From: an uncultured Solirubrobacteraceae bacterium | GTDB taxonomy: Bacteria > Actinomycetota > Thermoleophilia > Solirubrobacterales > Solirubrobacteraceae | Direction of reading: 5' to 3' | NCBI GenBank assembly: GCA_902806205.1 | Contig: CADCVR010000027.1 | Coordinates: forward strand, 1 to 64,000 | DNA length: 64,000 nucleotides | Shown here: one piece after another, positions 1 to 64,000 of the stretch | How positions within the stretch are numbered: position 1 is the first letter of the stretch | Layout of the letters: every line of letters begins with the position of its first letter | Notes under the pieces: model-generated | Told to the model about the DNA's origin: nothing | What the model saw: the letters and a program-made list of their open reading frames with translations, nothing else | The model's database searches: none | Program-made: the position numbers and the translations under genes

Positions 1-1
1 G

Positions 2-961
2 GCGCGGGCCGCCCGCGCGCGCGGGCAGGCCGCGCGGCGCTTCGACGTCCACCGCGGCGCCGCGCCGCCGCTGCGCAAGGAGCTGGGGGTCCTCGGCCGG
101 TGCGTGGTGCACGCGCCTCGCTACCGCTGCCTCAACGGCGTGGTGCTGGCCGCGCACACGCTCGGGCGCGTCGACGAAGCGAGAAGGCCGACGCCGGCGC
201 CGGCGACACCGGGCGTCGACGACTTCCTGTCGGGCCTCAGCGGCCAGGTCGGCGGCTGGCGCGGCCGCCTTACCCGCGCGCACGATGCGCTGCTCGACCT
301 TCAGCTCCCCCGCACACCCGTGCGGCCACCGCCGAGCCGGCCGCGTGTGCTCGTCGTCGGCATCGAGCGTCCCGAGGTCCAGAACACGATGGCCGCGACC
401 CTCGCGGAGCTCCGCCGGTCCGAGACCGCTGAAGTGACGGTCGCAACGGCGCCCGCCGGCGTCCGCGGGAAGTTCGCGAACCTCAATGCGCTCGTGGCCG
501 CTGAAGATCTCGACGCCTACGACTGGCTGCTGGTCGTCGACGATGACATCGACCTCCCCGCACGCTTCCTCGACCGCTTCCTCACGCACGCCGCCGGCGC
601 CAAGCTCGCCCAGCCCGCGCACCGCCTGCACTCCCACGCGGCGTGGCCGCACACCCGCCGCCGCGCTCGGAGCGCCGTCCGGCCGACGACGTTCGTGGAG
701 ATCGGACCGGTCACCGCGTTTCACCGCGACACGCTCGCAACCCTTCTGCCCTTTCCCGCGCTGCGCATGGGCTGGGGCCTCGACGCGCACTGGGCCGCCG
801 TGGCCCGTGAGAACGGCTGGCCGATGGTCATCGTCGACGCCACGCCGATCGGACACACGCTGCGCCCCATCGCGGCGACCTATCCGCGCGAGGCGGCGCT
901 GCAGGAGGCGCGAGCGTTCCTGGCGAACAAGTCGTACGTGAAGCGCGACGAGGTGCGATGA
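2..961 (+). CDS. Glycosyltransferase-like protein, 5' end outside window
   Basis: The reading frame is open from the first bases of the window, so the gene probably starts upstream; an internal GTG at 104 would give a 285-residue product. The central part reads as a nucleotide-sugar-dependent transferase fold, with a beta-strand followed by an acidic cluster (VVDDDIDLP) typical of metal-binding DxD-type motifs, and later a GWGLD segment like that of GT2/DUF707-type enzymes. There is no signal peptide in the visible part. It overlaps the next GT4 gene by ATGA (958-961), so the two are translationally coupled. A role in adding a sugar to a surface polysaccharide is inferred from context; the exact family is uncertain. 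Confidence 0.6.
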   Translation, partial: ARAARARGQAARRFDVHRGAAPPLRKELGVLGRCVVHAPRYRCLNGVVLAAHTLGRVDEARRPTPAPATPGVDDFLSGLSGQVGGWRGRLTRAHDALLDLQLPRTPVRPPPSRPRVLVVGIERPEVQNTMAATLAELRRSETAEVTVATAPAGVRGKFANLNALVAAEDLDAYDWLLVVDDDIDLPARFLDRFLTHAAGAKLAQPAHRLHSHAAWPHTRRRARSAVRPTTFVEIGPVTAFHRDTLATLLPFPALRMGWGLDAHWAAVARENGWPMVIVDATPIGHTLRPIAATYPREAALQEARAFLANKSYVKRDEVR

Positions 962-2133
962 GGGTCTGCGTCGTCGCGGAGTTCTACCCTCGCGCCCACG
1001 ACCCGGTCCTCGGCATCTGGGCGCACCGGCAGGCCATGGCGGCACGCGACGCGGGGGCAGAAGTGCGCGTCGTGGTCCTTCATCGACCGATCCCGCCGCT
1101 CGACACGCCCAGGCGCGAGGTCCGGCGGCGGCTCGGGACCCTGCTGCGCCAGCCACGTCAGGCGACGCTCGATGGGCTGGCGGTCGACTACGTGCGTTTC
1201 GTCGCCCCGCCGCGGCCGCGCGGCTACGGCGCCTGGGGCGCGTGGGCGGCGCCGCCCCTGGCGCTGCACCTCCGGCGGCTGCGGACCGGCTGGCCGTTCG
1301 ACCTGGTCCACGCCCACAGCGCGGTGCCGGCCGGGGAGGCGGTGCGGCGGGCGCGGCTCGGCGTGCCGGTCGTGGTCTCCAGCCACGGCGCCGACACGTT
1401 CTTCACCGCCACCAACTACGCCGCGGGCCGCAGGGCCGTCGGTGAGGTCTATGCGACGGCGGCGGTCGTGCTCGCGAATTCGCGCGGGATCGAGCAGAGC
1501 GCCAGGAGGCTCGGCGCGACACGGACCACGGTCGTCCGGCTCGGCACGGACATCCCCGGCGTCCTGCCTGCGAAGCGTCCGGACCCGACGCTCGTGACCG
1601 TCGCCCATCTCGTCACCCGCAAGCGCCAGGGTGACGTCATCCGCGCGCTGTGGATCCTGCGCGACCGCCACCCGCGCCTGCGCCACCTCATCGTCGGCGA
1701 CGGCCCCGAGCGAACGCGGCTGGAGGGCCTCGCGCGGCAACTCGGGCTCGAGCACCGCGTGGAGTTCACGGGTCAGCTCCCGAACCCGGAGGCGTTGCAG
1801 GCCGCGTGGGCCGGCCATCTGTTCGTGCTGCCCTCCGTCGACGAGGCGTTCGGCGTGGCCTACGTCGAGGCGATGGCCGGCGGGCTCCCGGCCGTGGGCT
1901 GCCTCGGTGAGCCGGGACCCGCGGAGATCGAGGAGGCCGGTCCCGGCATCCGCCTGGTGGCGCCGGGGGACATCCCGGCGCTCGCCGCGGCCATCGACCG
2001 CGAGCTCGCGCGCCCCCCGCGCGAGCTGCGCGAGCGCGGCGCGCGGGCGCGCTCGACCGTCGAGCGCTACTTCACCTGGGAGCGCTGTGGTCGCGCGACG
2101 CTCGCGGTCTACGAGCAGGCGCTGCGAGCATGA
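958..2133 (+). CDS. GT4 family glycosyltransferase
   Basis: This 391-residue protein has the two-domain GT-B layout. The N-terminal domain (about 1-190) begins MRVCVVAEFYPR and contains HAHSA and SSHGAD segments. The C-terminal nucleotide-sugar domain (about 210-380) has VGDGPERTRL and the EX7E motif with E296 and E304 (DEAFGVAYVEAM). Such enzymes transfer a sugar from an NDP-donor to a lipid-linked or polysaccharide acceptor at the cytoplasmic face of the membrane. Its ATG overlaps the stop of the preceding gene, and another GT4 gene starts 25 bp downstream, so an operon is likely. Donor and acceptor cannot be told from the sequence. Confidence 0.9.
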   Translation: MRVCVVAEFYPRAHDPVLGIWAHRQAMAARDAGAEVRVVVLHRPIPPLDTPRREVRRRLGTLLRQPRQATLDGLAVDYVRFVAPPRPRGYGAWGAWAAPPLALHLRRLRTGWPFDLVHAHSAVPAGEAVRRARLGVPVVVSSHGADTFFTATNYAAGRRAVGEVYATAAVVLANSRGIEQSARRLGATRTTVVRLGTDIPGVLPAKRPDPTLVTVAHLVTRKRQGDVIRALWILRDRHPRLRHLIVGDGPERTRLEGLARQLGLEHRVEFTGQLPNPEALQAAWAGHLFVLPSVDEAFGVAYVEAMAGGLPAVGCLGEPGPAEIEEAGPGIRLVAPGDIPALAAAIDRELARPPRELRERGARARSTVERYFTWERCGRATLAVYEQALRA

Positions 2134-2158
2134 TGCCGAGCGGTGGACTGACGCCGGG

Positions 2159-3193
2159 ATGACCGTCCTCTTCGTCACCAACCACGTCCCGCCCGACCGG
2201 CGCGGGGCGTTCGCGGCGCTGCACCGGCAGGTCCCGATCGAGCTCGCGCTCTTCGGGGGCCGCTCCCAGCACGCGACCGGCTCCGTCGAGGATCCGGGCG
2301 TCCCGCACCGCCACGTCGCCCAGCGCGAGGTGTTCGGCCTGGCGGCGAGCGGCGGCTATCACGCGGTGGTCTGCGGCACCGCGGGCCGCGTCGCGCTGCC
2401 GGCGAGCTTCGCGGGCGCCCGCCGCTCGAAGACCCCCTTCGTCCTCTGGAGCGCGCTGTGGGCGCAGCCGCGCAGCCCCGGCCACGCGGCAGGCGCACTG
2501 CTCCTGCGACGGATCTACGCGGAGGCCGACGCGGTGGTCGCCTACGGCTCGCACGTCGCCGCGCACGCTCGCCGCCGCGGGGCGCGGCGCGTGCACGTCG
2601 CTCCCCAGGCCGTCGATCAGGAGTTCTGGTCGCAGCCTGCGCCCGCGCCGCCGCCGCACACCACGACGACGTTCCTGTTCGTCGGACGGCCGGCCCCCGG
2701 GAAGGGCGTCGAAGAGCTGCTCGAGGCGTGGCGCGCCTCGGGGCTCCCGTCACAGGCAGCGGAGCTCGTGCTCGTCGGCGTCGCGCCCCAGCTCGAGCCG
2801 GAGGACGCCGCGGAGGCCCACCCGCCCGCCGATCCGCAGGCCATCCGCAACTTCTACGCCGCCGCGGACGTTCTCGTGGTGGCGTCCGTGCCGACTGCGA
2901 CCTTCCGGGAGCCGTGGGGACTCGTCGTCAACGAAGCCATGCACCAGGGACTCCCGATCATCGCCACCGACGCCGTCGGCGCCGCCGCCGGCGGCCTCGT
3001 CCGCCACGAGCGCAACGGGATCGTCGTGCCCTCGCGGGACACTTCCGCCCTCGCTGCTGCCATGCGGCGCCTGCACGAGGAGCCCGCCCTGCGGCGGCGG
3101 ATGGGCGTCCAGGGGCGCCGCGACGTGGCCGCCTTCAGCTTCGACGCGTGGGCCGACGGGATGTCCGCCGCGCTCCGGTCGCACCGTTCATAG
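2159..3193 (+). CDS. GT4 family glycosyltransferase
   Basis: A 344-residue product starts at the ATG of MTVLFVTNHVPP; the frame stays open further upstream but lacks a better start and overlaps the preceding gene. The C-terminal half has a typical GT4 donor-binding domain: FLFVGRPAPGKGVEELLEAW, then the EX7E motif in REPWGLVVNEAM, then a variable loop and a C-terminal helix. The N-terminal acceptor domain is shorter than usual (about 170 residues). It lies 25 bp behind a GT4 gene and 14 bp before a small exported protein with its own strong ribosome-binding site. It probably acts in assembly of the same glycan; substrate unknown. Confidence 0.85.
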   Translation: MTVLFVTNHVPPDRRGAFAALHRQVPIELALFGGRSQHATGSVEDPGVPHRHVAQREVFGLAASGGYHAVVCGTAGRVALPASFAGARRSKTPFVLWSALWAQPRSPGHAAGALLLRRIYAEADAVVAYGSHVAAHARRRGARRVHVAPQAVDQEFWSQPAPAPPPHTTTTFLFVGRPAPGKGVEELLEAWRASGLPSQAAELVLVGVAPQLEPEDAAEAHPPADPQAIRNFYAAADVLVVASVPTATFREPWGLVVNEAMHQGLPIIATDAVGAAAGGLVRHERNGIVVPSRDTSALAAAMRRLHEEPALRRRMGVQGRRDVAAFSFDAWADGMSAALRSHRS

Positions 3194-3207
3194 GAGGATG
3201 ACCTGAT

Positions 3208-3783
3208 ATGCGCCGCCACTTCTTCGTCTTGCCGGCGGCCCTTGCCGCGCTGAGCGCGGCGCCGGCCACCGCGCTGGCCGACAGCGCCAGGGTGATCCGC
3301 GACTGCCAGGACGGCCGGATCGACGGCAAGTACTCCCAGCGGGAGTTCTCCCAGGCGCTGCGCAACATCCCGACCGACGTCGACGAGTACACCGACTGCC
3401 GCGACGTCATCCGCCGCGCCCAGCTCGGCGCCGCCGGTGGGAGCGGCGGAGCGAGCGGCGGCGGCGCGGCCGGCGGCGCCGGCGCGCCCGCGAGCTCGGC
3501 CGCGGCCAACGCGGGCAAGACGGCGGCCCAGATCCTCGAGGCCGCGACCCCCGCCGAGCGGGCCGCCGTGGCCCAGGCGACCGGACGGGCCGGCGCCGCT
3601 GGGGTCCAGATCGGCGGGCAGACCGTCTCACCCGAAACCTCCGGCCTCTCCCCTGCGGGCGCCGCGAACGTCCTGCCGATCCCGCTGATCGTCGCGCTCG
3701 GGCTGCTCGGGCTCGGGCTGGCCGCCGCCGGCATCCAGACCATCCGCTCACGTGTCCTCGCACGCCGCACGCCTGCCCCGTAG
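3208..3783 (+). CDS. Small exported protein with C-terminal membrane anchor
   Basis: The 191-residue product starts with a signal peptide (MRRHFFVLPAALAALSAAPA, cleavage near ALA-DS). A short conserved-looking mature domain follows (about 25-75), containing RVIRDCQDG and DEYTDCRDVI with two cysteines that could pair. Then comes a Gly/Ala-rich low-complexity linker and a C-terminal hydrophobic segment (about 153-175) followed by Arg residues, so the protein is probably held on the outer face of the membrane. AGGAGG at about 3193-3198 supports the start. I recall similar proteins in Thermoleophilia but know no function. It sits between a glycosyltransferase and an O-antigen-ligase-like gene, which suggests a role in polysaccharide export or attachment. 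Confidence 0.75.
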   Translation: MRRHFFVLPAALAALSAAPATALADSARVIRDCQDGRIDGKYSQREFSQALRNIPTDVDEYTDCRDVIRRAQLGAAGGSGGASGGGAAGGAGAPASSAAANAGKTAAQILEAATPAERAAVAQATGRAGAAGVQIGGQTVSPETSGLSPAGAANVLPIPLIVALGLLGLGLAAAGIQTIRSRVLARRTPAP

Positions 3784-5866
3784 CGCGGGCGCGCGCAGCC
3801 TCCCGGCGGTTCTCGGCCGCGTCTCGCCCGAGACGCTCCTGGCCTCCGCGCTCGGCGCGCTGATGGCCGCCGTCGCGCTCGGCGCAGGCGGCGGTCTGCA
3901 GCTCGGGCGCACCACCACCGTGGAGATGGCGCTGCAGGGCGCCGGTGGCCTGCTCGGCGGCGCCGCGCTGCTCACGACGGGCGGGCGGCGCGTCCACGGC
4001 GGCGCGGCCCTCGTGCTCCTCGCGCTGCTGGCCGGCGTGACCGGCCTGTCGATCACCTGGGCCGTCCAGCCCGGCGACGCGTGGCTCGAGACGAGCCGCA
4101 CGCTGTCCTACCTCGCAGCGTTCGGCGCGGGCCTCGCCCTGGTGCGGATGGCACCCGGTCGCTGGGGGGCGCTGATCGACGCGACGGTCATCGCCGCGGC
4201 GGTGGTCGCCGCCTACGCGCTGCTGACGAAGGTCTTCCCCGCCGCGCTCAACCCCGACGAGACGTTCGCCCGCCTGCGTGAGCCGTTCGGCTACTGGAAC
4301 GCCGTCGGCCTGATGGCCGCGCTCGGCGGCCCGGGCTGCCTCTGGCTCGGTGCCCGGCGCCACGGCCACGCGGTGGTCAACGCGCTCGCCTGCCCCGTCC
4401 TGGCGCTCCTGCTCGTCGCGCTCCTGCTGTCCTACTCGCGCGGCGCGCTCCTCGCGCTCGCCGTGGGCGCCGCGGTGTGGTTCACGGTCGTCCCGTTGCG
4501 CTTGCGCGGCGCCACCGTCCTGGGAGTCAGCGCGCTCGGAGCGCTGATCACCGTCGTCTGGGTCTTCGGGCGAGACTCCCTGACTCAGGACGAGGCGCCG
4601 CTGGCGCTGCGCGAGACCGCCGGCCATGAGTTCGGCCTGCTGCTGCTGGCGATGGTCGCGCTGCTGCTCGCCGCGGGGCTCGCCGTCGGCTTCCTGACCG
4701 CGCGCAGCGCACCCGGAGCACAGACCCGGCGCCGCGCGGGCGTCACCATCCTCGTCGCGCTCGCGCTGATCCCCGCCGGCGTGGTGGTCAACCTGGCGTT
4801 CTCCGACCGAGGTTTGGGCGGCTCGCTCGCCGACGGCTTCGAGCAGCTCTTCGACCCCGACGCGAGCGCGAAGGCATCGCCGTCGAACGACCCTGGTCGG
4901 CTGACGGCCGTCGGGTCGGTCCGCGCCCGCTACTTCGCCGACTCGCTCGCGATCTTCTCCGACCGCCCGCTGCTCGGGGCCGGCGCGGGCGGCTTTGCGA
5001 CCGCGCGCCCCCGCGTGCGCCCCGACGAGCTCGACGTGCGCCACGCGCACGGCTACGTCTTCCAGACCCTTGCGGACCTGGGACTGGTCGGGACGAGCAT
5101 CGTTCTCGCGCTGCTCGCGGCCTGGGGCTGGGCGGCGCTGCGAGCGACCGCGCTCCTGCACCGCCGCGGCGCACCGCAGCCCGTGGTCGACGCGGAGCTT
5201 GTCGGCCTGCGGACGCTCCTGGCCGTCATCGCGGTCTTCGGCGTGCACTCCTTCGTCGACTGGACGTGGTTCGTCCCGGGAACCGCGGTGCTCGCGCTGC
5301 TGTGCGCGGGCTGGCTGGCGGGGCGCGGCCCGACGCGCGATCAGCGCGGAGAGCTGCTGACCGCACCACGGGCGCCGGCCGCGCCGCTGCGGGTCGCGCT
5401 CCGCGACCGTCCCCGCGCGCTCACCGCGCTCGGATTGCTCGTGGTGACCGTCGCGACCGCCTGGGCGACCTATCAGCCCCTACGCGGCGCCGACGCCGCC
5501 GACGACGCGCTCGCCCTGCTCGAGGCCGGCAACGCCGACCGTGCCCGCGTCCGGGCGCTGCAGGCCGGCGAGATCGACCCGCTCTCGATAGAGCCGCTCT
5601 TCAACCTCGCGGTCATCGAGGCCGGCGCCGGCCGCCGCGACGCTGCGCGCGGCGCGCTGGAGCGCGCGGTGCAGCTGCAGCCCCAGAACGCGACGCCCTG
5701 GCTGCGCCTGGCCGAGTACGACGCGGCCCAGGGTGACGCCAAGGGCGCCCTCGCGGCGCTGCGCCCGGCGCTCTACCTCGACCCCAAGAACACGAACGCT
5801 GTAACACTCTTCCTCGACGTCAATCGCCAGAACGGCGTTTCCGTGCCGACTCCCGGGACTCCCTGA
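3752..5866 (+). CDS. O-antigen ligase / Wzy-like membrane protein with TPR tail
   Basis: This 704-residue protein has roughly 12-14 hydrophobic segments up to residue about 575. A Wzy_C/O-antigen ligase region (about 390-445) includes DRPLLGAGAGGF and a later RHAHGYVFQTLAD histidine segment. The C-terminal 110 residues form TPR-like helices (ARVRALQAGEIDP, LEPALYLDP-type repeats). Such proteins polymerise or ligate lipid-linked glycans on the outer face of the membrane. The GTG start overlaps the end of the preceding gene by 32 bases, and the stop abuts the start of the next gene, so the three are coupled. Whether it is a polymerase or a ligase cannot be decided from sequence. Confidence 0.85.
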   Translation: MSSHAARLPRSAGARSLPAVLGRVSPETLLASALGALMAAVALGAGGGLQLGRTTTVEMALQGAGGLLGGAALLTTGGRRVHGGAALVLLALLAGVTGLSITWAVQPGDAWLETSRTLSYLAAFGAGLALVRMAPGRWGALIDATVIAAAVVAAYALLTKVFPAALNPDETFARLREPFGYWNAVGLMAALGGPGCLWLGARRHGHAVVNALACPVLALLLVALLLSYSRGALLALAVGAAVWFTVVPLRLRGATVLGVSALGALITVVWVFGRDSLTQDEAPLALRETAGHEFGLLLLAMVALLLAAGLAVGFLTARSAPGAQTRRRAGVTILVALALIPAGVVVNLAFSDRGLGGSLADGFEQLFDPDASAKASPSNDPGRLTAVGSVRARYFADSLAIFSDRPLLGAGAGGFATARPRVRPDELDVRHAHGYVFQTLADLGLVGTSIVLALLAAWGWAALRATALLHRRGAPQPVVDAELVGLRTLLAVIAVFGVHSFVDWTWFVPGTAVLALLCAGWLAGRGPTRDQRGELLTAPRAPAAPLRVALRDRPRALTALGLLVVTVATAWATYQPLRGADAADDALALLEAGNADRARVRALQAGEIDPLSIEPLFNLAVIEAGAGRRDAARGALERAVQLQPQNATPWLRLAEYDAAQGDAKGALAALRPALYLDPKNTNAVTLFLDVNRQNGVSVPTPGTP

Positions 5867-7579
5867 ATGCCCTCACGCCTCGCCACCATGCTCGTCTGCT
5901 GCCTCGCGGGCTGTGCTGCGCTTCCCAGCGCCGCCGCCGCCGACAAGGAGCAGGAGTCGACCTTCCAGGACGACAACCTGCTCGTGTACGCAGAGCCGGA
6001 CGCGGTGGCGCGAACGATGGACAAGCTCAAGGAACTCGGGGTCGACCGCCTCCGCGTGTCGGTCTTCTGGGCGGTCGTGGCGCCCGACGCGGAGAAGGAG
6101 AAGAAGCCCGCGAACTTCGACGGTGCCGACCCTGCCGCCTACTCCAACGGCAGCTGGGACCGCTACGACACCATCGTGCGGCTCGCCCGGCAGCGCGGGC
6201 TGGGGCTCAACTTCGACATCACCTCCCCGGCGCCGGCCTGGGCCACGGGCTCGCTGAAGGACCGCCCCGATCTCGACAAGAACTTCGATCCGGACGCGAA
6301 GGAGTTCGGCGCGTTCGTCCGCGCGGTGGGCACGCGCTACTCCGGCAGCTACGTCCCGCCGGCGCAGCCGCCCGCGGCGCCGCAGCGGCCGCGGCCGGGC
6401 CTCTTTCCCCGCCAGGCCGGAGAGCCGGGACCGCTGCCGCGGGTGGACTACTGGACGGTCTGGAACGAGCCCAACCAGCCGGGCTGGCTGACGCCCCAGT
6501 GGGCCGACGACCCCCGCGCCGGCAAGGAGCTCGTCGAGACCGCGCCGCGGATCTACCGCTCGTTGCTCGACGAGATGTACGCGGGCCTCGTGGCCACGGG
6601 CCACGAGCGCGACACGATCCTGATCGGCGAGACCGCCCCGAAGGGCCAGGAGCGGGAGAAGGGGCCGACCCGGGCGATCAAGCCGGGACGCTTCATCCGC
6701 CAGCTCTACTGCCTCGACGACAACCTCCAGTTCCTGCAGGGCACGAGCGCTGAGATCCGCGGCTGCCCCGTCGGCGACCAGGCCGCCCGCTTCGCCGCGG
6801 ACCACCCCGGGCTCTTCAAGGCCACGGGGTACGCGCATCACCCCTACGAGCTGACCTTCGCACCGAACCGGCCGCCGAAGTTCGCCGACAACTACACGAC
6901 GGGCAATCTCGGCGCGCTCTCCTCGCTGCTGCGCCGCATCTACCAGCGCTACGGCCAGCGGGTGCCCGGGGGCGGGCGCGACGTGCCGCTCTACCTGACG
7001 GAGTTCGGCTACCAGACCGACCCGCCCGACCCCACCGGCGTCTCGTTCGCCAAGCAGGCCGCCTACCTCAACCAAGCCGAGTGGATCACCTACCGCAACC
7101 CGCGGGTGCGGACCCTGACGCAGTTCCTGCTCGTCGACGACAAGCCGACGTCGGGTGTGACCAACCCGATCGAGGCGTTCGGCGGCACGTTCCAGAGCGG
7201 TTTGACGACCGAGCAGGGCAGGGTCAAGCCGTCGATGCTCGCCTACACGCTGCCGATCTTCCTGCCGTCGCGCTCGACCACCAAGGGGCGCAAGCTGCGG
7301 CTGTTCGGGCTCGTGCGGCCGGCCTCCAACGGCACGGCACCGCGGGTGCAGGTGCAGATGCGCAGTACAGGCGGGAAGTTCAAGAAGCTCAAGACCGTCA
7401 AAGGCTCCAAGGCCCGGGGCTACGTGAACACGACGTTCGTGGCGCGACGCTCGGGCGTCGTACGGCTCGTGTGGAGCGCCGGCCGCAGGACGATCGCCTC
7501 GCGGCCGGTCTCGTTCCGCGTCAAGAGCCCCAAGCGCACCGGGAGCTCCAAGCGCGCGCGGAGCGTCAAGCGGCGTTAG
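5867..7579 (+). CDS. Secreted clan GH-A glycoside hydrolase (GH39/cellulase-like)
   Basis: The 570-residue product begins with a signal peptide (about 1-25, ending SAAAADK). The catalytic domain resembles clan GH-A (beta/alpha)8 retaining hydrolases: WTVWNEPN carries the likely acid/base E201, and YLTEFGYQT carries the likely nucleophile E379. A HHPY segment lies at about 324-327. The C-terminal 110 residues are a Lys/Arg-rich beta domain ending in SKRARSVKRR, perhaps binding acidic wall polymer. ATG immediately follows the stop of the O-antigen-ligase gene. It probably trims or turns over the glycan made by this locus, like PslG in other systems; the exact GH family is inferred. Its 3' end overlaps the convergent GT gene by 14 bases. 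Confidence 0.85.
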   Translation: MPSRLATMLVCCLAGCAALPSAAAADKEQESTFQDDNLLVYAEPDAVARTMDKLKELGVDRLRVSVFWAVVAPDAEKEKKPANFDGADPAAYSNGSWDRYDTIVRLARQRGLGLNFDITSPAPAWATGSLKDRPDLDKNFDPDAKEFGAFVRAVGTRYSGSYVPPAQPPAAPQRPRPGLFPRQAGEPGPLPRVDYWTVWNEPNQPGWLTPQWADDPRAGKELVETAPRIYRSLLDEMYAGLVATGHERDTILIGETAPKGQEREKGPTRAIKPGRFIRQLYCLDDNLQFLQGTSAEIRGCPVGDQAARFAADHPGLFKATGYAHHPYELTFAPNRPPKFADNYTTGNLGALSSLLRRIYQRYGQRVPGGGRDVPLYLTEFGYQTDPPDPTGVSFAKQAAYLNQAEWITYRNPRVRTLTQFLLVDDKPTSGVTNPIEAFGGTFQSGLTTEQGRVKPSMLAYTLPIFLPSRSTTKGRKLRLFGLVRPASNGTAPRVQVQMRSTGGKFKKLKTVKGSKARGYVNTTFVARRSGVVRLVWSAGRRTIASRPVSFRVKSPKRTGSSKRARSVKRR

Positions 7580-8750
7580 CGGGCTGCCCGGGACGGTCCA
7601 CCAGTTCGGGCGGCAGCGGGCCGAACCCGGTGGCCTCGCAGGCACGCCGCAGGAGCTGCTCGTACTGGTCGGTGACCGCGTCCCACGAGTAGCGGCGAGC
7701 CCGCTCGCGCGCCTTCGCACGGTACTCCTCGACCAGCGCCGGGTCCTCGAGCACGCGCTCGAGCTGCACCGCGAGTGACGGCACCCCCTCCCGGCCGGAG
7801 AAGGTGATGCCGGCCTCCCCGACGGTCTCGACGTTCGGCGCGTGGTCGTTGACGATGACGCAGTTGCCCGCGGCGAGTGCCTCGAGGATCACCGGATGGG
7901 TTCCGCCGACCTCGGTGGGAGCGCAGAACGCGTAGGCGTGACGCTGGAGCTCCCAGTAGCCGCGCCCGAAGACGTAGCCCGGGAAGACGACGCGCGGGTC
8001 GCCCTTGCGGCGCACCTGCTTGATGTACTCGTCGGCGTAGGGCGCGCCGCCGACGATCACGAGCTTCATCCCGCGGGTCTTGGCCGCGGGAATCCGCGCC
8101 CAGGCGTCCACGAGCACGTGCGGGTTGTTCTCGGGTTCGAGGCGGCCGACGAACAGGATGTAGTTGCGAGGCTCGAGCCCGAGGCGCTCGAGCGTGGCCG
8201 CGGCATGCGGGTCAGCGTCCTCGGGCTCCTCGACGCCGTAGGGGACGACGCCGATGCGCTTGCCGTAGCGCTGCTCGAAGATCTCCGCGACGGCGTGGGA
8301 GTCCGTGAGCGCGGTGTCCGCCCAGCCCGGCGCGTTGCGCTCGGCGAAGCGCAGGTAGGTTTTGGCGATTCCGGGCCATTTGGAGCGGTCGGAGTCCAGG
8401 CCGTCGACGTTGATGACCGTCGGGATGCCCGCCGCGCGCGTGATCAGGCACATCGGCGAGTTGCCCGCGATGAAGAAGAGCGCGACGTCGGGCTTGACGG
8501 TCCGCGCGGCGTGGATGGCGCTCAGGAACGTGTGGGTGAAGGTGTCGAGGTACTTGTTGCGGACCGTCGGCAGGTGGACCAGGCGCGCGCCCTTCCACTC
8601 CGTCAGCCGCCGGTCGACGACGTGCGGCCGGCAGTAGACGACGACCTCGTGGCCGCGGTCGGTCAGCCGGGAGGCGAGCTGCTCGGCGGCCGTCTCGAAG
8701 CCCGAGTAGGAGGCCGGGATCCCGCGCGTGCCGAGGATGGCGACCCTCAT
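7566..8750 (-). CDS. DUF1972/GT4 family glycosyltransferase
   Basis: This 394-residue GT-B protein begins MRVAILGTRGIPASYSGFET, the signature start of the DUF1972/rhamnosyltransferase-like GT4 group. The C-terminal domain has YILFVGRLEPENN and TEVGGTHPVILEALAAG, the form of the donor-site glutamate motif found in this subgroup. It likely transfers a deoxyhexose or similar sugar, but the donor is not determined. The ATG overlaps the stop of the upstream gene (ATGA, 8747-8750), so it is the second gene of a two-gene minus-strand operon. The 3' end overlaps the hydrolase gene on the other strand by 14 bases. Confidence 0.9.
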   Translation of the reverse strand: MRVAILGTRGIPASYSGFETAAEQLASRLTDRGHEVVVYCRPHVVDRRLTEWKGARLVHLPTVRNKYLDTFTHTFLSAIHAARTVKPDVALFFIAGNSPMCLITRAAGIPTVINVDGLDSDRSKWPGIAKTYLRFAERNAPGWADTALTDSHAVAEIFEQRYGKRIGVVPYGVEEPEDADPHAAATLERLGLEPRNYILFVGRLEPENNPHVLVDAWARIPAAKTRGMKLVIVGGAPYADEYIKQVRRKGDPRVVFPGYVFGRGYWELQRHAYAFCAPTEVGGTHPVILEALAAGNCVIVNDHAPNVETVGEAGITFSGREGVPSLAVQLERVLEDPALVEEYRAKARERARRYSWDAVTDQYEQLLRRACEATGFGPLPPELVDRPGQPANAA

Positions 8751-9802
8751 GTCCGTCCCCCCTTCGCGATGGCCAGAGCATATGCGTCGGCGTGGGCGCG
8801 CGCGGAGCGGGCCCACGAGAACGCCGCGGCGCGCCGGCGCCCGCGCTCGCTGAGGTCCCGGCGAAGGTCGCCGTCGAGCGTCAGCGCGACCAGGCAGCCG
8901 GCGAGGCTGCCCGCGTCGTGGGCGCCGACGTAGAGCGCCGCGTCACCGCAGACCTCCTCCACCCCGGCACTGCGAGCGGCCACCACGGGAGCTCCCGCGC
9001 TCATCGCCTCCAGCGGCGTCAGGCCGAAGCCCTCGTGCAGGCTCGGGTGCACGAGCGCGGCGGCGTGGGCGTAGAGATCGGCGAGCTGCTCGGCGTCGGG
9101 CTTGAGCACCGTCTCGACCCCTTCGGCGCCGCCGGTCGTCGCGGTGCCGGCGAGCACGAGCCCGAGCGGCTCGACGTCCTCGGACGCGAGCCCGCGGCGG
9201 TAGCGGGCGTAGCCCAGCAGCAGCAGGCCGAGGTTCTTGCGCGGCTCGTCGTCGCCGACGTAGAGGAAGTGGCGCGACTCCTGGGCGCGCGGGCGCCGCG
9301 CCTCGGGCTCCTGGCCGGGACCGTGCCGGGCTACGACGATGCGCTCCCGAGGGACGCCCCAGCGGCGGTGGACGTCGTCGGCCGTGGCCTGCGAGACCGC
9401 GACCACGGCCGCGGCGCGGCGCGCGGCGCGGCGGTGCGCCAGGAGCGCGTAGCGGCGGAAGTGCGGGTCGAAGGCCCCGGGGAAGTGGACGAAGGCAAGG
9501 TCGTGGACCGTGACGACCTGCGGGACCGCCGAGGCGAACGCGGCGGCCGGAAGCGGGTGGTGGAGCACGTCAGCCCGGTGCGCCCGCGCGCGCAGCGGCA
9601 GCTCGACGTTCCCCCAGCGCAGGTCGGAGGCGAGGTTGACGGCGGAGCGCAGGCCGCCGCGGCCCGGTGCGCGCCGCGCCTCGTTCTGGGCCTCGACGAC
9701 CTCGACGCCGAGTTGCTCGAGCGCGGGGACCAGGTGTGCGAGGTAGACCCCCGTGCCCGTGTGCCCCTTGAGGGCGAACGTCGTGTCCAGGAGCACCCGC
9801 AC
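8747..9802 (-). CDS. GT4 family glycosyltransferase
   Basis: The protein, 351 residues from a GTG start at 9802, begins with RVLLDTTFALKGHTGTGVYL. The N-terminal domain contains TVHDLAFVHFP. The C-terminal domain has FLYVGDDEPRKNLGLLL and EX7E in HEGFGLTPLEAMSAG. This is the mannosyltransferase/WbaZ-like layout of GT4 enzymes. An in-frame ATG at 9847 also exists but would overlap the start of the divergent gene, so GTG is preferred. It is coupled by ATGA to the following DUF1972 gene. Only about 43 bases separate it from the divergent GT2-like gene. Confidence 0.88.
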   Translation of the reverse strand: MRVLLDTTFALKGHTGTGVYLAHLVPALEQLGVEVVEAQNEARRAPGRGGLRSAVNLASDLRWGNVELPLRARAHRADVLHHPLPAAAFASAVPQVVTVHDLAFVHFPGAFDPHFRRYALLAHRRAARRAAAVVAVSQATADDVHRRWGVPRERIVVARHGPGQEPEARRPRAQESRHFLYVGDDEPRKNLGLLLLGYARYRRGLASEDVEPLGLVLAGTATTGGAEGVETVLKPDAEQLADLYAHAAALVHPSLHEGFGLTPLEAMSAGAPVVAARSAGVEEVCGDAALYVGAHDAGSLAGCLVALTLDGDLRRDLSERGRRRAAAFSWARSARAHADAYALAIAKGGRT

Positions 9803-9829
9803 CGCTCCATCATCGCGCGCGGACTTCCG

Positions 9830-9835
9830 TACCCT
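9830..9835 (+). promoter_or_regulatory. Candidate -10 element
   Basis: TACCCT ends 10 bases before the ATG at 9846, and no Shine-Dalgarno sequence is visible. One of a recurring set of TAnnnT hexamers close to start codons in this window. Confidence 0.4.
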
Positions 9836-9845
9836 GTCGGTTCTC

Positions 9846-10709
9846 ATGGGGTCCGCCGCTGTACTCGTGCCCGCGGGCCCTGGCCGTGCCGAGCGCGAGC
9901 GGGTGCTCGACTTGCTCGACGCGCTCGCCTGCTTCGAACCGGAGCTCGTCGACGTGGTGATCGTCGACGACGACCGGCGGGCGCGCGGCGCTTGGCCGTC
10001 AGGAGTCGGGGTGATCGCCAACCCGCGGCGCGGACGGGGGATCGGGACGCTCGGGGGGACCGTGGCGGGGACCCTGGCGGGACTCGCCTGCCTGCACCGT
10101 GTCGCTCGGGGCGCCTGGGTGCTGCGCCTGGACGCCGACGCGCTGGTCATCGGGCCGGTCGTGGCGCGGGTGGACGCGGCGTGGCGGGCCGGCGACGGGA
10201 TCCTCGGCTCGTGCTCGCAGACCTGCAACGGGGACGCTCGCGACGTGCGCGGGTGGAGCCGCGAGGTGCGCCGGCACACGCGGCCCGTGTGGGCGTGGCG
10301 GCGGCCCCCGCGCAGGCCGTGGTTCGTGCGGCCGGCCGACCGCTTCGTGCGCTCGCTGCTGCTCCAGGCGCGGGCGACGGGCTACGCGCCGGGAGAGCAC
10401 TGCGTCGCCGCGGGCTGCGCGCTGTCGGCCGCACTCGTGGGCGCGCTCGCGGCGCGGGGCTGGCTGGAGCGGCCGGAGCGCTGGCTCGGGGCGCGGCTCG
10501 GCGACGACGTCGTGCTCGGCGCGATGAGCCGCGCCTGCGGCCTGCGGCTCCGCGACTGCCACGCGGTCTTCGGCATACAGCACGTGGGCCTGGCCGACAC
10601 GCCGGCGCGGCTGGTCGAGCGGGGCTTTTCCGTGGTGCATTCGACGAAGAACGACCCACGGATGGAGGAGCCCGCGATCCGCTCGTTCTTCGCGGCGGCG
10701 CGCGCGTGA
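9846..10709 (+). CDS. GT2-like glycosyltransferase / nucleotide-diphospho-sugar transferase fold
   Basis: The 287-residue product has a GT-A-like order: an N-terminal strand (AAVLVPAGPGR), then VDVVIVDDD at about 39-47, and LRLDADALVIG with a DxD-type motif near residue 96. A later GDDVVLGAM segment resembles the catalytic ED/DD region of GT2 enzymes. No membrane segments are seen. The stop overlaps the GTG of the next gene (GTGA, 10706-10709), so the two are coupled. It probably transfers a sugar in the same pathway. The low similarity to canonical GT2 enzymes leaves function uncertain. Confidence 0.65.
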   Translation: MGSAAVLVPAGPGRAERERVLDLLDALACFEPELVDVVIVDDDRRARGAWPSGVGVIANPRRGRGIGTLGGTVAGTLAGLACLHRVARGAWVLRLDADALVIGPVVARVDAAWRAGDGILGSCSQTCNGDARDVRGWSREVRRHTRPVWAWRRPPRRPWFVRPADRFVRSLLLQARATGYAPGEHCVAAGCALSAALVGALAARGWLERPERWLGARLGDDVVLGAMSRACGLRLRDCHAVFGIQHVGLADTPARLVERGFSVVHSTKNDPRMEEPAIRSFFAAARA

Positions 10710-11716
10710 GCCCGTCGCTGCTCGGGGTCAACGCGGTCGACCACCCGGGCGGGGCGGAGGTCGCGCTCATGCGGCTGGCCGAGCGGCTGGCCAAGCGCGG
10801 CTGGGAGCTCGGGATGACGACCCCGGCGGACGTCGGGCCGCTGACCGAGCTCGGCTACGAGCACGTCAAGCTCGACGTCGGGGGGCTCGGCGCGCGCGAG
10901 GGGGCGCGCGCCGTCGCGTCGTGGCCCAAGGCGCTGCGGCTCGGCTCCCGCTGGGACGTCGTCTACCTCAACTCGACGGTCTGCGGGCGGCTGCTGCCGG
11001 CGCTGCGCTCCGCCCGGACGGTGCTCCACGTGCACGACATCGTCGACCGGGTCCCGCACCACTGGGCGCAGGCGAACCTCGTGCTCGCTGCCTCGCAGGC
11101 CGTCGCCGACCGCCTCGACGGGCTCGACGCGCAGGTCGTCTACTGCCCGATCGACCTCGAGCCGCCGCCCGCGCCGTGCCCCTGGCAGCAGAACGGCGCG
11201 CCCGTGATCGGCTACGTCGGGCGCATCGAGCCGCGCAAGGGCGCGCTGGACCTCGTCCGGGCGGCGGGGCTCATCCGAAAGCGGGTTCCCGGCGCGCGGA
11301 TCGTCGTGGTGGGCGGCGACCCGTACCAGACCGACCCGGAGTACCTCGCGGCCGTCCGGGCCTCGGCGGAGGTGGAGCACCTGGGCTGGGTGGAGAACGC
11401 GCCGGGGGTCATGCGGCACCTCGACGTGCTCGTCGCCCCGTCGCACCAGGAGCCGTTCGGCACGGTGCTCTCCGAGGCGATGGCGGTCGGGACGCCCGTG
11501 GTGGCCACGCGGGTCGGGGGGCTGGCGGAGGTCGTCGAGGACGGCCTGACCGGGGCGCTCGTCGCGCCGGGCTCCCCCGGGGAGCTCGCGGACGCGATCG
11601 CGCGCGTGCTGGCCTCGCGCGACGTGATGGGCGCCGCGGCGCGCCAGGCGGCGCGGCGCTTCGACGCCGACGCGTACGCCGACCGCGTCGAGGCGCTGCT
11701 GCGGGGGCTGCTGTGA
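10706..11716 (+). CDS. GT4 family glycosyltransferase
   Basis: The protein, 336 residues from a GTG that overlaps the preceding stop, starts SPSLLGVNAVDHPGGAEVAL, a common GT4 opening with the glycine-rich loop. The donor domain shows IGYVGRIEPRKGALDLV and EX7E in HQEPFGTVLSEAMAVG. A HVHDIVDRV segment lies in the acceptor domain. The open frame extends far upstream without stops, but that part is antisense to other genes and is not coding. It lies upstream of another GT4 gene with a 61-base gap. Sugar specificity unknown. Confidence 0.9.
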   Translation: MSPSLLGVNAVDHPGGAEVALMRLAERLAKRGWELGMTTPADVGPLTELGYEHVKLDVGGLGAREGARAVASWPKALRLGSRWDVVYLNSTVCGRLLPALRSARTVLHVHDIVDRVPHHWAQANLVLAASQAVADRLDGLDAQVVYCPIDLEPPPAPCPWQQNGAPVIGYVGRIEPRKGALDLVRAAGLIRKRVPGARIVVVGGDPYQTDPEYLAAVRASAEVEHLGWVENAPGVMRHLDVLVAPSHQEPFGTVLSEAMAVGTPVVATRVGGLAEVVEDGLTGALVAPGSPGELADAIARVLASRDVMGAAARQAARRFDADAYADRVEALLRGLL

Positions 11717-11777
11717 CCCGCCGTGGGTGCCGGTTGGCGCCCACCGTGCTCGCCGGCGCTCGACCGGGGCTAGTCAG

Positions 11778-12701
11778 GTGAAGATCGCCTTCGACGCCCG
11801 CGGGGCGGGGGATCCGCGCGGCATCGGGCGCTACGTGCGCTGCCTGCTCGAGGCACTCCGCGAGACGCAGGGCGCTCACACCGTCGTCGAGAGCCACAAG
11901 CCGCGGCGCGGCCAGGTGTTCCATTCGCCGTGGATCGACGGCGCGCAGCTGCGGCCCGGTGTGCCACAGGTCGTGACCCTGCACGACCTCGTGCCGCTCA
12001 AGCGCCGCGCGGAGTACCTGCGCACGGGCGTGCGCTTCCGCCTGCGCTATCTCGCGGTCGAGCGCGCGGATCGCATCATCGTGCCGACGCAGGCCGTCGC
12101 CGACGACGTGCTCTCGCTGCTGCGCGTCGACGCGGAGCGCATCAGCGTCATCGGGGAGGCGGCGGTGGCCGCGATGCACCCGCGCGACGCCGGGGAGGTC
12201 GCGGCGGTGCGCGCGCGATACGGCCTGCCGGCGGAGTACCTCGTGTGGGTCGGCGGGATGGAGCGCCCCGATCCGCGCAAGAACGTCGCTGCGCTGGCGG
12301 GCGCGCCCCGCGAGCTGCCGCTCGTGCTCGTCGGGCCGGTGCGCCAGTGGGCGCGCGAGCTTCCGGACGTGACGCTCACGGGCTTCGTCCCCGACGACGA
12401 CCTCGCCGCGATCTACTCCGGGGCTCGCGCGCTCGTGTTCCCTTCCGACGACGAGGGCTTCGGCCTGCCGACCGTCGAGGCGCTCGCCTGCGGCACCCCG
12501 GTGGCGGCCTGCGACGTGCCCGCCCTGCGCGAGGTCCTCGCCGATCGCGCGACGTTCGTCCCCCAGGGCGACCTCGCCGGTCTGCTCGCCGCGGGCGCCG
12601 CCGCCCGTCGCCCCGCCCCCGCGCCGCCGCCGTGGTCGTGGACCGACGCGGCGCGCGCGACGTGGCAGGTCTACGGGGACGTGCTGGCCACAGAGCAGTG
12701 A
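11778..12701 (+). CDS. GT4 family glycosyltransferase
   Basis: The 307-residue product starts at a GTG (KIAFDARGAGDPRGIGRYV). The motif KIAFDAR...GIGRY is typical of GT4 mannosyl/rhamnosyltransferases. TLHDLVPL follows, and the donor domain has WVGGMERPDPRKNV and EX7E in DEGFGLPTVEALACG. It is short for the family because the acceptor domain is compact. It ends 70 bases before the stop of the convergent flippase gene; no clear terminator is seen in between. Confidence 0.88.
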   Translation: MKIAFDARGAGDPRGIGRYVRCLLEALRETQGAHTVVESHKPRRGQVFHSPWIDGAQLRPGVPQVVTLHDLVPLKRRAEYLRTGVRFRLRYLAVERADRIIVPTQAVADDVLSLLRVDAERISVIGEAAVAAMHPRDAGEVAAVRARYGLPAEYLVWVGGMERPDPRKNVAALAGAPRELPLVLVGPVRQWARELPDVTLTGFVPDDDLAAIYSGARALVFPSDDEGFGLPTVEALACGTPVAACDVPALREVLADRATFVPQGDLAGLLAAGAAARRPAPAPPPWSWTDAARATWQVYGDVLATEQ

Positions 12702-12771
12702 GCGTGCTCACCCTGTACGACAACGCGGGCTCCACGAACGCGCTCAAGCTGCACCCGCAGCCGGGCCACCA

Positions 12772-13722
12772 TCAGGCGCGCGCGGCCATCCGCAGGCCGC
12801 TCAGCCCGCCGTAGCGCAGGGCGAGCGCGACCAGGCCCGCGACGGTGATCGGGACGAGCAGCACGAAGCGCACGAGGATGAGATACGAGACGGCCTGGGC
12901 GCTCGTGCCGCCGATCGCCTTGACCCCGATGACCGCCGCCGCGTCCTGGGTGCCCGCGTACCCCGGGCCGCTCGGGATCAGCGAGAACATCGAGGCGAGC
13001 GCGACCAGGTAGAGCGCCTCGAGCGGGCTCGCGCCGAGGTTGACCGCCGCCGCGCACGAGCCCCACACGCCGGCCTCCCCGAGCCAGATGAGGATCGTCA
13101 GCCCGAGCATCCCCGCGCCGTGGCGTCCACGAAGGTTCCGCGTCGAGGCGATCATCGGCGCGGCGAAGGCCCTGACGCGGTCGATCAGGCCGCGGCGGCG
13201 CAGCATCCCGAAGCTCACCGCGCACGCGACCAGCGCCGCCACCACGAGCCCGGCGAGCACCGCTCCGGTCGTTCCGCCCGGCAGCCCGGCGCCGCCCGCG
13301 ATCGTCGTCGCGAGCACGAGGAAGAGCACGACGAGCACCGCCACGTCCAGGAGCCGCTCGGCCACGAGCGTCCCGACGACGAAGCGCTTCGTCGTGTCCG
13401 CGCGCGGCGCCATGAGCACGACCCGCATGAGGTCGCCGGCGCGTGCGGGCAGCACGTTGTTGCCCATGTAGCCCACGAGCACGAGCCGGTAGGCGTCGCC
13501 ACGGGAAGGGCGCGCGTCGACGTCGTACAGGAGCGTCCGCCAGCGCTCGGCGCGCAGCGCGGTGCAGATGCCGTAGAGCACGACGGCCAGGCCGAGCGCG
13601 AAGAGGTCCTCGCTCGCAGCCGGGAGCGTCGGAGCGGGCTGGTGCGCCGCCCACCAGACGACCGCCGCGAGCACGAGCCCGGAGACGATCCAGCCGACCG
13701 ACTGCAGCCCGCGCTTGCCCAC
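12772..13722 (-). CDS. LPG synthase-like / YbhN-family membrane protein (flippase-like)
   Basis: This 316-residue protein has about 8 hydrophobic segments and the marker segments of the lysylphosphatidylglycerol synthase TM/AglD/YbhN family. These are LRAERWRTLL near 57, GYMGNNVLPARAGDLMR near 88-104, and PSGPGYAGTQDA near 253-264. Members lack the soluble aminoacyltransferase domain and are often found in glycan loci, where they may help lipid-linked sugars or lipids cross the membrane. The start lies 6 bases beyond the stop of the upstream SDR gene, so they are probably co-transcribed. The transported substrate is unknown. Confidence 0.85.
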   Translation of the reverse strand: MGKRGLQSVGWIVSGLVLAAVVWWAAHQPAPTLPAASEDLFALGLAVVLYGICTALRAERWRTLLYDVDARPSRGDAYRLVLVGYMGNNVLPARAGDLMRVVLMAPRADTTKRFVVGTLVAERLLDVAVLVVLFLVLATTIAGGAGLPGGTTGAVLAGLVVAALVACAVSFGMLRRRGLIDRVRAFAAPMIASTRNLRGRHGAGMLGLTILIWLGEAGVWGSCAAAVNLGASPLEALYLVALASMFSLIPSGPGYAGTQDAAAVIGVKAIGGTSAQAVSYLILVRFVLLVPITVAGLVALALRYGGLSGLRMAARA

Positions 13723-13728
13723 GGTGGT

Positions 13729-14652
13729 TCAGCGCGCCCCGACGGTCGGGGCCGGGGTGCCGGCGCCGACGACGACCCCGGCCGCCCCGAGCAGCTCGCC
13801 CTCGGGCCGGTCTGCGCCCGTGGCGGGATCGGCGAGGCGCAGGGCCTCGGCGAGCTCCGGGCGGCCCCTGCGCATCAGCTGCCACTCCGAGAGGGGCTGC
13901 AGCACACCGCGCAGCGCGAGCGCCGGCCCGACGTAGCGCGGCGCCCACAGCCGCGCCGCGCGCTTCTCGATGCCCTTCTCGATGGCGTCGATCGCGAGCC
14001 CGAGCGGCGCCGGGGAGCGCATGAACGGCGGAAGCGACTGTCGCATCCGGGCACTGGAAGGCTGCGCGAAGGAGCCGCGCACGATGTCCGTGTCGACGAA
14101 GCCGAAGTAGGCGCAGCCGACCCGCGCGCGGGTCACCGACGTCTCGATCCGCAGGGAGTTCGTGAACGCCTCGACGCCGGCCTTCGACGCGGCGTACGCC
14201 GCCATGAGCGGCGCGTGCGTGGCTGCCGCGAGCGAGGCGACGTTCAGCAGGTAGCCGCCGCGCGCGGTGACCTGCCCGAGCAGCGCGCGGTCCGTGCGCC
14301 ACACGCCGAGCAGGTTGACCTCGAGCGTCCGCTCGACGGAGCGCTCCGGCGCCGTGGCGACCGCCCCGGTCATCTGGATGCCCGCGTTGGCGATGCCCAC
14401 GTCGATGCCCCCGAAGCGCTCGACCGTTCCGGTCACCGCGCGCTCGAGCGCTCCGGGGTCGGTGGTGTCGGCCGCGAAGACCGCGGCGCGGTCCCCGAGC
14501 GCGGCGGCCAGCGCCTCCATCCGGTCGGGCTCCAAACCGACCAGGGCGACGTTCGCGCCCTTGGCGTGCAAGCGGCGGGCGGTCGCGGCGCCGATCCCGC
14601 GGGCGGCGCCCGTGATGAAGACGGTGCGGCCGTCGATCTCGTATCTCGCCAT
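13729..14652 (-). CDS. Short-chain dehydrogenase/reductase
   Basis: The 307-residue SDR starts at the ATG at 14652. The Rossmann signature TGAARGIG is at about 15-22, NAG(I) at about 88-91, and the catalytic Ser-Tyr-Lys set is in the NVASLAAATHAPLMAAYAASK region (YxxxK). The extra C-terminal 60 residues include PRYVGPALALRGVLQPL, as in fatty-acyl/short-chain ketoreductases with lipid-like substrates. TACCCT at 14659-14664 suggests its own near-leaderless promoter. The flippase gene follows after 6 bases. Substrate unknown. Confidence 0.88.
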   Translation of the reverse strand: MARYEIDGRTVFITGAARGIGAATARRLHAKGANVALVGLEPDRMEALAAALGDRAAVFAADTTDPGALERAVTGTVERFGGIDVGIANAGIQMTGAVATAPERSVERTLEVNLLGVWRTDRALLGQVTARGGYLLNVASLAAATHAPLMAAYAASKAGVEAFTNSLRIETSVTRARVGCAYFGFVDTDIVRGSFAQPSSARMRQSLPPFMRSPAPLGLAIDAIEKGIEKRAARLWAPRYVGPALALRGVLQPLSEWQLMRRGRPELAEALRLADPATGADRPEGELLGAAGVVVGAGTPAPTVGAR

Positions 14653-14658
14653 CGGGGG

Positions 14659-14664
14659 AGGGTA
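14659..14664 (-). promoter_or_regulatory. Candidate -10 element
   Basis: TACCCT on the minus strand ends 6 bases before the ATG of the SDR gene (14652); no Shine-Dalgarno sequence is seen, so the transcript may be leaderless. Confidence 0.45.
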
Positions 14665-14699
14665 GGGCGCGCGGCGCGGCGGCGGCCCGACGGCGCCGC

Positions 14700-15653
14700 T
14701 CAGCGCGGCGGCGTCAGCCCGAACGGCGGCCGGCGACCGCGGACGCGGCGCGCCTGCACCGTGCGCCGGCGCCGGATCGCGCCCGGAAGCAGTCTGGCCG
14801 CGTCGGCGTAGCCGCGCAGGAGGTGTCGCTCGCGCAGCAGGACGTGCCCGAGCGCGAGCAGCTCGTAGCCGATGATCCACGGCGCGTCGCGAGCGAAGCC
14901 CGCCGGCGTCTCGTTCTTCACCAGCATGAGCAGCCGGTTGGCGAACTGGCGCCGGCGGTGCTCGGGAGCAAGCGCCGCGCGCGTCGTCGGCGAGTAGAAG
15001 CGCATATGCCAGCCGCGGGCGTCGGGCTCGTAGACGCAGCGGAAGCCCAGCAGCTGCGCGCGCCACGCGAGGTCGGCGTCGGACGCCCAGAGCCCCATGT
15101 CCTCGTCGAGCACCTCCACGCCGACGGCGCAGGCGTCGAGCGCCGCGCGCCGGTAGAGCACGCAGGCGCCGTCGCCGCCGAAGGCGGGCGCCCGCCGGGG
15201 GTAACGGCCTTGAGGCTCCCCGTGGCCGACGAGCCCGTTCTTGCGTCGCCGGTCGATCCGCATCCCGGCCGTGTCGAGCACCGCCAACCGATCGCCGGGA
15301 AGCATGCCCGTCGATCTGACGAGCTTGGGCGCGACGGACCCGACGCCGGGGCGGGCGAGCGCGAGCGTGGCCGCCTCGAGAAAGCCCGGCGCCAGCACGC
15401 AGTCCGCGTTGAGCAGCAGCACGTCGCCCGTGGTCGCCGCCAGGCCGGCGTTGACCGCCGCCGCGTAGGAGCGCCGTTCGCGCAGGCGCACGACCTCGAC
15501 GCCGAGCCGCTCGCAGAGCGCGGCCGTCGCGTCCCCGCAGGCGTTGTCGATCACGACGACCCGCGCACCAGGCTGGGCGAGCGCCGCGGGGAGGCAGTGC
15601 GCGAGCCGGTCGGCCTCGTCGACGCTGAGGACGAGGACGGTCGTGCGGCTCAC
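14700..15653 (-). CDS. GT2 family glycosyltransferase (WcaA/WbbL-like)
   Basis: The product is 317 residues from the GTG at 15653; an upstream ATG at 15713 would add 20 residues unlike any GT start. It has the GT2 order: TTVLVLSVDEADRL, VVVIDNACGDATAAL (NDP-binding), LLLNADCVLAPGFL (DxD-type NAD), then FGGDGACVLYRRAAL and DEDMGLWASDADLAWRAQL (catalytic acidic residues). This matches rhamnosyl/galactofuranosyltransferase-like enzymes. A basic C-terminal tail may contact the membrane. It lies downstream of a GT4 gene on the same strand with about 100 bases between. Confidence 0.87.
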   Translation of the reverse strand: MSRTTVLVLSVDEADRLAHCLPAALAQPGARVVVIDNACGDATAALCERLGVEVVRLRERRSYAAAVNAGLAATTGDVLLLNADCVLAPGFLEAATLALARPGVGSVAPKLVRSTGMLPGDRLAVLDTAGMRIDRRRKNGLVGHGEPQGRYPRRAPAFGGDGACVLYRRAALDACAVGVEVLDEDMGLWASDADLAWRAQLLGFRCVYEPDARGWHMRFYSPTTRAALAPEHRRRQFANRLLMLVKNETPAGFARDAPWIIGYELLALGHVLLRERHLLRGYADAARLLPGAIRRRRTVQARRVRGRRPPFGLTPPR

Positions 15654-15750
15654 GAGCGCCCCCCGTGCCGTCGCCGGGAAACGGGTCGCCGCAGGTTGCC
15701 AGGAGCGAGACACGCCACGGGCGGTCCGTCCCGGCCTGGCCGGCGCGAGC

Positions 15751-16722
15751 TCACGCGAGCTCCTCGTAGACGGCGAGGGTGGCGGCCGCCGCCGCCTCCC
15801 AGGACCATGCGCGCGCGCGCTCCCGGCCCGCAGCGCGCAGCTCGTCGCCCCGCTCGAGCGCTTCGCGGATCCCGGCGGCGATGGCGTCCACCGAGAACGG
15901 GTCGAAGAGCACCGCCGCGCCCCCCGCGGTCTCCGGCAGCGCGGTGGCCCGCGCGCAGGCGACGGGCGTGCCGCGCACCATCGCCTCGGCCACCACGAGG
16001 CCGAACCCCTCGTACAGCGACGGGTGGACGAGCACGTCGGCGCCGCGCATCAACGCGTCGAGGCGAGCGTCGTCGACCCAGCCGGTCGTCTCGACCCGGG
16101 GCGGCAGCGGCCGCTCGAGCTCACCGAGGCCGGCGAGCACGAGGCGGTGCCCGGTCTCGAGCCGCGCGTGGGCCTCGACCAGGCGCCCGAGGTTCTTCTT
16201 CCCGCGCAGGTCGCCGACGGCCAGGAGATACGGCCCGTCGTCCGGGAGCGGGGTGTCGGTGACCGGAAGCCCGGGGGCGTTCGGGATCACGCGGACCTTC
16301 GCGCGCTCCACGCCGTAGCGCGCGATCACATCGTCGGCGGTGAACTGCGAGACGCAGATGACCCGCTCGGCCGAGCGTGCGGCCCGGGGGGTGATCCAGC
16401 GGTACTTGAGCCCCGTCCTGCGCGAGAAATCCCCGGGATGGGCCTCGAAGGCGAGGTCGTGGATCGTCACCACGCCGGGGCAGTGACGGCGCAGCGCCAG
16501 GAAGCAGTTCGGCGCGTGGAGCACCGTGGCGCCGTCGCGGCGCGCCCGCCGCGGGAAGACGATCTGCTCCCACGCCACCTCGGGCCCTCGGCCGGACTCC
16601 ACATAGGGGTGCACCGTGGCGGGAAGGTGCTCGAGCAGGTGGCGCGCGTGGCGTCCCCAGCCCCGTACGGGCTCGGCGTGCGCGTCTCGCGCGTCGAAGG
16701 CCACGTTCAACATTGCGTTCAT
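15751..16722 (-). CDS. GT4 family glycosyltransferase
   Basis: The protein is 323 residues, starting MNAMLNVAFDARDA (a second ATG at 16713 is also possible). It has the KxAFDAR-like opening, HAPNCFLALRR, TIHDLAFEAHP, and in the donor domain LLAVGDLRGKKNLGRLV and EX7E in YEGFGLVVAEAMVRG. It is transcribed divergently from the WecG-like gene, with 94 bases between start codons that must hold both promoters. Acceptor and donor sugars unknown. Confidence 0.9.
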   Translation of the reverse strand: MNAMLNVAFDARDAHAEPVRGWGRHARHLLEHLPATVHPYVESGRGPEVAWEQIVFPRRARRDGATVLHAPNCFLALRRHCPGVVTIHDLAFEAHPGDFSRRTGLKYRWITPRAARSAERVICVSQFTADDVIARYGVERAKVRVIPNAPGLPVTDTPLPDDGPYLLAVGDLRGKKNLGRLVEAHARLETGHRLVLAGLGELERPLPPRVETTGWVDDARLDALMRGADVLVHPSLYEGFGLVVAEAMVRGTPVACARATALPETAGGAAVLFDPFSVDAIAAGIREALERGDELRAAGRERARAWSWEAAAAATLAVYEELA

Positions 16723-16816
16723 GACCCTACGTGCGCCATGATCCTCGGGCCGGTAAGGGACAAAAACACAGAGCGGTGGGGACAGAGGTCCCGCCGGGAG
16801 GATTTCGGTTGCAAGC
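16723..16816. promoter_or_regulatory. Divergent promoter region
   Basis: This 94-base gap between two divergent start codons is noticeably more A-rich than its surroundings (for example ACAAAAACA at about 16760). It contains GGGAGGA at 16796-16802 upstream of the plus-strand ATG at 16817. I could not assign -35/-10 hexamers with confidence. Confidence 0.4.
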
Positions 16817-17632
16817 ATGGCGGTGATCGATGACGCGGCCCGCGTGGCCCGGCATCTCGATGCGGTGACAGACGACGCGGCACAGTCGCGGATCTTCGAG
16901 ATCCCGGTCGACCTCGCGCGCCCGGCCGACCTGCTGCGGCGCATCACGGGCTGGGTCGGCGACGGGCTCGGCGCCCGCCGCGTCATGTACGTCAACGCCC
17001 ATGTGCTCAACCAGTCCCAGGAGAAGCCGGCGCTGCGCGCGGCACTCCAGTCCGCAGACCTCGTCTACTGCGACGGCTACGGCGTCCGCCTCGCCGCCAA
17101 GTCGCTCGACGTCGAGATCCCGCACCGCATGACGGGCGCCGATTGGGTCTGGGATCTCGCCGCGCTCTGCGAGGCGGCCGGCCAGTCGGTCTACCTCCTC
17201 GGATCGGAGCCGGGGGTGACCCAGGGCGCCGCCGAGCGCCTGCAGCTCGCGTACCCCGCGCTCCAGATCGCGGGCCATCACCACGGCTACTTCGAGCTCG
17301 GCTCCGCCCACGACGAGCGGGTCATCGAGGACATCAACGCCAAGCGGCCCGACATCGTCCTGGTGGGGATGGGTTCGCCGAAGCAGGAGCTCTGGGTGCA
17401 GCGCAACGCGCACCGCATAGACACCGACGTGCTCTGGACGGTCGGGGCCCTCTTCGACTACGTCTCGGGCCGCGTGCCGCGCGCGCCGGCCTGGTTGGCC
17501 GACAATGGCCTGGAATGGATCTTCCGACTCGCGATCGAGCCGAACCGGATGTGGCGCCGGTACCTGCTGGGCAACCCGGTCTTCGTGAGCCGGGTGATGG
17601 CGCAGGCGCGCCGCCACCACCCCGCGGCCTGA
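16817..17632 (+). CDS. WecG/TagA/CpsF family glycosyltransferase (GT26)
   Basis: The 271-residue product matches the GT26 family over its length. It shows MYVNAHVLNQS, ADLVYCDGYGV (the conserved Asp-Gly region), MTGADWV, YLLGSEPGVTQGA, RPDIVLVGMGSPKQE and WTVGALFDYVSG, ending with a basic amphipathic C-terminus (WRRYLLGNP). Family members (TagA, WecG) add the second sugar, often ManNAc or ManNAcA, to polyprenyl-diphosphate-linked GlcNAc at the membrane. This fits a lipid-linked glycan pathway started by the sugar phosphotransferase at 24.4-25.9 kb. The start follows a GGGAGGA motif at about 14 bases. The stop overlaps the apparent CTG start of the next gene. Confidence 0.92.
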   Translation: MAVIDDAARVARHLDAVTDDAAQSRIFEIPVDLARPADLLRRITGWVGDGLGARRVMYVNAHVLNQSQEKPALRAALQSADLVYCDGYGVRLAAKSLDVEIPHRMTGADWVWDLAALCEAAGQSVYLLGSEPGVTQGAAERLQLAYPALQIAGHHHGYFELGSAHDERVIEDINAKRPDIVLVGMGSPKQELWVQRNAHRIDTDVLWTVGALFDYVSGRVPRAPAWLADNGLEWIFRLAIEPNRMWRRYLLGNPVFVSRVMAQARRHHPAA

Positions 17633-19527
17633 GGGCCCAGAGCCCCCGGCGCCGCCTGGCGCTGTCGCTCGGCCTGGCGTTCGTCGCCGGACTCGTCGCG
17701 CTCAAGCTCGCCGTCGATCTCGGGGTCGTCGGCCGCGGCGCCGTCGTCCCGCTCGCCCGGGGGGGCCTGGCGACGGCCGCGCTCTTCGCGGTGACGGGGT
17801 TCGGGCTGACGCGGCTGCTCCTGCCGGATGGGCTGCGCGCCCACGAGGCGCTCTGGGTCCTGCCCGTCGGGGCGTGCGCGACCAGCCTGACGATGACGGT
17901 GCTCGGCTTCCTGGCGGTGCCGTTCGACGTGAACCTCGGGCTCGTGCTGCTCGCCGGAGCGGCGCTCGGGGTCGTCGCGCTGCGGCGCCGGCCGAGCTCG
18001 AGCCGCCGGGGCGCGCTGGCGCAGGCGCGCACGGCGGCGTGGCCCGTGTGGGTCGCGGGGCTCGTGATCGCCGTCGCGCTCGTCCCGCTCTTCCGCGCGG
18101 GCTTTGCGACCGTCGAGGGGCAGGGCCAGGACGCGCACCTGGCGGTGGGCTCGGCGATGTTCCTGCAGGAGAACTACCCGACGTCGGTCGATCCGGCCGG
18201 GCCCGTCGACCAGATGCCGCTCGTGTGGCGCTCCAAGCAGCCGGTCTACTACACCCTCGGCGGCGCGGCGCGGCTCAGCGGCCTGGAGGTCTTCGAGACG
18301 ATCTCGACGGTGGCCGCGGTGCTGCTCGGCCTCGCGGCGCTCGGGTTCTTCCTCTTCACGCGGGAGGTGCTGGGCGCCCCGCGCTGGGCGGCGCTGGCGG
18401 CGATGGGGCTCGTCGGGATCGATCGCATGGTCCTGCACACGGTCATGCACCCGTACTTCAACCAGACCTGGGGCTTCATGGCGATGCCCTTCGCCCTCGT
18501 GCTGTCGTGGTGGCTGGTGCGCGAACGCAGCCCCGGTGGGACCGTGCTCCTGGTGATGTTCCTGGCGCTGCTGGCGTTCGCCTACCCGCTCGCCCTGCCG
18601 ATCCCGCTGGTGCCGGTCGCCGTCGTGCTGTGGCCGCACCGGCGGCGGGTGGGCGAGCTGCGGCGGCTGTACCGCGGCAGGCGAAGCCTCGCGTGGCTCG
18701 TGCCGCTCGGGCTCGTGTTCCTCGTGCCGCTGCTCGGGGTGCTGGAGAAGACGCTCACCGCGATCGGAGTCATCTTCGACCTCTCGCGCGGGCTGGAGAA
18801 CTGGGGAGGCGACCTCGACGGGTGGTTCAGGGAACCGTGGTTCTTCGGGATGCAGACATGGGCGTTCGCCGCGATCGCCCTCCTCCCGGTCGGCTTCGCG
18901 GTGTGGCTGGCGCTGCGCGACCAGCCCGCGGCGCTGCGCAGGGGTCTCTACGGGCTCTTCGCGTTCGCCGCGGCGTTCGCGGTCTTCTTCCGCCTTCGCG
19001 ACTTCGGCTGGTACTTCCACTTCAAGATCCTCGCCTTCGTCGCGCCCGTGGTGCTCGCGGTGGCGGCGGCGGGATTCGCCCGGCTGCGACGGCCGGCGCT
19101 CGGCTACCTCGCGGTCGGAGTGCTGCTCGTCTCGGCGGTGAGCTCGGCACGGACGGAGATCGGCCGGACGTTCGACCAGCTGCCCCGCTTCGTGCTCGAG
19201 CTGCGCACGGTGGACGCGGCGCTGCCGCCCGGGCGCTCCGTGCGGCTGGACATCGACCCGCAGGAGCAGAACTGGGCCGCATTCTGGCTCCACGGCCAGC
19301 CGCTCTGCTCACGGCGACCGCTGTTGAACACGAGCTACCCCCATGTCCCGACCTCCCGCAAGGCGGACTACATCCTCACCAAGAACGACGCGCCCGCGCC
19401 CGCGGACGCCGCCGGGGTCGTGATGCGGATCCAGGCCTTCACGCTCTATCGCCAGCGCGCGGGGGTCCCGGGGCCCTCGGCGTGCTCGCAGCTGATGGTG
19501 CAGACGATCGAGCGCGTGACGGGGTAG
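17629..19527 (+). CDS. Large multi-pass membrane protein, apparent CTG start
   Basis: About 632 residues with roughly 12 hydrophobic segments and an extracytoplasmic C-terminal region of about 130 residues. Loops include DAHLAVGSAMFLQENYPTS near the first outer loop and acidic/aromatic stretches, an arrangement resembling GT-C glycosyltransferases or O-antigen assembly proteins; no family is certain. The frame has no ATG, GTG or TTG near a sensible N-terminus. CTG at 17629 overlaps the WecG stop (CTGA) and gives LRAQSPRRRLALSLGL, a basic N-terminus followed by the first membrane helix. The next usable GTG (17791) would delete that helix. It probably acts in polymerisation or modification of the glycan. 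Confidence 0.7.
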   Translation: MRAQSPRRRLALSLGLAFVAGLVALKLAVDLGVVGRGAVVPLARGGLATAALFAVTGFGLTRLLLPDGLRAHEALWVLPVGACATSLTMTVLGFLAVPFDVNLGLVLLAGAALGVVALRRRPSSSRRGALAQARTAAWPVWVAGLVIAVALVPLFRAGFATVEGQGQDAHLAVGSAMFLQENYPTSVDPAGPVDQMPLVWRSKQPVYYTLGGAARLSGLEVFETISTVAAVLLGLAALGFFLFTREVLGAPRWAALAAMGLVGIDRMVLHTVMHPYFNQTWGFMAMPFALVLSWWLVRERSPGGTVLLVMFLALLAFAYPLALPIPLVPVAVVLWPHRRRVGELRRLYRGRRSLAWLVPLGLVFLVPLLGVLEKTLTAIGVIFDLSRGLENWGGDLDGWFREPWFFGMQTWAFAAIALLPVGFAVWLALRDQPAALRRGLYGLFAFAAAFAVFFRLRDFGWYFHFKILAFVAPVVLAVAAAGFARLRRPALGYLAVGVLLVSAVSSARTEIGRTFDQLPRFVLELRTVDAALPPGRSVRLDIDPQEQNWAAFWLHGQPLCSRRPLLNTSYPHVPTSRKADYILTKNDAPAPADAAGVVMRIQAFTLYRQRAGVPGPSACSQLMVQTIERVTG

Positions 19528-19529
19528 CT

Positions 19530-20546
19530 TCATTCCTGCAGCAACGCCCGCAGCCGTGCGGCCACCGGGCCGCGCGCGTAGTGCTCGACGCGGGCGGCGC
19601 CGCGGGCGCGGAGGGTCCCGCGCAGCGCGGCGTTCTCCAGGACCACGCGGCAGAGCTCCGCCACGACGGCGAGGTCGCCGTCGGCGATCAGCAGCGCCGC
19701 GTCATCGGCGACCTCCGGGATCCCGCCGACGGGGCGCGCGACGACCGGCACGCCGACGTGGAAGGCCTCCAGCAACGGGATGCAGAAGCCCTCGTGCTCG
19801 GAGAGGCAGACCAGGAGCGCGGCCGCCGCGTATTCCGCGGCGAGCTCCTCGACGGTCAGCCCCGACCGGAACGTCACCGCGCCGGGCGCCAGCGCGTCGC
19901 CGAGCCGCTCGAGCTCCTCGAGGTACCAAGGCTTCATCGGCTCCCCGACGAGGACCAGCCGGGCGTCCGGGACGCCGTTGTCCCGCAACAGGGCGATCAG
20001 GCGGATGAGCTCGTCCTGACGCTTGTGCGGCGCCAGTCGCCCGACGAACAGCAGCGTCGGGGGGCCCGCCGGCTCGCTGAGTCGCGGTGCGCCGAGGCCC
20101 GCGGGGTCGAAGAGGATCGGCACGACCCGGTCGGAGCCGAGCTCGGCGGCGTTGAACGCGCTCACCCCCGCGACGACGTCGCAGCGCGCCGCGTACTCCG
20201 GCAGCTGCTGGCGCCCGAGCGCGCACTGGATCGCGATCCGCGGTTCGTAGTCCCAGAACCACCGCGCCGGGGTGACGTTGTGGGAGAGCAGCACCTTGCG
20301 CTGCGGCCGGTCGAGCACGGCGCGCAGCCGCGGCGCGTACGCCGAGTAGTGGAGCAGGAGCGTGTCGCCGGAGGCGGGGTCGAGCGCGCCGAGCGGCCCG
20401 AACGCCTTCCCGACGCGCGGGTCGATCCCCGCGGCGACGTCCGCGCCGCCCCAGCCCCACTCCTCGAAGAGCGCCCGGAACGCGCGGGCCTGGTTGGAGA
20501 CCGCGTCGTGCGGGCCGGCGCCGCTGAGGACCTGATGGACGTTCAA
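19530..20546 (-). CDS. GT4 family glycosyltransferase, TTG start
   Basis: 338 residues from a TTG that overlaps the preceding stop (TTGA, 20543-20546). The N-terminus reads NVHQVLSGAGPHDAVSNQA, a known GT4 opening. The donor domain has LLFVGRLAPHKRQDELI, VGEPMKPWYLEEL and EX7E in HEGFCIPLLEAFHVG, with Cys in place of the more common Gly/Pro. It is the last gene of the ABC-exporter operon (permease, ATPase, small protein, GT4). It lies only 2 bases from the convergent membrane-protein gene. It likely adds a sugar to the exported polymer. Confidence 0.87.
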   Translation of the reverse strand: MNVHQVLSGAGPHDAVSNQARAFRALFEEWGWGGADVAAGIDPRVGKAFGPLGALDPASGDTLLLHYSAYAPRLRAVLDRPQRKVLLSHNVTPARWFWDYEPRIAIQCALGRQQLPEYAARCDVVAGVSAFNAAELGSDRVVPILFDPAGLGAPRLSEPAGPPTLLFVGRLAPHKRQDELIRLIALLRDNGVPDARLVLVGEPMKPWYLEELERLGDALAPGAVTFRSGLTVEELAAEYAAAALLVCLSEHEGFCIPLLEAFHVGVPVVARPVGGIPEVADDAALLIADGDLAVVAELCRVVLENAALRGTLRARGAARVEHYARGPVAARLRALLQE

Positions 20547-20959
20547 CGTCCGCGCTCGGCCTCGAGGCGCGCGATGCGATCCTCGAGCTCGGCGACGTGC
20601 ACGAGCAGGTGCATGTTGAAGCGCGTCTGCTCCGCCGTCAGCTCGCCGTGGTACTGGCGCAGCACGTGAAGCAGCGCCCGCTTGAAGTAGGTGATGGGCG
20701 CCCCGAGGCGGCGGGTGGAGCGCATGGTCGACTCGTCGGGCTCGAGCACCGCCCACTCCATGAGCTGGTCGGTCCCGATGCGGTCCTTCGGCGCGATTCG
20801 AAAGCCCCCGAGGTCCGCGTAGCCGCCCGCCGCCCGGGCCGCCGCCGCCCGCGCGCGCGCCGCCGCGAGCGCCTCCTCGGGCGTCGGGCCCGCAGCATCA
20901 CCGGGTGACCCTCCAAGCGTGCGGCCGGCACCCTCCCCGGCAGGTTGCCCGGCGGTCAC
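20543..20959 (-). CDS. Small coiled-coil protein coupled to ABC polysaccharide exporter
   Basis: 138 residues from a GTG overlapping the ATPase stop (GTGA, 20956-20959). The N-terminal third is Gly/Ala-rich and disordered. The middle has an Ala/Arg-rich helix. The C-terminal 60 residues (ITYFKRALLHVL, AEQTRFNMHLL, VAELEDRIARLEAE) look like an amphipathic segment leading into a short coiled coil. Similar FN-plus-coiled-coil leaders precede some actinobacterial methyltransferases and glycosyltransferases; here it stands alone. Coupling on both sides points to a job with the transporter or the following GT4, for example tethering or chain-length control. No function is known to me. Confidence 0.7.
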   Translation of the reverse strand: MTAGQPAGEGAGRTLGGSPGDAAGPTPEEALAAARARAAAARAAGGYADLGGFRIAPKDRIGTDQLMEWAVLEPDESTMRSTRRLGAPITYFKRALLHVLRQYHGELTAEQTRFNMHLLVHVAELEDRIARLEAERGR

Positions 20960-21714
20960 GCCGACGCCTCCACCGGGGTGCCCATCGTCCGGTGGTAGAA
21001 CGTCATGCCCTCCACGGCCGGCCCGTCGAACTGCACGCGGCCGCCGTCGAGGACCACCACGCGCTCGCACGTGCGCTCCACGAGCGCCGCGTCGTGGGAG
21101 ACGAGCACGAGCGTCGCCCCCGCGGCGACCTGCTCGGCGATCCGCGCCTCGCACTTGCGCTGGAAGGCCTCGTCGCCGACGGCGAGCACCTCGTCGATGA
21201 GCAGCGTGTCGGCCGCGAGGTGCGCGGCGATCGCGAAGCCGAGACGCACGAACATGCCGCTCGAGTACGTCTTGACCGGGACGTCGACGAACGAGCCGAG
21301 CTCGGAGAATTCGATGATCGCGCCCATGACCGCCTCGATCGCCCGCCGGTCGAGGCCGTGAAGCGCGCCGTTGAGCAGGATGTTCTCGCGACCCGAGAAG
21401 TCGCGGCCGAAGCCCGCGCCGAGCTCGAGCAGGGACACGACGTTGCCGCCCGCCTCGACGCGTCCGGCGTCCAACGGGATGATCCCCGCGAGCACCCGCA
21501 GGGTCGAGGACTTCCCCGCACCGTTGCGCCCGACGATCCCGACGGTCTCGCCCGGTGCGATCCGCAGCGAGACGCCGTCGAGCGCGCGGATCGGCGCGGG
21601 TCCGGAGGCCCGTCGGCCGAGGAGCAGCTCCTTGAGCGTGCCGCCGCGATCGGCGCGCACGGAGAACGCGCGCGTCGCCTGCTCCAGGACGATCTCCCCG
21701 GGCCGGGCGGCCAT
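20956..21714 (-). CDS. ABC transporter ATP-binding protein, polysaccharide export (Wzt/TagH type)
   Basis: 252 residues with all nucleotide-binding motifs: Walker A GRNGAGKSS at about 65-73, signature region TYSSGMFVRLGFA, Walker B TLLIDEVLAVGD, and the H-loop SHDAAL. The FGRDFSGRENI and DEVLAVGDEAFQ segments are diagnostic of the polysaccharide/teichoic-acid exporter subfamily (KpsT, TagH, Wzt). It lacks the C-terminal carbohydrate-binding extension of E. coli O9a Wzt, so polymer recognition must lie elsewhere. ATG overlaps the permease stop by one base (TGATG). It works with the 262-residue permease encoded just upstream to move lipid-linked glycan across the membrane. Confidence 0.95.
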   Translation of the reverse strand: MAARPGEIVLEQATRAFSVRADRGGTLKELLLGRRASGPAPIRALDGVSLRIAPGETVGIVGRNGAGKSSTLRVLAGIIPLDAGRVEAGGNVVSLLELGAGFGRDFSGRENILLNGALHGLDRRAIEAVMGAIIEFSELGSFVDVPVKTYSSGMFVRLGFAIAAHLAADTLLIDEVLAVGDEAFQRKCEARIAEQVAAGATLVLVSHDAALVERTCERVVVLDGGRVQFDGPAVEGMTFYHRTMGTPVEASA

Positions 21715-22502
21715 CAGACGACCACCGCGAGCTCGTCCTGCAGCCGCGCGAACAGCGCGCGCCCGACGCCGAGCGCGAGCGCCGCGGCCACCCCGACGTA
21801 GGCGAGGATCGCGATGCTCGGCGCGCTTCCGCCGTAGAGGATCGTCCGGACCCCCTCGATGAACGGCGCCACCGGGTTGACCCACTCCAGGACGAAGCGT
21901 GCGGCCGGCTCGTCGGTGATCCCGGCGGGCCGGAAGAAGATCGGGGAGAGGAAGAACCAGGGCAGCAGCGCCGCGCCGAGGATCGGCGCCACGTCGCGGA
22001 AGTAGGCGTGGAGCACGGAGACCGCGAGCGCGAGGCCGAGGGTGAAGACGTAGGTGGCCGCGAGCACGAGCGGCAGCAGCAGCAGCGCGGGCCCGGCCGT
22101 CCCGCGGAACGCGAGGGTCACGAGGCCGACGAGCGCGAGCACCGCACAGAAGGTGACCATCTGCACCGAGACGACCGCCGCCGGGATCGTCTCCCGCGGG
22201 AAGCGCGCCTTGCGGATCAGCGAGCCCTGATCGAGCAGCGACGGTGCCGCGCCGAGCAGCGACTGGGAGAAGAACATCCACACGACGAGGCCGACCATGA
22301 GAAACAGGGGGTAGTCGTCCTCGCTGGCCACGTCGAAGACGACGCCGAACATCAGGTAGTAGGCGCCCATCAGCACGAGCGGGTTGACGACGTACCAGGC
22401 GAGCCCGAGCGCGGACCCCTGGTACTTCTGACGCAGCTCGCGCCGCACCATCTGCTCGAACAGGAACTTGAAGCGCACGTACTCGGCCATCCAGCGACGC
22501 AT
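21714..22502 (-). CDS. ABC-2 type permease, polysaccharide export (Wzm/TagG type)
   Basis: 262 residues (258 if the second ATG at 22490 is used) with six predicted membrane helices. The N-terminal amphipathic segment FLFEQMVRRELRQKYQGS and the following LGLAWYVVNPL are typical of ABC-2 polysaccharide exporters such as Wzm, KpsM and TagG. The region WFFLSPIFFRP and WVNPVAPFIEGVR is also conserved. It is the first gene of the minus-strand operon permease-ATPase-small protein-GT4, and 42 bases separate its ATG from the divergent metallo-hydrolase gene. Confidence 0.93.
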   Translation of the reverse strand: MRRWMAEYVRFKFLFEQMVRRELRQKYQGSALGLAWYVVNPLVLMGAYYLMFGVVFDVASEDDYPLFLMVGLVVWMFFSQSLLGAAPSLLDQGSLIRKARFPRETIPAAVVSVQMVTFCAVLALVGLVTLAFRGTAGPALLLLPLVLAATYVFTLGLALAVSVLHAYFRDVAPILGAALLPWFFLSPIFFRPAGITDEPAARFVLEWVNPVAPFIEGVRTILYGGSAPSIAILAYVGVAAALALGVGRALFARLQDELAVVV

Positions 22503-22544
22503 TGTCGCGGGTTCGGCGCTCCGTGCGCGGGTAGCGCCTCGGCC

Positions 22545-23288
22545 ATGTTCACTCAGAATGTCGTTCCGGGCGTCCACCGCGGCGAGGACGCCAGCGTCAA
22601 CTGGTACCTGTTGCAGGAGGGCGATCGCCTCACGCTGGTCGACGCGGGGGTCCCCGCGTCGTGGAGGACATTGCACACGGGGCTCGACGAGCTGGGCCTC
22701 CCGCTCGCGGCGATCGAGGCGATCGTGCTCACCCACGCGCACTTCGACCACGTCGGGATCGCCGAACGGCTGCGCCTGGAGCTCGGGATTCCCGTGCTCG
22801 TCCATCCCGGTGACGCCGACCTGTGCCGCCACCCGATGACCTACCGCACCGAGCGCCGGCGGGAGCTGTACTTCCTCAGCCAGGTTCAGGCGCTGCCGGT
22901 CGTCGTGAGCCTCGCGCGCGCCGGCGCCTTCCGCCCCAGGCCCGTGCAGCAGGTGACCGCCTACGCCGACGGCGACGTCCTCGACGTCCCGGGGCGCCCG
23001 CGGGTGGTCTTCACCCCGGGCCACACCGACGGCCACTGCGCACTCCACCTCGCGGATGCCAGCGCGATCATCACCGCCGACGCGCTCGTGACGCTCGACC
23101 CCTACACGAACAGGCGCGGCCCGCGGCTCGTCGCCCGGGCCGCGACGGCGGACGTCGCGGCAAACCTGGCCTCGCTCGACCGCATCGCCGAGACGGGCGC
23201 CGAGGTGGTGCTCCCGGGTCACGGCGAGCCGTTTCGCAGCGGAGCGGCCGCGGCGGTGCGCGAGGCGCGCGCGGCGGGCTCCGCCTGA
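22545..23288 (+). CDS. Metallo-beta-lactamase fold hydrolase
   Basis: 247 residues with the metal-binding signature THAHFDHVG (HxHxDH) at about 64-72. FTPGHTDGHC (third His) and PGHGEPF (last His) follow, which gives a full set of binuclear zinc ligands. An ASVNWYLLQEGDRLTLVDAG start resembles glyoxalase-II/quorum-quencher-like hydrolases. No signal peptide, so it is cytoplasmic. It is divergent from the ABC exporter and may be unrelated to glycan export. Substrate unknown; it could be a thioesterase or lactonase. Confidence 0.88.
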   Translation: MFTQNVVPGVHRGEDASVNWYLLQEGDRLTLVDAGVPASWRTLHTGLDELGLPLAAIEAIVLTHAHFDHVGIAERLRLELGIPVLVHPGDADLCRHPMTYRTERRRELYFLSQVQALPVVVSLARAGAFRPRPVQQVTAYADGDVLDVPGRPRVVFTPGHTDGHCALHLADASAIITADALVTLDPYTNRRGPRLVARAATADVAANLASLDRIAETGAEVVLPGHGEPFRSGAAAAVREARAAGSA

Positions 23289-23355
23289 GCCGGGGCGGGC
23301 TTCGGGCGGGCGGCGGCGGCACGACCCGGAGTCGAGGGTGGTGGGCGACCCGTGG

Positions 23356-24414
23356 TCACCCTCGACCGCGCAGCGCCTTGAGCACAGCGCGATAGGCGGG
23401 TTTCGGGCGCAGCTCGGCGTCCAGAAGGGTCGCGGCGCCCCGCCCCGGCTGGGTGGCCGGAATCCATGAGTGGCGGTCGGTGAAACCCCAGAACGTGATC
23501 GAGCGGCAACGCGGGATGGCGAGGCAGTCCTTCACCGCGCCGCGGTAGACCCGCGCCTGCACCCGGAGCGCGGCCGCGTCGGCGGGCAGCTTGAGCGCCA
23601 CGTCGGCCTCCGTGATCGCCACGTCGACGCCGAGCGCCGCGAACCGCTCGAGGTTGGCGCGGAAGCCGTCGGGCACCCCTCTGCGGTTGAGATGCGCCTG
23701 GAAGCCCACGCCGTCGATCGGCACGCCGCGCCCGAGCAACTCCCTGACGAGCGCGTAGAGCGCGTCGGACTTCGGTCCGGGCGCCTCGGCGCCGATCTCG
23801 TTGAGGTAGAGCTTCGCCTCGCCGTCGGCGACGCGGGCGGTGCGAAACGCATCCTCCACCCAACCGTCGCCGAGCTCACGCTGGAACACCGACGGCCGGC
23901 GCGTCCCGTCGTCCTCCAACGGCTCGTTGACGACGTCCCAGGTCCGGATGCGCCCCGCGTAGCGCTCCATCGTCGTGCGGATGTGCTCCCGGACGACCTG
24001 AAGCAGCTCGTCGCCCTCGAGCGCCTCGACCCACGGCGGGTTCTGGCTGAACCACACCAGCGTGTGCCCGCGGACGGCCTGGTCGTGCTCGGCGGCGAAG
24101 TCCACGAGCCGGTCGGCCGCCGCCCAGTCCCGCTTGCCGCGCACGGGTTCGAGCACCGCCCACTTCATGACGTTCTCCGGCGTGACGGAGGAGAACTGCT
24201 CGGCGAGGTTCCGGCGGTAGCCCGGCTCGTTGCGCAGCGCGGTGTCGTCGACGGCGGTGCCCACGAGCCGCTTCTCCGCCGCCTTCTGCAACTGCCCTGG
24301 CAGCGCGACCGCCTCCGGGCCACGGGCTTGCAGCACGCGCAGCACCGCCCCTGCGGCGACGAGCACCGCCACGAGAACGGCCACCGCGATGGCGAAGCGA
24401 CGCAGAACGCTCAG
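23356..24414 (-). CDS. GH10 endo-beta-1,4-xylanase-like enzyme, membrane anchored, apparent CTG start
   Basis: About 352 residues. The GH10 hallmarks are present: GTAVDD near 50, NVMKWAVLEP near 81-90, GHTLVWFSQNPPWV, WDVVNEPL with acid/base E164, ITEADV with nucleophile E269, and ITFWGFTDRHSW. From CTG at 24412-24414 the N-terminus reads [22 protein letters not shown], a complete signal anchor with positive charges. Starting at the next GTG (24384) would lose the charged part. The CTG overlaps the stop of the sugar phosphotransferase gene (CTGA). It probably stays anchored outside the membrane. Next to a UDP-xylose synthase locus, it may edit or release a xylose-containing polymer; this role is inferred. 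Confidence 0.87.
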   Translation of the reverse strand: MSVLRRFAIAVAVLVAVLVAAGAVLRVLQARGPEAVALPGQLQKAAEKRLVGTAVDDTALRNEPGYRRNLAEQFSSVTPENVMKWAVLEPVRGKRDWAAADRLVDFAAEHDQAVRGHTLVWFSQNPPWVEALEGDELLQVVREHIRTTMERYAGRIRTWDVVNEPLEDDGTRRPSVFQRELGDGWVEDAFRTARVADGEAKLYLNEIGAEAPGPKSDALYALVRELLGRGVPIDGVGFQAHLNRRGVPDGFRANLERFAALGVDVAITEADVALKLPADAAALRVQARVYRGAVKDCLAIPRCRSITFWGFTDRHSWIPATQPGRGAATLLDAELRPKPAYRAVLKALRGRG

Positions 24415-25934
24415 AACGCGCCGCGCCGCGAGAGCACGGCGGGAATCGTCTTGAGCAGGATCGTCAGGTCAAGGAACGGCGACCAGCGCTCGAGGTAGAG
24501 GAAGTCGAGTCGCACCAGATCGTCGAAGTCGAGCTCCGAGCGTCCGGACACCTGCCACAGCCCCGTGATGCCCGGCAGCACGAGGTAGCGCTTGCGGTGC
24601 CAGTCCTCCAGACGGTCGAAGTCGCGCTGGGGCAGCGGCCGCGGCCCGACGAGCGACATCTCCCCGCGGAGGACGTTGATCAGCTGCGGCAACTCGTCGA
24701 GGGAGTACTTGCGCAGGAAGCGCCCGACGCGCGTCATCCGGGGATCGTGACGGATCTTGAACAGCGCGCCCGCGGCCTCGTTGAGCGACTCGAGGTCGGC
24801 CTGGCGCTGGTCGGCGTCGCGGTGCATGGTGCGGAACTTCAGGCACGCGAACGGCAGGCCGCCGATGCCGGGCCGCCCGGAGCGATAGAAGACCGGCCCG
24901 CGCGAGGTGGCGAAGACCGCGACGGCGATGCCGAGCAGCAGCGGGGAGAGCACGAGCAGGATGACGACGCTCAGCACGAGGTCGAAGGCGCGCTTGACCG
25001 CGTAGTCGATGCCGTCGAAGACCGGCGGCTTGAGCTCGAAGAGCGGGACGGACTGCCCCGGGACGAACTCCGCGCGATGGATGAGGATCTCCATCGTCGA
25101 CGGAGCGACGCGGACGCGGACGCCCCGCTGATGACACCGGTCCACCAGCTCGACGGCCTGGACCTGGGGGAAGTCGGGGTCGGCGATGATCGCCTCGTCG
25201 AGGCGGTGCTCGGAGAGCACCCGCTCGATCTCGTCGAGGGTCCCGAGCGAGCGCAGCCCGTTGTCCGGACGTGGCGCGAGCGAGATGAAGCCGACGACCT
25301 CGATGCCCGCGTGGTCCGGCGCGTCCTTGAGCGCATGGGCGACGGCCTCGATGTGCTTGCCGGTCCCGACGAGCACCGCGCGGCGCTGGTAGCCCGCGGC
25401 GCGCAACACGATCCCCGTGAGCTTCTCGTACGCCCACCGCGTCGAGGCGATGTAGACGACGGCGAAGAACAGCGTGCCGTAGAAGATGTAGTAGCTCGAG
25501 AACCGCTCGCCGTTGATCAGCGCGAAGATCAGCGTGACGACCGTCGTCTGGAACAGTGAGCCGACGATCCGCGTCAGCCCCGGGCGCGTCGCGCGCTCCG
25601 CGTACAGGCCCGAGCGGGCGAACAGGAGCGCCGTGATGAGGTAGGCGAAGGAGATCGTGTTCTGCGTCTCTTGCAGCGAGGCGGCCGGATTCCAGTCGTC
25701 CAGGAGCGCGGCCTTGAGCGCCAGCGCGCTGAAGATCGCCCCGAACAGGCCGGCGAAGTCGAGCGCCAGCAGGCTGATGACCCGCGCGAGACGCCGCAGG
25801 GTGTCCAGCTTGAGGACGAAGCCGAGCAGCGCCGGGCGCTTGGCGCGTACGTCCCGCTCGGGCAGGGACGGACGGACGAGCGTCGGGACGTCGTCGGTCT
25901 CCTGGGCCTCCGTGGCCTCGTGCGTCACCGGCAT
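24411..25934 (-). CDS. Polyprenyl-phosphate hexose-1-phosphate transferase (WbaP/EpsE-like)
   Basis: 507 residues in the three-part layout of this family. The N-terminal region has four membrane helices (about 45-165). A central Rossmann-like CoA-binding/flavodoxin domain begins [15 protein letters not shown]. The C-terminal catalytic domain follows a fifth hydrophobic segment ([19 protein letters not shown]); it has [27 protein letters not shown] (Asp-Glu catalytic pair), MSLVGPRPL and [13 protein letters not shown]. The enzyme transfers a sugar-1-phosphate from UDP-sugar to undecaprenyl phosphate, starting the repeat unit on the cytoplasmic face. It likely primes the glycan assembled by the many GTs in the locus. 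Downstream, coupled GH10 gene. Confidence 0.95.
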
Positions 25935-26003
25935 CTCATGGCTAGAACGTCGAGCGCGCCCCGAAGTACCGGAGTATCCGCGCGGCGCCTGATGGTCGAG
26001 ACG

Positions 26004-28400
26004 CTAACGGGGCGACCCGACGAGAAGTTCCCGGGACGAGCCGTCGATCGTCCTGCGCAGGCCCTCGGGCAGCTCCACCTCCGGCTCCCACCCCAGGAGC
26101 TCCCGTGCGCGGGTGATGTCCGGACGGCGGACTTGGGGGTCGTCGGTCGGCAGCGCCTCGAAGACGATCTCCGAGTTCGAGCCGGTCGCCTCGATGACCG
26201 CGTCAGCGAGCTCCAGCAGGGTGAACTCGTTGGGGTTGCCGACGTTGACCGGGAAGTGCTCACCGCTCTCGGCCAGCGCGATCATGCCGCGGATGAGGTC
26301 GTCGACGAAGCAGAACGACCGCGTCTGCGCGCCCGTCCCGAAGACGGTGATCGGTCGGTCCTCGAGCGCCTGACGCAGGAACGTGGGGATCGCGCGGCCG
26401 TCGTGCGGTCTCATCCTCGGCCCGTAGGTGTTGTGGGCCATCACGCCCGAACCCGCCCAGAAGTTCTCAGGTCCGGGAACCGACCAGTCGTAGACCAGCG
26501 GTGTCGCCTCGATCTCCTCGATGCCCGTGATCGCCGCCCACACGAGGTCGCCGTACACGCGAGCATCGAGCTGCTGCGTCACGCCGGAATCCCACTCGAG
26601 CGGCGACCAGGGGCTGATCCGCGCGAGCGTCAGGCGCCAGGATCCGAAGGAGCGGTCGCCCCCGCCGCTCGCGTGGCGCCCGACGGACGGCACCAGTCCG
26701 AAGCGGGCGAAGGCAACCACGAGATCGTCCTTGAGCGCCGTCGACGTCGTCGAGAACTCGTGGCGGATCTGCTCGTCGAAGTGACTCCCGGAATGCGAGC
26801 CGTCGCCCTCGCGGTACCCCTCGAGGAACCACTTGAGGCGAGCCAGGGGAAGCCCGAGGATCCAGCCGGGGATCCGCTTGTCACCGCCGTCGAAGCCGAG
26901 GTGCTCAAGCACCATGAGCAGCAGCTGGGAGTGGACGGCCATCGAGGCCGACCGCTCCGGGCCGGCGGCGACGCGCACGCAGTGAAGGCCGAACGCGCGC
27001 TCGATGATCGCCTGAGCGCGATCCAAGAGCCCGTCGTCGCACGCCAGGGTGATGCAGGCGTCGTGCGCGCTGGGCCTGCACCCTTCGGCGACGTAGAGCC
27101 CGAGCAGCCACAGGACATCGTCGGTGAGCTCGATGCGCGCCGGCATCGTCGCGGTGGCACCCGCCGTGCGCAACGCGACTCGCGCCTCCTCGGGCAAGCC
27201 GCCGAGACGTCGCAGCACGGGGAGCGGCACACGATCGGTCTGCCGCATCCGGATGAGCTTCGTCCACGCGCCGTTGCGCCGGTTCGGCCCGGCGTTGCGC
27301 TGCTCACTGACCAGGAGGCCGAGGAGGTCCTGCCGGTGGGCCCAGGATCTGGCGCCGAGTCCCGAAGCGGTGACCGTCAGCCCCCACGGGTCGCGCTCGC
27401 CGCGCCGCCAGACCTCCACCACGCTGACGTGGGTCCGGTCGCGCTCGGGGACCTCGACGCGGCGGGCGATCGCGACGCGCTCGCCGACCTCGAGCGCCTC
27501 GACCGGCTTGGCGAACGGCTCGCCATCGTCGCCCTCGACGAAGATCGAGTGGTCACCGGTCACGCGGATGGCACGGCCGTACCGGGTGGAGACCTCGTAG
27601 CACCGCGCATCCGTCGGGTGTCCGACGAAGGCGGCCGGCTCGGCAGAGACCATGCGGCCGCCCTCGGCGAAGGACGGAACGGCGAAGCCCTCGACCGGAT
27701 ACTCGAAGCCGGGCGCGGGTTGCGAGCTCACCCCCGCGGTGCCGCTCGCAGCAATCGGCGCCGGGACGAACCCCGCCGCGAGCGCCCGCACCGCCAGGCG
27801 CGCGGCGAGCTGCTCCGCGGTCTCGCGGCGAAGTTCGCCTCCGTCGTCGTAGAGCACCTGCTCGTCGGCGAGAACCGAGTTGAAGATCCTGATGATCGCC
27901 GTGTCCACGCCCTGCTGGCGGTGATAGGCCATCGTCAGCGCCTCGGCGTAGCGCTTGGCCTCGTCGTAGACGCCGCGCGGGCCGATCGGATTGACATGAC
28001 CCCAGTAGTTCTCGCTCTGCGGGTGGACCTGCGGGTCGCCGTAGACCTCACTCGTCGAGGCCACGAGGAAGCGCGCGCGGTGCTTCTTGGCCAGTCCGAG
28101 CGCGTGGTGGGTGCCGTGGGAACCGACCTTCAGCGTGTGCAGCGGCAGGCGCAGGTAGTCGATCGGCGAGGCCGGGGAGGCCAGGTGGTAGACGACGTCG
28201 ACGGGCTCCTCGACGTGGAACGGCTCGACGATGTCGACGTGCAGCACCTCGAACTCGGGCACCCGGATGTGCTCGATGTTCGCGAGGTTGCCCGTCTCGA
28301 AGTTGTCGACGCAGATGACGCGGTGGCCACGGCGCAGCAGCTCGTCGCAGAGGTGGGAGCCGAGGAAGCCGGCGCCGCCGGTGACGAGTGCGGTGGCCAT
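26004..28400 (-). CDS. UDP-glucuronate decarboxylase (UDP-xylose synthase) precursor containing an intein
   Basis: The 798-residue frame encodes a 315-residue extended SDR split by a 483-residue intein. Extein 1 (1-174) has [11 protein letters not shown] (NAD-binding, 7-16), [23 protein letters not shown] and the catalytic Y145xxxK149 in [11 protein letters not shown], ending RIFN. Extein 2 (658-798) resumes [34 protein letters not shown] and [15 protein letters not shown]. Joined, RIFN-TYGPRM restores the conserved substrate-site motif. The product makes UDP-xylose from UDP-glucuronate, a likely donor for the locus. TAGCCT at 28410-28415 lies 9 bases before the ATG. Protein splicing is needed for activity, since the insertion splits the fold. 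Confidence 0.93.
26430..27878 (-). mobile_element. Intein with LAGLIDADG homing endonuclease domain
   Basis: Residues 175-657 of the host protein (483 residues). Splicing blocks: Ser1 of the intein in [10 protein letters not shown] (block A), TGDHSIFV with the T-x-x-H of block B at 281-284, [18 protein letters not shown] (block F), and MAHN with penultimate His656 and terminal Asn657 (block G). The +1 extein residue is Thr658. The nucleophiles are thus Ser and Thr, a permitted combination. Endonuclease motifs are [10 protein letters not shown] at 431-440 and [10 protein letters not shown] at 525-534, both keeping the acidic residue. There are no frameshifts. The element probably splices and may still cut an intein-free allele. 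Confidence 0.93.
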
Positions 28401-28409
28401 AGCGGCCGC

Positions 28410-28415
28410 AGGCTA
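28410..28415 (-). promoter_or_regulatory. Candidate -10 element
   Basis: TAGCCT ends 9 bases before the ATG of the UDP-glucuronate decarboxylase gene (28400). It overlaps the end of the upstream small gene, which suggests the decarboxylase has its own start of transcription. Confidence 0.4.
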
Positions 28416-28619
28416 GCGGGCCCCCGGCTTGCGCGGCGCGCGCGCGGCCTTGAGCTGCTTCTTGGTCACCCCGTCCGCCACGCGGTAGACGCGCTTGTCG
28501 ACGCGCTCGGCCAGGTCGGCGTCCGCCAGGCGCTTGAGCACCACCGGGCACCGCTTGCAGCGCGGCTTGTCCTTGCAGCACGACTTCTTCGTGGTGACGG
28601 TCGTCGGCACCCGAGCCAT
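28413..28619 (-). CDS. Small four-cysteine basic protein
   Basis: 68 residues starting MARVPTTVTTKKSCC. Four cysteines (14, 15, 21, 24) in CCKDKPRCKRCPVV form a compact metal- or cluster-binding knuckle, followed by a basic helical tail (VTKKQLKAARAPRK). I recall similar short proteins being widespread in actinobacteria without assigned function. The ATG is one base from an imperfect iron-box palindrome shared with the divergent ferritin gene, so iron-responsive control is likely. It could be a metal-binding adaptor or nucleic-acid-binding protein; this is inferred. Confidence 0.75.
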   Translation of the reverse strand: MARVPTTVTTKKSCCKDKPRCKRCPVVLKRLADADLAERVDKRVYRVADGVTKKQLKAARAPRKPGAR

Positions 28620-28620
28620 A

Positions 28621-28634
28621 TTAGGCGCACCTAA
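28621..28634. promoter_or_regulatory. DtxR/IdeR-like iron box
   Basis: TTAGGCGCACCTAA has perfect TTAGG/CCTAA arms around four bases. It matches the distal 14 bases of the 19-base actinobacterial iron-box consensus at 13 positions. It lies between divergent start codons of the four-cysteine protein (28619) and ferritin (28666). IdeR/DtxR proteins bind such boxes with Fe(II) and activate ferritin genes in mycobacteria. Confidence 0.6.
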
Positions 28635-28652
28635 GCCGTCGCGGGGAATGTG

Positions 28653-28658
28653 TAGCGT
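28653..28658 (+). promoter_or_regulatory. Candidate -10 element of ferritin gene
   Basis: TAGCGT ends 7 bases before the ferritin ATG, and no Shine-Dalgarno sequence is visible. The iron box lies about 20 bases further upstream, in the -35 region, a position suited to regulation. Confidence 0.45.
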
Positions 28659-28665
28659 TCCTGGC

Positions 28666-29199
28666 ATGCCCGCCGCCGCCTTCGTCGCCAAGCTCAACGA
28701 GCAGATCGCCAACGAGTTCGCCGCCAGCCAGCAGTACGTCGCGGTCGCTATCTACTACGACGACGAGACGCTGCCGCGCCTGGCGGGCTTCTTCTACGCC
28801 CAGGCGGTCGAGGAGCGCAACCACGCTCTGATGATGGTCCAGTACCTCCTCGACGCCGGCGAGGAGGCGATCATCCCGGCCGTCGCAGGGCCGAGGAACC
28901 GCTTCGCCGACCTCGTCGAGCCCGTCGCCGTCGCCCTCGAGCAGGAGCGCAAGGTCACGCGGCAGATCGAGGGCCTGGCCGCCGTCGCGCGCGAACACGG
29001 CGACTACCAGTCCGAGCAGTTCGTCCAGTGGTTCCTCAAGGAGCAGGTCGAGGAGGTCGCGACGATGAGCGACCTGCTGCGGACCGTCGAGCGCTCCCGT
29101 GAGAACCCGATGTGGGCCGAGGAGTACCTGGCCCGGGAGCACGGCGGCGACGCGGGGGAGGACCCGACCGCCCCGCGCGCCGCGGGCGGCGCGCTCTGA
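28666..29199 (+). CDS. Ferritin (iron storage)
   Basis: 177 residues. The four-helix ferritin fold carries ferroxidase ligands: NEQIANEFAASQQY (first Glu), AVEERNHALMMV (E-x-x-H at about 47-50), VAVALEQERKV, and QFVQWFLKEQVEEV. This is the BfrB/FtnA pattern without the heme-ligand Met of bacterioferritin. It stores iron as ferric mineral in a 24-subunit cytoplasmic cage and limits oxidative damage. The C-terminal tail (after about 155) is acidic then Ala/Gly-rich. The iron box and TAGCGT hexamer upstream indicate iron-dependent control. Confidence 0.93.
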   Translation: MPAAAFVAKLNEQIANEFAASQQYVAVAIYYDDETLPRLAGFFYAQAVEERNHALMMVQYLLDAGEEAIIPAVAGPRNRFADLVEPVAVALEQERKVTRQIEGLAAVAREHGDYQSEQFVQWFLKEQVEEVATMSDLLRTVERSRENPMWAEEYLAREHGGDAGEDPTAPRAAGGAL

Positions 29200-29245
29200 T
29201 TCTCGCGTCGGCGTAACTTCCGGCCTCGCGGGCCGTCACACCGGC

Positions 29246-30712
29246 ATGCGCCCGTCACGGATCCTCGCCGCCGCCATCCTCGTGCTGCTGACCGCCCCGG
29301 CCGCAGGCGCGGCGGCGCCGCCGCCGAACGACGACCGGGCGACGGCGCAGGCCGTGCCCGCGCTCCCGGCGTACACCGTCGGAACGCTCGTGGACGCGAC
29401 CACCGGGCAGGACGAGGGCGGCAGCAGCGCCGTCTGGTATCGCTACATCGCGGCCACCGACGGCCGCTTCACCGCGACCTTCGACGCCGTGGGCGAGCTC
29501 GACGCGGACATCGCCGCCTTCCGCCAGGTGCGCTCACAGCTCGTGTTCCTCGACGCCGAGAGCTCGGATGTCAAGGGTGCGGCCGGACTCGCCTTCCGAG
29601 TCCGGGCGGGCCAGACCGTGCTGCTCCGCATCTCACGACGGGTCGGCTCGGTGGCCGACCGCTTCGAACTGCGGCTCTCCGCCGCGGCGCCGGAGGTCAA
29701 GCCACCGGGCACCCCGCTGGGGCGAGGCGGCGTGACTTCCACGCTCGACCGGGTGCTGCGCCCGGAGGAGGCCTACTCGTACACGATGCGCGAGGGGGTC
29801 ACCTACCGCGTCAACGTCGTGCCGGTCACGCCGCCGCCGACCGCCCGGCCGGCCACCGACCCGGACGCCGAGGACGTCGAGGAGCAGGCGCCGACCTGCC
29901 GGGCGAACGTCGCGCTCTACGCGCCCGGGACCACCGATTTCGGCGCACGCCCCGAGTGGGTCGGTGGCTGCGACACGTACCGGCTGTTCACGCCCGCGCG
30001 CCGCGCCGGCGGCCGCTACGTCTTCCGGGTCTTCGCGCCCCGGGGCGCCCGCGGCCCGCAGCGCTACCACCTGCAGGTCGCGCCCGCGGGACCCAACGAC
30101 ACCGCTCCGGGGACGTTCCTGGCCAACCAGGTGACGATGCGCGGCGCGCTCGCGGCCACGGGAGTCAACCGCGTGGACCTCTACCGCTTCGCACTCAAGC
30201 GCCGCTCCCGGCTCAAGCTCTCGCTCGCCGGGCCGGAGGGGCTGACCGTGACGTTGCGCAACGACCGCGGCGCGCTCGTCGAGCAGGGCTCGGCGATCGA
30301 CCGCGAGATCAAGCCCGGTCGTTACTTCGTGGCCGTCCAGGCCGCGGCGGGCACGCGCGGCCGCTACCGCCTGCGGCGCTCCTCGCGGACGATCACCCGC
30401 TCGAGCATCTCGATCTCCGGTGTGGCGCGGGCCCGCGCGCGCCTCGGCGCGACGCTCACCGTCGGCGTGCGACTGCGCCCCGCGGTCGGCGGCCCGGTGC
30501 GCGTGACCTTCGAGCGCTTCGATCCCGAGGCGGGCTGGCTGTTCCTGCGCTCCGTCGACGCGCGCGCCGCCAACGGCCGCGCACGCCTGGGTTTCCGGCC
30601 GCCGGCCGTCGGGCGCTTCCGGGCCAGGGCGGTCTACCTCGGGACGAAGGCCGCCGCGGGCAGCCAGACGGGTTTTGCCAACGTGCTGGTGACCGCGGGC
30701 AGCGGCGAGTAG
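29246..30712 (+). CDS. Secreted protein with repeated pre-peptidase-like beta domains
   Basis: 488 residues with a signal peptide (MRPSRILAAAILVLLTAPAAGAAA). The mature part begins PPPNDDRATAQAV, a typical opening of bacterial pre-peptidase C-terminal-like domains that bind or fold outside the cell. Similar beta modules follow: one at about 30-150 with YRYIAATDGRFTATF, one at about 165-300, one at about 300-395 ending GRYRLRR, then a C-terminal Ig-like domain (about 400-485) with GRARLGFRPPAVGRFR. No catalytic domain is seen. It may be a cell-surface scaffold. It stands alone, with no clear operon partner. Confidence 0.7.
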   Translation: MRPSRILAAAILVLLTAPAAGAAAPPPNDDRATAQAVPALPAYTVGTLVDATTGQDEGGSSAVWYRYIAATDGRFTATFDAVGELDADIAAFRQVRSQLVFLDAESSDVKGAAGLAFRVRAGQTVLLRISRRVGSVADRFELRLSAAAPEVKPPGTPLGRGGVTSTLDRVLRPEEAYSYTMREGVTYRVNVVPVTPPPTARPATDPDAEDVEEQAPTCRANVALYAPGTTDFGARPEWVGGCDTYRLFTPARRAGGRYVFRVFAPRGARGPQRYHLQVAPAGPNDTAPGTFLANQVTMRGALAATGVNRVDLYRFALKRRSRLKLSLAGPEGLTVTLRNDRGALVEQGSAIDREIKPGRYFVAVQAAAGTRGRYRLRRSSRTITRSSISISGVARARARLGATLTVGVRLRPAVGGPVRVTFERFDPEAGWLFLRSVDARAANGRARLGFRPPAVGRFRARAVYLGTKAAAGSQTGFANVLVTAGSGE

Positions 30713-30736
30713 TGGTTGACCACCGCGGGGAATCGA

Positions 30737-31378
30737 TCATCCAGGAGGCCGCGGGCGGGGCACGTGCTCGTGCTTCCACGTGCCCTCCTCCTGCTTCCAG
30801 ATCGGCAGGCGCTCCTTGACCTGGTCGATGATCTCACGGGCACCCGCGAAGGCGGCGGGCCGGTGCGGCGCGCTGGCCGCCACGACGATCGACGCCTCCG
30901 TGATGGCGACGCGGCCCGTGCGGTGCTCGGCGGCGGCCGCGCACAGGCCGTGGGCTGCGACGGCCTCCTCGACGATGTGGCGCAGCTCGCTGGTGGCCAT
31001 CTCGACGTACCCGTCGTAGTCGAGGAACGGCACGTCGCGGGTGACACCGGAGAACGTCACGACAGCGCCCGCGCGTTCGTCCTGGACCCGCGCGACGAGC
31101 GCGTCGAGCGACAGCACGCGTCCGACCACGGCGGTGTGCACGTGCGCGCTTCCGCCGGAGACGGGCGGGACGACGGCGAGCTCGTCCTCGGGATGGAGCA
31201 CCTGGTCGGCCGCGGCGTACTCGCGGTTGACGGCGAGCACGAGCGGCAGGCCCTCGGCGAGGCCGTCGACGGCGGCCAGCGCGTCGGCGACCCGGGCGCC
31301 GTCGGGCAGCTCGAGCTCGAGGCGGTCCGTGCCGGCCCGCTCGCGCAGGGCCGCGAAGAGCCTCACCCGGACGATCAT
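30737..31378 (-). CDS. MoaD-MoaE fusion, molybdopterin synthase
   Basis: 213 residues. The N-terminal 76 residues are a ubiquitin-fold MoaD (VRLFAALRERAG, ending PPVSGG with Gly75-Gly76). The rest is MoaE, with AGAVVTFSGVTRD, GYVEMATSEL, HRTGRVAITEASIVVA and the catalytic Lys195 in PIWKQE. Molybdopterin synthase puts two sulfurs on precursor Z to make molybdopterin. In fused MoaX of mycobacteria the linker is cut after GG to free the thiocarboxylate tail; the GG here allows the same. No other moa genes are nearby. TACGGT at 31386-31391 is a likely near-leaderless promoter. Confidence 0.93.
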   Translation of the reverse strand: MIVRVRLFAALRERAGTDRLELELPDGARVADALAAVDGLAEGLPLVLAVNREYAAADQVLHPEDELAVVPPVSGGSAHVHTAVVGRVLSLDALVARVQDERAGAVVTFSGVTRDVPFLDYDGYVEMATSELRHIVEEAVAAHGLCAAAAEHRTGRVAITEASIVVAASAPHRPAAFAGAREIIDQVKERLPIWKQEEGTWKHEHVPRPRPPG

Positions 31379-31385
31379 CCGACGC

Positions 31386-31391
31386 ACCGTA
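31386..31391 (-). promoter_or_regulatory. Candidate -10 element
   Basis: TACGGT ends 7 bases before the ATG at 31378 of the MoaD-MoaE gene. Confidence 0.4.
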
Positions 31392-31474
31392 GCTCAGTGC
31401 TGCGATCCGTCGGTTCCGTCGCAGGATGCCGCCGGAGTTGTGGCCCACCCCCGCTGCGGGCGCCCCGCACGGCG

Positions 31475-31480
31475 TAGCCT
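31475..31480 (+). promoter_or_regulatory. Candidate -10 element
   Basis: TAGCCT ends 9 bases before the ATG at 31490 of the methyltransferase pseudogene, so the remnant may still be transcribed. Confidence 0.35.
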
Positions 31481-31489
31481 CCCGCCCCC

Positions 31490-32040
31490 ATGCGCCCGAC
31501 CGTCCGCCTGCGCCGGCGCCTCTCCCGCGGGACCCCTCCGCGCGAGGAGCTCGTGGCGCGGCACGTGCGGGGGCGCTCGTTCGCCGACGTGGGCTGCATG
31601 TGGTCGGTCGACCGCGCGATCGCGTTCTCTGCGGAGGCGACCTGCACCACTCCGCGACGCTCGCGGCCGTCGGCCCGCACGAGGTGGTGTGGTGCTCGGG
31701 CGTGCTCTACCACGCGCCCCACCCACTGCTGACGCTCGAGCGCCTGCGCGCGCTGACCACCGACACGCTGATCCTCGCGACGGAGACCCTCCCGCTGCGC
31801 GGAACCCGTTGCGACTTCGCGCCCGCGCCGGGCGCCCGCCCCGGGCTCACCGAGGCGTTCCGCCCCGACGCCGGGTACGTCAACTGGTACTGGGGCATCT
31901 CCCCGGGCGCGGTCCGCGCGATGCTCCAGGCGACGGGCTTCCGGGTCGAGGAGGAGCATCGCCTGCCCTTCCACACGACCGTCATGGCCCGCGTCGCGGG
32001 GGTAGGCTCCGGCGCATGGCCACCGAAGAAGAACGCCTGA
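31490..32040 (+). pseudogene. SAM-dependent methyltransferase, internally deleted and frameshifted
   Basis: The first frame (31490 to about 31638) encodes the start of a methyltransferase: LVARHVRGRSFADVGCMWS with SAM motif I (ADVGC) and AIAFSAEA. At about 31636-31645 the homology jumps into another frame, GDLHHSATLAAVGPHEVVWC, then SGVLYHAPHPLLTLERL and YVNWYWGISPGAV, continuing to 32040. About 40 codons expected between motif I and the GDLH segment are missing, and the two parts are out of frame. GAGGCG/GGCG microhomology at the joint suggests a simple deletion. The 3' end overlaps the mutase start by 25 bases. A sequencing error alone would not explain the missing residues. Confidence 0.75.
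32003..32008 (+). promoter_or_regulatory. Candidate -10 element
   Basis: TAGGCT ends 7 bases before the ATG at 32016 of the mutase gene, inside the 3' part of the methyltransferase pseudogene. Confidence 0.4.
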
Positions 32041-33635
32041 CCGTCGCGCCGATCGTGGGCCCCGACGACCCGCGCCGCTTCACCGACTCGGGCATCGAGA
32101 TGGAGCCGCTCTACGGCCCCGACGACGTCGCCCCCGGCCTCGAGGAGCGCCTCGGCGAGCCCGGCGCCTTCCCCTACACGCGCGGGCCGCACCGCGAGAT
32201 GTACCGCAAGCAGCCCTGGACGATGCGCCAGTACGCGGGCTACGCGAGCGCCAGGGAGTCCAACGAGCGCTACCGCTATCTCATCGCGCGCGGCGCTACC
32301 GGCCTGTCGATGGCCTTCGACCTGCCGACCCAGCTCGGCCTGGACTCCGACAACGTGCTGTGCCTGGGCGAGGTGGGCCGCACGGGCGTCGCGATCGACT
32401 CGATCGACGACATGCGGCTGGCCTTCGACCAGATCCCGCTCGACCAGGTGTCCACGTCGATGACGATCAACGCGCCGGCCGGCGTGCTGCTCGCGCTCTA
32501 CGAGCTCGTGGGTGAGGAGCAGGGTGTACCGAGCGAGAAGCTCCGCGGCACGACGCAGAACGACATCCTCAAGGAGTACATCGCCCGCGGCAACTACATC
32601 TACCCGCCGCAGCACTCCATGCGCCTGACCACGGACCTCTTCGCCTACTGCAAGGAGAACGTCCCGCGCTGGAACACGGTCTCGATCTCCGGCTACCACT
32701 TCCGCGAGAAGGGCTGCTCGGCCGTGCAGGAGGTGGCCTTCACGCTGTCGAGCGGCATCGCCTACGTGCAGGCCGCGCTCGACGCGGGGCTGGCCGTCGA
32801 CGACTTCGCCCCGCGGCTGGCGTTCTTCTTCAACGGCCACAACAACGTCTTTCAGGAGGTCTCGAAGTTCCGCGCGGCCCGGCGCATGTGGGCGACGGTC
32901 ATGCGCGACCGCTTCAAGGCGGCCGACCCGAAGTCGCAGATGCTGCGCTTCCACACGCAGACCGGTGGAGTGACGCTCACCGCCCAGCAGCCCGTCAACA
33001 ACATCGTGCGCGTGGCGCTGCAGGGCTTCGCCGCCGTCTGCGGAGGTACGCAGTCGCTGCACACCAACGGCTTCGACGAGGCGCTCGCCCTCCCGTCCGA
33101 GACCGCGGCGAAGACCGCGCTGCGCACCCAGCAGATCCTCGCCCACGAGTCCGGCGCCGCCGACACGGTCGATCCGTTCGCGGGCTCCTACTTCGTCGAG
33201 GCGCTGACCGACGAGATCGAGAGCAGGGCTCAGGAGCTCATCACCAAGGTCGACGAGCTGGGCGGCTCGGTCAACGCGATCGAGTTCATCACGGGCGAGA
33301 TCGACGAGAGCGCATGGGGTTACCAGGAGCGCTACCGGACGGCTCAGGACATCGTCGTCGGGGTCAACAAGTACGAGGAGGACGACGTCGAGGTGCCCGA
33401 TCTCCTCCGCGTCGACCCGGACTCCGAGCGCGCGCAGCTCGAGCGCCTGAAGGCGTTCAAGGCCGACCGCGACGCCTCGGCGGTCGACGCGCGGCTTCAA
33501 GCGCTGCGGGGTGCCGCTGCCGGGACGACGAACCTCATGCCGTTCATCAAGGACGCGCTGCGCGACCGCTGCTCGATGGGCGAGGTCTGCGGCGCGCTGC
33601 AGGACGTGTTCGGGAAGTACCAGCCGACGTTCTGA
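32016..33635 (+). CDS. Methylmalonyl-CoA mutase, large (catalytic) subunit without B12 domain
   Basis: 539 residues covering the TIM-barrel catalytic domain only. Key residues read RQYAGY (Y73, equivalent to MCM Tyr89), [13 protein letters not shown] (Q181 and R191, equivalent to Gln197 and Arg207) and SISGYH (H228, equivalent to His244). Tyr plus Arg is the methylmalonyl-CoA pattern; isobutyryl-CoA mutases have Phe and Gln. [15 protein letters not shown] and [16 protein letters not shown] are also present. The separate cobalamin-binding small subunit must be encoded elsewhere. It interconverts methylmalonyl-CoA and succinyl-CoA and fits with the acyl-CoA carboxylase genes in this window. TAGGCT lies 7 bases upstream of the ATG. 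Confidence 0.92.
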
Positions 33636-33695
33636 CCGAGCCCGTCGGGTCGTCGGGGGTGCGCCGTCGGAGACGTCGAAGTGCGCGACGCCGGG

Positions 33696-33701
33696 TATCT
33701 T
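33696..33701 (+). promoter_or_regulatory. Candidate -10 element, leaderless GTG
   Basis: TATCTT ends 6 bases before the GTG at 33708, the spacing expected for a transcript that begins at the start codon. Confidence 0.45.
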
Positions 33702-33707
33702 CTACTG

Positions 33708-34499
33708 GTGACGAGCGCGGCGTTCGATCCCACTCCGCCGGGCGACGGTGCGCCCGTCCCGCCCGCGGAGCCGTGGTGGGGCAACCACCTCGGCGAGCTG
33801 CGCTGGCAGGCCGAGTGGGCGCGGCTGCTCGTCGATCCGGTGTACCACGGCGCAGGGGTGCAACGCGGCGACGGCGCCCCGGTGGTGCTCGTCCCCGGCT
33901 TCATGGCCGGCGACGTGACGCTCGCGGTCATGCGCGGGTGGCTGGAGCGCATGGGCTACGACGCCCACGGCTGCGGCATGGTCGCCAACGTCGACTGCTC
34001 CGACCGGACCGCCGACCGCCTGCACGACCAGGTCGTCGCGCTGCACGCCTCCACGGGGCGCCGCGTCACGGTCATCGGCCACAGCCGCGGCGGGCACTTC
34101 GCCAAGGCGCTCGCCCGCCGCGACCCGGAGCGCCTGGCCGCCGCGATCTCCATCGGGGCGGGCCTCGACTCGCCCTTTGACATCTCCACCCCCACGCGTG
34201 CCGCCGTGCGCGCGGTGCGCGCGATCCACGCGCAGACCAGCGATCGCGTGGCGCGCAACGGGTGCTTCACGGAGACCTGCCGCTGCCGCTTCACCACCGA
34301 CTACGCGGGCCCGACGCCCGACGAGGTCCCCTTCACCTCGATCTACTCCAAGGGCGACGGCGTCGTGCGCTGGCGCGCGTGCGTGGTGCCCTACGCCCGC
34401 TGCGTCGAGGTGACCGGGAGCCACGTCGGCCTCGCGTTCAACCGCAAGGTCTACGCCGAGCTCGGTCGCACGCTCGCCGCCCAGACGCGCGGGATCTGA
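33708..34499 (+). CDS. Alpha/beta hydrolase (lipase/esterase-like)
   Basis: 263 residues from the GTG at 33708 (an in-frame GTG at 33681 would add nine). The oxyanion region VVLVPGFMAGD is at about 59-69, and the nucleophile elbow GHSRGG is at about 124-129. A catalytic Asp probably lies in IYSKGDGVV and a His in EVTGSHVGLAFN, so the Ser-Asp-His triad is complete. CRCRF and two further cysteines may form a disulfide in the cap. It resembles actinobacterial triacylglycerol-lipase-like/PGAP1-like hydrolases. No signal peptide is apparent. Substrate unknown; it lies between the mutase and acyl-CoA dehydrogenase genes. Confidence 0.8.
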   Translation: MTSAAFDPTPPGDGAPVPPAEPWWGNHLGELRWQAEWARLLVDPVYHGAGVQRGDGAPVVLVPGFMAGDVTLAVMRGWLERMGYDAHGCGMVANVDCSDRTADRLHDQVVALHASTGRRVTVIGHSRGGHFAKALARRDPERLAAAISIGAGLDSPFDISTPTRAAVRAVRAIHAQTSDRVARNGCFTETCRCRFTTDYAGPTPDEVPFTSIYSKGDGVVRWRACVVPYARCVEVTGSHVGLAFNRKVYAELGRTLAAQTRGI

Positions 34500-34512
34500 G
34501 GCCCTTCGGGCC
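34500..34512. terminator. Short hairpin between convergent genes
   Basis: GGCCCTTCGGGCC forms a 5-bp GC stem with a 3-base loop directly after the hydrolase stop, in the 66-base gap before the convergent acyl-CoA dehydrogenase stop. There is no T run. Confidence 0.35.
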
Positions 34513-34565
34513 GCGACGCGCAGACAGCGCCCCCGCGCCGGACCGCTCGCTTCCGGAAGGCCTGC

Positions 34566-35789
34566 TCAGGCCCGCGCGCCGACCTCCTCGGACGGGGCGG
34601 GCTCCGTGCGGCCCTCCGCCTGCACTGCTTCCGTCCAGATCACGCCGCGCTTCTCGGCCTCGATGCTCATCTGGCGAGCGATGACCAGCAGCTGGATCTC
34701 GTTGGCGCCCTCGTAGATCTGGAGCACCTTCGCGTCGCGCATCATCCGCTCGGCGGGGAACTCCTTGAGGTAGCCGTTGCCCCCGAGCACCTGCACCGCC
34801 TCGGTCGTCGCCTCCATCGCGACGTCGGAGGCCATGAGCTTCGCGGCGGCCGAGAGCTTGGTCATCCGCGGGTCGCGCTCGTCGACGAACGTCGCCGCCT
34901 GGTAGGCCAGGGCGCGCGCCGCGGCCACCTGAGCCTCCAGCCGCGCGAGCTTGAACTGCATCCCCTGGTGCTCGATCAGCGGCTTGCCGAACGTCACCCG
35001 CCGACGCGCGTAGTCCAGCGCGAGGTCGACGGCGCCCTGCCCCAGGCCGACGGCCTGCGCGGCGACCGTCGGCCGCGACGCGTCGAACGTCTGCATGGCG
35101 ATCTTGAAGCCTTCCCCCGCGCGCCCGAGCAGGTTGGCCGCGGGCACCTCGACGTCGGAGAACGTCGGCGCCCCGAGCCGCCAGCCCGGCATGCCCATGG
35201 TCGGCAGCACCTCGACGGAGAGCCCGTCCGCATCGCCGGGGACGACGAACGCGCTGACGCCCTTGGCGTTCTCGTCGCCCGTCCGCGCGAAGACGACGTA
35301 GAGGTCCGAGAGCCCGGCGTTGCCGATGAAGCGCTTGGTCCCGTTGAGCACCCAGGTGTCACCGTGGCACTCGGCGGTCATCTGCAGGGCGGCGGGGTCG
35401 GAGCCCACGCGCGGCTCGCTGATCGCGTACGACCCGAGCTTGGAGCCGTCGGCCAGGCCGGGCAGGAAGCGCTCCTTCTGCTCCTCGCTGCCGGCCAGCA
35501 CGATCGGCAGGGTCGTGAGCTTCACGTAGGCCGCCATCAGCGAGGCGGTCCCGCTCACCCGGGCGAGCTCCTCGATGAACGCGCAGTAGGCGACCGACGT
35601 CGCGCCCCGACCGCCGTACGCGGCGGGCACCGCCAGCCCGAGCAGCCCCTGAGCGGCCATCGCGTCGTGCAGCTCGCGGGGGTACGGGCTGCGCTCGTCG
35701 ACGTCGAGCATCGCCGGGCGCACCACGTCCTGGGCGAAGGTCCGGATGGTGTCACGCAGCTCACGCTGCTCGTCGGTCAGTCGCCACAT
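34566..35789 (-). CDS. Acyl-CoA dehydrogenase
   Basis: 407 residues with the standard three-domain fold. The N-terminal helical domain starts WRLTDEQRELRDTIRTFAQ. The middle beta domain has SYAISEPRVGSDPAALQMTA and LNGTKRFIGNAG. The C-terminal helical domain ends in QVLGGNGYLKEFPAERMMRDAKVLQIYEGANEIQ, where the YEG glutamate is the catalytic base. FAD-linked oxidation of acyl-CoA to 2-enoyl-CoA feeds electrons to ETF. The residue pattern fits short/branched-chain or medium-chain enzymes; chain length is not resolved. The gene overlaps the upstream hydrolase by 13 bases and is probably co-transcribed with PHA-related genes. Confidence 0.93.
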   Translation of the reverse strand: MWRLTDEQRELRDTIRTFAQDVVRPAMLDVDERSPYPRELHDAMAAQGLLGLAVPAAYGGRGATSVAYCAFIEELARVSGTASLMAAYVKLTTLPIVLAGSEEQKERFLPGLADGSKLGSYAISEPRVGSDPAALQMTAECHGDTWVLNGTKRFIGNAGLSDLYVVFARTGDENAKGVSAFVVPGDADGLSVEVLPTMGMPGWRLGAPTFSDVEVPAANLLGRAGEGFKIAMQTFDASRPTVAAQAVGLGQGAVDLALDYARRRVTFGKPLIEHQGMQFKLARLEAQVAAARALAYQAATFVDERDPRMTKLSAAAKLMASDVAMEATTEAVQVLGGNGYLKEFPAERMMRDAKVLQIYEGANEIQLLVIARQMSIEAEKRGVIWTEAVQAEGRTEPAPSEEVGARA

Positions 35790-36763
35790 GGGCTAGCTCC
35801 TCGGGTTGGGCGGGGACGGTCGGGACGGAAGGAGCGCGCGCGTCCGGCGGCCAGGGCGGCGAGCGAGCCGCTGGTGCGCAGGGCGCCGATCGGCAGGCCG
35901 AGCGCCCGCGTCACGGGCTCGTAGCGGGCCGCCAAGCCGCGCCGCGGGCGGCCGGGCGCGATCGGCGTGTGGCGGTCGAGCCACTCGGTCATGAGGCGAA
36001 AGGACGCCTCGGGCTGCTCGAGGACGCAGGCGTGGCCGGTGCCGGGGATGACGGCGAGCTCCGCGTCGGGGATGCGCTCGGCCAGCAGCCTTGCGTTCTC
36101 CAACGGCGCGAACGTGTCCTCGCTGCCGTGCATCACGAGCGTCGGCGCCTGGATCTGCCCGAGCCGGCTGACGGTGTCGTGGTAGACGGTCGCCCACCAA
36201 TGGGCGTTCGCCCCCCACGGGGTCGGGCCGTGCGCGGCGAAGAAGCGCAGCAGGTCGCGCGCGCGCTCGGGGTGCTCGCGGCGGAAGCGCTCGGAGAAGA
36301 GGAGCGGCCCGAGCCACGGCCGGCCTCCGTCACGAAACGTCGAGGCGAGGTTCACCCCCACGGCCGCGAGCTCCCTGGCGGCGGGCCGGACGGCCCGCGG
36401 CCCGCCGGGCGTCGTGCCCGCGAGGATCAGGCCGCGCACCTTCTCCGGGAAGCGCAGCGCGAGCTCCTGGGCGATCATCCCGCCCATCGAGATGCCGAAC
36501 ACGTGAGCGCTCGGGAGGCCGATGGCCTCGAGCAGCCGTGCCGCGTCGGCGGCGAGCTCGGACATCGACGTCATGCGCAGCGGCGCCTCCGAGCGCCCCG
36601 ACCCGCGGTTGTCATAGGTGATGCACTCGTACTTCGAGCTCCAGAGCGGCAGCACCGGCTCGTAGACCGCCGAGGAGATCGTGAAGCCGGTGATGCACAG
36701 CAGCGGGTCGCCGCTTCCCGTGCGCTCGTAGTGCAGCCGCGGGTTGCGAAGCGCGTGGGGCAC
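35777..36763 (-). CDS. Alpha/beta hydrolase
   Basis: 328 residues from a GTG three bases behind the PHA synthase stop (TAG then GTG). LLCITGFTISSAVYEP gives the oxyanion region, TYDNRGSGRS is the following conserved loop, and FGISMGGMIAQE carries the nucleophile Ser. Asp is in MHGSEDTFAP and His in PGTGHACVLEQP. The C-terminal 45 residues are Arg/Pro-rich and variable. Position between PHA synthase and acyl-CoA dehydrogenase suggests an intracellular esterase or PHA/thioester hydrolase, but the fold is too general to say. Confidence 0.82.
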   Translation of the reverse strand: MPHALRNPRLHYERTGSGDPLLCITGFTISSAVYEPVLPLWSSKYECITYDNRGSGRSEAPLRMTSMSELAADAARLLEAIGLPSAHVFGISMGGMIAQELALRFPEKVRGLILAGTTPGGPRAVRPAARELAAVGVNLASTFRDGGRPWLGPLLFSERFRREHPERARDLLRFFAAHGPTPWGANAHWWATVYHDTVSRLGQIQAPTLVMHGSEDTFAPLENARLLAERIPDAELAVIPGTGHACVLEQPEASFRLMTEWLDRHTPIAPGRPRRGLAARYEPVTRALGLPIGALRTSGSLAALAAGRARSFRPDRPRPTRGASPCGD

Positions 36764-38473
36764 CTAGACCGTCTGGAAGATGTAGGTCCCCGGAGCGTCT
36801 TCACGCGGCACGTAGGCGTCCTCGTGACTTCCGAGCGCCTTGGGCGCCGGCTGCTCCTCCCCGGAACGCTCGCCGAGCCACGCGACCCAGTCGTCCCACC
36901 AGGTTCCGCGCTTCTTCGTTGCCGACGAGAGCCACTCCTCCGGATCGGCGGGGTTCTCGCCGGCGACCTGGAAGGAGGCCTTCTCGTTGCCCGGCGGATT
37001 GACCATCGCGGCGATGTGGCCGCTCGTGGAGAGCACGAAGCGCGGCTCGCCGCCCAGCAGCTGGGTCGTGCGGTAGCAGTTCTGCCACGGCGAGATGTGA
37101 TCAGCGATCCCCGCCACGACGTACGAGTCGACCGTGATCGTCCCGAGGTCGATCGGGGTGCCGAGCAGCTCCAGCGCGCCGGGCTGCGTCAGCGTGTTGT
37201 CCAGCGACATGGCGACGAAGTCCCGGTGCAGCCCGGCCGGCATGTTCGTCGTGTCGGCGTTCCAGTAGAGGATGTCGAACGCCGGCGGATCCTTGCCCAG
37301 CAGGTAGTTGTTGACCCAGTAGTTCCACACGAGGTCGGTCGGGCGCAGCCACGCGAAGACACCCGCGAGCGCGCGACCGGAGAGGTAGCCCTTGCGCGCC
37401 GACTCGGCCACCGCCAGGGCGGCGGCGCGGCGATCGGCGAACGAGGACACCGTGCCGGCGTGCTCGTTGTCCAGCACGCACACGCCGAGCGTGAGCCCGG
37501 CGACCCGCTCCTGCTCCGAGCGGGCGGCGAGGTGCGCCACGGCACAGGAGAGCACGATCCCGCCCGCGCACAGCCCGATGGCGTGCGCCTGGTCGCAGCC
37601 CGTGATCGCCTCGGTCGCGTCGAAGGACTCCAGCACCGCGGTGACGTAGGTCTCCAGCCCCCAGTCGGCCTGCTCGGCCCCCGGATTGCGCCAGGAGATC
37701 GCGAACACCTGCTGCCCCGCGCCCACCGCGTGCGCGACCATCGAGCGGCCCGGGGCCAGGTCGGTGACGTAGTACTTGTTGATCATCGGCGGCACGACGA
37801 CGAGCGGCACCTCGCGCACCCGCTCGGTCTGCGGCGCGTACTGGATGAGCTCGAAGACCGGCGTGCGGTAGACGACCGCACCCGGGCTCGTGGCGAGGTC
37901 CTTGCCGACGGTGAGCTTCGAGGTGTCGACCATCGTCGGCACGCGCGGCGGGCGCGCCATGTCCTCGACGAACTTCCGCGTGCCCTTGACGAAGTTCTGG
38001 CCACCGGAGTCGATCCACGCCTTCAGGACCGCCGGGTTGGTGGCAGGGAAGTTCGTCGGGGCCAGGGCGTCGAGGACGTTCTCGACCGCAAAGCGCAGCC
38101 GCTGCTCGTCGGCCCAGTCGAGCTCGGCGTCGTCGACGAGCCCGTCGGCGTAGATGCCGGTGGCCAGGTACGTCTGCGCGAGGCGCTTGAACGCTGGGTT
38201 GCCCTGCCAGGCCTCGTCCTTGAAGCGACGGTCACCCTTGGCCGGGGCGACCTCGGAGCGGCCGGCCGCGATGCGGGCGAGCTCGCGGCCGTAGCCCCGC
38301 GCGCGGCGCGCCACGCGCCGCGGCTTGAGGCCGAGCTTCGCGGTCGCCTTGGCACCGGCCGCGCCCGGCAGCCACCGCGGACCGCCGCTGCCCAACGCCG
38401 CGTCGGTGAGCATGGTGTCGAGCGTCGAGGTCTGCTCGCGACGGCCGTTCGTGGTGCTCCTCGGGACTGCCAT
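36764..38473 (-). CDS. phaC: Polyhydroxyalkanoate synthase, class I/II type
   Basis: 569 residues, the usual length for class I/II PhaC. The lipase-like box reads GLCAGG with catalytic C302. The alpha/beta core contains VPLVVVPPMINKYYVTDL, VFAISWRNPG and LETYVTAVLESFDA. WNADTTNMPAGLH and the catalytic Asp/His region AGIADHISPW and LSTSGHIAAMVNPPGN follow. The enzyme polymerises (R)-3-hydroxyacyl-CoA into storage granules. An AGAGGAG sequence lies about 12 bases upstream of the ATG. The N-terminal 80 residues are basic and poorly conserved. It heads a minus-strand group with two further genes. Confidence 0.93.
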   Translation of the reverse strand: MAVPRSTTNGRREQTSTLDTMLTDAALGSGGPRWLPGAAGAKATAKLGLKPRRVARRARGYGRELARIAAGRSEVAPAKGDRRFKDEAWQGNPAFKRLAQTYLATGIYADGLVDDAELDWADEQRLRFAVENVLDALAPTNFPATNPAVLKAWIDSGGQNFVKGTRKFVEDMARPPRVPTMVDTSKLTVGKDLATSPGAVVYRTPVFELIQYAPQTERVREVPLVVVPPMINKYYVTDLAPGRSMVAHAVGAGQQVFAISWRNPGAEQADWGLETYVTAVLESFDATEAITGCDQAHAIGLCAGGIVLSCAVAHLAARSEQERVAGLTLGVCVLDNEHAGTVSSFADRRAAALAVAESARKGYLSGRALAGVFAWLRPTDLVWNYWVNNYLLGKDPPAFDILYWNADTTNMPAGLHRDFVAMSLDNTLTQPGALELLGTPIDLGTITVDSYVVAGIADHISPWQNCYRTTQLLGGEPRFVLSTSGHIAAMVNPPGNEKASFQVAGENPADPEEWLSSATKKRGTWWDDWVAWLGERSGEEQPAPKALGSHEDAYVPREDAPGTYIFQTV

Positions 38474-38571
38474 CTCAGGACCGGCTCCTCTTCGTTTGGC
38501 TGGCCAGGCAGCGGTACCCGTCGTCGACGCGGTGTCAAACGGGGCGCCTGCTCACCGTCCCGGGCACCCGA

Positions 38572-38577
38572 TAGCTT
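38572..38577 (+). promoter_or_regulatory. Candidate -10 element
   Basis: TAGCTT ends 8 bases before the ATG at 38586 in the 112-base gap between PHA synthase and the small membrane protein. Confidence 0.4.
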
Positions 38578-38585
38578 CTGGGCCG

Positions 38586-39047
38586 ATGCTCGCGCTGCGC
38601 TTCTACGACGTGGTCCTCTCGCTGCACGTGGCCGCGATCGTCGTGGCCTTCGGCGTCGTGTTCACCTATCCCGTCGTCCTGCCGTGGCTGCGCCGCCATC
38701 ACCCCGGCGCGATGGCGGTCGTCCACGAGACCCAGACGCGGCTCGGGCGCCACGTCATCACGCCGGCCGCGACGGTCGCCCTGCTCGCCGGCGCGTACCT
38801 GGCTACCGACGCAGAGCTCTGGAGCGAGCCGTGGGTCACGATCCCCTTTCTCATCCTCGTCGTGATCCTCGGCCTGGGAGGGGCCGTGCTCACGCCGACC
38901 GAGCGCCGGCTGACCGTCCTGGCCTCCAGCGGAGTCGGGTCGCCCGAGTACGACACCGGGTTTCGCCGCCTGATGACGCTCTCGCGCCTCGTCGCCGGGC
39001 TCGTGCTCGTCGCGATCTTCCTCATGGTCACCAAACCCGGCGCCTGA
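38586..39047 (+). CDS. DUF2269-like small integral membrane protein
   Basis: 153 residues with four hydrophobic helices at about 8-30, 54-73, 82-102 and 128-148. The pattern YDVVLSLHVAAIVVAFG, RHVITPAATVALLAG and PFLILVVILGLGGAV fits DUF2269/predicted integral membrane family, whose histidines may bind a cofactor or metal. Function unknown. It is divergent from PHA synthase and convergent with the ATP-grasp gene. Confidence 0.7.
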   Translation: MLALRFYDVVLSLHVAAIVVAFGVVFTYPVVLPWLRRHHPGAMAVVHETQTRLGRHVITPAATVALLAGAYLATDAELWSEPWVTIPFLILVVILGLGGAVLTPTERRLTVLASSGVGSPEYDTGFRRLMTLSRLVAGLVLVAIFLMVTKPGA

Positions 39048-39094
39048 GCGGGGGCCGGGCGGGGGCCCGTGCGTCGTCGGCGCAACCGTCGCCG

Positions 39095-39940
39095 TCATCT
39101 GCGAGCAGCGGCCGCCGCGCGAAAGGCCGCGGCGAAGCGCTCCGCCGCGCCGGGCGCGTACGGGAGGTAGAGCGACGGCTCGGTGAGCTCGAGCTCGAGG
39201 ATCACGGGCGCACCGTCGGGCCCGGCCAGGAGATCGACGCGCGCGTAGGCCAGCGGACCGAAGCGCTGCTGCAACCAGGCGACCGCGCGGTCGGCGAGCG
39301 CCCGCTCGGCGGGAGCGGGGTCGAGCGGATGGATCGGCGGATCGTCGGCGGTGGCGAGCGCCGCCACCGCACCGGGACGCAGGATCGCGGCCTTGGTGAC
39401 GGCGTGCGAGAAGGCCCCGCCCGCGTAGAAGAGCGCGCTCTCGCCCCGCGCCTCTACGGAGGCGAGGAACGGCTGGAGCATCGCGGTGCGCCCGCTCGCG
39501 TGGATCGCGGCGAGCAGCTCGCGTGCCGCGCGCAGCTCGGCGGCGGGGCGGAAGCGACCCGTGTCGCGCGAGCCCGCGGAGACCGTCGGCTTCAGGACGA
39601 GCTCCTCGGGAAGCGCAGCGGGCAGCGCGACGCCGGGCGCGAGGAACGCCGTGCCCACCACCGGGAGCCCCTCCGCCGCGACCGCCGCGAGGTAGCGCTT
39701 GTCGGTGTTCCACGCCAGCACGGGCGCCGGGTTGACGAGCCGGGGCACCGCGCGCGCCCAGTCCAGGAACGCCGGGAGGTCGTACTGGTAGTCCCAGGTC
39801 GAGCGCACGACGACGAGCGCGAAGGCGGTCCAGTCGACCGCAGGGTCGTCCCACACCGCCCAGGTGGCCCCGAGCTGCTCGGCGAGCTCGTCCTCGAGGT
39901 GGCCCGTCGGCAGCTCGGCACAGGTGGCGAGAGCGATCAC
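39095..39940 (-). CDS. ATP-grasp superfamily protein
   Basis: 281 residues from a GTG at 39940. The central part shows ATP-grasp features: ELVLKPTVSAGSRDTGRF (ATP-binding Lys plus glycine-rich loop), LQPFLASVEARGESALFYAGG and YARVDLLAGPDGAPVILELELTEPSLYL, with Mg-binding acidic residues near the end. Actinobacterial proteins of this layout (also called RimK-like/glutathione-synthase-like) ligate amino acids or peptides, but the acceptor is not known. It is a single-gene unit with TACAGT 8 bases before the start. Confidence 0.83.
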   Translation of the reverse strand: MIALATCAELPTGHLEDELAEQLGATWAVWDDPAVDWTAFALVVVRSTWDYQYDLPAFLDWARAVPRLVNPAPVLAWNTDKRYLAAVAAEGLPVVGTAFLAPGVALPAALPEELVLKPTVSAGSRDTGRFRPAAELRAARELLAAIHASGRTAMLQPFLASVEARGESALFYAGGAFSHAVTKAAILRPGAVAALATADDPPIHPLDPAPAERALADRAVAWLQQRFGPLAYARVDLLAGPDGAPVILELELTEPSLYLPYAPGAAERFAAAFRAAAAARR

Positions 39941-39948
39941 GCCGCGGG

Positions 39949-39954
39949 ACTGTA
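39949..39954 (-). promoter_or_regulatory. Candidate -10 element
   Basis: TACAGT ends 8 bases before the GTG at 39940 of the ATP-grasp gene. Confidence 0.4.
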
Positions 39955-40027
39955 CGGCCGGTTGCAGGTCGCGTAACCCGGTCGGGCGGGGAGGACTCCC
40001 TTCCCGATGCGGCGAAACCCCCGCCAG

Positions 40028-40639
40028 ATGACCGAGCCCCGCGCCCAGCGCACCCTCGTGAAGTCGCCGCCCGAGCTCTGGGCGGAGGTCTCCGACCCGG
40101 GGGCCCTCGCCCGGCACCTCGGCGCGTTCGGGGAGATCCGCATCACCCGCTCGGATCCCGAGACCACCGTCGCCTGGGAGGGCGACCGCGTACGCGGCAC
40201 GGTGGAGCTCGAGGCCTCCGGGTGGGGCACGAAGGTGACGCTGACGGCCCAGGACGTCGAACCCGTGACACCGACGGTGGAGGAGGTGGCCGCGCCCGTG
40301 GCAGCATCCGCGCGGGCAGCGGCTCCCCTCCCCGCGCATCGCCCGCCGGCGGTGCCGCGACCCGCGGCGGGCCGCCGTCCCGGCCTGCTCTCGCGCTTTC
40401 GCCGCCTGCCCCACGGGCGAGCTGCGCCCCACGTCGCCCCGACGTCTCCGGGGGCCCTCCGTCGGGACGTCACCACGCCACCCCCCTCCATCGCTCCCTT
40501 CCCCGTCGCTCCCGCGTCCGCAGTGCCCGTACCGGCCCCCGCGCCCGCGCCCGGTCGCGATCCCCGGGCCGTGGAGGCGGTGCTCGTCCGCGCGCTCGAC
40601 GAGCTCGGCTCCGCGCAGAAGCGCCCGTTCAGCCGCTGA
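40028..40639 (+). CDS. SRPBCC-like domain protein with Pro/Ala-rich tail
   Basis: 203 residues from the ATG at 40028; ATG 40007 would add seven and follows a GGGGAGG motif, so either start is possible. The first 80 residues (TLVKSPPELWAEVSDPGALARHL, DPETTVAWEGD, VELEASGWGTKVTLTA) look like a START/SRPBCC beta-grip fold. A long Pro/Ala/Arg linker follows, and a short helix (DPRAVEAVLVRALDELG) ends the protein. No catalytic residues seen. Function unknown. Confidence 0.65.
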   Translation: MTEPRAQRTLVKSPPELWAEVSDPGALARHLGAFGEIRITRSDPETTVAWEGDRVRGTVELEASGWGTKVTLTAQDVEPVTPTVEEVAAPVAASARAAAPLPAHRPPAVPRPAAGRRPGLLSRFRRLPHGRAAPHVAPTSPGALRRDVTTPPPSIAPFPVAPASAVPVPAPAPAPGRDPRAVEAVLVRALDELGSAQKRPFSR

Positions 40640-40682
40640 GGGCCTGAGTTCGGCGCCGCGGCGACGCGGGTACCGGCGCGCC

Positions 40683-41639
40683 ATGGCCCAGATCGGCGTC
40701 TTCTTCTCCACCGAGGAGCTCTCGGGCCCTCGCATTCTCGAGCTCGCCCCGCAGGCCGAGCAGATCGGCTTCGAGAAGGCGTGGATCTCCGACCATTTCC
40801 ACCCGTGGAACGACGAGCAGGGCGAGTCGCCGTTCGTCTGGTCGGTGCTGGGCGGCCTGGCGGCGGTCACCTCGACGCTGAAGTTCCACACCGGGGTCAC
40901 CTGCCCGATGATCCGCACCCATCCGGTCATCATCGCCCAGGCCGCCGCGACGGTCGCCACGCTGATGCCGGGCCGCTTCGGGCTCGGCGTCGGGACGGGT
41001 GAGGCGCTCAACGAGCACATCTTCGGTGACCCGTGGCCGAACGCGGAGATCCGCCGCGAGATGCTCGAGGAGGCCGTCGAGGTCATCCGCCTCATGTGGA
41101 CGGGAGCGACTTCGAGCTTCGACGGCCACCACTACCACGTCGAGAACGCGCGGATCTACTCGCTTCCCGACGAGCTGCCGCCGCTTCACGTCTCGGCGTT
41201 CGGGCCGAGGGCCGTGTCGATGGCGGCCCGCATCGCCGACGGCTTCATGACCGTCGGGCCGGAGGCCGAGTTCCTCGAGCAGTACCGCTCCGAGGGCGGC
41301 ACGGGCACGTCGCACACGGCGCTGAAGGTCTGCGTGGGGCCCGACGAGGAGCACTGCATCGACGAGGCCTACCGGCTGTGGCCCAACGCGGGCCTGCCGG
41401 GCGAGCTGGCGCAGATCCTGCCGACCGTGCGCCACTTCGAGCAGGCCACCGAGCTCGTGACGCGCGACATGATCGCCGAGTCCACGCCGACCGGCCCGGA
41501 CGCCGGCCCGGTCATCGAGGCCATCGCCGAGCATGTCGAGGCGGGCTACGACGAGGTCTACGTCGCGCAGATCGGCCAGGACTGGCCGTTCTTCTATGAG
41601 ATGATGGAGCGCGACGTGCTGCCGCACTTCGGCCGCTGA
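40683..41639 (+). CDS. LLM-class F420/FMN-dependent oxidoreductase (FGD-like)
   Basis: 318 residues of a bacterial-luciferase-like TIM barrel. WISDHFHPWNDEQGESPFVW and FHTGVTCPMIRTHPVIIAQAAAT are the segments typical of the F420-dependent glucose-6-phosphate dehydrogenase-like group (TIGR03557 family). GRFGLGVGTGEALNEHIFG, AFGPRAVSMAARIADGFMTVG and YVAQIGQDWPFFYEM follow. Such enzymes move hydride between F420 (or FMN) and alcohol, aldehyde or sugar substrates. The substrate is not determinable, and the FGD label is only by similarity. Confidence 0.88.
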   Translation: MAQIGVFFSTEELSGPRILELAPQAEQIGFEKAWISDHFHPWNDEQGESPFVWSVLGGLAAVTSTLKFHTGVTCPMIRTHPVIIAQAAATVATLMPGRFGLGVGTGEALNEHIFGDPWPNAEIRREMLEEAVEVIRLMWTGATSSFDGHHYHVENARIYSLPDELPPLHVSAFGPRAVSMAARIADGFMTVGPEAEFLEQYRSEGGTGTSHTALKVCVGPDEEHCIDEAYRLWPNAGLPGELAQILPTVRHFEQATELVTRDMIAESTPTGPDAGPVIEAIAEHVEAGYDEVYVAQIGQDWPFFYEMMERDVLPHFGR

Positions 41640-41648
41640 ACCGCCGCC

Positions 41649-42179
41649 TCAGGCGCGCCGTACCGCGGCGAAGGCGGCTCCGACGCCCACGCCGTAGACC
41701 ACGTGGAAGGACAGCTCGAGCGCCATGTCCTTGGCCGCGTACTTCCAGGGCGGCTCGTAGAGCCCCATCGGCACGAGCTGGACGTAGGACATCGCCCAGA
41801 CCCCGGTGCCGAAGACGGTGCCGCGCCGTACCGGCGCGCCCCCGGACGCCGAGCCGGCGAGCACGCCGTACACCGCGCCCCATGCCGTGCCGTAGCCCCA
41901 GTGCATCCCGTTGGTCAGCACCGGGATGCGGTCGGCCGAGACCTCCCGCTGAAAGACACCCTCCCCGATGCGCTTGGCGAGCTTGGCCGGCGCGGAGGCC
42001 TGCTCCCACGGGTCCGGCGGCGCAGTCTTCTCGCCGTCCGGGTCCTCGTCCTCGCCCGAGGACATCAGACGCGCCGAGAGCGTCTGCCACCCGGTCATGG
42101 CCGCGGTGCCGACGGCGCCCGCCACGAGTCCGCGAGCCACCGCCCCGAGCGGCGTGAGGGTCGAAGCTCGCGCGTTCAT
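41649..42179 (-). CDS. DUF1440-like membrane protein
   Basis: 176 residues. GAVARGLVAGAVGTAAMTGWQ is a first hydrophobic segment with the small-residue pattern of DUF1440 proteins. A charged loop (EDEDPDGEKTAPPDPWE) and three more hydrophobic segments (about 89-108, 116-134, 148-172) follow. The function is unknown. GGGGAG lies about 6 bases before the ATG. It sits between the LLM oxidoreductase and the carotenoid-dehydrogenase-like gene without clear linkage. Confidence 0.68.
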   Translation of the reverse strand: MNARASTLTPLGAVARGLVAGAVGTAAMTGWQTLSARLMSSGEDEDPDGEKTAPPDPWEQASAPAKLAKRIGEGVFQREVSADRIPVLTNGMHWGYGTAWGAVYGVLAGSASGGAPVRRGTVFGTGVWAMSYVQLVPMGLYEPPWKYAAKDMALELSFHVVYGVGVGAAFAAVRRA

Positions 42180-42260
42180 GAGGGCTCCCCTGCCCCCGCG
42201 CCCGGGCAGCCAATCGTTACGCTCCGCGAACGGCGGCGGTCGGGCGGCGACACGCGGCGA

Positions 42261-43784
42261 TCACCGCGACCGCGACCGCCGGGCCTGCCGCAGCGCCGCG
42301 CGCGCCGCCGCGTCCCCCGGGACCCCGTGGACCGCGCCACCCGGAAACGCCGCCGCGCTGCCGATGAAGAGTCCCTCGAGCGGCGTGCGGTAGGGCGAGA
42401 GCCCGGGAGTGGGGCGGAAGACGACCTGCGAGAGCTTGTAGCTCCCGCCGCCCACGTCGCCGTGCACGAGGTTCGCGTTGCGCGCCTCCAGCGCCGCCGG
42501 CCCGAGGACGTGGCGGGCGATGATGCGCTCGCGAAAGCCGGGAGCGAAGCGCTCGACCTGCGCCTCCATGCGCGCGACGTGTGCGGACTCCGCCGCGGCC
42601 CAGTCCACGCCGTGCCGCGGCCCGTGGGTGTAGGCCCACGCGGTGTGCTTGCCCTCCGGCGCCCGGACCGGATCGGCGATCGACTGCTGGCCGAGCAGGA
42701 GGAACGGATGCTCGGGCAGCGCGTGCTGCGACTGCCGCACCGTGGCGAGGAACTCCGCCTCGGATCCCGCGACGTGCACGGTGCCGGCGCCGCGGACCTC
42801 CGGATCGCTCCAGGGGATCGGCCCGTCGAGCGCCCAGTCGACCTTGAGCGTCGCGGGACCGTAGACGAAGCGCTGCAGCGCGCGCCGGTAGCGCGGCGGC
42901 AGGCCGTCGTGGGCCAGCGCGGCCAGCGCGTGCGGCATGACGTCGGCGACGACGACGCGCGCGCCGAGGCGCTCGCCGTCGGCGAGGCGCACCCCGGTGA
43001 CGCGGCGTCCCGCGGACTCGACCTTCACGACCCGCGCGCCCGTGCGCACGGTCCCGCCGAGCTCGGCCAGGTGCGCGACGAGCGCGTCGGTCACCCGGCC
43101 CGCGCCGCCGCGCGGGCTCGGCCAGCCGACGGCGTGCCCCAGCAGGCACAGGTAGAACGCCGCGATGGCCGACCCGCGCTGCTCCGGCGGCGCGTCGCCG
43201 TGGGTCGCGGCGGAGCTGAGCCACGCGCGCGCTTCGCTGCCCTCGAAGAGGTCACGCCCGAGCGCCTCCGACGAGCCGACCAGCAGCGAGGCGAAGCGCA
43301 GGCTGTGGACCGGCCCGGCCTGGGCCAGGAGCTTCAGCGGCCCGCCGACCGGTGGGAAGCCCGACAGCATCGTCGCGCGAACGCCTTCGAACGCGTCGAG
43401 GAACGGCCGCACGAACGCGACCCAGCGGTCGCCGTCGCCCGGATGCAGGTCGTTGAGCGAGGCCGCCGTGGCGGCGGTGTCGCGGTAGAGCACCGCGGAG
43501 TGCTCGGGAGTGAGCGTATGGGCCACGCAGGCGGCGGGATGGACCCACTCCAGCCCGTGACGGTGAAGCGGCATCGCGGCGAACACGGGGGACGCCGCAC
43601 CGGCGGGGTGGACGGCGGAGAACGTGTCGTGCTTGAAGCCCGGGAGGGTCAGCTCCTGGGTCCGGACCGCGCCGCCCGGCGCGTCGGCGGCTTCGAGCAC
43701 CGTGACCGACAGGCCGGCGCCGGCCAGGCGGATCGCCGCCGCCAGCCCGTTGGGTCCCGCGCCGATGACCAGCGCGTCGCTCAC
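42261..43784 (-). CDS. FAD/NAD(P)-dependent oxidoreductase, phytoene-dehydrogenase-like
   Basis: 507 residues. The N-terminal dinucleotide-binding fold ALVIGAGPNGLAAAIRLAGAG is followed by the FAD-ribose Glu in TVLEAADAPGGAVRT. RGGAGRVTDALVAHLAELGGTVRTGARV and the C-terminal FAD segment (VHGDVGGGSYKLSQV, GLFIGSAAAFPGGAVHGVPG) complete the CrtI/amine-oxidase-like architecture. It is close to pyridine nucleotide-disulfide oxidoreductase domain-containing (PYROXD2)-type proteins. A carotenoid substrate is possible but no other crt gene is near. GTG start. Confidence 0.88.
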   Translation of the reverse strand: MSDALVIGAGPNGLAAAIRLAGAGLSVTVLEAADAPGGAVRTQELTLPGFKHDTFSAVHPAGAASPVFAAMPLHRHGLEWVHPAACVAHTLTPEHSAVLYRDTAATAASLNDLHPGDGDRWVAFVRPFLDAFEGVRATMLSGFPPVGGPLKLLAQAGPVHSLRFASLLVGSSEALGRDLFEGSEARAWLSSAATHGDAPPEQRGSAIAAFYLCLLGHAVGWPSPRGGAGRVTDALVAHLAELGGTVRTGARVVKVESAGRRVTGVRLADGERLGARVVVADVMPHALAALAHDGLPPRYRRALQRFVYGPATLKVDWALDGPIPWSDPEVRGAGTVHVAGSEAEFLATVRQSQHALPEHPFLLLGQQSIADPVRAPEGKHTAWAYTHGPRHGVDWAAAESAHVARMEAQVERFAPGFRERIIARHVLGPAALEARNANLVHGDVGGGSYKLSQVVFRPTPGLSPYRTPLEGLFIGSAAAFPGGAVHGVPGDAAARAALRQARRSRSR

Positions 43785-43869
43785 GGCTCACCGGGTGGGG
43801 GCCGGTGCGCGGGAGGCGGTTGGCTGCGGGTGCGCGGATTCGTCACCACGCTCCTAGTGCCCGGCCGGG

Positions 43870-44724
43870 TCAGGCCAGGAACGCGGTGACCCGATCGGCG
43901 ACGAGCTCGGGCTGCTCGTCGGCGATGAAGTGACCCACCCGGGGCACCCACTCGATCTCGAGGTCGTCGGCGTGCTCGCGGAACGCCTCGACCATGAAGG
44001 GCCTGATGACCGGGTCGCCGGTCGGGTGCAGGACGCGGGTCGGCATCGTGAGGCGCCGGCCGTCGTAACGGCCGGCGGCGATCGCGGGGAGCTCCCGGGT
44101 CAGCAGGGTGCGATAGACCGCAGCGCCGGCTTCGGCGCGGCCGGGCTCCGAAAGCGCCGCGGTGTACTCCGCGCGATCGCCCGCGGGAACGCCGATGAGC
44201 GCGTGGCGCATGAGCGCCGAGCGCTGCAGCGCGGGCCCGAGCCACGGGACGCCGACGACCTGATAGCCCATCCGCCACGCGTTGAGCGCCGTCGGCAGTC
44301 GCGGGCTTCCCCACACCGGCGCGATGCAGCAGAGCACGAGCCGCTCCACGCGCTCGGGCGCCCGGAGAGCGACGAGTTGCGCAGTCCAGCCGCCCCAGTC
44401 GTGGCCGACGAGCGCGACGCGGTCGAGTTCCATGACGTCGAGCAGCGCGAGGAGATCTGAGGCGAACTGCTCCTTGTCGTAGGCGCCGGGCGGGGCGTCG
44501 CTCCACCCGAAGCCCCGCAGGTCCGGCGCGATGACCCGGAAGCCGGCGGCGGCCAGCGGCGGGATCACCCCGCGCCAGCACCACCAGTGCTGCGGCCAGC
44601 CGTGCAGGAGCACCACCGGCGGGCCGTCGGCCCGACCGGCCTCGGCGACGTGGACGTCGATGCCGGTGGCGACGGGGTGGTAGGCGTGGGTGACGCCCTC
44701 GCAGGGCGGGAAGGGGCGGGCCAT
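43870..44724 (-). CDS. Alpha/beta hydrolase, epoxide-hydrolase/haloalkane-dehalogenase-like
   Basis: 284 residues. [17 protein letters not shown] contains the HGxP oxyanion motif, [10 protein letters not shown] follows, and the nucleophile elbow is GHDWGG (Asp nucleophile). The second acid probably lies in [12 protein letters not shown] and His in [13 protein letters not shown]. The Asp nucleophile and HGxP indicate epoxide hydrolases or related dehalogenases rather than Ser esterases. Two ring-opening tyrosines cannot be pinned by eye. Divergent from the carboxylase beta gene with 84 bases between. Confidence 0.85.
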
Positions 44725-44792
44725 CGCGCCGCAGTCTGCCCGGCGCGGTCGCGGCCAACGCTCCCGACGGGCTTGCGCAGGCCCTCGCTGGC

Positions 44793-44798
44793 TAGCAT
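44793..44798 (+). promoter_or_regulatory. Candidate -10 element
   Basis: TAGCAT ends 10 bases before the ATG at 44809 of the acyl-CoA carboxylase gene. Confidence 0.4.
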
Positions 44799-44808
44799 CC
44801 GCCGCCTC

Positions 44809-46380
44809 ATGGCTCAAAGACAGGCCCCGCACGAGACGTTCGAGGCGAAGGTCGCCCATCTCACCGAACTGCGCGCCTCCGCGTCTCATTCCTCCCCCGA
44901 GGCCGAGGAGAAGCAGCACGCCAAGGGCAAATACACCGCGCGCGAGCGGATCGAGAAGCTGCTGGATCCCGGCTCGTTCTCAGAGCTCGACACCTTCGTG
45001 CGCCACCGCACCGTCGACTTCGAGATGCAGAAGAGCCGTCCCTGGGGCGATGCGGTCCTCACCGGTCACGGCACGATCGACGGGCGTCGCGTCTGCGTCT
45101 TCTCGCAGGACTTCACCGTCTTCGGCGGCTCGCTCGGCGAGGTGATGGCCCAGAAGATGTGCAAGGTCATGGACCTGGCGGCGAAGATCGGCTGCCCGCT
45201 GATCGGCATCAACGACTCGGGCGGCGCGCGCATCCAGGAGGGGGTCGTCTCCCTCGGGGCCTACGGGGACGTGTTCGTCCGCAACGTCAACTGCTCGGGC
45301 GTGATCCCGCAGATCTCGCTGATCATGGGGCCGTGCGCGGGCGGCGCGGTGTACTCCCCCGCGATCACCGACTTCATCCTCATGGTGAAGGAGACCTCGC
45401 ACATGTTCATCACCGGGCCCGACGTGGTCAAGACGGTCACGGGCGAGGAGGTCGACTTCGAGTCGCTCGGTGGCGCGATGACCCACAACACGAAGTCCGG
45501 CGTGGCCCATCTGGCCGCCGACGACGAGGACCAGTGCATCGAGGACACGCGCTACCTCATGGGCTTCCTGCCGCAGAACAACCTCGACACGCCGCCGCGG
45601 GTGACCTCGACCGACGATCCCGACCGCATGGAGCAGGCGCTCGACACGATCGTGCCCGACTCCACGAACAAGCCGTACGACATGCGCGAGGTCGTCAGGC
45701 TCATCGTCGACGACGAGGAGTTCTTCGAGATCCACGAGCACTTCGCGAAGAACATCGTCTGTGGCTTCGCGCGCCTCGACGGCTTCGCCGTGGGCGTCGT
45801 CGGCAACCAGCCGGCGCAGATGGCCGGGGTGCTCGACATCGACGCCTCCACCAAGGCCGCCCGCTTCGTCCGGACGTGTGATGCGTTCAACGTGCCGCTC
45901 GTCACCTTCACCGACGTCCCGGGCTTTCTGCCCGGAACCGCCCAGGAGTGGGGCGGCATCATCCGCCACGGCGCCAAGCTGCTCTACGCGTTCACCGAGG
46001 CCACCGTCCCGAAGATCACCGTCATCACCCGCAAGGCCTACGGGGGCGCCTACGACGTCATGGCCTCCAAGCACCTGCTGGCCGACTTCAACTTCGCCTG
46101 GCCGCAGGCCGAGGTCGCCGTCATGGGGCCCGAGGGCGCCGTGAACATCATCTACCGCCGCTCCATCGCCGGCTCACCGACGCCCAACGAGCGTCGCGCG
46201 CGGCTCATGGCCGACTACCAGGCCCGCTTCGCCAACCCGTACGTCGCGGCCGAACGGGGCTACATCGACGACGTCATCGTCCCGCACGAGACACGGCCGA
46301 AGCTGATCGGCGCGCTGCACACCCTTCAGACCAAGCGCGCGCCGGGCCCCAAGCGCAAGCACGGGAACATCCCGCTGTGA
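44809..46380 (+). CDS. pccB: Acyl-CoA carboxylase, carboxyltransferase (beta) subunit, propionyl-CoA carboxylase-like
   Basis: 523 residues, the typical length of AccD/PccB. The N-terminal half has [32 protein letters not shown] and [16 protein letters not shown], with the oxyanion [12 protein letters not shown]. The C-terminal half has [24 protein letters not shown] and [12 protein letters not shown], with the second oxyanion motif, and ends with the conserved GNIPL. It transfers carboxyl from carboxybiotin to acyl-CoA. The mutase at 32 kb and the biotin carboxylase at 63 kb fit a propionyl-CoA to succinyl-CoA route. Acyl specificity is inferred. Confidence 0.94.
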
Positions 46381-46408
46381 GCGCGGGCACGCTGGGGCGC
46401 TCAGCGCG

Positions 46409-46577
46409 TCAGCGGCGGACGCGCAGCCGCGCCGAGTCCGAGCCGACGCGCCGCCCGCCCCTGGTGACGACCACGCGGACGATGTAGCGACGCCCGGGCG
46501 CCAGGCGGCGGTTCAGGCGCACGCTGAGGGCGCGCCGACGCCCGCTGATCCTGATCGGCCGGGAGCCGCCGGGCGGT
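46409..46577 (-). pseudogene. C-terminal fragment of a secreted beta-domain protein
   Basis: About 55 codons on the minus strand read RPIRISGRRRALSVRLNRR, LAPGRRYIVRVVVTRGGRR and SARLRVRR before a stop. This is the kind of basic Ig-like C-terminus seen on secreted proteins of this group. No start, signal or upstream domain remains, and homology ends near 46577 where the opposite-strand fragment begins. Probably a remnant left by a deletion or inversion. Confidence 0.5.
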
Positions 46578-46847
46578 CGCGCCATGACGTTCAAGCCGAC
46601 GGTGCTCGCAGTCGAGGCGGGGCGCGAGCTGCGGTGGCTCGGGCAGTTCCTCGTTCCCGGCCTCTTCGACGGCGAACACAGCTTCCGCCTGGAGGAGTTG
46701 CCGAGCGGTCGCACGCGCTTGACCCAGGCGGAGCGCTTCCACGGCATGCTCGTCGGCATCTCCGGCGGGGCGCTCGAGAAGACGCGGCTCGGATTCGAGC
46801 AGATGAACCGCGCCCTCAAGCAGCGTGCCGAGGCGGCGGTCGCGTGA
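46558..46847 (+). pseudogene. C-terminal fragment of an SRPBCC (polyketide-cyclase-like) protein
   Basis: The frame reads EPPGGRAMTFKPTVLAVEA, GRELRWLGQFLVPGLFDG, EHSFRLEELPSGRTRLTQ and GFEQMNRALKQRAEA. This matches roughly the last 85-90 residues of a SRPBCC-domain protein of about 150 residues. The N-terminal half is missing. An internal ATG at 46584 could in principle be used, but the product would lack half of the beta-grip fold. The break falls at about the same point as that of the opposite-strand fragment. Confidence 0.6.
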
Positions 46848-47126
46848 GCCTCCTCTCGAACGTCAGCCTCGGCCGGCGCTTCGCGCTCGAACTGGCGGTG
46901 CTCGGCGCTTGCCGGCTGGGGCTTCGGACTTTCGGCTCGCCTCGGTGCGCTTCGCGCTTGGCGTCGGCCTCGCAGTCGCCGCCTTCTGGGGCAGGCCGGC
47001 TCGTCGGCCTGCCCTCGACCACCAGACGGATCTGGCAGAGGTTGACGGCGTAGGGCCTTGCGCAGCACTCCCCGCCACCCTCGACGCGGCAGTGTGAGCC
47101 GTCGCTGCCGGGGGAAAGGAGATCGG
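46848..47126. other. No intact gene; degraded sequence
   Basis: No convincing gene lies here. One plus-strand frame ending at 47097 has a hydrophobic stretch (FALGVGLAVAAFWG) and TDLAEVDGVGPC that could be the tail of a decayed membrane-protein gene, but no family is recognised. AAGGAG at 47115-47120 belongs to the following STAS gene. Confidence 0.4.
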
Positions 47127-47477
47127 GTGCTACCGGGATTGAGCATCGAACTGGACGAGCCGCTGGCGGGAGTGACGGAGCTTCGGGTTCGGGGCGACGT
47201 GGATCTCGACGGCGGCAAGCGCCTGGGGCGCGAGCTCGAGGCGGCCTTTGCCGGAGGCGGCCCCGTCCTGGTCAACCTGTGCGAATGCAGCTTCATGGAC
47301 TCGTCGGGCCTCAGCGCGCTCATCCGCGCCGGGCGCCGGAATCCCGACCCCAGGCGCTTCGCCGTCCTCTGCCTTCGCGAGGGGGACGTGCGCAAGGTCC
47401 TCGCGCTCACCCGGGCGGACACGCTGCTCGACGTGTACGAGGACCGCGACGCAGCACTGGCGACCGTGTCCGGCTGA
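47127..47477 (+). CDS. STAS-domain protein (anti-sigma factor antagonist-like)
   Basis: 116 residues from a GTG preceded by AAGGAG with a 6-base gap. The STAS fold reads TELRVRGDVDLDGGKRL, VLVNLCECSFMDSSGLSALIRAGRR and ADTLLDVYEDRDAAL. The DSSGLSAL segment contains the Ser phosphorylated in SpoIIAA/RsbV proteins by an anti-sigma kinase. It may therefore take part in partner switching that frees a sigma factor. No kinase or sigma gene is adjacent in the window. Confidence 0.88.
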   Translation: MLPGLSIELDEPLAGVTELRVRGDVDLDGGKRLGRELEAAFAGGGPVLVNLCECSFMDSSGLSALIRAGRRNPDPRRFAVLCLREGDVRKVLALTRADTLLDVYEDRDAALATVSG

Positions 47478-47498
47478 CCGCGGCGCAGGACGCCCGGG

Positions 47499-48275
47499 CT
47501 ACCGCTCGCGGCGGCGCGTGAGCTCGTCGAGGACCCGTCCCGCGGCCTGCCGTGCCGGGCGCTTGGCCAGGTTCACTCCCTGGCGGGCGACGTCGCGCGC
47601 CTGGCGCACGCGGACCTCCGCCGTGCTCGGTTCGAAGCGGTCGCGCAGGCGCCGGCGCAGATCCTCCAGTGCCGCGGCATGCTCGGCACCGACCAGGAAC
47701 CGCTCGCGCGCCGGAAGCTCGCGCTCCCAGAACAACCCCTGCACATGGTCTTCCGGAGCCATGCGCTCCTGCCAGCGTGGCACCACGCGCAAACTCGCGT
47801 CGTGGTGGATGGAGTGTGGCTTGTGCGTGAAGACGAGCTCTCCGCCGGAGAGCTCGCAGAACCAGCGGTGCTCCGACCGGCCGAGCCACGGACCGCCACC
47901 GCCGGCCTGCTGGATGAGCTCGCTCTCGATCGTGCTCACCTCGACGTACCCCGCTCGGGCGACACGCGAGAGCTCCTGGCAGACCCAGATCGGGTCACGC
48001 AGCTCCTCGAGGGTCCCGACGCAGGTGGCGAAGGCGAAGTGGTCGTCGGGCCACGGCCACCGCGCCTTGTCACAGGCGTCGCGCTGCACCCAGGTCCGCG
48101 CGGTGAAGCGCTCCCACGGCGGGCCGTGCGCGCCTTCGCCGCCGCGCGACTCGTAGGGCAGGAGGTCGAGCACGTGATCGGCGCGATTGAACGGCGCCGC
48201 CCAGCCGCCCACGTCGAGGACCAGGGCGTCGTCGGGGACGACGGACATGATGCGCTCGACGGCGGCGGGCAGCAT
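47499..48275 (-). CDS. SAM-dependent methyltransferase
   Basis: 258 residues. The SAM-binding motif I DALVLDVGGWAAPFNRA is at about 16-32, an acidic second motif follows, and WPDDHFAFATCVGTLEELRDP matches motifs II/III of class I methyltransferases (the Methyltransf_11 type often acting on lipids or sugars). The C-terminal 80 residues are Arg/Glu-rich helices (DLRRRLRDRFEP). No neighbour suggests the substrate. The ATG at 48275 is chosen because the frame upstream is not conserved-looking. Confidence 0.75.
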   Translation of the reverse strand: MLPAAVERIMSVVPDDALVLDVGGWAAPFNRADHVLDLLPYESRGGEGAHGPPWERFTARTWVQRDACDKARWPWPDDHFAFATCVGTLEELRDPIWVCQELSRVARAGYVEVSTIESELIQQAGGGGPWLGRSEHRWFCELSGGELVFTHKPHSIHHDASLRVVPRWQERMAPEDHVQGLFWERELPARERFLVGAEHAAALEDLRRRLRDRFEPSTAEVRVRQARDVARQGVNLAKRPARQAAGRVLDELTRRRER

Positions 48276-48333
48276 GCGCTCAAGCCCCTCGGATCGTGTC
48301 GACGGGACGGGTTGTCGGCCCACGGCGCATGGC

Positions 48334-49299
48334 CTAGCGAAGCCTGACGGATTGCCCGGCAGCCGCTCCGCCGAGGAGCGCGTGATGCGCGGCGCGGGCG
48401 ATCGCCAGATCCTGGATCGCCAGGCCGGTGGAGTCGAACAAGGTCGTGGCCGGCAGGCCGTCTCGGGTCCGGCAGGCTTGGCGCTCACCGTTGAGCACCG
48501 CACCGAGGTCGGTGACCTGCTCGCGGGTCACCCGCCCGGCCGCGACCGCGCGGGTCAGCTCACCGCCGTGGGCGGCCTGCTCCCATTCGTCGCAGAACAG
48601 CTCGCAAGCCGCGACGGCGTCCACGGTCGCCTCCGCCTTGCCCGGGCCGTCGGCGCCGAGCAGGTTCAGGTGCAGCCCAGGGCGCAGGTCGGCCTCCGTC
48701 ACGACCTCGGCGGCGCCCGGAGTGACGCAGCTCACGGCGTCCTGGGCCAGCGCCTCGGCCAGGCTCCCGGCGCGCCAGCCCGCGCCGAGCTCCTCCGCGA
48801 GCGTCTCGGCGACGCCCGTGCGCGGGTCGGTGACGACGCCCTCGGCCCAGCCGCCGGCCCGCAGACAGCGCGCGGCCCAGGCACCGTTGACCCCGCAGCC
48901 GACGACGCCCGCCGCGGTCGCGTCCGCCGCGGCGAGCGCCCGCGAGGCGACGGCGGCGACGGCGCCCGTGCGCAGGGCGGTCACCGCGCCCGCGTCGAGC
49001 ACGAGCAGGGGCTCGCTCGTCTCGGCGTCGTTGAGCAGCACGACGCCGAGGACCGTCGGCAGCCCGCGCGCCGGGTTCTGCGGGAACGAGGAGATCCACT
49101 TGAGCATCGCCAGACCGTCGCCGCGCGCGGGCATCGCGCGGAAGTCGCCGAAGCCCGGAGAAGGCAGGTAGACCTTCGCGGGCATGACCCATTCGCCGCG
49201 ACGGTGACGCACGAACGCCTCGAGGACCGCCTCGATCGCAGCCTGCGGGGAGACGGTCGCGAGGACCGCGGCACCGTCGAGGACGGGAACGTCGAGCAC
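48334..49299 (-). CDS. Ornithine cyclodeaminase / mu-crystallin family protein
   Basis: 321 residues from a GTG at 49299. The family pattern is clear: WVMPAKVYLPSPG (substrate-binding region), MLKWISSFPQN, VLDAGAVTALRTGAVAAVASRAL, the NAD-binding GVVGCGVNGAWAARCLRA, and LHLNLLGADGPGKAE with the catalytic Asp region. Members include ornithine cyclodeaminase, alanine dehydrogenase and ketimine reductases, so the exact reaction is open. It is divergent from the small AccE-like gene, with back-to-back TAnnnT elements between. Confidence 0.88.
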   Translation of the reverse strand: MLDVPVLDGAAVLATVSPQAAIEAVLEAFVRHRRGEWVMPAKVYLPSPGFGDFRAMPARGDGLAMLKWISSFPQNPARGLPTVLGVVLLNDAETSEPLLVLDAGAVTALRTGAVAAVASRALAAADATAAGVVGCGVNGAWAARCLRAGGWAEGVVTDPRTGVAETLAEELGAGWRAGSLAEALAQDAVSCVTPGAAEVVTEADLRPGLHLNLLGADGPGKAEATVDAVAACELFCDEWEQAAHGGELTRAVAAGRVTREQVTDLGAVLNGERQACRTRDGLPATTLFDSTGLAIQDLAIARAAHHALLGGAAAGQSVRLR

Positions 49300-49307
49300 C
49301 GAGGACC

Positions 49308-49313
49308 AGGCTA
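49308..49313 (-). promoter_or_regulatory. Candidate -10 element
   Basis: TAGCCT ends 8 bases before the GTG at 49299. Confidence 0.4.
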
Positions 49314-49355
49314 CCCGGCGCCGGGGGAGAGGCCGCCGGACCCGCCGAAGCGGGT

Positions 49356-49361
49356 TAGACT
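49356..49361 (+). promoter_or_regulatory. Candidate -10 element
   Basis: TAGACT ends 10 bases before the ATG at 49372. Confidence 0.4.
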
Positions 49362-49371
49362 GCCGCGCCGC

Positions 49372-49590
49372 ATGCCGAGACCTGCGCCGCCGTCGATCGT
49401 CACGCAGCCCGCCACGGCGCACGAGGCGGCGGCGATCGCGGCGGCGATCGAGCGGTTCCGCCGGGACCACGCACCGCCCCCCACCGCCCCGCCTGAACGC
49501 GACCCGTGGCGACGTGCCGCGCTGCTCGAGAGCACGGGCCGAGACGCCGACGCGCGGTCACCGTGGGGCGACGGCGACCCCTGGCACTGA
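49372..49590 (+). CDS. Small acyl-CoA carboxylase epsilon-like protein
   Basis: 72 residues. THEAAAIA-type helix (TAHEAAAIAAAIERFRRDH) followed by a Pro-rich spacer and DPWRRAALLESTGR resembles actinobacterial acyl-CoA carboxylase epsilon subunits, which have a short helix and a conserved Trp-Arg tail. Epsilon subunits stabilise the alpha-beta complex. The beta subunit (44809) and a biotin carboxylase (62993) are encoded in the same window but not adjacent. The match is short, so this is tentative; it could be an unrelated small protein. Confidence 0.5.
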   Translation: MPRPAPPSIVTQPATAHEAAAIAAAIERFRRDHAPPPTAPPERDPWRRAALLESTGRDADARSPWGDGDPWH

Positions 49591-49638
49591 CCGCCCGCGC
49601 GCCCGCATGCAAAGAGCCGAAGTCCGGTCGGGATTGGG

Positions 49639-49644
49639 TACATT
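49639..49644 (+). promoter_or_regulatory. Candidate -10 element of the sulfur-assimilation operon
   Basis: TACATT ends 6 bases before the sulfite reductase ATG (49651), the spacing expected for a leaderless transcript of the whole operon. Confidence 0.45.
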
Positions 49645-49650
49645 CACAGG

Positions 49651-51468
49651 ATGGAGCCATCGACGACGACGAGAATCAGCGGCCGCGGCTCGCTGGAGAG
49701 CCCCGAGGTCCACGAGATCCCGGGTCACGTCATCCCCATCATCGCCCGGGAGTTCGACGACTTCGACACCGAGGCGGAGAAGTTCCTCGACGGGCAGACG
49801 CCGGAGAACGAGTTCATCGGCTTCCGCCTCAAGCAGGGGGTGTACGGCCAGCGCCAGGCGGACGTGCAGATGATCCGCGTGAAGCTGCCGATGGGTGGCA
49901 TCACCCCGGAGCAGCTCGAGGCCTTCGCCTCCGTGGTCGAGAAGTACGTGCCGCTGCAGAAGGGGCACATCACCACGCGCCAGAACATCCAGATGCACCA
50001 CGTCCCGCTGCGCGACGCCGCGGCGCTGATCCGCGAGCTGTCCGACTCCGGCCTCTCCTCACGCGAGGGTTGCGGCAACACGGTTCGCAACGTCACCGGG
50101 GACCCGTACGCCGGCGTCGTCGAGGGCGAGACCTTCGACCTGACCCCGTACGCCGGCGCCTACGTGCGCTACTTCGTGCGCCATCCGACGACGCAGCTCA
50201 TGCCGCGCAAGATCAAGACGGCGTTCGACGGCTCCCCCGGCGTCGACCGCTCCCTGACCGGCATCCACGACATCGCCTTCATCGCCCGCGAGCGCGACGG
50301 CGTCCGCGGCGTCGAGGTTCGCGTGGGCGGTGGCACGTCGATCATGCCGCGCATCGCGCCGACCCTGTACGAGTTCGTCGGCCTCGACGACGGCGAGTAC
50401 CTCGAGGTGGCCGAGGCGGTCTTCCGGATCTTCGACCGCACGGACTGGCTGCGCGTCAACCGCGCCCGCGCCCGCATCAAGGTCCTCGTCGACAAGATCG
50501 GCATGGACGAGTTCCGCCGGCTCGTCGACGAGGAGCGCCGGGGCGACTGGGTCACCGAGCGTCACTTCGACGTCGACGGCCTGCGCATGGACATCGACGA
50601 GGAGTCCGGGGCGCCCGGGGCGCCCGAGGAGTTCGCACGGCCGGACGGCGACGAGAGCGAGTTCGAGCGCTGGCGCGCGTGGAGCGTCACCCCGCAGAAG
50701 CAGGCCGGCTTCTCCGCCGTCGAGGCCCGGGTCATCCGCGGTGACCTCGACCCGGCCCAGTTCCGCCAGCTCGCGGACATCGCCCGGACCTACTCGGGCG
50801 GCTGGGTCCGCACCACCGTCCACCAGAACCTCCTGCTGCGCTGGGTCCGCGACGAGCATGTCTACGAGGTCTTCCGGGCGCTGAAGGCCATGGGCATCGG
50901 TGAGCCGGGCGTCAACGGCGTCGCCGACGTCGTCTCGTGCCCCGGCACCGACTCGTGCAAGCTCGGCATCACCTCGTCCATGGGCCTCAACCGCGCGGTG
51001 ATGCGGCGCGTCGAGGAGATGCAGGTCAGCGATCCGCTCACCGCGAAGCTCCACATCAAGATGTCCGGCTGCCCCAACGGCTGCTCGCAGCACCACATCG
51101 CGAACATCGGGTTCTACGGCGCCTCGATCAAGGCGGGCGAGCACACGATCCCCGCCTACGTGGCGCACATCGGCGGCAACTACGAAGGCGGGGAGATCGT
51201 CTACGGCACGCGCCTGAAGGTGCGCCTGCCCGCCAAGCGCGTGCCCGACGCCGTCGAGCGGTGGATCCGCATGTACGAGGCCGAGCGCGAGGAGGGCGAG
51301 GAGTTCAACGCCTTCGCCGCGCGGGTCACGGGCAAGCGCTTCGAGGACGAGGTCCGTGCGCTGGCGATGCCGGCGGAGTTCGGCCTGCAGACCATGGACC
51401 AGTTCATCGACTGGACCAAGAAGGTGCCCTTCGTCGTGCAGCGCGGTGAGGGCGAGTGCGCGATCTGA
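49651..51468 (+). CDS. Assimilatory sulfite reductase, siroheme/[4Fe-4S] (ferredoxin type)
   Basis: 605 residues with two ferredoxin-like half domains. The siroheme/iron-sulfur cysteines are in CPGTDSCKLGITSSMG and KMSGCPNGCSQHHIANIG (C-x5-C and C-x3-C). HITTRQNIQMHHV, EGCGNTVRNVTGDPYAG and WVRTTVHQNLLLRWV are the family segments. The same fold includes nitrite reductases; the neighbours (APS reductase, sulfate adenylyltransferase) decide for sulfite. It makes sulfide from sulfite in six-electron steps. Its 3' end overlaps the reductase gene by 13 bases. Confidence 0.92.
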   Translation: MEPSTTTRISGRGSLESPEVHEIPGHVIPIIAREFDDFDTEAEKFLDGQTPENEFIGFRLKQGVYGQRQADVQMIRVKLPMGGITPEQLEAFASVVEKYVPLQKGHITTRQNIQMHHVPLRDAAALIRELSDSGLSSREGCGNTVRNVTGDPYAGVVEGETFDLTPYAGAYVRYFVRHPTTQLMPRKIKTAFDGSPGVDRSLTGIHDIAFIARERDGVRGVEVRVGGGTSIMPRIAPTLYEFVGLDDGEYLEVAEAVFRIFDRTDWLRVNRARARIKVLVDKIGMDEFRRLVDEERRGDWVTERHFDVDGLRMDIDEESGAPGAPEEFARPDGDESEFERWRAWSVTPQKQAGFSAVEARVIRGDLDPAQFRQLADIARTYSGGWVRTTVHQNLLLRWVRDEHVYEVFRALKAMGIGEPGVNGVADVVSCPGTDSCKLGITSSMGLNRAVMRRVEEMQVSDPLTAKLHIKMSGCPNGCSQHHIANIGFYGASIKAGEHTIPAYVAHIGGNYEGGEIVYGTRLKVRLPAKRVPDAVERWIRMYEAEREEGEEFNAFAARVTGKRFEDEVRALAMPAEFGLQTMDQFIDWTKKVPFVVQRGEGECAI

Positions 51469-52085
51469 CGCAGATCCTGGCGAAGGCGGCCGCCCACGAG
51501 CGGCTGACGTTCCTCTGCTCGTTTCAGAAGGAGGAATCCGTGATCCTCGACGAGCTGGTGGCGCTGGCGCCGCACGCCCGGGTCGTGACGATCGACACCG
51601 GCGTGCTCTTCGGCGCGACGCTCGCGACGTGGAAGGCCTTCGAGGAGCGCTTCGGCGTCCGCATCGAGGTCGAGGACGCCGCGGGCCACGACCGGCCGTA
51701 CACCGGGGCGACCGAGCACTGCTGCTCGCTCGGAGATCCGTCGCCGAAGGTCGCCGCGCTCGAGCGCGCGCTGGCGGGCAGTGACGCGTGGATCACCGGC
51801 ATCCGCCGCGAGCAGGGCCCGACCCGCGCGGCCACCGAGCTCGTCGAGTGGGACGCCAAGCGCTCCATGTGGAAGTACAACCCGCTCGCCGCATGGACCG
51901 AGAAGGACCTCTGGCAGCGCATCCACGAGCGGGCGCTGCCCTACCACCCGCTCCACGACGCCGGCTACGAGTCGATCGGCTGTGCGACCTGCACCCTGCC
52001 GGGCTCCGGGCGCGAGGGCCGCTGGGCGGGCACGGAGAAGACCGAGTGCGGGCTCCATGTCGCCGAGCCGGCCCGGGGCGCCTGA
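51456..52085 (+). CDS. cysH: Phosphoadenosine/adenosine 5'-phosphosulfate reductase (APS type)
   Basis: 209 residues from a GTG overlapping the sir gene. The PP-loop-like start FLCSFQKEESVILDEL and TIDTGVLFGATLATW mark the CysH family. Two cysteine pairs, C89-C90 (EHCCS) and C176-C179 (GCATC), are [4Fe-4S] ligands found in APS reductases, and C198 in ECGLH is the catalytic Cys. The cluster means APS is the probable substrate, so no CysC kinase is required. Product sulfite goes to the neighbouring sulfite reductase. Confidence 0.93.
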   Translation: MRDLTQILAKAAAHERLTFLCSFQKEESVILDELVALAPHARVVTIDTGVLFGATLATWKAFEERFGVRIEVEDAAGHDRPYTGATEHCCSLGDPSPKVAALERALAGSDAWITGIRREQGPTRAATELVEWDAKRSMWKYNPLAAWTEKDLWQRIHERALPYHPLHDAGYESIGCATCTLPGSGREGRWAGTEKTECGLHVAEPARGA

Positions 52086-52991
52086 GTGATCGATCCCCTC
52101 GTCATCGCCTTCGGGCTGGGCGTCGGCGTGCTGGTCGGGCTGACCGGCATCGGTGGCGGCTCGCTCATGACGCCGCTGCTGATCATCTTCGCCGGCGTCC
52201 CGCCCGTCGTCGCGATCGGCACCGACCTCGCCTACGGCGCCGTCACGAAGACCGTCGGGGGCTGGCGCCACCTCAGGCAGGGGACCGTCGACCTCGGCGT
52301 CTCGAAGTGGCTGGCGGTCGGCTCGGTCCCCGGCTCGCTGCTCGGCGTCCTCGCCGTCAACCGCCTGCACGACCGCTACGGCAGCGGCTTCGACGACACG
52401 CTCCTGTACGCGATCGCGGGCGCGTTGATCATCGTCGCGGCGACCGTCCTGTGCCGCGCGCTGTTCATGCCGCACCTGCTCGAGCGTGAGCGGCACACCG
52501 TCGCGCTGTCCCCCGGCGTGCGCGCCGGCGCGGTCGGGCTCGGCTTCGTCCTCGGCGGCCTGGTCGGCATGACCTCGGTCGGCTCGGGCGCGCTCATCGG
52601 CCTCGCGCTGATCCTCGTCTTTCGTCTGACGCCGCACCGCGTCGTCGGCACCGACGTCTTCCACGCCGCCGTGCTGCTGTGGAGCGCCGGGCTCGCCCAT
52701 TGGGTGACCGGGAACGTCGACCTGCTCCTGATGGGCAACATCCTGCTCGGCTCCCTGCCCGGCGTCTGGATCGGCACCGCGCTGATCACGAAGGTCCCGG
52801 CCCACGGACTGCGCCCCGCCCTGGGCTGCGTCCTGCTCGGCTCCGCGCTCGGGGTCCTCACGAAGGCCGGGGTGAACCTGCCCGCCGCGGTGATCGTGGG
52901 CGTGCCCGCCGGCGCCGGCCTGGCCGCCTTCGTCCTGCACCGGCTCCGCGGCACCCCGCCCGTGGCCCAGGCGGAGGCCGCCACCGCATGA
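52086..52991 (+). CDS. TauE/SafE family sulfite/sulfate-type permease
   Basis: 301 residues with about eight hydrophobic helices in two repeated halves. Repeat signatures are GLTGIGGGSLMTPLLI near 19-34 and GLVGMTSVGSGALIGLALI in the second half, as in TauE/SafE. The GTG directly follows the CysH stop. Members move sulfite, sulfoacetate or similar anions. Placed inside the operon, it may import sulfate/sulfite or export excess sulfite; direction is not resolved. Confidence 0.9.
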   Translation: MIDPLVIAFGLGVGVLVGLTGIGGGSLMTPLLIIFAGVPPVVAIGTDLAYGAVTKTVGGWRHLRQGTVDLGVSKWLAVGSVPGSLLGVLAVNRLHDRYGSGFDDTLLYAIAGALIIVAATVLCRALFMPHLLERERHTVALSPGVRAGAVGLGFVLGGLVGMTSVGSGALIGLALILVFRLTPHRVVGTDVFHAAVLLWSAGLAHWVTGNVDLLLMGNILLGSLPGVWIGTALITKVPAHGLRPALGCVLLGSALGVLTKAGVNLPAAVIVGVPAGAGLAAFVLHRLRGTPPVAQAEAATA

Positions 52992-53902
52992 GCACCACCG
53001 TCGACGCCCTGACCCACCTGCAGGCGCTCGAGTCCGAGGCGATCCACGTCATGCGCGAGGTCGCGGCAGAGCTCGAGTGGCCCGTGCTGCTCTTCTCGGG
53101 CGGCAAGGACTCGATCGTGCTGCTGCGCCTCGCGGAGAAGGCGTTCCGGCCCGCGCGGTTCCCGTTCCCGCTGATGCACGTCGATACGGGGCACAACTTC
53201 CCGGAAGTCATCGAGTACCGCGATCGCCGTGTCGCGGAGATCGGCGAGCGCCTGATCGTGGCCTCCGTGCAGGAGTCGATCGACATCGAGCGGGTGGTCG
53301 AGGAGACCGGCCCGCGCGCCTCCCGCAACCGCCTGCAGACCACGACGCTACTCGACGCGATCGAGGAGTACGGCTTCGACGCCGCGTTCGGCGGCGCGCG
53401 CCGCGACGAGGAGCGTGCCCGCGCCAAGGAGCGCATCATGTCCTTCCGCGACGACTTCGGGACGTGGGATCCGCGGCGCCAGCGCCCCGAGCTGTGGAAC
53501 CTCTACAACGGACGCATCCGCAAGGGCGAGCACGTCCGGGTGTTCCCGCTGTCCAACTGGACCGAGCTCGACGTGTGGCAGTACATCGCCGAGGAGCGGC
53601 TCGAGGTGCCGAGCATCTACTTCTCGCACGAGCGTGAGGTCTTCAAGCGTGACGGGATGCTCTACGCGACCTCCGACCACGTCGAGCTCGTCGACGGCGA
53701 GGAGCCGTTCACCGCCTCGGTGCGCTACCGGACGGTCGGCGACATGTCGTGCACGGGGGCGGTCGAGTCGAGCGCCGCGAACCTGAAGACCGTCGTGAGC
53801 GAGATCGCCGCCACACGGATCACCGAGCGCGGGGAGACGCGCGCGGACGACCGGGTGAGCGAGGCCGCCATGGAGGACCGCAAGGTGGCCGGCTATTTCT
53901 AG
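52988..53902 (+). CDS. cysD: Sulfate adenylyltransferase subunit 2
   Basis: 304 residues starting with ATG overlapping the permease stop (ATGA). The PP-loop LLFSGGKDSIVLLRLAEKAF, HVDTGHNFPEVIEYRD, FGGARRDEERARAKER and RVFPLSNWTELDVWQYIA are characteristic, as is the C-terminal AAMEDRKVAGYF. With the GTPase CysN it makes APS from ATP and sulfate. It is the fourth gene of the operon and is followed by cysN after a short gap. Confidence 0.95.
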   Translation: MSTTVDALTHLQALESEAIHVMREVAAELEWPVLLFSGGKDSIVLLRLAEKAFRPARFPFPLMHVDTGHNFPEVIEYRDRRVAEIGERLIVASVQESIDIERVVEETGPRASRNRLQTTTLLDAIEEYGFDAAFGGARRDEERARAKERIMSFRDDFGTWDPRRQRPELWNLYNGRIRKGEHVRVFPLSNWTELDVWQYIAEERLEVPSIYFSHEREVFKRDGMLYATSDHVELVDGEEPFTASVRYRTVGDMSCTGAVESSAANLKTVVSEIAATRITERGETRADDRVSEAAMEDRKVAGYF

Positions 53903-53986
53903 TCGCGCAGCCGACTGCGGCGCGTCAACTTGTCGCTCGTTCCCGCTCTGCGGGCTGAATCGACACGTCGGCGGGCGGGCGTAGCC

Positions 53987-55231
53987 GTGGACCTGCTCCG
54001 CCTGGCCACCGCGGGCTCCGTCGACGACGGGAAGTCCACCCTCATCGGGCGCCTGCTGTACGACGCCAAGGCGATCCTGGCCGACCAGATGGAGCACGTC
54101 GAGGAGGTCTCCAAACGCCGCGGCTCGGCCGTGCCCGACCTCGCGCTGCTCACCGACGGTCTGCGGGCCGAGCGTGAGCAGGGCATCACGATCGACGTCG
54201 CCTACCGCTACTTCGCCACGCCGACGCGCAAGTTCATCCTGGCCGACACGCCCGGGCACGTGCAGTACACGCGCAACATGGTTACGGGCGCCTCCACGGC
54301 CGACCTCGCGATCGTGCTCGTCGACGCGCGCCACGGCATCGTCGAGCAGACCCGCCGCCACGCCTTCCTGGCGGCGCTGCTCGGCATCCGCCATCTCGTC
54401 CTGGCCGTCAACAAGATGGACCTGGTCGGATGGAAGGAGGCGGCGTTCACAGCGATCGACGCGGACTTCGAAGCGGTGGCCGGCCGGATCGGCGTGGAGG
54501 ACGTCACCGCGATCCCGATCAGCGCGCTGCTCGGCGACAACGTCGTCGACCGCTCCCGGAACACGCCGTGGTACGACGGGCCCGCACTGCTCGACCACCT
54601 CGAGGGCGTCGAGGTCGCCGCCGGCGTCGAGCTCGACGGCGCGCGCTTCCCCGTGCAGTACGTCATCCGCGACCCCGCGACGGACTACCGCGGCTACGCG
54701 GGCCAGGTGGCCGGCGGCGTGCTGCGCGTCGGCGACGCGGTCAGCGTGCTGCCGGGTGGCCGCACGACCACCGTGGCGGGCATCGACGTCTTCGAGGGGG
54801 AGATCGACGCGGCGCCCGCGGGCCAGTCGGTCACCGTCCGCCTCGCCGACGACGTGGACGTCGCCCGCGGCGACCTCCTCGCCGCGGGGGCGCCCGTGGT
54901 CCCGACGCGCGAGCTCGAGGCCGAGATCTGCTGGATGGCCGACGCGCCCCTGCGCGTCGGCGGCCGGTACGCGCTGAAGCACACCACGAGCACGGTCCGT
55001 GCGATCGTCGACGGGGTCACCGACCGCCTCGACGTCGCGACGCTGAAAGCGATCCCGGGCCCGGCTCCCGAGCTCGCGCTCAACGACATCGGCCACGTGA
55101 GGCTCCGCGTCTCGCGCGAGCTCGCCGTCGATCCCTACGCGGTCAACCGCGCGACGGGAGCGTTCATCCTCGTCGACGAGGCGAGCAACGAGACGGTCGG
55201 CGCCGGGATGGTGCTCGCGCCGGCCTCGTAA
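53987..55231 (+). CDS. cysN: Sulfate adenylyltransferase subunit 1 (GTPase)
   Basis: 414 residues from the GTG at 53987, the position where CysN proteins normally begin (DLLRLATAGSVDDGKST). A TTG at 53930 would add 19 unconserved residues. GTPase motifs are G1 SVDDGKST, G2 region REQGITIDVAYRYF, G3 DTPGH and G4 NKMD; elongation-factor-like beta barrels follow. GTP hydrolysis drives APS formation by CysD. There is no C-terminal CysC (APS kinase) domain, consistent with the APS-type CysH. Confidence 0.93.
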   Translation: MDLLRLATAGSVDDGKSTLIGRLLYDAKAILADQMEHVEEVSKRRGSAVPDLALLTDGLRAEREQGITIDVAYRYFATPTRKFILADTPGHVQYTRNMVTGASTADLAIVLVDARHGIVEQTRRHAFLAALLGIRHLVLAVNKMDLVGWKEAAFTAIDADFEAVAGRIGVEDVTAIPISALLGDNVVDRSRNTPWYDGPALLDHLEGVEVAAGVELDGARFPVQYVIRDPATDYRGYAGQVAGGVLRVGDAVSVLPGGRTTTVAGIDVFEGEIDAAPAGQSVTVRLADDVDVARGDLLAAGAPVVPTRELEAEICWMADAPLRVGGRYALKHTTSTVRAIVDGVTDRLDVATLKAIPGPAPELALNDIGHVRLRVSRELAVDPYAVNRATGAFILVDEASNETVGAGMVLAPAS

Positions 55232-55252
55232 GTCCAACGAAGGGGACATCGA

Positions 55253-55266
55253 GCGCCGACCGGCGC
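55253..55266. terminator. Weak hairpin between convergent genes
   Basis: GCGCC-GACC-GGCGC forms a 5-bp stem in the 49-base gap between cysN and the convergent small acidic gene. No T run follows on either strand. Confidence 0.3.
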
Positions 55267-55280
55267 CCGAGGGGTGGGCG

Positions 55281-55541
55281 TCAACCGGCGCTCGACGGCT
55301 CGTTGCCGCCCAGCGCCACGAGCGCCGCCGCGAGCGCGAGCGCCTCGTCGCGCCCGAGGGTGACCACGACGTCGGGCTGCTCGCCTTCCTCGTCGTAGAG
55401 CACGAGCTCGACGCGCCCCTCCTCCTCCGGACGAGCCGCGGCGAGCGCGCGCGTCTCGTCCTCGGGGCCGAGCTCGAGCTCGCCGTGGATCTGCGCCGCG
55501 AGCTCCGGGGTGAGGCCGTCGTCGGCGGGATCGACGCGCAT
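55281..55541 (-). CDS. Small acidic protein, function unknown
   Basis: 86 residues from the ATG at 55541 (a second in-frame ATG lies at 55550). The sequence is acidic (PEEEGRVELVLYDEEGEQ) with beta-strand-like VELVLYD and VVVTLGRD and an Ala-rich helix (ALALAAALVALGG). No cysteines or membrane segments. It is convergent with cysN and followed by about 150 bases without a gene. Confidence 0.45.
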   Translation of the reverse strand: MRVDPADDGLTPELAAQIHGELELGPEDETRALAAARPEEEGRVELVLYDEEGEQPDVVVTLGRDEALALAAALVALGGNEPSSAG

Positions 55542-55691
55542 GGCGCGCATCCTCGCACGCCGCCGTGGCGCGAGCCCGCGGGCACGCCCGGACGAGCTGC
55601 GCAGAAGGTCGCCTCCGAGTGGATCGCCACCGTCCGCGGCATGGGCTACGCGCTGCATCCCCGAGCCGGCGGGTTCCGCCCGCCACGACGC
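55542..55691. other. Short gap without a gene
   Basis: 150 bases between the small acidic gene and the CcdA gene; the open frames here are in-frame extensions of neighbouring genes and do not look coding. No hairpin or operator recognised. Confidence 0.4.
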
Positions 55692-56426
55692 TCAGACGCT
55701 GGTGAAGAAGTTGAGGCCGTAACGGTCGAGCAGCTGCTGGACCTCGACGTTCAGCCGGAACAGCTCCTGGGTGAAGACGAGCACGCCCATCGCTACGAGC
55801 ACGATCCCGCCGCCGGCCTGGATCGCGGCGTAGTGCCGCTTGAAGACGCCGAAGGCACGCGTGGCCGTGTCGAAGGCGAGGGCGGTGAGCAGGAACGGCA
55901 GGGCCAGCCCGGCGGAGTACACCGCCAGCAGCAGGCCGCCCTGGGCGGTTCCCGCACTCGTGGCGGCAAGCCCGAGGATCGCGCCGAGGGTCGGCCCGAC
56001 GCACGGCGTCCAGGCGATCGCGAAGGCGGCGCCGGCCAGCACCGGCCCTCCGTCGCCGGCTCGCCGTACGAGGGTGCCGGGACGCCAGTCGCGGTTCAGG
56101 CGGGGGACGAACGGCGAGAGAAGGAAGAGCACGCCCATCGCGATCATCGCCACGCCGGCGGCCTTGTTCAGCGTGGGCTGGTTGGCGAACAACGACGCGC
56201 CGATGACCGTTGCCGAGAGCCCGAGCAGGACGAAGATGATCGAGAACGTCGCGACGAAGACCGCGCTGCGGGCCATCACGCGCGGCTCGAAGCGACGCCC
56301 GAGCTCGCTGGGCTGGATCCCCGACACCGTCGCCAGGTAGCCCGGGACGAGCGGCAGGCAGCAGGGGGACAGGAACGAGACGAGGCCGGCGGCGAAGGCC
56401 AGCGCGATGCTGGGCGCCTCGATCAT
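55692..56426 (-). CDS. ccdA: CcdA-type cytochrome c biogenesis / thiol-disulfide transmembrane protein
   Basis: 244 residues with six hydrophobic helices. The redox cysteines lie in FLSPCCLPLVPGYLATVSG (C22-C23; C22 is the canonical one) and AIAWTPCVGPTLGAILG (C142). FxANQP and a terminal RYGLNFF segment complete the family picture. CcdA carries electrons from cytoplasmic thioredoxin to extracytoplasmic thioredoxin-like proteins. The TlpA-like gene is directly upstream with a 6-base gap, so the two likely work as donor and receiver. Confidence 0.94.
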   Translation of the reverse strand: MIEAPSIALAFAAGLVSFLSPCCLPLVPGYLATVSGIQPSELGRRFEPRVMARSAVFVATFSIIFVLLGLSATVIGASLFANQPTLNKAAGVAMIAMGVLFLLSPFVPRLNRDWRPGTLVRRAGDGGPVLAGAAFAIAWTPCVGPTLGAILGLAATSAGTAQGGLLLAVYSAGLALPFLLTALAFDTATRAFGVFKRHYAAIQAGGGIVLVAMGVLVFTQELFRLNVEVQQLLDRYGLNFFTSV

Positions 56427-56432
56427 GCGGTC

Positions 56433-57095
56433 TCAACGGGTCGGACGCTGCTCGCCTCCCCGGTCGGCGCCGAGCGGCCGTGCTCCTCGCGCCGCGGCGA
56501 CGCCGTCGCGCAGTTGCGCGGACGACAGCGTCCCGATGACGTGGAAGACGACGTCGCCCCGGGAGGAGAGGAAGAACGTCTCCGGGAGTCCCGTCATTCC
56601 CCAGCGCCGGGATGTCGCATTCGAGGGGTCCTTGACGTTCGGGAAGTCCTGTCCGAACTCGCCGAGGAACCGCTCGGCGTCCTCGCGCGCGTCCTGCTGG
56701 TTGAGGCCCAGGAAGAGCACGCCCTGCCGGCGGCCCGAGGTCCACCCGCGCTGCAGCAGCGGCGCCTCCTCGCGGCAGGGCTGGCACCACGAGGCCCAGA
56801 AGTTCAGCACGACCGGTACTCCACGGAGCTCCTCGAGGTCGACGCGCCCGTCCCGGGAGGCCCGCCCCCACGCCGTCCGCAGGCGGTCGCCGGGGTCACC
56901 CGAGCTCAGCACGTCGAGCCGGAAGCCGGGCGCGGCGGGCGCCGTCTGGCGCGCGAGCGCGTCGTCGATCGTCGTGTCCGGCGCCTGGGCCACGACGCCG
57001 TAGGCCAGGAGGGCCACGAAGACCACCGCGCACAGCACACCGACGACGCGTGCGACCAGTCCGAGGCGACCGCGTCGCTCGCGCTCACCGCTCAC
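56433..57095 (-). CDS. Membrane-anchored TlpA/ResA-like thioredoxin
   Basis: 220 residues from a GTG overlapping the CopCD stop (GTGA, 57092-57095). A signal anchor (about 12-33) precedes a thioredoxin domain with NFWASWCQPCREEAPLLQ (C104 and C107), LGLNQQDAREDAERFL and GMTGLPETFFLSSRGDV (cis-Pro region). ResA/TlpA proteins reduce disulfides in apocytochromes or copper chaperones outside the membrane. It is coupled to CopCD upstream and CcdA downstream, a thiol/copper operon. Confidence 0.93.
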   Translation of the reverse strand: MSGERERRGRLGLVARVVGVLCAVVFVALLAYGVVAQAPDTTIDDALARQTAPAAPGFRLDVLSSGDPGDRLRTAWGRASRDGRVDLEELRGVPVVLNFWASWCQPCREEAPLLQRGWTSGRRQGVLFLGLNQQDAREDAERFLGEFGQDFPNVKDPSNATSRRWGMTGLPETFFLSSRGDVVFHVIGTLSSAQLRDGVAAARGARPLGADRGGEQRPTR

Positions 57096-59299
57096 GGCTT
57101 GAGCTCCTCGGGGGTCACGATCCTCACCGGCCGGTCGAAGGCGCGGTACCGCGAGCGCGTCAGGTGGCCCGCGCTGATGACCTGCTCTCGGGTGACCCGC
57201 AGGGTCCGGAGGTCGACCGTCAGGCGGATCCACGCGGGCGTGCCCTCGTCGAAGAGGGCCAGCTCGGCCTCGCGGGAAGCGCCCCGGCCCCGGACGCCGA
57301 GCAGGCGCACCGAGCGGCCGTAGACCGTCCACCGGAACCAGCTGCGGGTGGAGAACCGCAGTCCTGCCCCGTACCGGCCGGCCTCGTAGGCCCCTCGCCG
57401 CGCGCGGAACCACTGCCGTGAGCCGGCCACGACGGTCTCCACCCCGCGATCGGTTCGGAAGGCCATGCGGTCAGGCGCTCGCAGCCGGTAGGTGGTGCGC
57501 GCGAAGGAGCCCGGGCCGCTCGTGACCTCCTCGACCTGGCGCACGCTGCGCAACCGGCGCATCGTCGCCTGCGCGCGGAGCAGCAGCTCACGCGCCGCCC
57601 GGCTGCCGCCGACCTGCCACCGCGCGGGCAGTTCCGCGGTGAACGAACGCCCGCGCTCGCGGAGGGTCACGCGCAGCACGTCGCCGCCGTCCGGGACCCT
57701 GAAGCGCTGGCAGCCGACCCCACAGCTCGCCTGCGACGCCCCGTCGACGCGCGGCGCGCCGGCGACGGGTCGGCCGCGGCGATCGCTGACCCGCAGGGTC
57801 CCGAGGACGACGCCCGGGGAGCGACGGATCCACGCCGCGACGAGCTGCGATCCCGCGCGCGTGGCGACGGGCAGCTCGTCGGCCTTCGGGCGAGGCAGCG
57901 GGCACGGGTCGCACGCCGGCGCGGCGGCCAGGGCTTCGTCGACCTCGCCGAGCTGGCGGGGCGGGAGCGGAAAGGCGACCAGCGCGCCGACGATGGCGAT
58001 CACGCAGACGCCGAGCGCGGGCTCGGCGCGCAGCAGGCGCCAGTGGCGCCGCTCGCGGCGTCCCGACCCGCCGTGGTCGCCGGCGGCCAGCAACTCCGGG
58101 CGCAGGCGCCAGGCGTGCATCGCGCTGAGCACCGCGATGACGGCCACCCCGGCGATCTTCACGGCGAGAAGGCGCCCGTAGGCCGTCTGCCACAGTGCCG
58201 CGAGGCTTCCGAGCTGCGTGATCAGGCTGATCAGGCCGGTGGTCGTCACCACCGCGAAGGCCGGAAGCGCGACCCGCCCGAACGGCAGGAGCACCAGGCG
58301 GGCGACCTCGCGCCGCTGCTGCGGGCTGGCGCGGCGCAGGGCGCCGCTCCAGACCAGGCCGATCAACCCGATGCCGCCGAGCCACGCGGCGCCACTGGTC
58401 AGGTGCAGCCAGTCGTTGAGCACGCTGGGCAGCCGCGGAGAAGCGGAGCTGGCGTGCCCCGAGGCGGCGATCGCCCCGAGCGCCAGCACGCCGAGCGTCA
58501 TGGCCAGGCGCGGCCGGCGCCTGTGCAGCACCACCGCCCCGACGAGGAGGACGACCACGGCCAGCCGGGCGCCTCCTGCGGCGTTGACCAGCAGGAAGTC
58601 GCTGAGCGCTCCGGGAGAGAACGAGCCGGCAGCGTCGACGGCTTCCGCCAGGGTGGCGCCGGCGGCCGCGCCGACGGCGAGCCAGCCGACGTCACCGACG
58701 AGCGCCTCCTCGCGCGCGCGGCGGGCGCGGACGGGGGGATCGTCGCCGAGCGCCGCCGGCACCAGCCAGTCCCCGTTCCCGCGGACCAGCCGGGGGAGGA
58801 GCAGGGCGGCGACGAAGAGCAGCACCGCGACGTACAGCGCCCCCCGCAACGCGATGCGCAGCCATCCGCTCCGCGCGAGCGGGCTCTGCTCGATGGACTG
58901 CCCGCCGGCTGCGGCCGGCGCCCGGACCCCGAAGGAGTACGTGCCCTCCAGCGCGTGGCCGTCGAGGGCGGACACGGTGTGCCAGGTGACGCGATAGGCG
59001 CCGTCTGCGAGCTCGGTCAGTGGCTGGACGCTCAGCCGCGAGCGCTCAGCGGTGAGGTTCGCCGTCTTCACGGCCTTGACCGTCGACAACGCCTCAAGCT
59101 CGATGCGGCTGAGCCGCCCGTTCAGCGGCTCGGTGAAGGAGAGCACCACCTGCCGCGGCGAGGCCTCCGCGCGGCCGCCCGCCGTCGGCTCGGCGCCGAC
59201 GAAGGCCGCGTGCGCCGACGCGCGTTCCGGGGTGGCGCCTGCGGCCACCACGACGGCGAGCAACCCCAACCGACCGAGCATGGGCCTTCGCCGCCTCAT
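57092..59299 (-). CDS. CopC-CopD fusion with extra C-terminal extracytoplasmic domain
   Basis: 735 residues. The signal peptide ends before SAHAAFVGAEP, leaving H30 at or near the mature N-terminus, as in CopC Cu(II) sites; WHTVSALDGHALEGTYSFGV holds H107 and H115. CopD follows (about 145-455) with eight or so helices, including DWLHLTSGAAWLGGI (conserved His). Past the last helix is a novel-looking 270-residue domain: a region with CDPC and CGVGC cysteines (about 475-555), then a LolA/outer-membrane-lipoprotein-carrier-like beta fold (about 565-735). Proposed function: copper uptake or delivery. TAGCAT at 59309-59314 and an inverted repeat lie upstream. Confidence 0.88.
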   Translation of the reverse strand: MRRRRPMLGRLGLLAVVVAAGATPERASAHAAFVGAEPTAGGRAEASPRQVVLSFTEPLNGRLSRIELEALSTVKAVKTANLTAERSRLSVQPLTELADGAYRVTWHTVSALDGHALEGTYSFGVRAPAAAGGQSIEQSPLARSGWLRIALRGALYVAVLLFVAALLLPRLVRGNGDWLVPAALGDDPPVRARRAREEALVGDVGWLAVGAAAGATLAEAVDAAGSFSPGALSDFLLVNAAGGARLAVVVLLVGAVVLHRRRPRLAMTLGVLALGAIAASGHASSASPRLPSVLNDWLHLTSGAAWLGGIGLIGLVWSGALRRASPQQRREVARLVLLPFGRVALPAFAVVTTTGLISLITQLGSLAALWQTAYGRLLAVKIAGVAVIAVLSAMHAWRLRPELLAAGDHGGSGRRERRHWRLLRAEPALGVCVIAIVGALVAFPLPPRQLGEVDEALAAAPACDPCPLPRPKADELPVATRAGSQLVAAWIRRSPGVVLGTLRVSDRRGRPVAGAPRVDGASQASCGVGCQRFRVPDGGDVLRVTLRERGRSFTAELPARWQVGGSRAARELLLRAQATMRRLRSVRQVEEVTSGPGSFARTTYRLRAPDRMAFRTDRGVETVVAGSRQWFRARRGAYEAGRYGAGLRFSTRSWFRWTVYGRSVRLLGVRGRGASREAELALFDEGTPAWIRLTVDLRTLRVTREQVISAGHLTRSRYRAFDRPVRIVTPEELKP

Positions 59300-59308
59300 C
59301 GACCACCG

Positions 59309-59314
59309 ATGCTA
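59309..59314 (-). promoter_or_regulatory. Candidate -10 element of the copper operon
   Basis: TAGCAT ends 9 bases before the ATG at 59299. The inverted repeat at 59316-59343 begins one base further upstream, so a bound regulator would cover the promoter. Confidence 0.45.
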
Positions 59315-59315
59315 G

Positions 59316-59343
59316 GAGACTGCTGGAATATTCGCGCAGTCTC
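59316..59343. repeat. Inverted repeat, candidate operator
   Basis: GAGACTGC and GCAGTCTC are perfect 8-base arms separated by 12 bases with an AATATT core. The element occupies the -11 to -40 region of the CopC-CopD promoter. It does not match the CsoR or CueR operators I know, so the binding protein is unknown. Confidence 0.55.
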
Positions 59344-59393
59344 GGGAGCCGCCGCGCCGGGCGGGCCGCGCCGGGGGGACCGCGATGCGACGC

Positions 59394-59426
59394 CGACGCC
59401 GGCCCGCGGAGCGCGGGCCGGCGTCG
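59394..59426 (-). terminator. Strong GC hairpin downstream of DUF305 gene
   Basis: A 15-bp perfect stem (GACGCCGGCCCGCG plus one closing pair) around a 3-base loop, placed about 34 bases after the DUF305 stop and before the CopCD promoter. There is no T tract, as is common for high-GC actinobacterial terminators. Confidence 0.6.
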
Positions 59427-59459
59427 CCTCGGCGGACGCTCAGCCTGAGTGGTCCATGC

Positions 59460-60056
59460 CTAGCCGTCGTCGCCGGCCTTGGGCACGCCCCCGGCGGGGG
59501 AGGCCGCCCCGAACCAGTCCTTGCGCCAAGCGTTCATCTGCTCGATCTCGCGCGTCTGGGCCGCGATGATCTCCTCGGCGAGCTTCTTGGCGTCGCCGTC
59601 GGCTCCGCGGTCGAGCTCGATGCGCGACATCCGGACCGCACCCTGGTGATGCGGGATCATCATGTCGATGAACGCCCGGTCGAACGGCTCGGCCGTCTTC
59701 AACGAGCCCGTGTCCATCGACATGCCCATCATCTCGGCGCTGGCGCCGAGTTTGCCCTTCGGCTCGCCGGCGGCCTTCAGGCGCGCGTCGATGGAGCGCA
59801 ACCGGTCGATCTCCTCCTGCTGGGTGCGGATGATGTCGTCCGCCAGGCCCTGGATCTCGGGCCGCTTGGAGCGTTGCTTGGCGATCTCGGCCATGTCGAC
59901 GGCAGACACGTGGTGAGGGACCATGTCCCCGGTGAAGGCACGGTCCACCCCGTCGGCCTTCGCGGTGTCGCCACCTGACGTGACTGCGATGACGATGACG
60001 ACCGTCAGGCCGACGAAGAGCGCGCCGAGGATGATGCGCATGCGTGTCGTGTTCAC
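59460..60056 (-). CDS. DUF305 protein, ferritin-like, membrane anchored
   Basis: 198 residues from a GTG preceded by AAGGAGA with a 6-base gap. The N-terminal signal anchor reads RMRIILGALFVGLTVVIVIAV. Two copies of the DUF305 motif follow: MVPHHVSAVDMAEIAKQR and MIPHHQGAVRMSRI, each leading into a helix with acidic residues; this is a double four-helix layout rich in His and Met. DUF305 proteins are often near copper genes and may bind copper outside the cell. This is consistent with the neighbouring CopC-CopD gene; direct evidence is lacking. Confidence 0.9.
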   Translation of the reverse strand: MNTTRMRIILGALFVGLTVVIVIAVTSGGDTAKADGVDRAFTGDMVPHHVSAVDMAEIAKQRSKRPEIQGLADDIIRTQQEEIDRLRSIDARLKAAGEPKGKLGASAEMMGMSMDTGSLKTAEPFDRAFIDMMIPHHQGAVRMSRIELDRGADGDAKKLAEEIIAAQTREIEQMNAWRKDWFGAASPAGGVPKAGDDG

Positions 60057-60124
60057 TGTTTCTCCTTGAATGCTCGGGTTGGACGGGTGGGAACGCTCGC
60101 GACCGCACGGCCGAGAGCCACCCG

Positions 60125-60547
60125 TCAGCGCCGGAAGACCTGGAGAACGGAGAGGTCTGGGGGTCGCGCGCGCGCCGCCAGCGCGACCCGGGGAGTGAGA
60201 ACCCGCGGCAGCGTCGGCCATCTCAGCCCGTACCCCAGGGCGAGCAGCGCGGCCAGCGCCCTGGCGAGGGCGAGGGCTCCCAGGGCCAGGGCGGCGGTCT
60301 GGACGATCGCCAGGCACATGGCCATCGGCGTGCCTCCCGGCTCGCGTGCACCGGCCGCGGCATCGCTGGTCGCGTCGACCATCGCGTGCCTGTCCGACAT
60401 CGCCGCGTGCCCGCCGGCGGGCGACGCCATGTGACCCCCGGCGACGGCGCCGTGGGCGGACAAGACCGCCAGGCCGAGCATCACCGTCGCCAGAAGCGTC
60501 GCGCAGCGACGCCCGCGGCGCAGCGAGGCGTTCAGTTCGATGAGCAC
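60125..60547 (-). CDS. His/Met-rich small membrane protein (DUF6153-like)
   Basis: 140 residues from a GTG. One hydrophobic segment at about 16-36 is followed by a His/Met-rich stretch (GGHMASPAGGHAAMSDRHAMV), a second hydrophobic region (about 75-105) with MCLAIVQTAAL, and the tail RPPDLSVLQVFRR. The pattern resembles DUF6153 proteins of actinobacteria. The histidines and methionines suggest copper binding outside the membrane, in line with the DUF305 gene 68 bases downstream. Function inferred. Confidence 0.68.
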   Translation of the reverse strand: MLIELNASLRRGRRCATLLATVMLGLAVLSAHGAVAGGHMASPAGGHAAMSDRHAMVDATSDAAAGAREPGGTPMAMCLAIVQTAALALGALALARALAALLALGYGLRWPTLPRVLTPRVALAARARPPDLSVLQVFRR

Positions 60548-60555
60548 CGTGGTCG

Positions 60556-60561
60556 AGTGTA
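60556..60561 (-). promoter_or_regulatory. Candidate -10 element
   Basis: TACACT ends 8 bases before the GTG at 60547. Confidence 0.4.
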
Positions 60562-60709
60562 GCCCGGCCCCTCCGGCGACGAGGCAGGAAGCGCGCGTCC
60601 TTCGGTGCTCCGGCGGGGGCGGCGCTTCCCCGTGCAGGACACCCGGGTGGCCACGGCGAACACGGTCGACATGGACCCATTCGGTCCCGGGGAGAGGTCG
60701 AACGCATTG

Positions 60710-61513
60710 TCACGTGCCGGCGGCGGAGCTGGCGTCCAGGCGCGCGCGCGGCGGGCCCCGCTCACCGCGCCGCGCGGCGACCGTGCGCCCGACCACCGCG
60801 AAGAGCAGGATGGCCACGCTGGTCCACTGGGCGTTGTTCAGCCCGAGCGCAAGCTCCGGGCTGTCGGAGCGCAGGAAGAACACGAAGAACCGGCCCCCGG
60901 CGAACAGGGCCACCACGAGCCACGCGAGGTCCCCCGCACGCGGCAGGCGGTCACGCAGGGGCCACAGCACCGCGAGCACCGCCAGCCCGAGGAGGACCTC
61001 GTAGAGGCCCCCGTTCTCGAAGGCGACCGCCGGGTTCGGCGTCAGTGCGTCGGGGTGGGAATTGCGAACCGCCAGCAACGACGTGCTCTGGGCGCCGTAG
61101 TGCTCGCCGTTGATGACGTCGCCGAGACGGCCGATCGCGATCCCGAGAGGCAGCGCGAGCGCGACCCCGTCGAGGTATCTGACGTCCAGCCGCGCCAGCC
61201 GGACGTAGAGCGCCAGCAGGATGCCGGCGGCGATGAACCCCCCGTCGAACGTGAAACCCTCGGTGCCGAGCAGCGGGCCCCCGCGCTCCAGGACGTAGAA
61301 GAGGCGGCCGCCGACGATCCCGCCGAGCGTCAGCAGCATGGCGATGTTGTACAGCGGCTCGACGTCCATCTCGCGCGCCCGCAGCCAACGCGAGGCGGCC
61401 AGCCCGCCGACGAGGATGCCCACCGCGATCGTGATCCCGTGCCAGGCGAGCGTGAGCGGCCCGAGATGGATCTCGGGCGGGATGCCGATGGTGATGACGG
61501 CGAAGTCGCGCAC
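60710..61513 (-). CDS. lgt: Prolipoprotein diacylglyceryl transferase
   Basis: 267 residues with about seven membrane helices. The family signature appears as GGRLFYVLE near 68-76 and GRLGDVINGEHYGAQ near 127-141, the latter holding the essential Arg-Gly-Asn-Glu region. LAWHGITIAVGILVGG and RFFVFFLRSD are also typical. Lgt adds diacylglycerol to the lipobox cysteine of prolipoproteins. It may be a second, accessory copy near the copper/thiol genes. TAGGCT ends 6 bases before the GTG. Confidence 0.94.
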   Translation of the reverse strand: MRDFAVITIGIPPEIHLGPLTLAWHGITIAVGILVGGLAASRWLRAREMDVEPLYNIAMLLTLGGIVGGRLFYVLERGGPLLGTEGFTFDGGFIAAGILLALYVRLARLDVRYLDGVALALPLGIAIGRLGDVINGEHYGAQSTSLLAVRNSHPDALTPNPAVAFENGGLYEVLLGLAVLAVLWPLRDRLPRAGDLAWLVVALFAGGRFFVFFLRSDSPELALGLNNAQWTSVAILLFAVVGRTVAARRGERGPPRARLDASSAAGT

Positions 61514-61519
61514 GATCCG

Positions 61520-61525
61520 AGCCTA
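61520..61525 (-). promoter_or_regulatory. Candidate -10 element of lgt
   Basis: TAGGCT ends 6 bases before the GTG at 61513, leaderless spacing. Confidence 0.45.
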
Positions 61526-61571
61526 GGGCCCAAGTCGCACGGGTGGACAGGCATCCTGCCGGCCGAGGCGT

Positions 61572-61577
61572 TATGTT
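61572..61577 (+). promoter_or_regulatory. Candidate -10 element of the riboswitch transcript
   Basis: TATGTT-type hexamer (TTATGTT at 61571-61577) lies about 15-20 bases upstream of the riboswitch core, a suitable place for its promoter. Confidence 0.3.
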
Positions 61578-61594
61578 GCTGCCCACTGCCGTAC

Positions 61595-61722
61595 CAAGCC
61601 GAGTCACCGCGGAAACCATCTGCGGTGAGCGGGGGAACCAGGATGTTGGGGCGAATCGACTCCGGAGTGAGTCGTAGCGCGATGCCTTCTTCGCGCGAGC
61701 CCGTCAGCTCACCCCGTAGGCG
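61595..61722 (+). ncRNA. c-di-AMP (ydaO/yuaA) riboswitch
   Basis: The leader of the M23 peptidase gene contains the core blocks of the ydaO class in order. The TCACCGC/GCGGTGA stem comes first (about 61603-61627), then GGGGGAACCA (61631-61640), TTGGGGCGAATC (61646-61657), and GAGCCCGTCAGCTCACCCCG with TAGGCG (61697-61722). Such riboswitches bind cyclic di-AMP and, in actinobacteria, commonly switch off cell-wall hydrolase genes. AAGGAG follows at 61731-61736, close enough to be affected. Confidence 0.88.
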
Positions 61723-61740
61723 ACCAATTGAAGGAGCTGC

Positions 61741-62640
61741 ATGCCGTCGTCTGTCGTGGTTGGTTGTCGTGCCGCGCTCGCGGTCCTCATACTGAGTGGC
61801 TGCCTCGCGGTTCCGGCCTGGGCGGCCGTGCCCACGTCCGCCGGCGGGGCAACCGCGCCCGACCGGCCCCGCATCGACGAGCTGCGCTGCGCGCCGGGCA
61901 CCGCCGTCTGCCGGCACGGTGAGCTGCTCTCGGTGCTCGGCTCGGGCATGCAGGGCACCGACGCGGTGGTCTTCCTCGGTCGTCGCGGCGCCCGAGATGA
62001 TCGCCGGTCCCGGCCCCGAGCGACGGACGGCAGCAAGCTCACCGTCCAAGTTCCCTACGGGGCGCGTTCGGGACCGGTCAAGGTCGTCGACCGCGGCGTC
62101 GGGGCGATTCGCTCGTCCACGGCGTTGCAGGTCCGCGCCAAGGGCCGCGCCGCGGCGCCGCCGCCACCAGCGCCCCCGGCACCCGCCGCCCCGGGCCCCG
62201 TGACGGCCGCGGCCGTCGCCCCCACGCCCGGCGTCTTCCCGATCCGGGGTGCCCACACCTACGGCGAGAGCGCGCAGAATGTCTTCAACGGCAGGGGCCG
62301 GCATCAGGGCAACGACGTCTTCGCCGCCTGCGGGACCCCGCTGGTCGCTCCTCAACCCGCGACCGTCACGCGCTCGGCCTTTCAGAGCCGCGCAGGCCAC
62401 TACGTCGTGCTCAAGGCCGACGACGGGCGAGGGTTCGCCTACATGCACCTGCGCGAGGCGTCGCTCGTCACGAAGGGTCAACGCGTTGCCGCCGGCCAGC
62501 CCGTCGGCACGGTGGGCGACACCGGCCGGGCCTCCGGGTGCCACCTGCACTTCGAGCTCTGGACGGCTCCGGGCTGGTACGAGGGCGGCGAGCCCATCGA
62601 CCCGAGACCACAGCTCAAGGCCTGGGACGGCGCGGGCTAA
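61741..62640 (+). CDS. Secreted M23 family metallopeptidase under riboswitch control
   Basis: 299 residues with a signal peptide (ending AVPAWAAVPT). An IPT-like or Ig-like beta domain (about 40-130, GTAVCRHGELLSVLGSGMQGT) and a Pro/Ala linker (about 135-165) precede the LytM/M23 peptidase domain. The domain has the H-x3-D motif HQGNDVFA and the HLHFELW metal/catalytic motif, plus GYVGDTG-like VGTVGDTGRASG. It probably cleaves peptidoglycan cross-bridges outside the cell. AAGGAG lies 4 bases before the ATG. Control by the upstream c-di-AMP riboswitch links wall cutting to turgor/potassium signalling. Confidence 0.9.
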   Translation: MPSSVVVGCRAALAVLILSGCLAVPAWAAVPTSAGGATAPDRPRIDELRCAPGTAVCRHGELLSVLGSGMQGTDAVVFLGRRGARDDRRSRPRATDGSKLTVQVPYGARSGPVKVVDRGVGAIRSSTALQVRAKGRAAAPPPPAPPAPAAPGPVTAAAVAPTPGVFPIRGAHTYGESAQNVFNGRGRHQGNDVFAACGTPLVAPQPATVTRSAFQSRAGHYVVLKADDGRGFAYMHLREASLVTKGQRVAAGQPVGTVGDTGRASGCHLHFELWTAPGWYEGGEPIDPRPQLKAWDGAG

Positions 62641-62992
62641 GAACCTGAGCGCTCCGCTTCCGAAGTTCCATGGCGGCATCCGGACGCCCTCGCCGGGCCG
62701 TGACGCCACGCGACGGCGCGCCGATCCATCCCGGATCCTGCAGGCGGCAAGGCCGTCGCTCCGGCACCACGACGTCACCGTCCGCGTCGCGTCCGACCGC
62801 CCGTCGGTCATGCGGCGGGCTACGCCGTCCGTCTGAGGGAGCCCCGAGCCAGCCGAGCCGGTCCGGCTCCCGGGCGGGACACCCTCCCAGCTGAGGACTG
62901 CGCGCCACGACGCTGCCTCGCCGGGAACCAGCGGCGCTGCCCGACGGGAGGATCTGCCTCGGCGAGCGCCCGCGGGTAGGGTTCCGCGCCTC
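62641..62992. other. 352-base intergenic region
   Basis: No gene is supported here; frames are short or run antisense. A small hairpin (GAGCC-GGTCC-GGCTC at 62855-62869) could end the peptidase transcript, without a T run. The 3' end carries the TAGGGT element in front of the biotin carboxylase gene. Confidence 0.45.
62977..62982 (+). promoter_or_regulatory. Candidate -10 element
   Basis: TAGGGT ends 10 bases before the ATG at 62993 of the biotin carboxylase gene. Confidence 0.4.
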
Positions 62993-64000
62993 ATGTTCTC
63001 GAAGATCCTCATCGCCAACCGGGGCGAGATCGCGGTCCGCGTAGCGCGCGCGTGCCGTGAGATGGGCGTCGCGTCGGTCGCCGTCTACTCCGAGGCCGAC
63101 CGTGACGCGCTGCACGTCCTCGCTGCCGACGAGGCGTACCTGCTCGGACCGGCGGAGGCGGCCAGAAGCTACCTCCACGTGGAGAAGCTCCTCGAGGTGA
63201 TCGCGGAGTGCGGCGCCGACGCCGTGCACCCGGGCTACGGCTTCCTGGCCGAGAACGCCCCGTTCGCCCGGGCGCTGGCGAACGCGGGCGTCACCTTCAT
63301 CGGGCCGCCCGCGAGCGCGATCGACGCGATGGGCTCCAAGACGAGGGCACGTGAGCTCATGCAGGCCGCGGGCGTCCCGATCGTCCCGGGGACCACCGCG
63401 GCGGTCGACACCGTCAAGGAGGCCTCGAGGATCGCCAAGGACGAGATCGGCTTCCCGGTCGCCGTCAAGGCGTCGGGCGGCGGCGGCGGCAAGGGTTTCC
63501 GGGTCGCCCTGACCGAGGACAAGCTCGAGGACGCCTTCGAGGGCGCCTCCCGTGAGGGGGAGAAGTTCTTCTCCGACGCGACGGTCTACCTCGAGCGCTA
63601 CCTCGCCAACCCGCGGCACGTCGAGGTCCAGATCCTGGCCGACACCCACGGCAACGTCGTTCATCTCGGCGAGCGCGACTGCTCGATCCAGCGCCGCCAC
63701 CAGAAGGTCATCGAGGAGGCGCCGGCCCCGGCGTGGGTCGTGTCGACCGAGACCCGTCAGCGCATCGGCAAGATCGGTGTGGACGCCGCCAGGGCCGTCG
63801 ACTACGTCGGAGCCGGCACCGTCGAGGGGCTGTTCTCCTCCGATACCGACGAGTACTTCTTCCTCGAGATGAACACCCGGGTGCAGGTCGAGCACTGCGT
63901 CACGGAGATGGTCACGGGGATCGACATCGTCAAGGAGGGCATCCGCGCCGCCGCCGGCGAGCGGCTCGCCTACCGCCAGGAGGACGTCGTCCTGCGCGGG
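62993..64000 (+). CDS. Biotin carboxylase (acyl-CoA carboxylase alpha subunit), 3' end outside window
   Basis: The first 336 codons are present; the frame is open to the end of the window. FSKILIANRGEIAVRVARAC begins the N-terminal domain. HPGYGFLAENAPFA, VAVKASGGGGGKGFRV (ATP-grasp glycine-rich loop), LGERDCSIQRRHQKVIEEAP and FFLEMNTRVQVEHCVTEMVTG (catalytic Glu/Asn/Arg) follow, with Cys in place of the usual Thr/Pro after EH. Whether a biotinyl domain is fused cannot be seen. It would carboxylate biotin for the carboxyltransferase subunit encoded at 44809, 18 kb away. Confidence 0.95.
   Translation, partial: MFSKILIANRGEIAVRVARACREMGVASVAVYSEADRDALHVLAADEAYLLGPAEAARSYLHVEKLLEVIAECGADAVHPGYGFLAENAPFARALANAGVTFIGPPASAIDAMGSKTRARELMQAAGVPIVPGTTAAVDTVKEASRIAKDEIGFPVAVKASGGGGGKGFRVALTEDKLEDAFEGASREGEKFFSDATVYLERYLANPRHVEVQILADTHGNVVHLGERDCSIQRRHQKVIEEAPAPAWVVSTETRQRIGKIGVDAARAVDYVGAGTVEGLFSSDTDEYFFLEMNTRVQVEHCVTEMVTGIDIVKEGIRAAAGERLAYRQEDVVLRG

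What the first reader, a model, noticed from the sequence alone, without database searches (positions are those of the whole stretch)
61595..61722. c-di-AMP riboswitch controlling a secreted M23 peptidoglycan peptidase
The leader contains all core blocks of the ydaO/yuaA class in correct order, followed by AAGGAG and a signal-peptide M23 peptidase. It is established that actinobacterial ydaO riboswitches often precede wall hydrolases (Rpf, NlpC/P60). Here the target is an M23 enzyme with a separate beta domain. The implied circuit is that high c-di-AMP lowers hydrolase expression. The wider genome should therefore encode a DisA-type cyclase.
Basis: partly seen in the sequence, partly recalled or inferred. 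Interest (0 to 1): 0.62.

Follow-up and report, generated by a model that had tools for sequence, protein, structure and literature searches.

The report
Riboswitch controlling a wall-cutting enzyme
The window carries a genuine but ordinary c-di-AMP riboswitch, an RNA sensor in front of the gene for a secreted enzyme that cuts the bacterial cell wall; comparison with relatives suggests that it blocks the ribosome's docking site when the signal molecule is abundant.

Summary
Rfam's ydaO/c-di-AMP model (RF00379) matches window 61587-61738 (+) at 75.1 bits (cut-off 38, E 1.3e-15), full length, 2 nt before the ATG of a 299-aa M23 peptidase (61741-62640). The predicted cyclase exists: one DisA gene in the same genome, beside four more RF00379 copies, all before other wall-lytic or peptidoglycan-binding proteins. 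The arrangement is standard in this order (apparently Solirubrobacterales): all 151 sampled genomes carry the riboswitch, M23 genes follow 14 of 110 sampled copies, and 25 of the 30 closest M23 relatives have it upstream. M23 also follows it elsewhere in the phylum.

I add the likely mechanism. The aptamer ends 19 nt before the start codon, with no terminator. The family's loop-tail pseudoknot co-varies across relatives (none of 500 tail swaps scores as well), and its 3' strand here is the Shine-Dalgarno GAAGGAG (61730-61736). So c-di-AMP most likely blocks translation, as reported for Corynebacterium glutamicum nlpC. This is inferred: for this single copy the complementarity could be chance (3-8% of shuffles), and several close M23 relatives lack it.

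Verdict: new member of a known kind, low interest.

The parts
61587..61738 (+). RF00379 c-di-AMP (ydaO/yuaA) riboswitch, full model match including the Shine-Dalgarno
   Evidence: 75.1 bits, E 1.3e-15, model 1-134 of 134
61598..61600 (+). helix P1, 5' strand (pairs with 61719-61721); the outermost Rfam pair, 61597 with 61722, is not a standard pair
   Evidence: cmscan alignment
61719..61721 (+). helix P1, 3' strand; 19 nt from here to the ATG
   Evidence: cmscan alignment; spacing of relatives
61677..61696 (+). last aptamer hairpin: stem GCGC 61677-61680 with GCGC 61693-61696
   Evidence: sequence, cmscan alignment, same hairpin in relatives
61686..61692 (+). pseudoknot loop strand CUUCUUC (predicted)
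   Evidence: 7 pairs, one of them U-G, with 61730-61736; covariation in relatives
61730..61736 (+). Shine-Dalgarno GAAGGAG, also the predicted pseudoknot 3' strand
   Evidence: sequence
61741..62640 (+). secreted M23 peptidase, 299 aa: signal-peptide-like N-terminus, all-beta domain 44-134, Pro/Ala linker, M23 domain 187-288 with H188, D192, H268, H270
   Evidence: Pfam E 1.7e-22; invariant residues; AlphaFold model; Foldseek
61514..61586 (+). gap between the divergent lgt gene and the aptamer; the promoter is expected here but no sigma-70-like match was found

Best explanation
It is a ydaO-class (RF00379) c-di-AMP riboswitch that acts as a translational OFF switch for a secreted M23 cell-wall peptidase. 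When DisA-made c-di-AMP binds, the aptamer and its loop-tail pseudoknot are stabilised. The 3' strand of that pseudoknot is the Shine-Dalgarno itself (GAAGGAG, 61730-61736, held by CUUCUUC, 61686-61692), and P1 ends 19 nt before the ATG, so the ribosome cannot load. When c-di-AMP falls the site is freed and the hydrolase is made. Shown here: family membership, gene order, catalytic residues of the target, DisA in the same genome, covariation of the pseudoknot in relatives, absence of a terminator. Inferred: ligand binding by this copy, direction of control, translational level, physiological purpose.
For: RF00379 full-length match. DisA (DAC, DisA-linker) in the genome. Four other copies before wall-lytic or peptidoglycan-binding proteins. 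Riboswitch upstream of 25 of the 30 closest M23 relatives. No terminator-like site in 61400-61900. Gap from P1 to start is 30 nt or less in 126 of 139 copies of the order, median 21. Loop and tail co-vary: own pairs 16.25 against 14.55 with swapped tails; for 50 distinct non-consensus loops 14.34 against 11.96; 0 of 500 swaps reach the observed value in either test. The crystallised ydaO RNA has complementary CUCCUUCG and CGAAGGAG at these places, and its pseudoknot is described (PMC5393176). C. glutamicum nlpC: c-di-AMP lowers reporter protein, not transcript (PMC9960051).
Against: No measurement on this RNA. For this copy alone a loop-tail match this good occurs in 3-8% of shuffles. Several close M23 relatives (L045, L046 twice, L048, L075, L076) show little complementarity. 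The swap test does not remove shared ancestry. Streptomyces rpfA is reported to work by transcription termination (PMC10117811).
Confidence: 0.72

Rival explanations
1. The same c-di-AMP riboswitch, but ligand binding causes premature transcription termination instead of blocking the ribosome.
For: B. subtilis ydaO and B. thuringiensis kdp work this way (and the introduction quoted); Streptomyces rpfA is reported to do so without a canonical terminator.
Against: No terminator-like site; only 19 nt between P1 and the ATG, and short gaps across the order; the Shine-Dalgarno lies in the pseudoknot.
Confidence: 0.15
2. The aptamer binds c-di-AMP and represses translation, but by simple closeness of the folded aptamer to the start site or by another rearrangement (for example the P1 3' strand pairing with codons 2-5 in the free state), not by the pseudoknot over the Shine-Dalgarno.
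For: Minimum-energy folding pairs the P1 3' strand with the first codons; some close M23 relatives lack loop-tail complementarity.
Against: The pseudoknot co-varies in most copies of the order and is described for the crystallised family member.
Confidence: 0.1
3. The RNA is a decayed or non-functional relative that no longer answers to c-di-AMP.
For: No experiment on this RNA; the outermost P1 pair is not standard.
Against: Full-length match at 75.1 bits and conserved position before homologous genes in many genomes.
Confidence: 0.03

Closest known systems
Corynebacterium glutamicum nlpC c-di-AMP riboswitch (PMC9960051)
   Same: ydaO-type aptamer before a secreted wall peptidase, no canonical terminator, OFF switch, translational level suggested, CUCC-GGAG pseudoknot proposed by the authors
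   Different: the target there is NlpC/P60, here M23; tested there by reporters, only inferred here
Streptomyces rpfA ydaO-like riboswitch (PMC10117811; primary paper not held)
   Same: same aptamer class before a secreted wall hydrolase; DisA-made signal
   Different: reported to act by transcription termination; target is a resuscitation-promoting factor
Bacillus subtilis ydaO (kimA) riboswitch, founding member of the class
   Same: same aptamer class
   Different: controls a potassium importer through an intrinsic terminator (from the introduction quoted); no terminator here
RF00379 copies before M23 genes in other Solirubrobacterales and actinomycetes (for example L044-L049, L073-L078, L195)
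   Same: same riboswitch and target family; 25 of 30 closest M23 relatives; M23 also in the phylum sample
   Different: loop-tail complementarity is weak in several of them

Membership tests
c-di-AMP riboswitch (RF00379, ydaO/yuaA) | covariance-model score over the curated threshold, full length | tested here: met
   75.1 bits against 38, model 1-134 of 134
c-di-AMP riboswitch (RF00379, ydaO/yuaA) | location in the 5' leader of a gene of the known regulon | tested here: met
   19 nt from P1 to the ATG of an M23 wall peptidase
c-di-AMP riboswitch (RF00379, ydaO/yuaA) | loop-tail pseudoknot seen in the family's crystal structure | tested here: inconclusive
   covaries across the order, but for this copy alone chance gives as good a match in 3-8% of shuffles
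c-di-AMP riboswitch (RF00379, ydaO/yuaA) | binds c-di-AMP | not testable with these tools
   needs in-line probing or SHAPE; a DisA cyclase is present in the genome
transcription-terminating ydaO riboswitch (B. subtilis type) | intrinsic terminator between aptamer and gene | tested here: not met
   no terminator-like site in 61400-61900; 19 nt gap
peptidase family M23 (PF01551) | M23 domain with HxxxD and HxH residues | tested here: met
   79.9 bits against 28.7; H188, D192, H268, H270 invariant
peptidase family M23 (PF01551) | cleaves peptidoglycan | not testable with these tools
   needs an enzyme assay

The most novel reading that the evidence does not exclude
Across this whole order c-di-AMP controls a wall-hydrolase regulon at translation, through a ydaO pseudoknot whose 3' strand is the Shine-Dalgarno itself, so that the contact that completes the aptamer also blocks the ribosome. 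It would be a general expression platform for which I found only one experimental precedent (C. glutamicum nlpC).
Probability: 0.6. Interest if true: 0.4.

Novelty: new member of a known kind. Interest (0 to 1): 0.22.

Why it matters
It places a little-studied actinobacterial order in the known scheme in which c-di-AMP holds back wall hydrolases. It also gives a testable mechanism for how ydaO riboswitches without terminators act: the Shine-Dalgarno is one strand of the family's pseudoknot. Loop and tail swaps in a reporter would settle a point that the Streptomyces and Corynebacterium reports leave open.

Tried and rejected
Pairing of CAGCUC (61706-61711) with GAGCUG (61734-61739): seen by eye and set aside, because relatives mostly read CAGCUA there and have other tails, so it is probably chance. 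MAFFT alignment of loop plus tail did not align the tails, because the linker between P1 and the pseudoknot varies in length; a register-free own-versus-swapped test was used instead. The primary papers on the ydaO structures, the ydaO regulon and S. coelicolor rpfA are not in the library. No held paper has 'c-di-AMP riboswitch' together with 'M23'; M23 behind RF00379 in other actinomycetes and unspecified 'secreted peptidases' in S. lividans mean that this is no sign of novelty. The promoter scan found nothing. Folding energy of the leader is only mildly below shuffles (z -1.6), so the case rests on the covariance model.

Full report
Check of the observation. The raw sequence shows the leader, GAAGGAG at 61730-61736 and ATG at 61741. 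Rfam cmscan of the whole window gives a single hit above threshold: RF00379, c-di-AMP riboswitch, 61587-61738 (+), 75.1 bits (gathering score 38), E 1.3e-15, model 1-134 of 134. The ORF behind it (61741-62640, 299 aa) has one Pfam domain, Peptidase_M23, residues 187-288, 79.9 bits. The M23 residues HxxxD (H188, D192) and HxH (H268, H270) are invariant in relatives. The closest solved structures by sequence are M23 peptidases such as StM23 (9gy1), ShyA and DipM. An AlphaFold model (mean pLDDT 71.8) shows an all-beta domain at 44-134, a low-confidence Pro/Ala linker and the M23 domain; Foldseek returns M23 enzymes. The 'separate beta domain' is therefore supported; it has no Pfam match. The gene stands between a divergent lgt gene and a biotin-carboxylase gene.

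Genome context. The genome (3.38 Mb in 108 contigs) holds five RF00379 copies. The four other targets are two proteins with PG_binding_1 and PG_binding_3 domains (one with a weak NlpC/P60 match below the cut-off), one with a transglycosylase-like domain plus PG_binding_1, and one with a DPBB lytic-transglycosylase domain. The genome has M23 domains at five places over the cut-off, and only the one in this window shares a contig with a riboswitch. One DAC gene is present; its 370-aa product carries DAC, DisA-linker and a weak helix-hairpin-helix match, so it is a DisA.

How common it is. Named close relatives of the M23 protein come from Solirubrobacterales, among them Conexibacter arvalis, so the window is probably from that order. 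All 151 sampled genomes of the order have RF00379, mostly in several copies. Among 110 genes behind RF00379 copies chosen by riboswitch score, 29 have PG_binding_1, 25 DPBB_1, 15 PG_binding_3, 14 Peptidase_M23, 3 transglycosylase-like and 3 NlpC/P60 domains; one protein can count twice. Of the 30 best M23 relatives from different genomes (L043-L072, the window's own included), 25 have RF00379 upstream on the same strand; L064 and L068 lie at contig ends. The six loci of named Solirubrobacterales (L073-L078, partly the same genomes) all have it. In a sample across the phylum, 4 of 20 genes behind RF00379 were M23 (two of the 20 come from the same order). The M23 target is thus a normal member of the actinobacterial c-di-AMP wall regulon. 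Literature agrees on the regulon: seven and six wall hydrolases in S. coelicolor and S. venezuelae (PMC10117811), six leaders in S. lividans including 'secreted peptidases' (PMC8079986), nlpC in C. glutamicum (PMC9960051).

Mechanism. P1 ends at 61721, 19 nt before the ATG, and no terminator-like site exists in 61400-61900. In 139 copies the gap from P1 to the chosen start has a median of 21 nt, and 126 are 30 nt or less, which leaves no room for a terminator. In relatives the last aptamer hairpin carries the loop word CUCUUUC and the tail after P1 carries GAAAGAG. Where the loop changes, the tail changes with it: CUUCUUC/GAAGAAG, CUCUUCU/AGAAGAG, UCCUUGC/GCAAGGA, CCCUUUC/GAAAGGG, ACUCUUA/UAAGAGU, CUCUCUU/AAGAGAG. 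Own loop-tail pairs score 16.25 on average against 14.55 (sd 0.16) with swapped tails; for 50 distinct non-consensus loops 14.34 against 11.96 (sd 0.32); no swap of 500 reaches the observed value in either test. The crystallised ydaO RNA (4QLM/4QLN), whose sequence is printed in PMC5393176, has the complementary words CUCCUUCG and CGAAGGAG at these places, and that paper describes a pseudoknot in it. In the window the loop is CUUCUUC (61686-61692) and the tail GAAGGAG (61730-61736): seven pairs, one of them U-G, covering the whole Shine-Dalgarno. The strand that completes the aptamer is then the ribosome-binding site. The best-supported reading is a translational OFF switch. The nearest experimental precedent is C. 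glutamicum nlpC, where c-di-AMP lowered reporter protein but not transcript, and whose authors propose a CUCC-GGAG pseudoknot.

Limits. Nothing was measured on this RNA. A match this good between this loop and tail occurs in 3-8% of shuffles, so the single copy does not prove the pseudoknot. Several close M23 relatives (L045, L046 twice, L048, L075, L076) have little complementarity; their control may work in another way or be lost. The swap test does not remove shared ancestry. Minimum-energy folding, which cannot draw pseudoknots, offers an alternative in which the P1 3' strand pairs with the first codons. Streptomyces rpfA is reported to work by termination, so the level of control needs a test.

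Verdict. Observation confirmed, interpretation supported, target and arrangement ordinary for the lineage. New member of a known kind; interest 0.22. The more interesting lead met on the way is a conserved 44-aa micro-protein directly behind the same riboswitch in ten genomes of one genus of the order.

Noticed in passing
L212-L221 (for example L214, RF00379 at 1334-1495 + with the ORF from about 1501; L121:1412-1543:-): In ten genomes of one genus (g27) of the order, RF00379 sits directly before a conserved 44-aa ORF, consensus MDLDRHVVRPxTEETGxRAAFGMxVGxLAGxAIALPLLVGVFGL, with one hydrophobic segment. All ten have the riboswitch upstream, the pseudoknot words fit (CUUCUUC/GAAGAAG), and differences fall mostly on third codon positions (384, 261, 631), so it is probably a real micro-protein under c-di-AMP control.
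   Followed up: partly
L135:1405-1548:- and L175:270-413:+: A second, different short ORF (48 aa, one hydrophobic segment) directly behind RF00379 in two genomes.
   Followed up: no
L046 and L074 (same contig, G115:C43): At least two M23 genes in tandem, each with its own RF00379 copy, but with little loop-tail complementarity; the expression platform may have decayed or changed after duplication.
   Followed up: no
G000:C3:29221-29353 - (L005): The weakest own-genome RF00379 copy (45.2 bits) shows no clear Shine-Dalgarno and no loop-tail match before its peptidoglycan-binding protein gene.
   Followed up: no
window 59460-60713, - strand: An ORF with two PHH-type motifs that looks, from memory, like a DUF305-type protein; seen only in the ORF list.
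   Followed up: no
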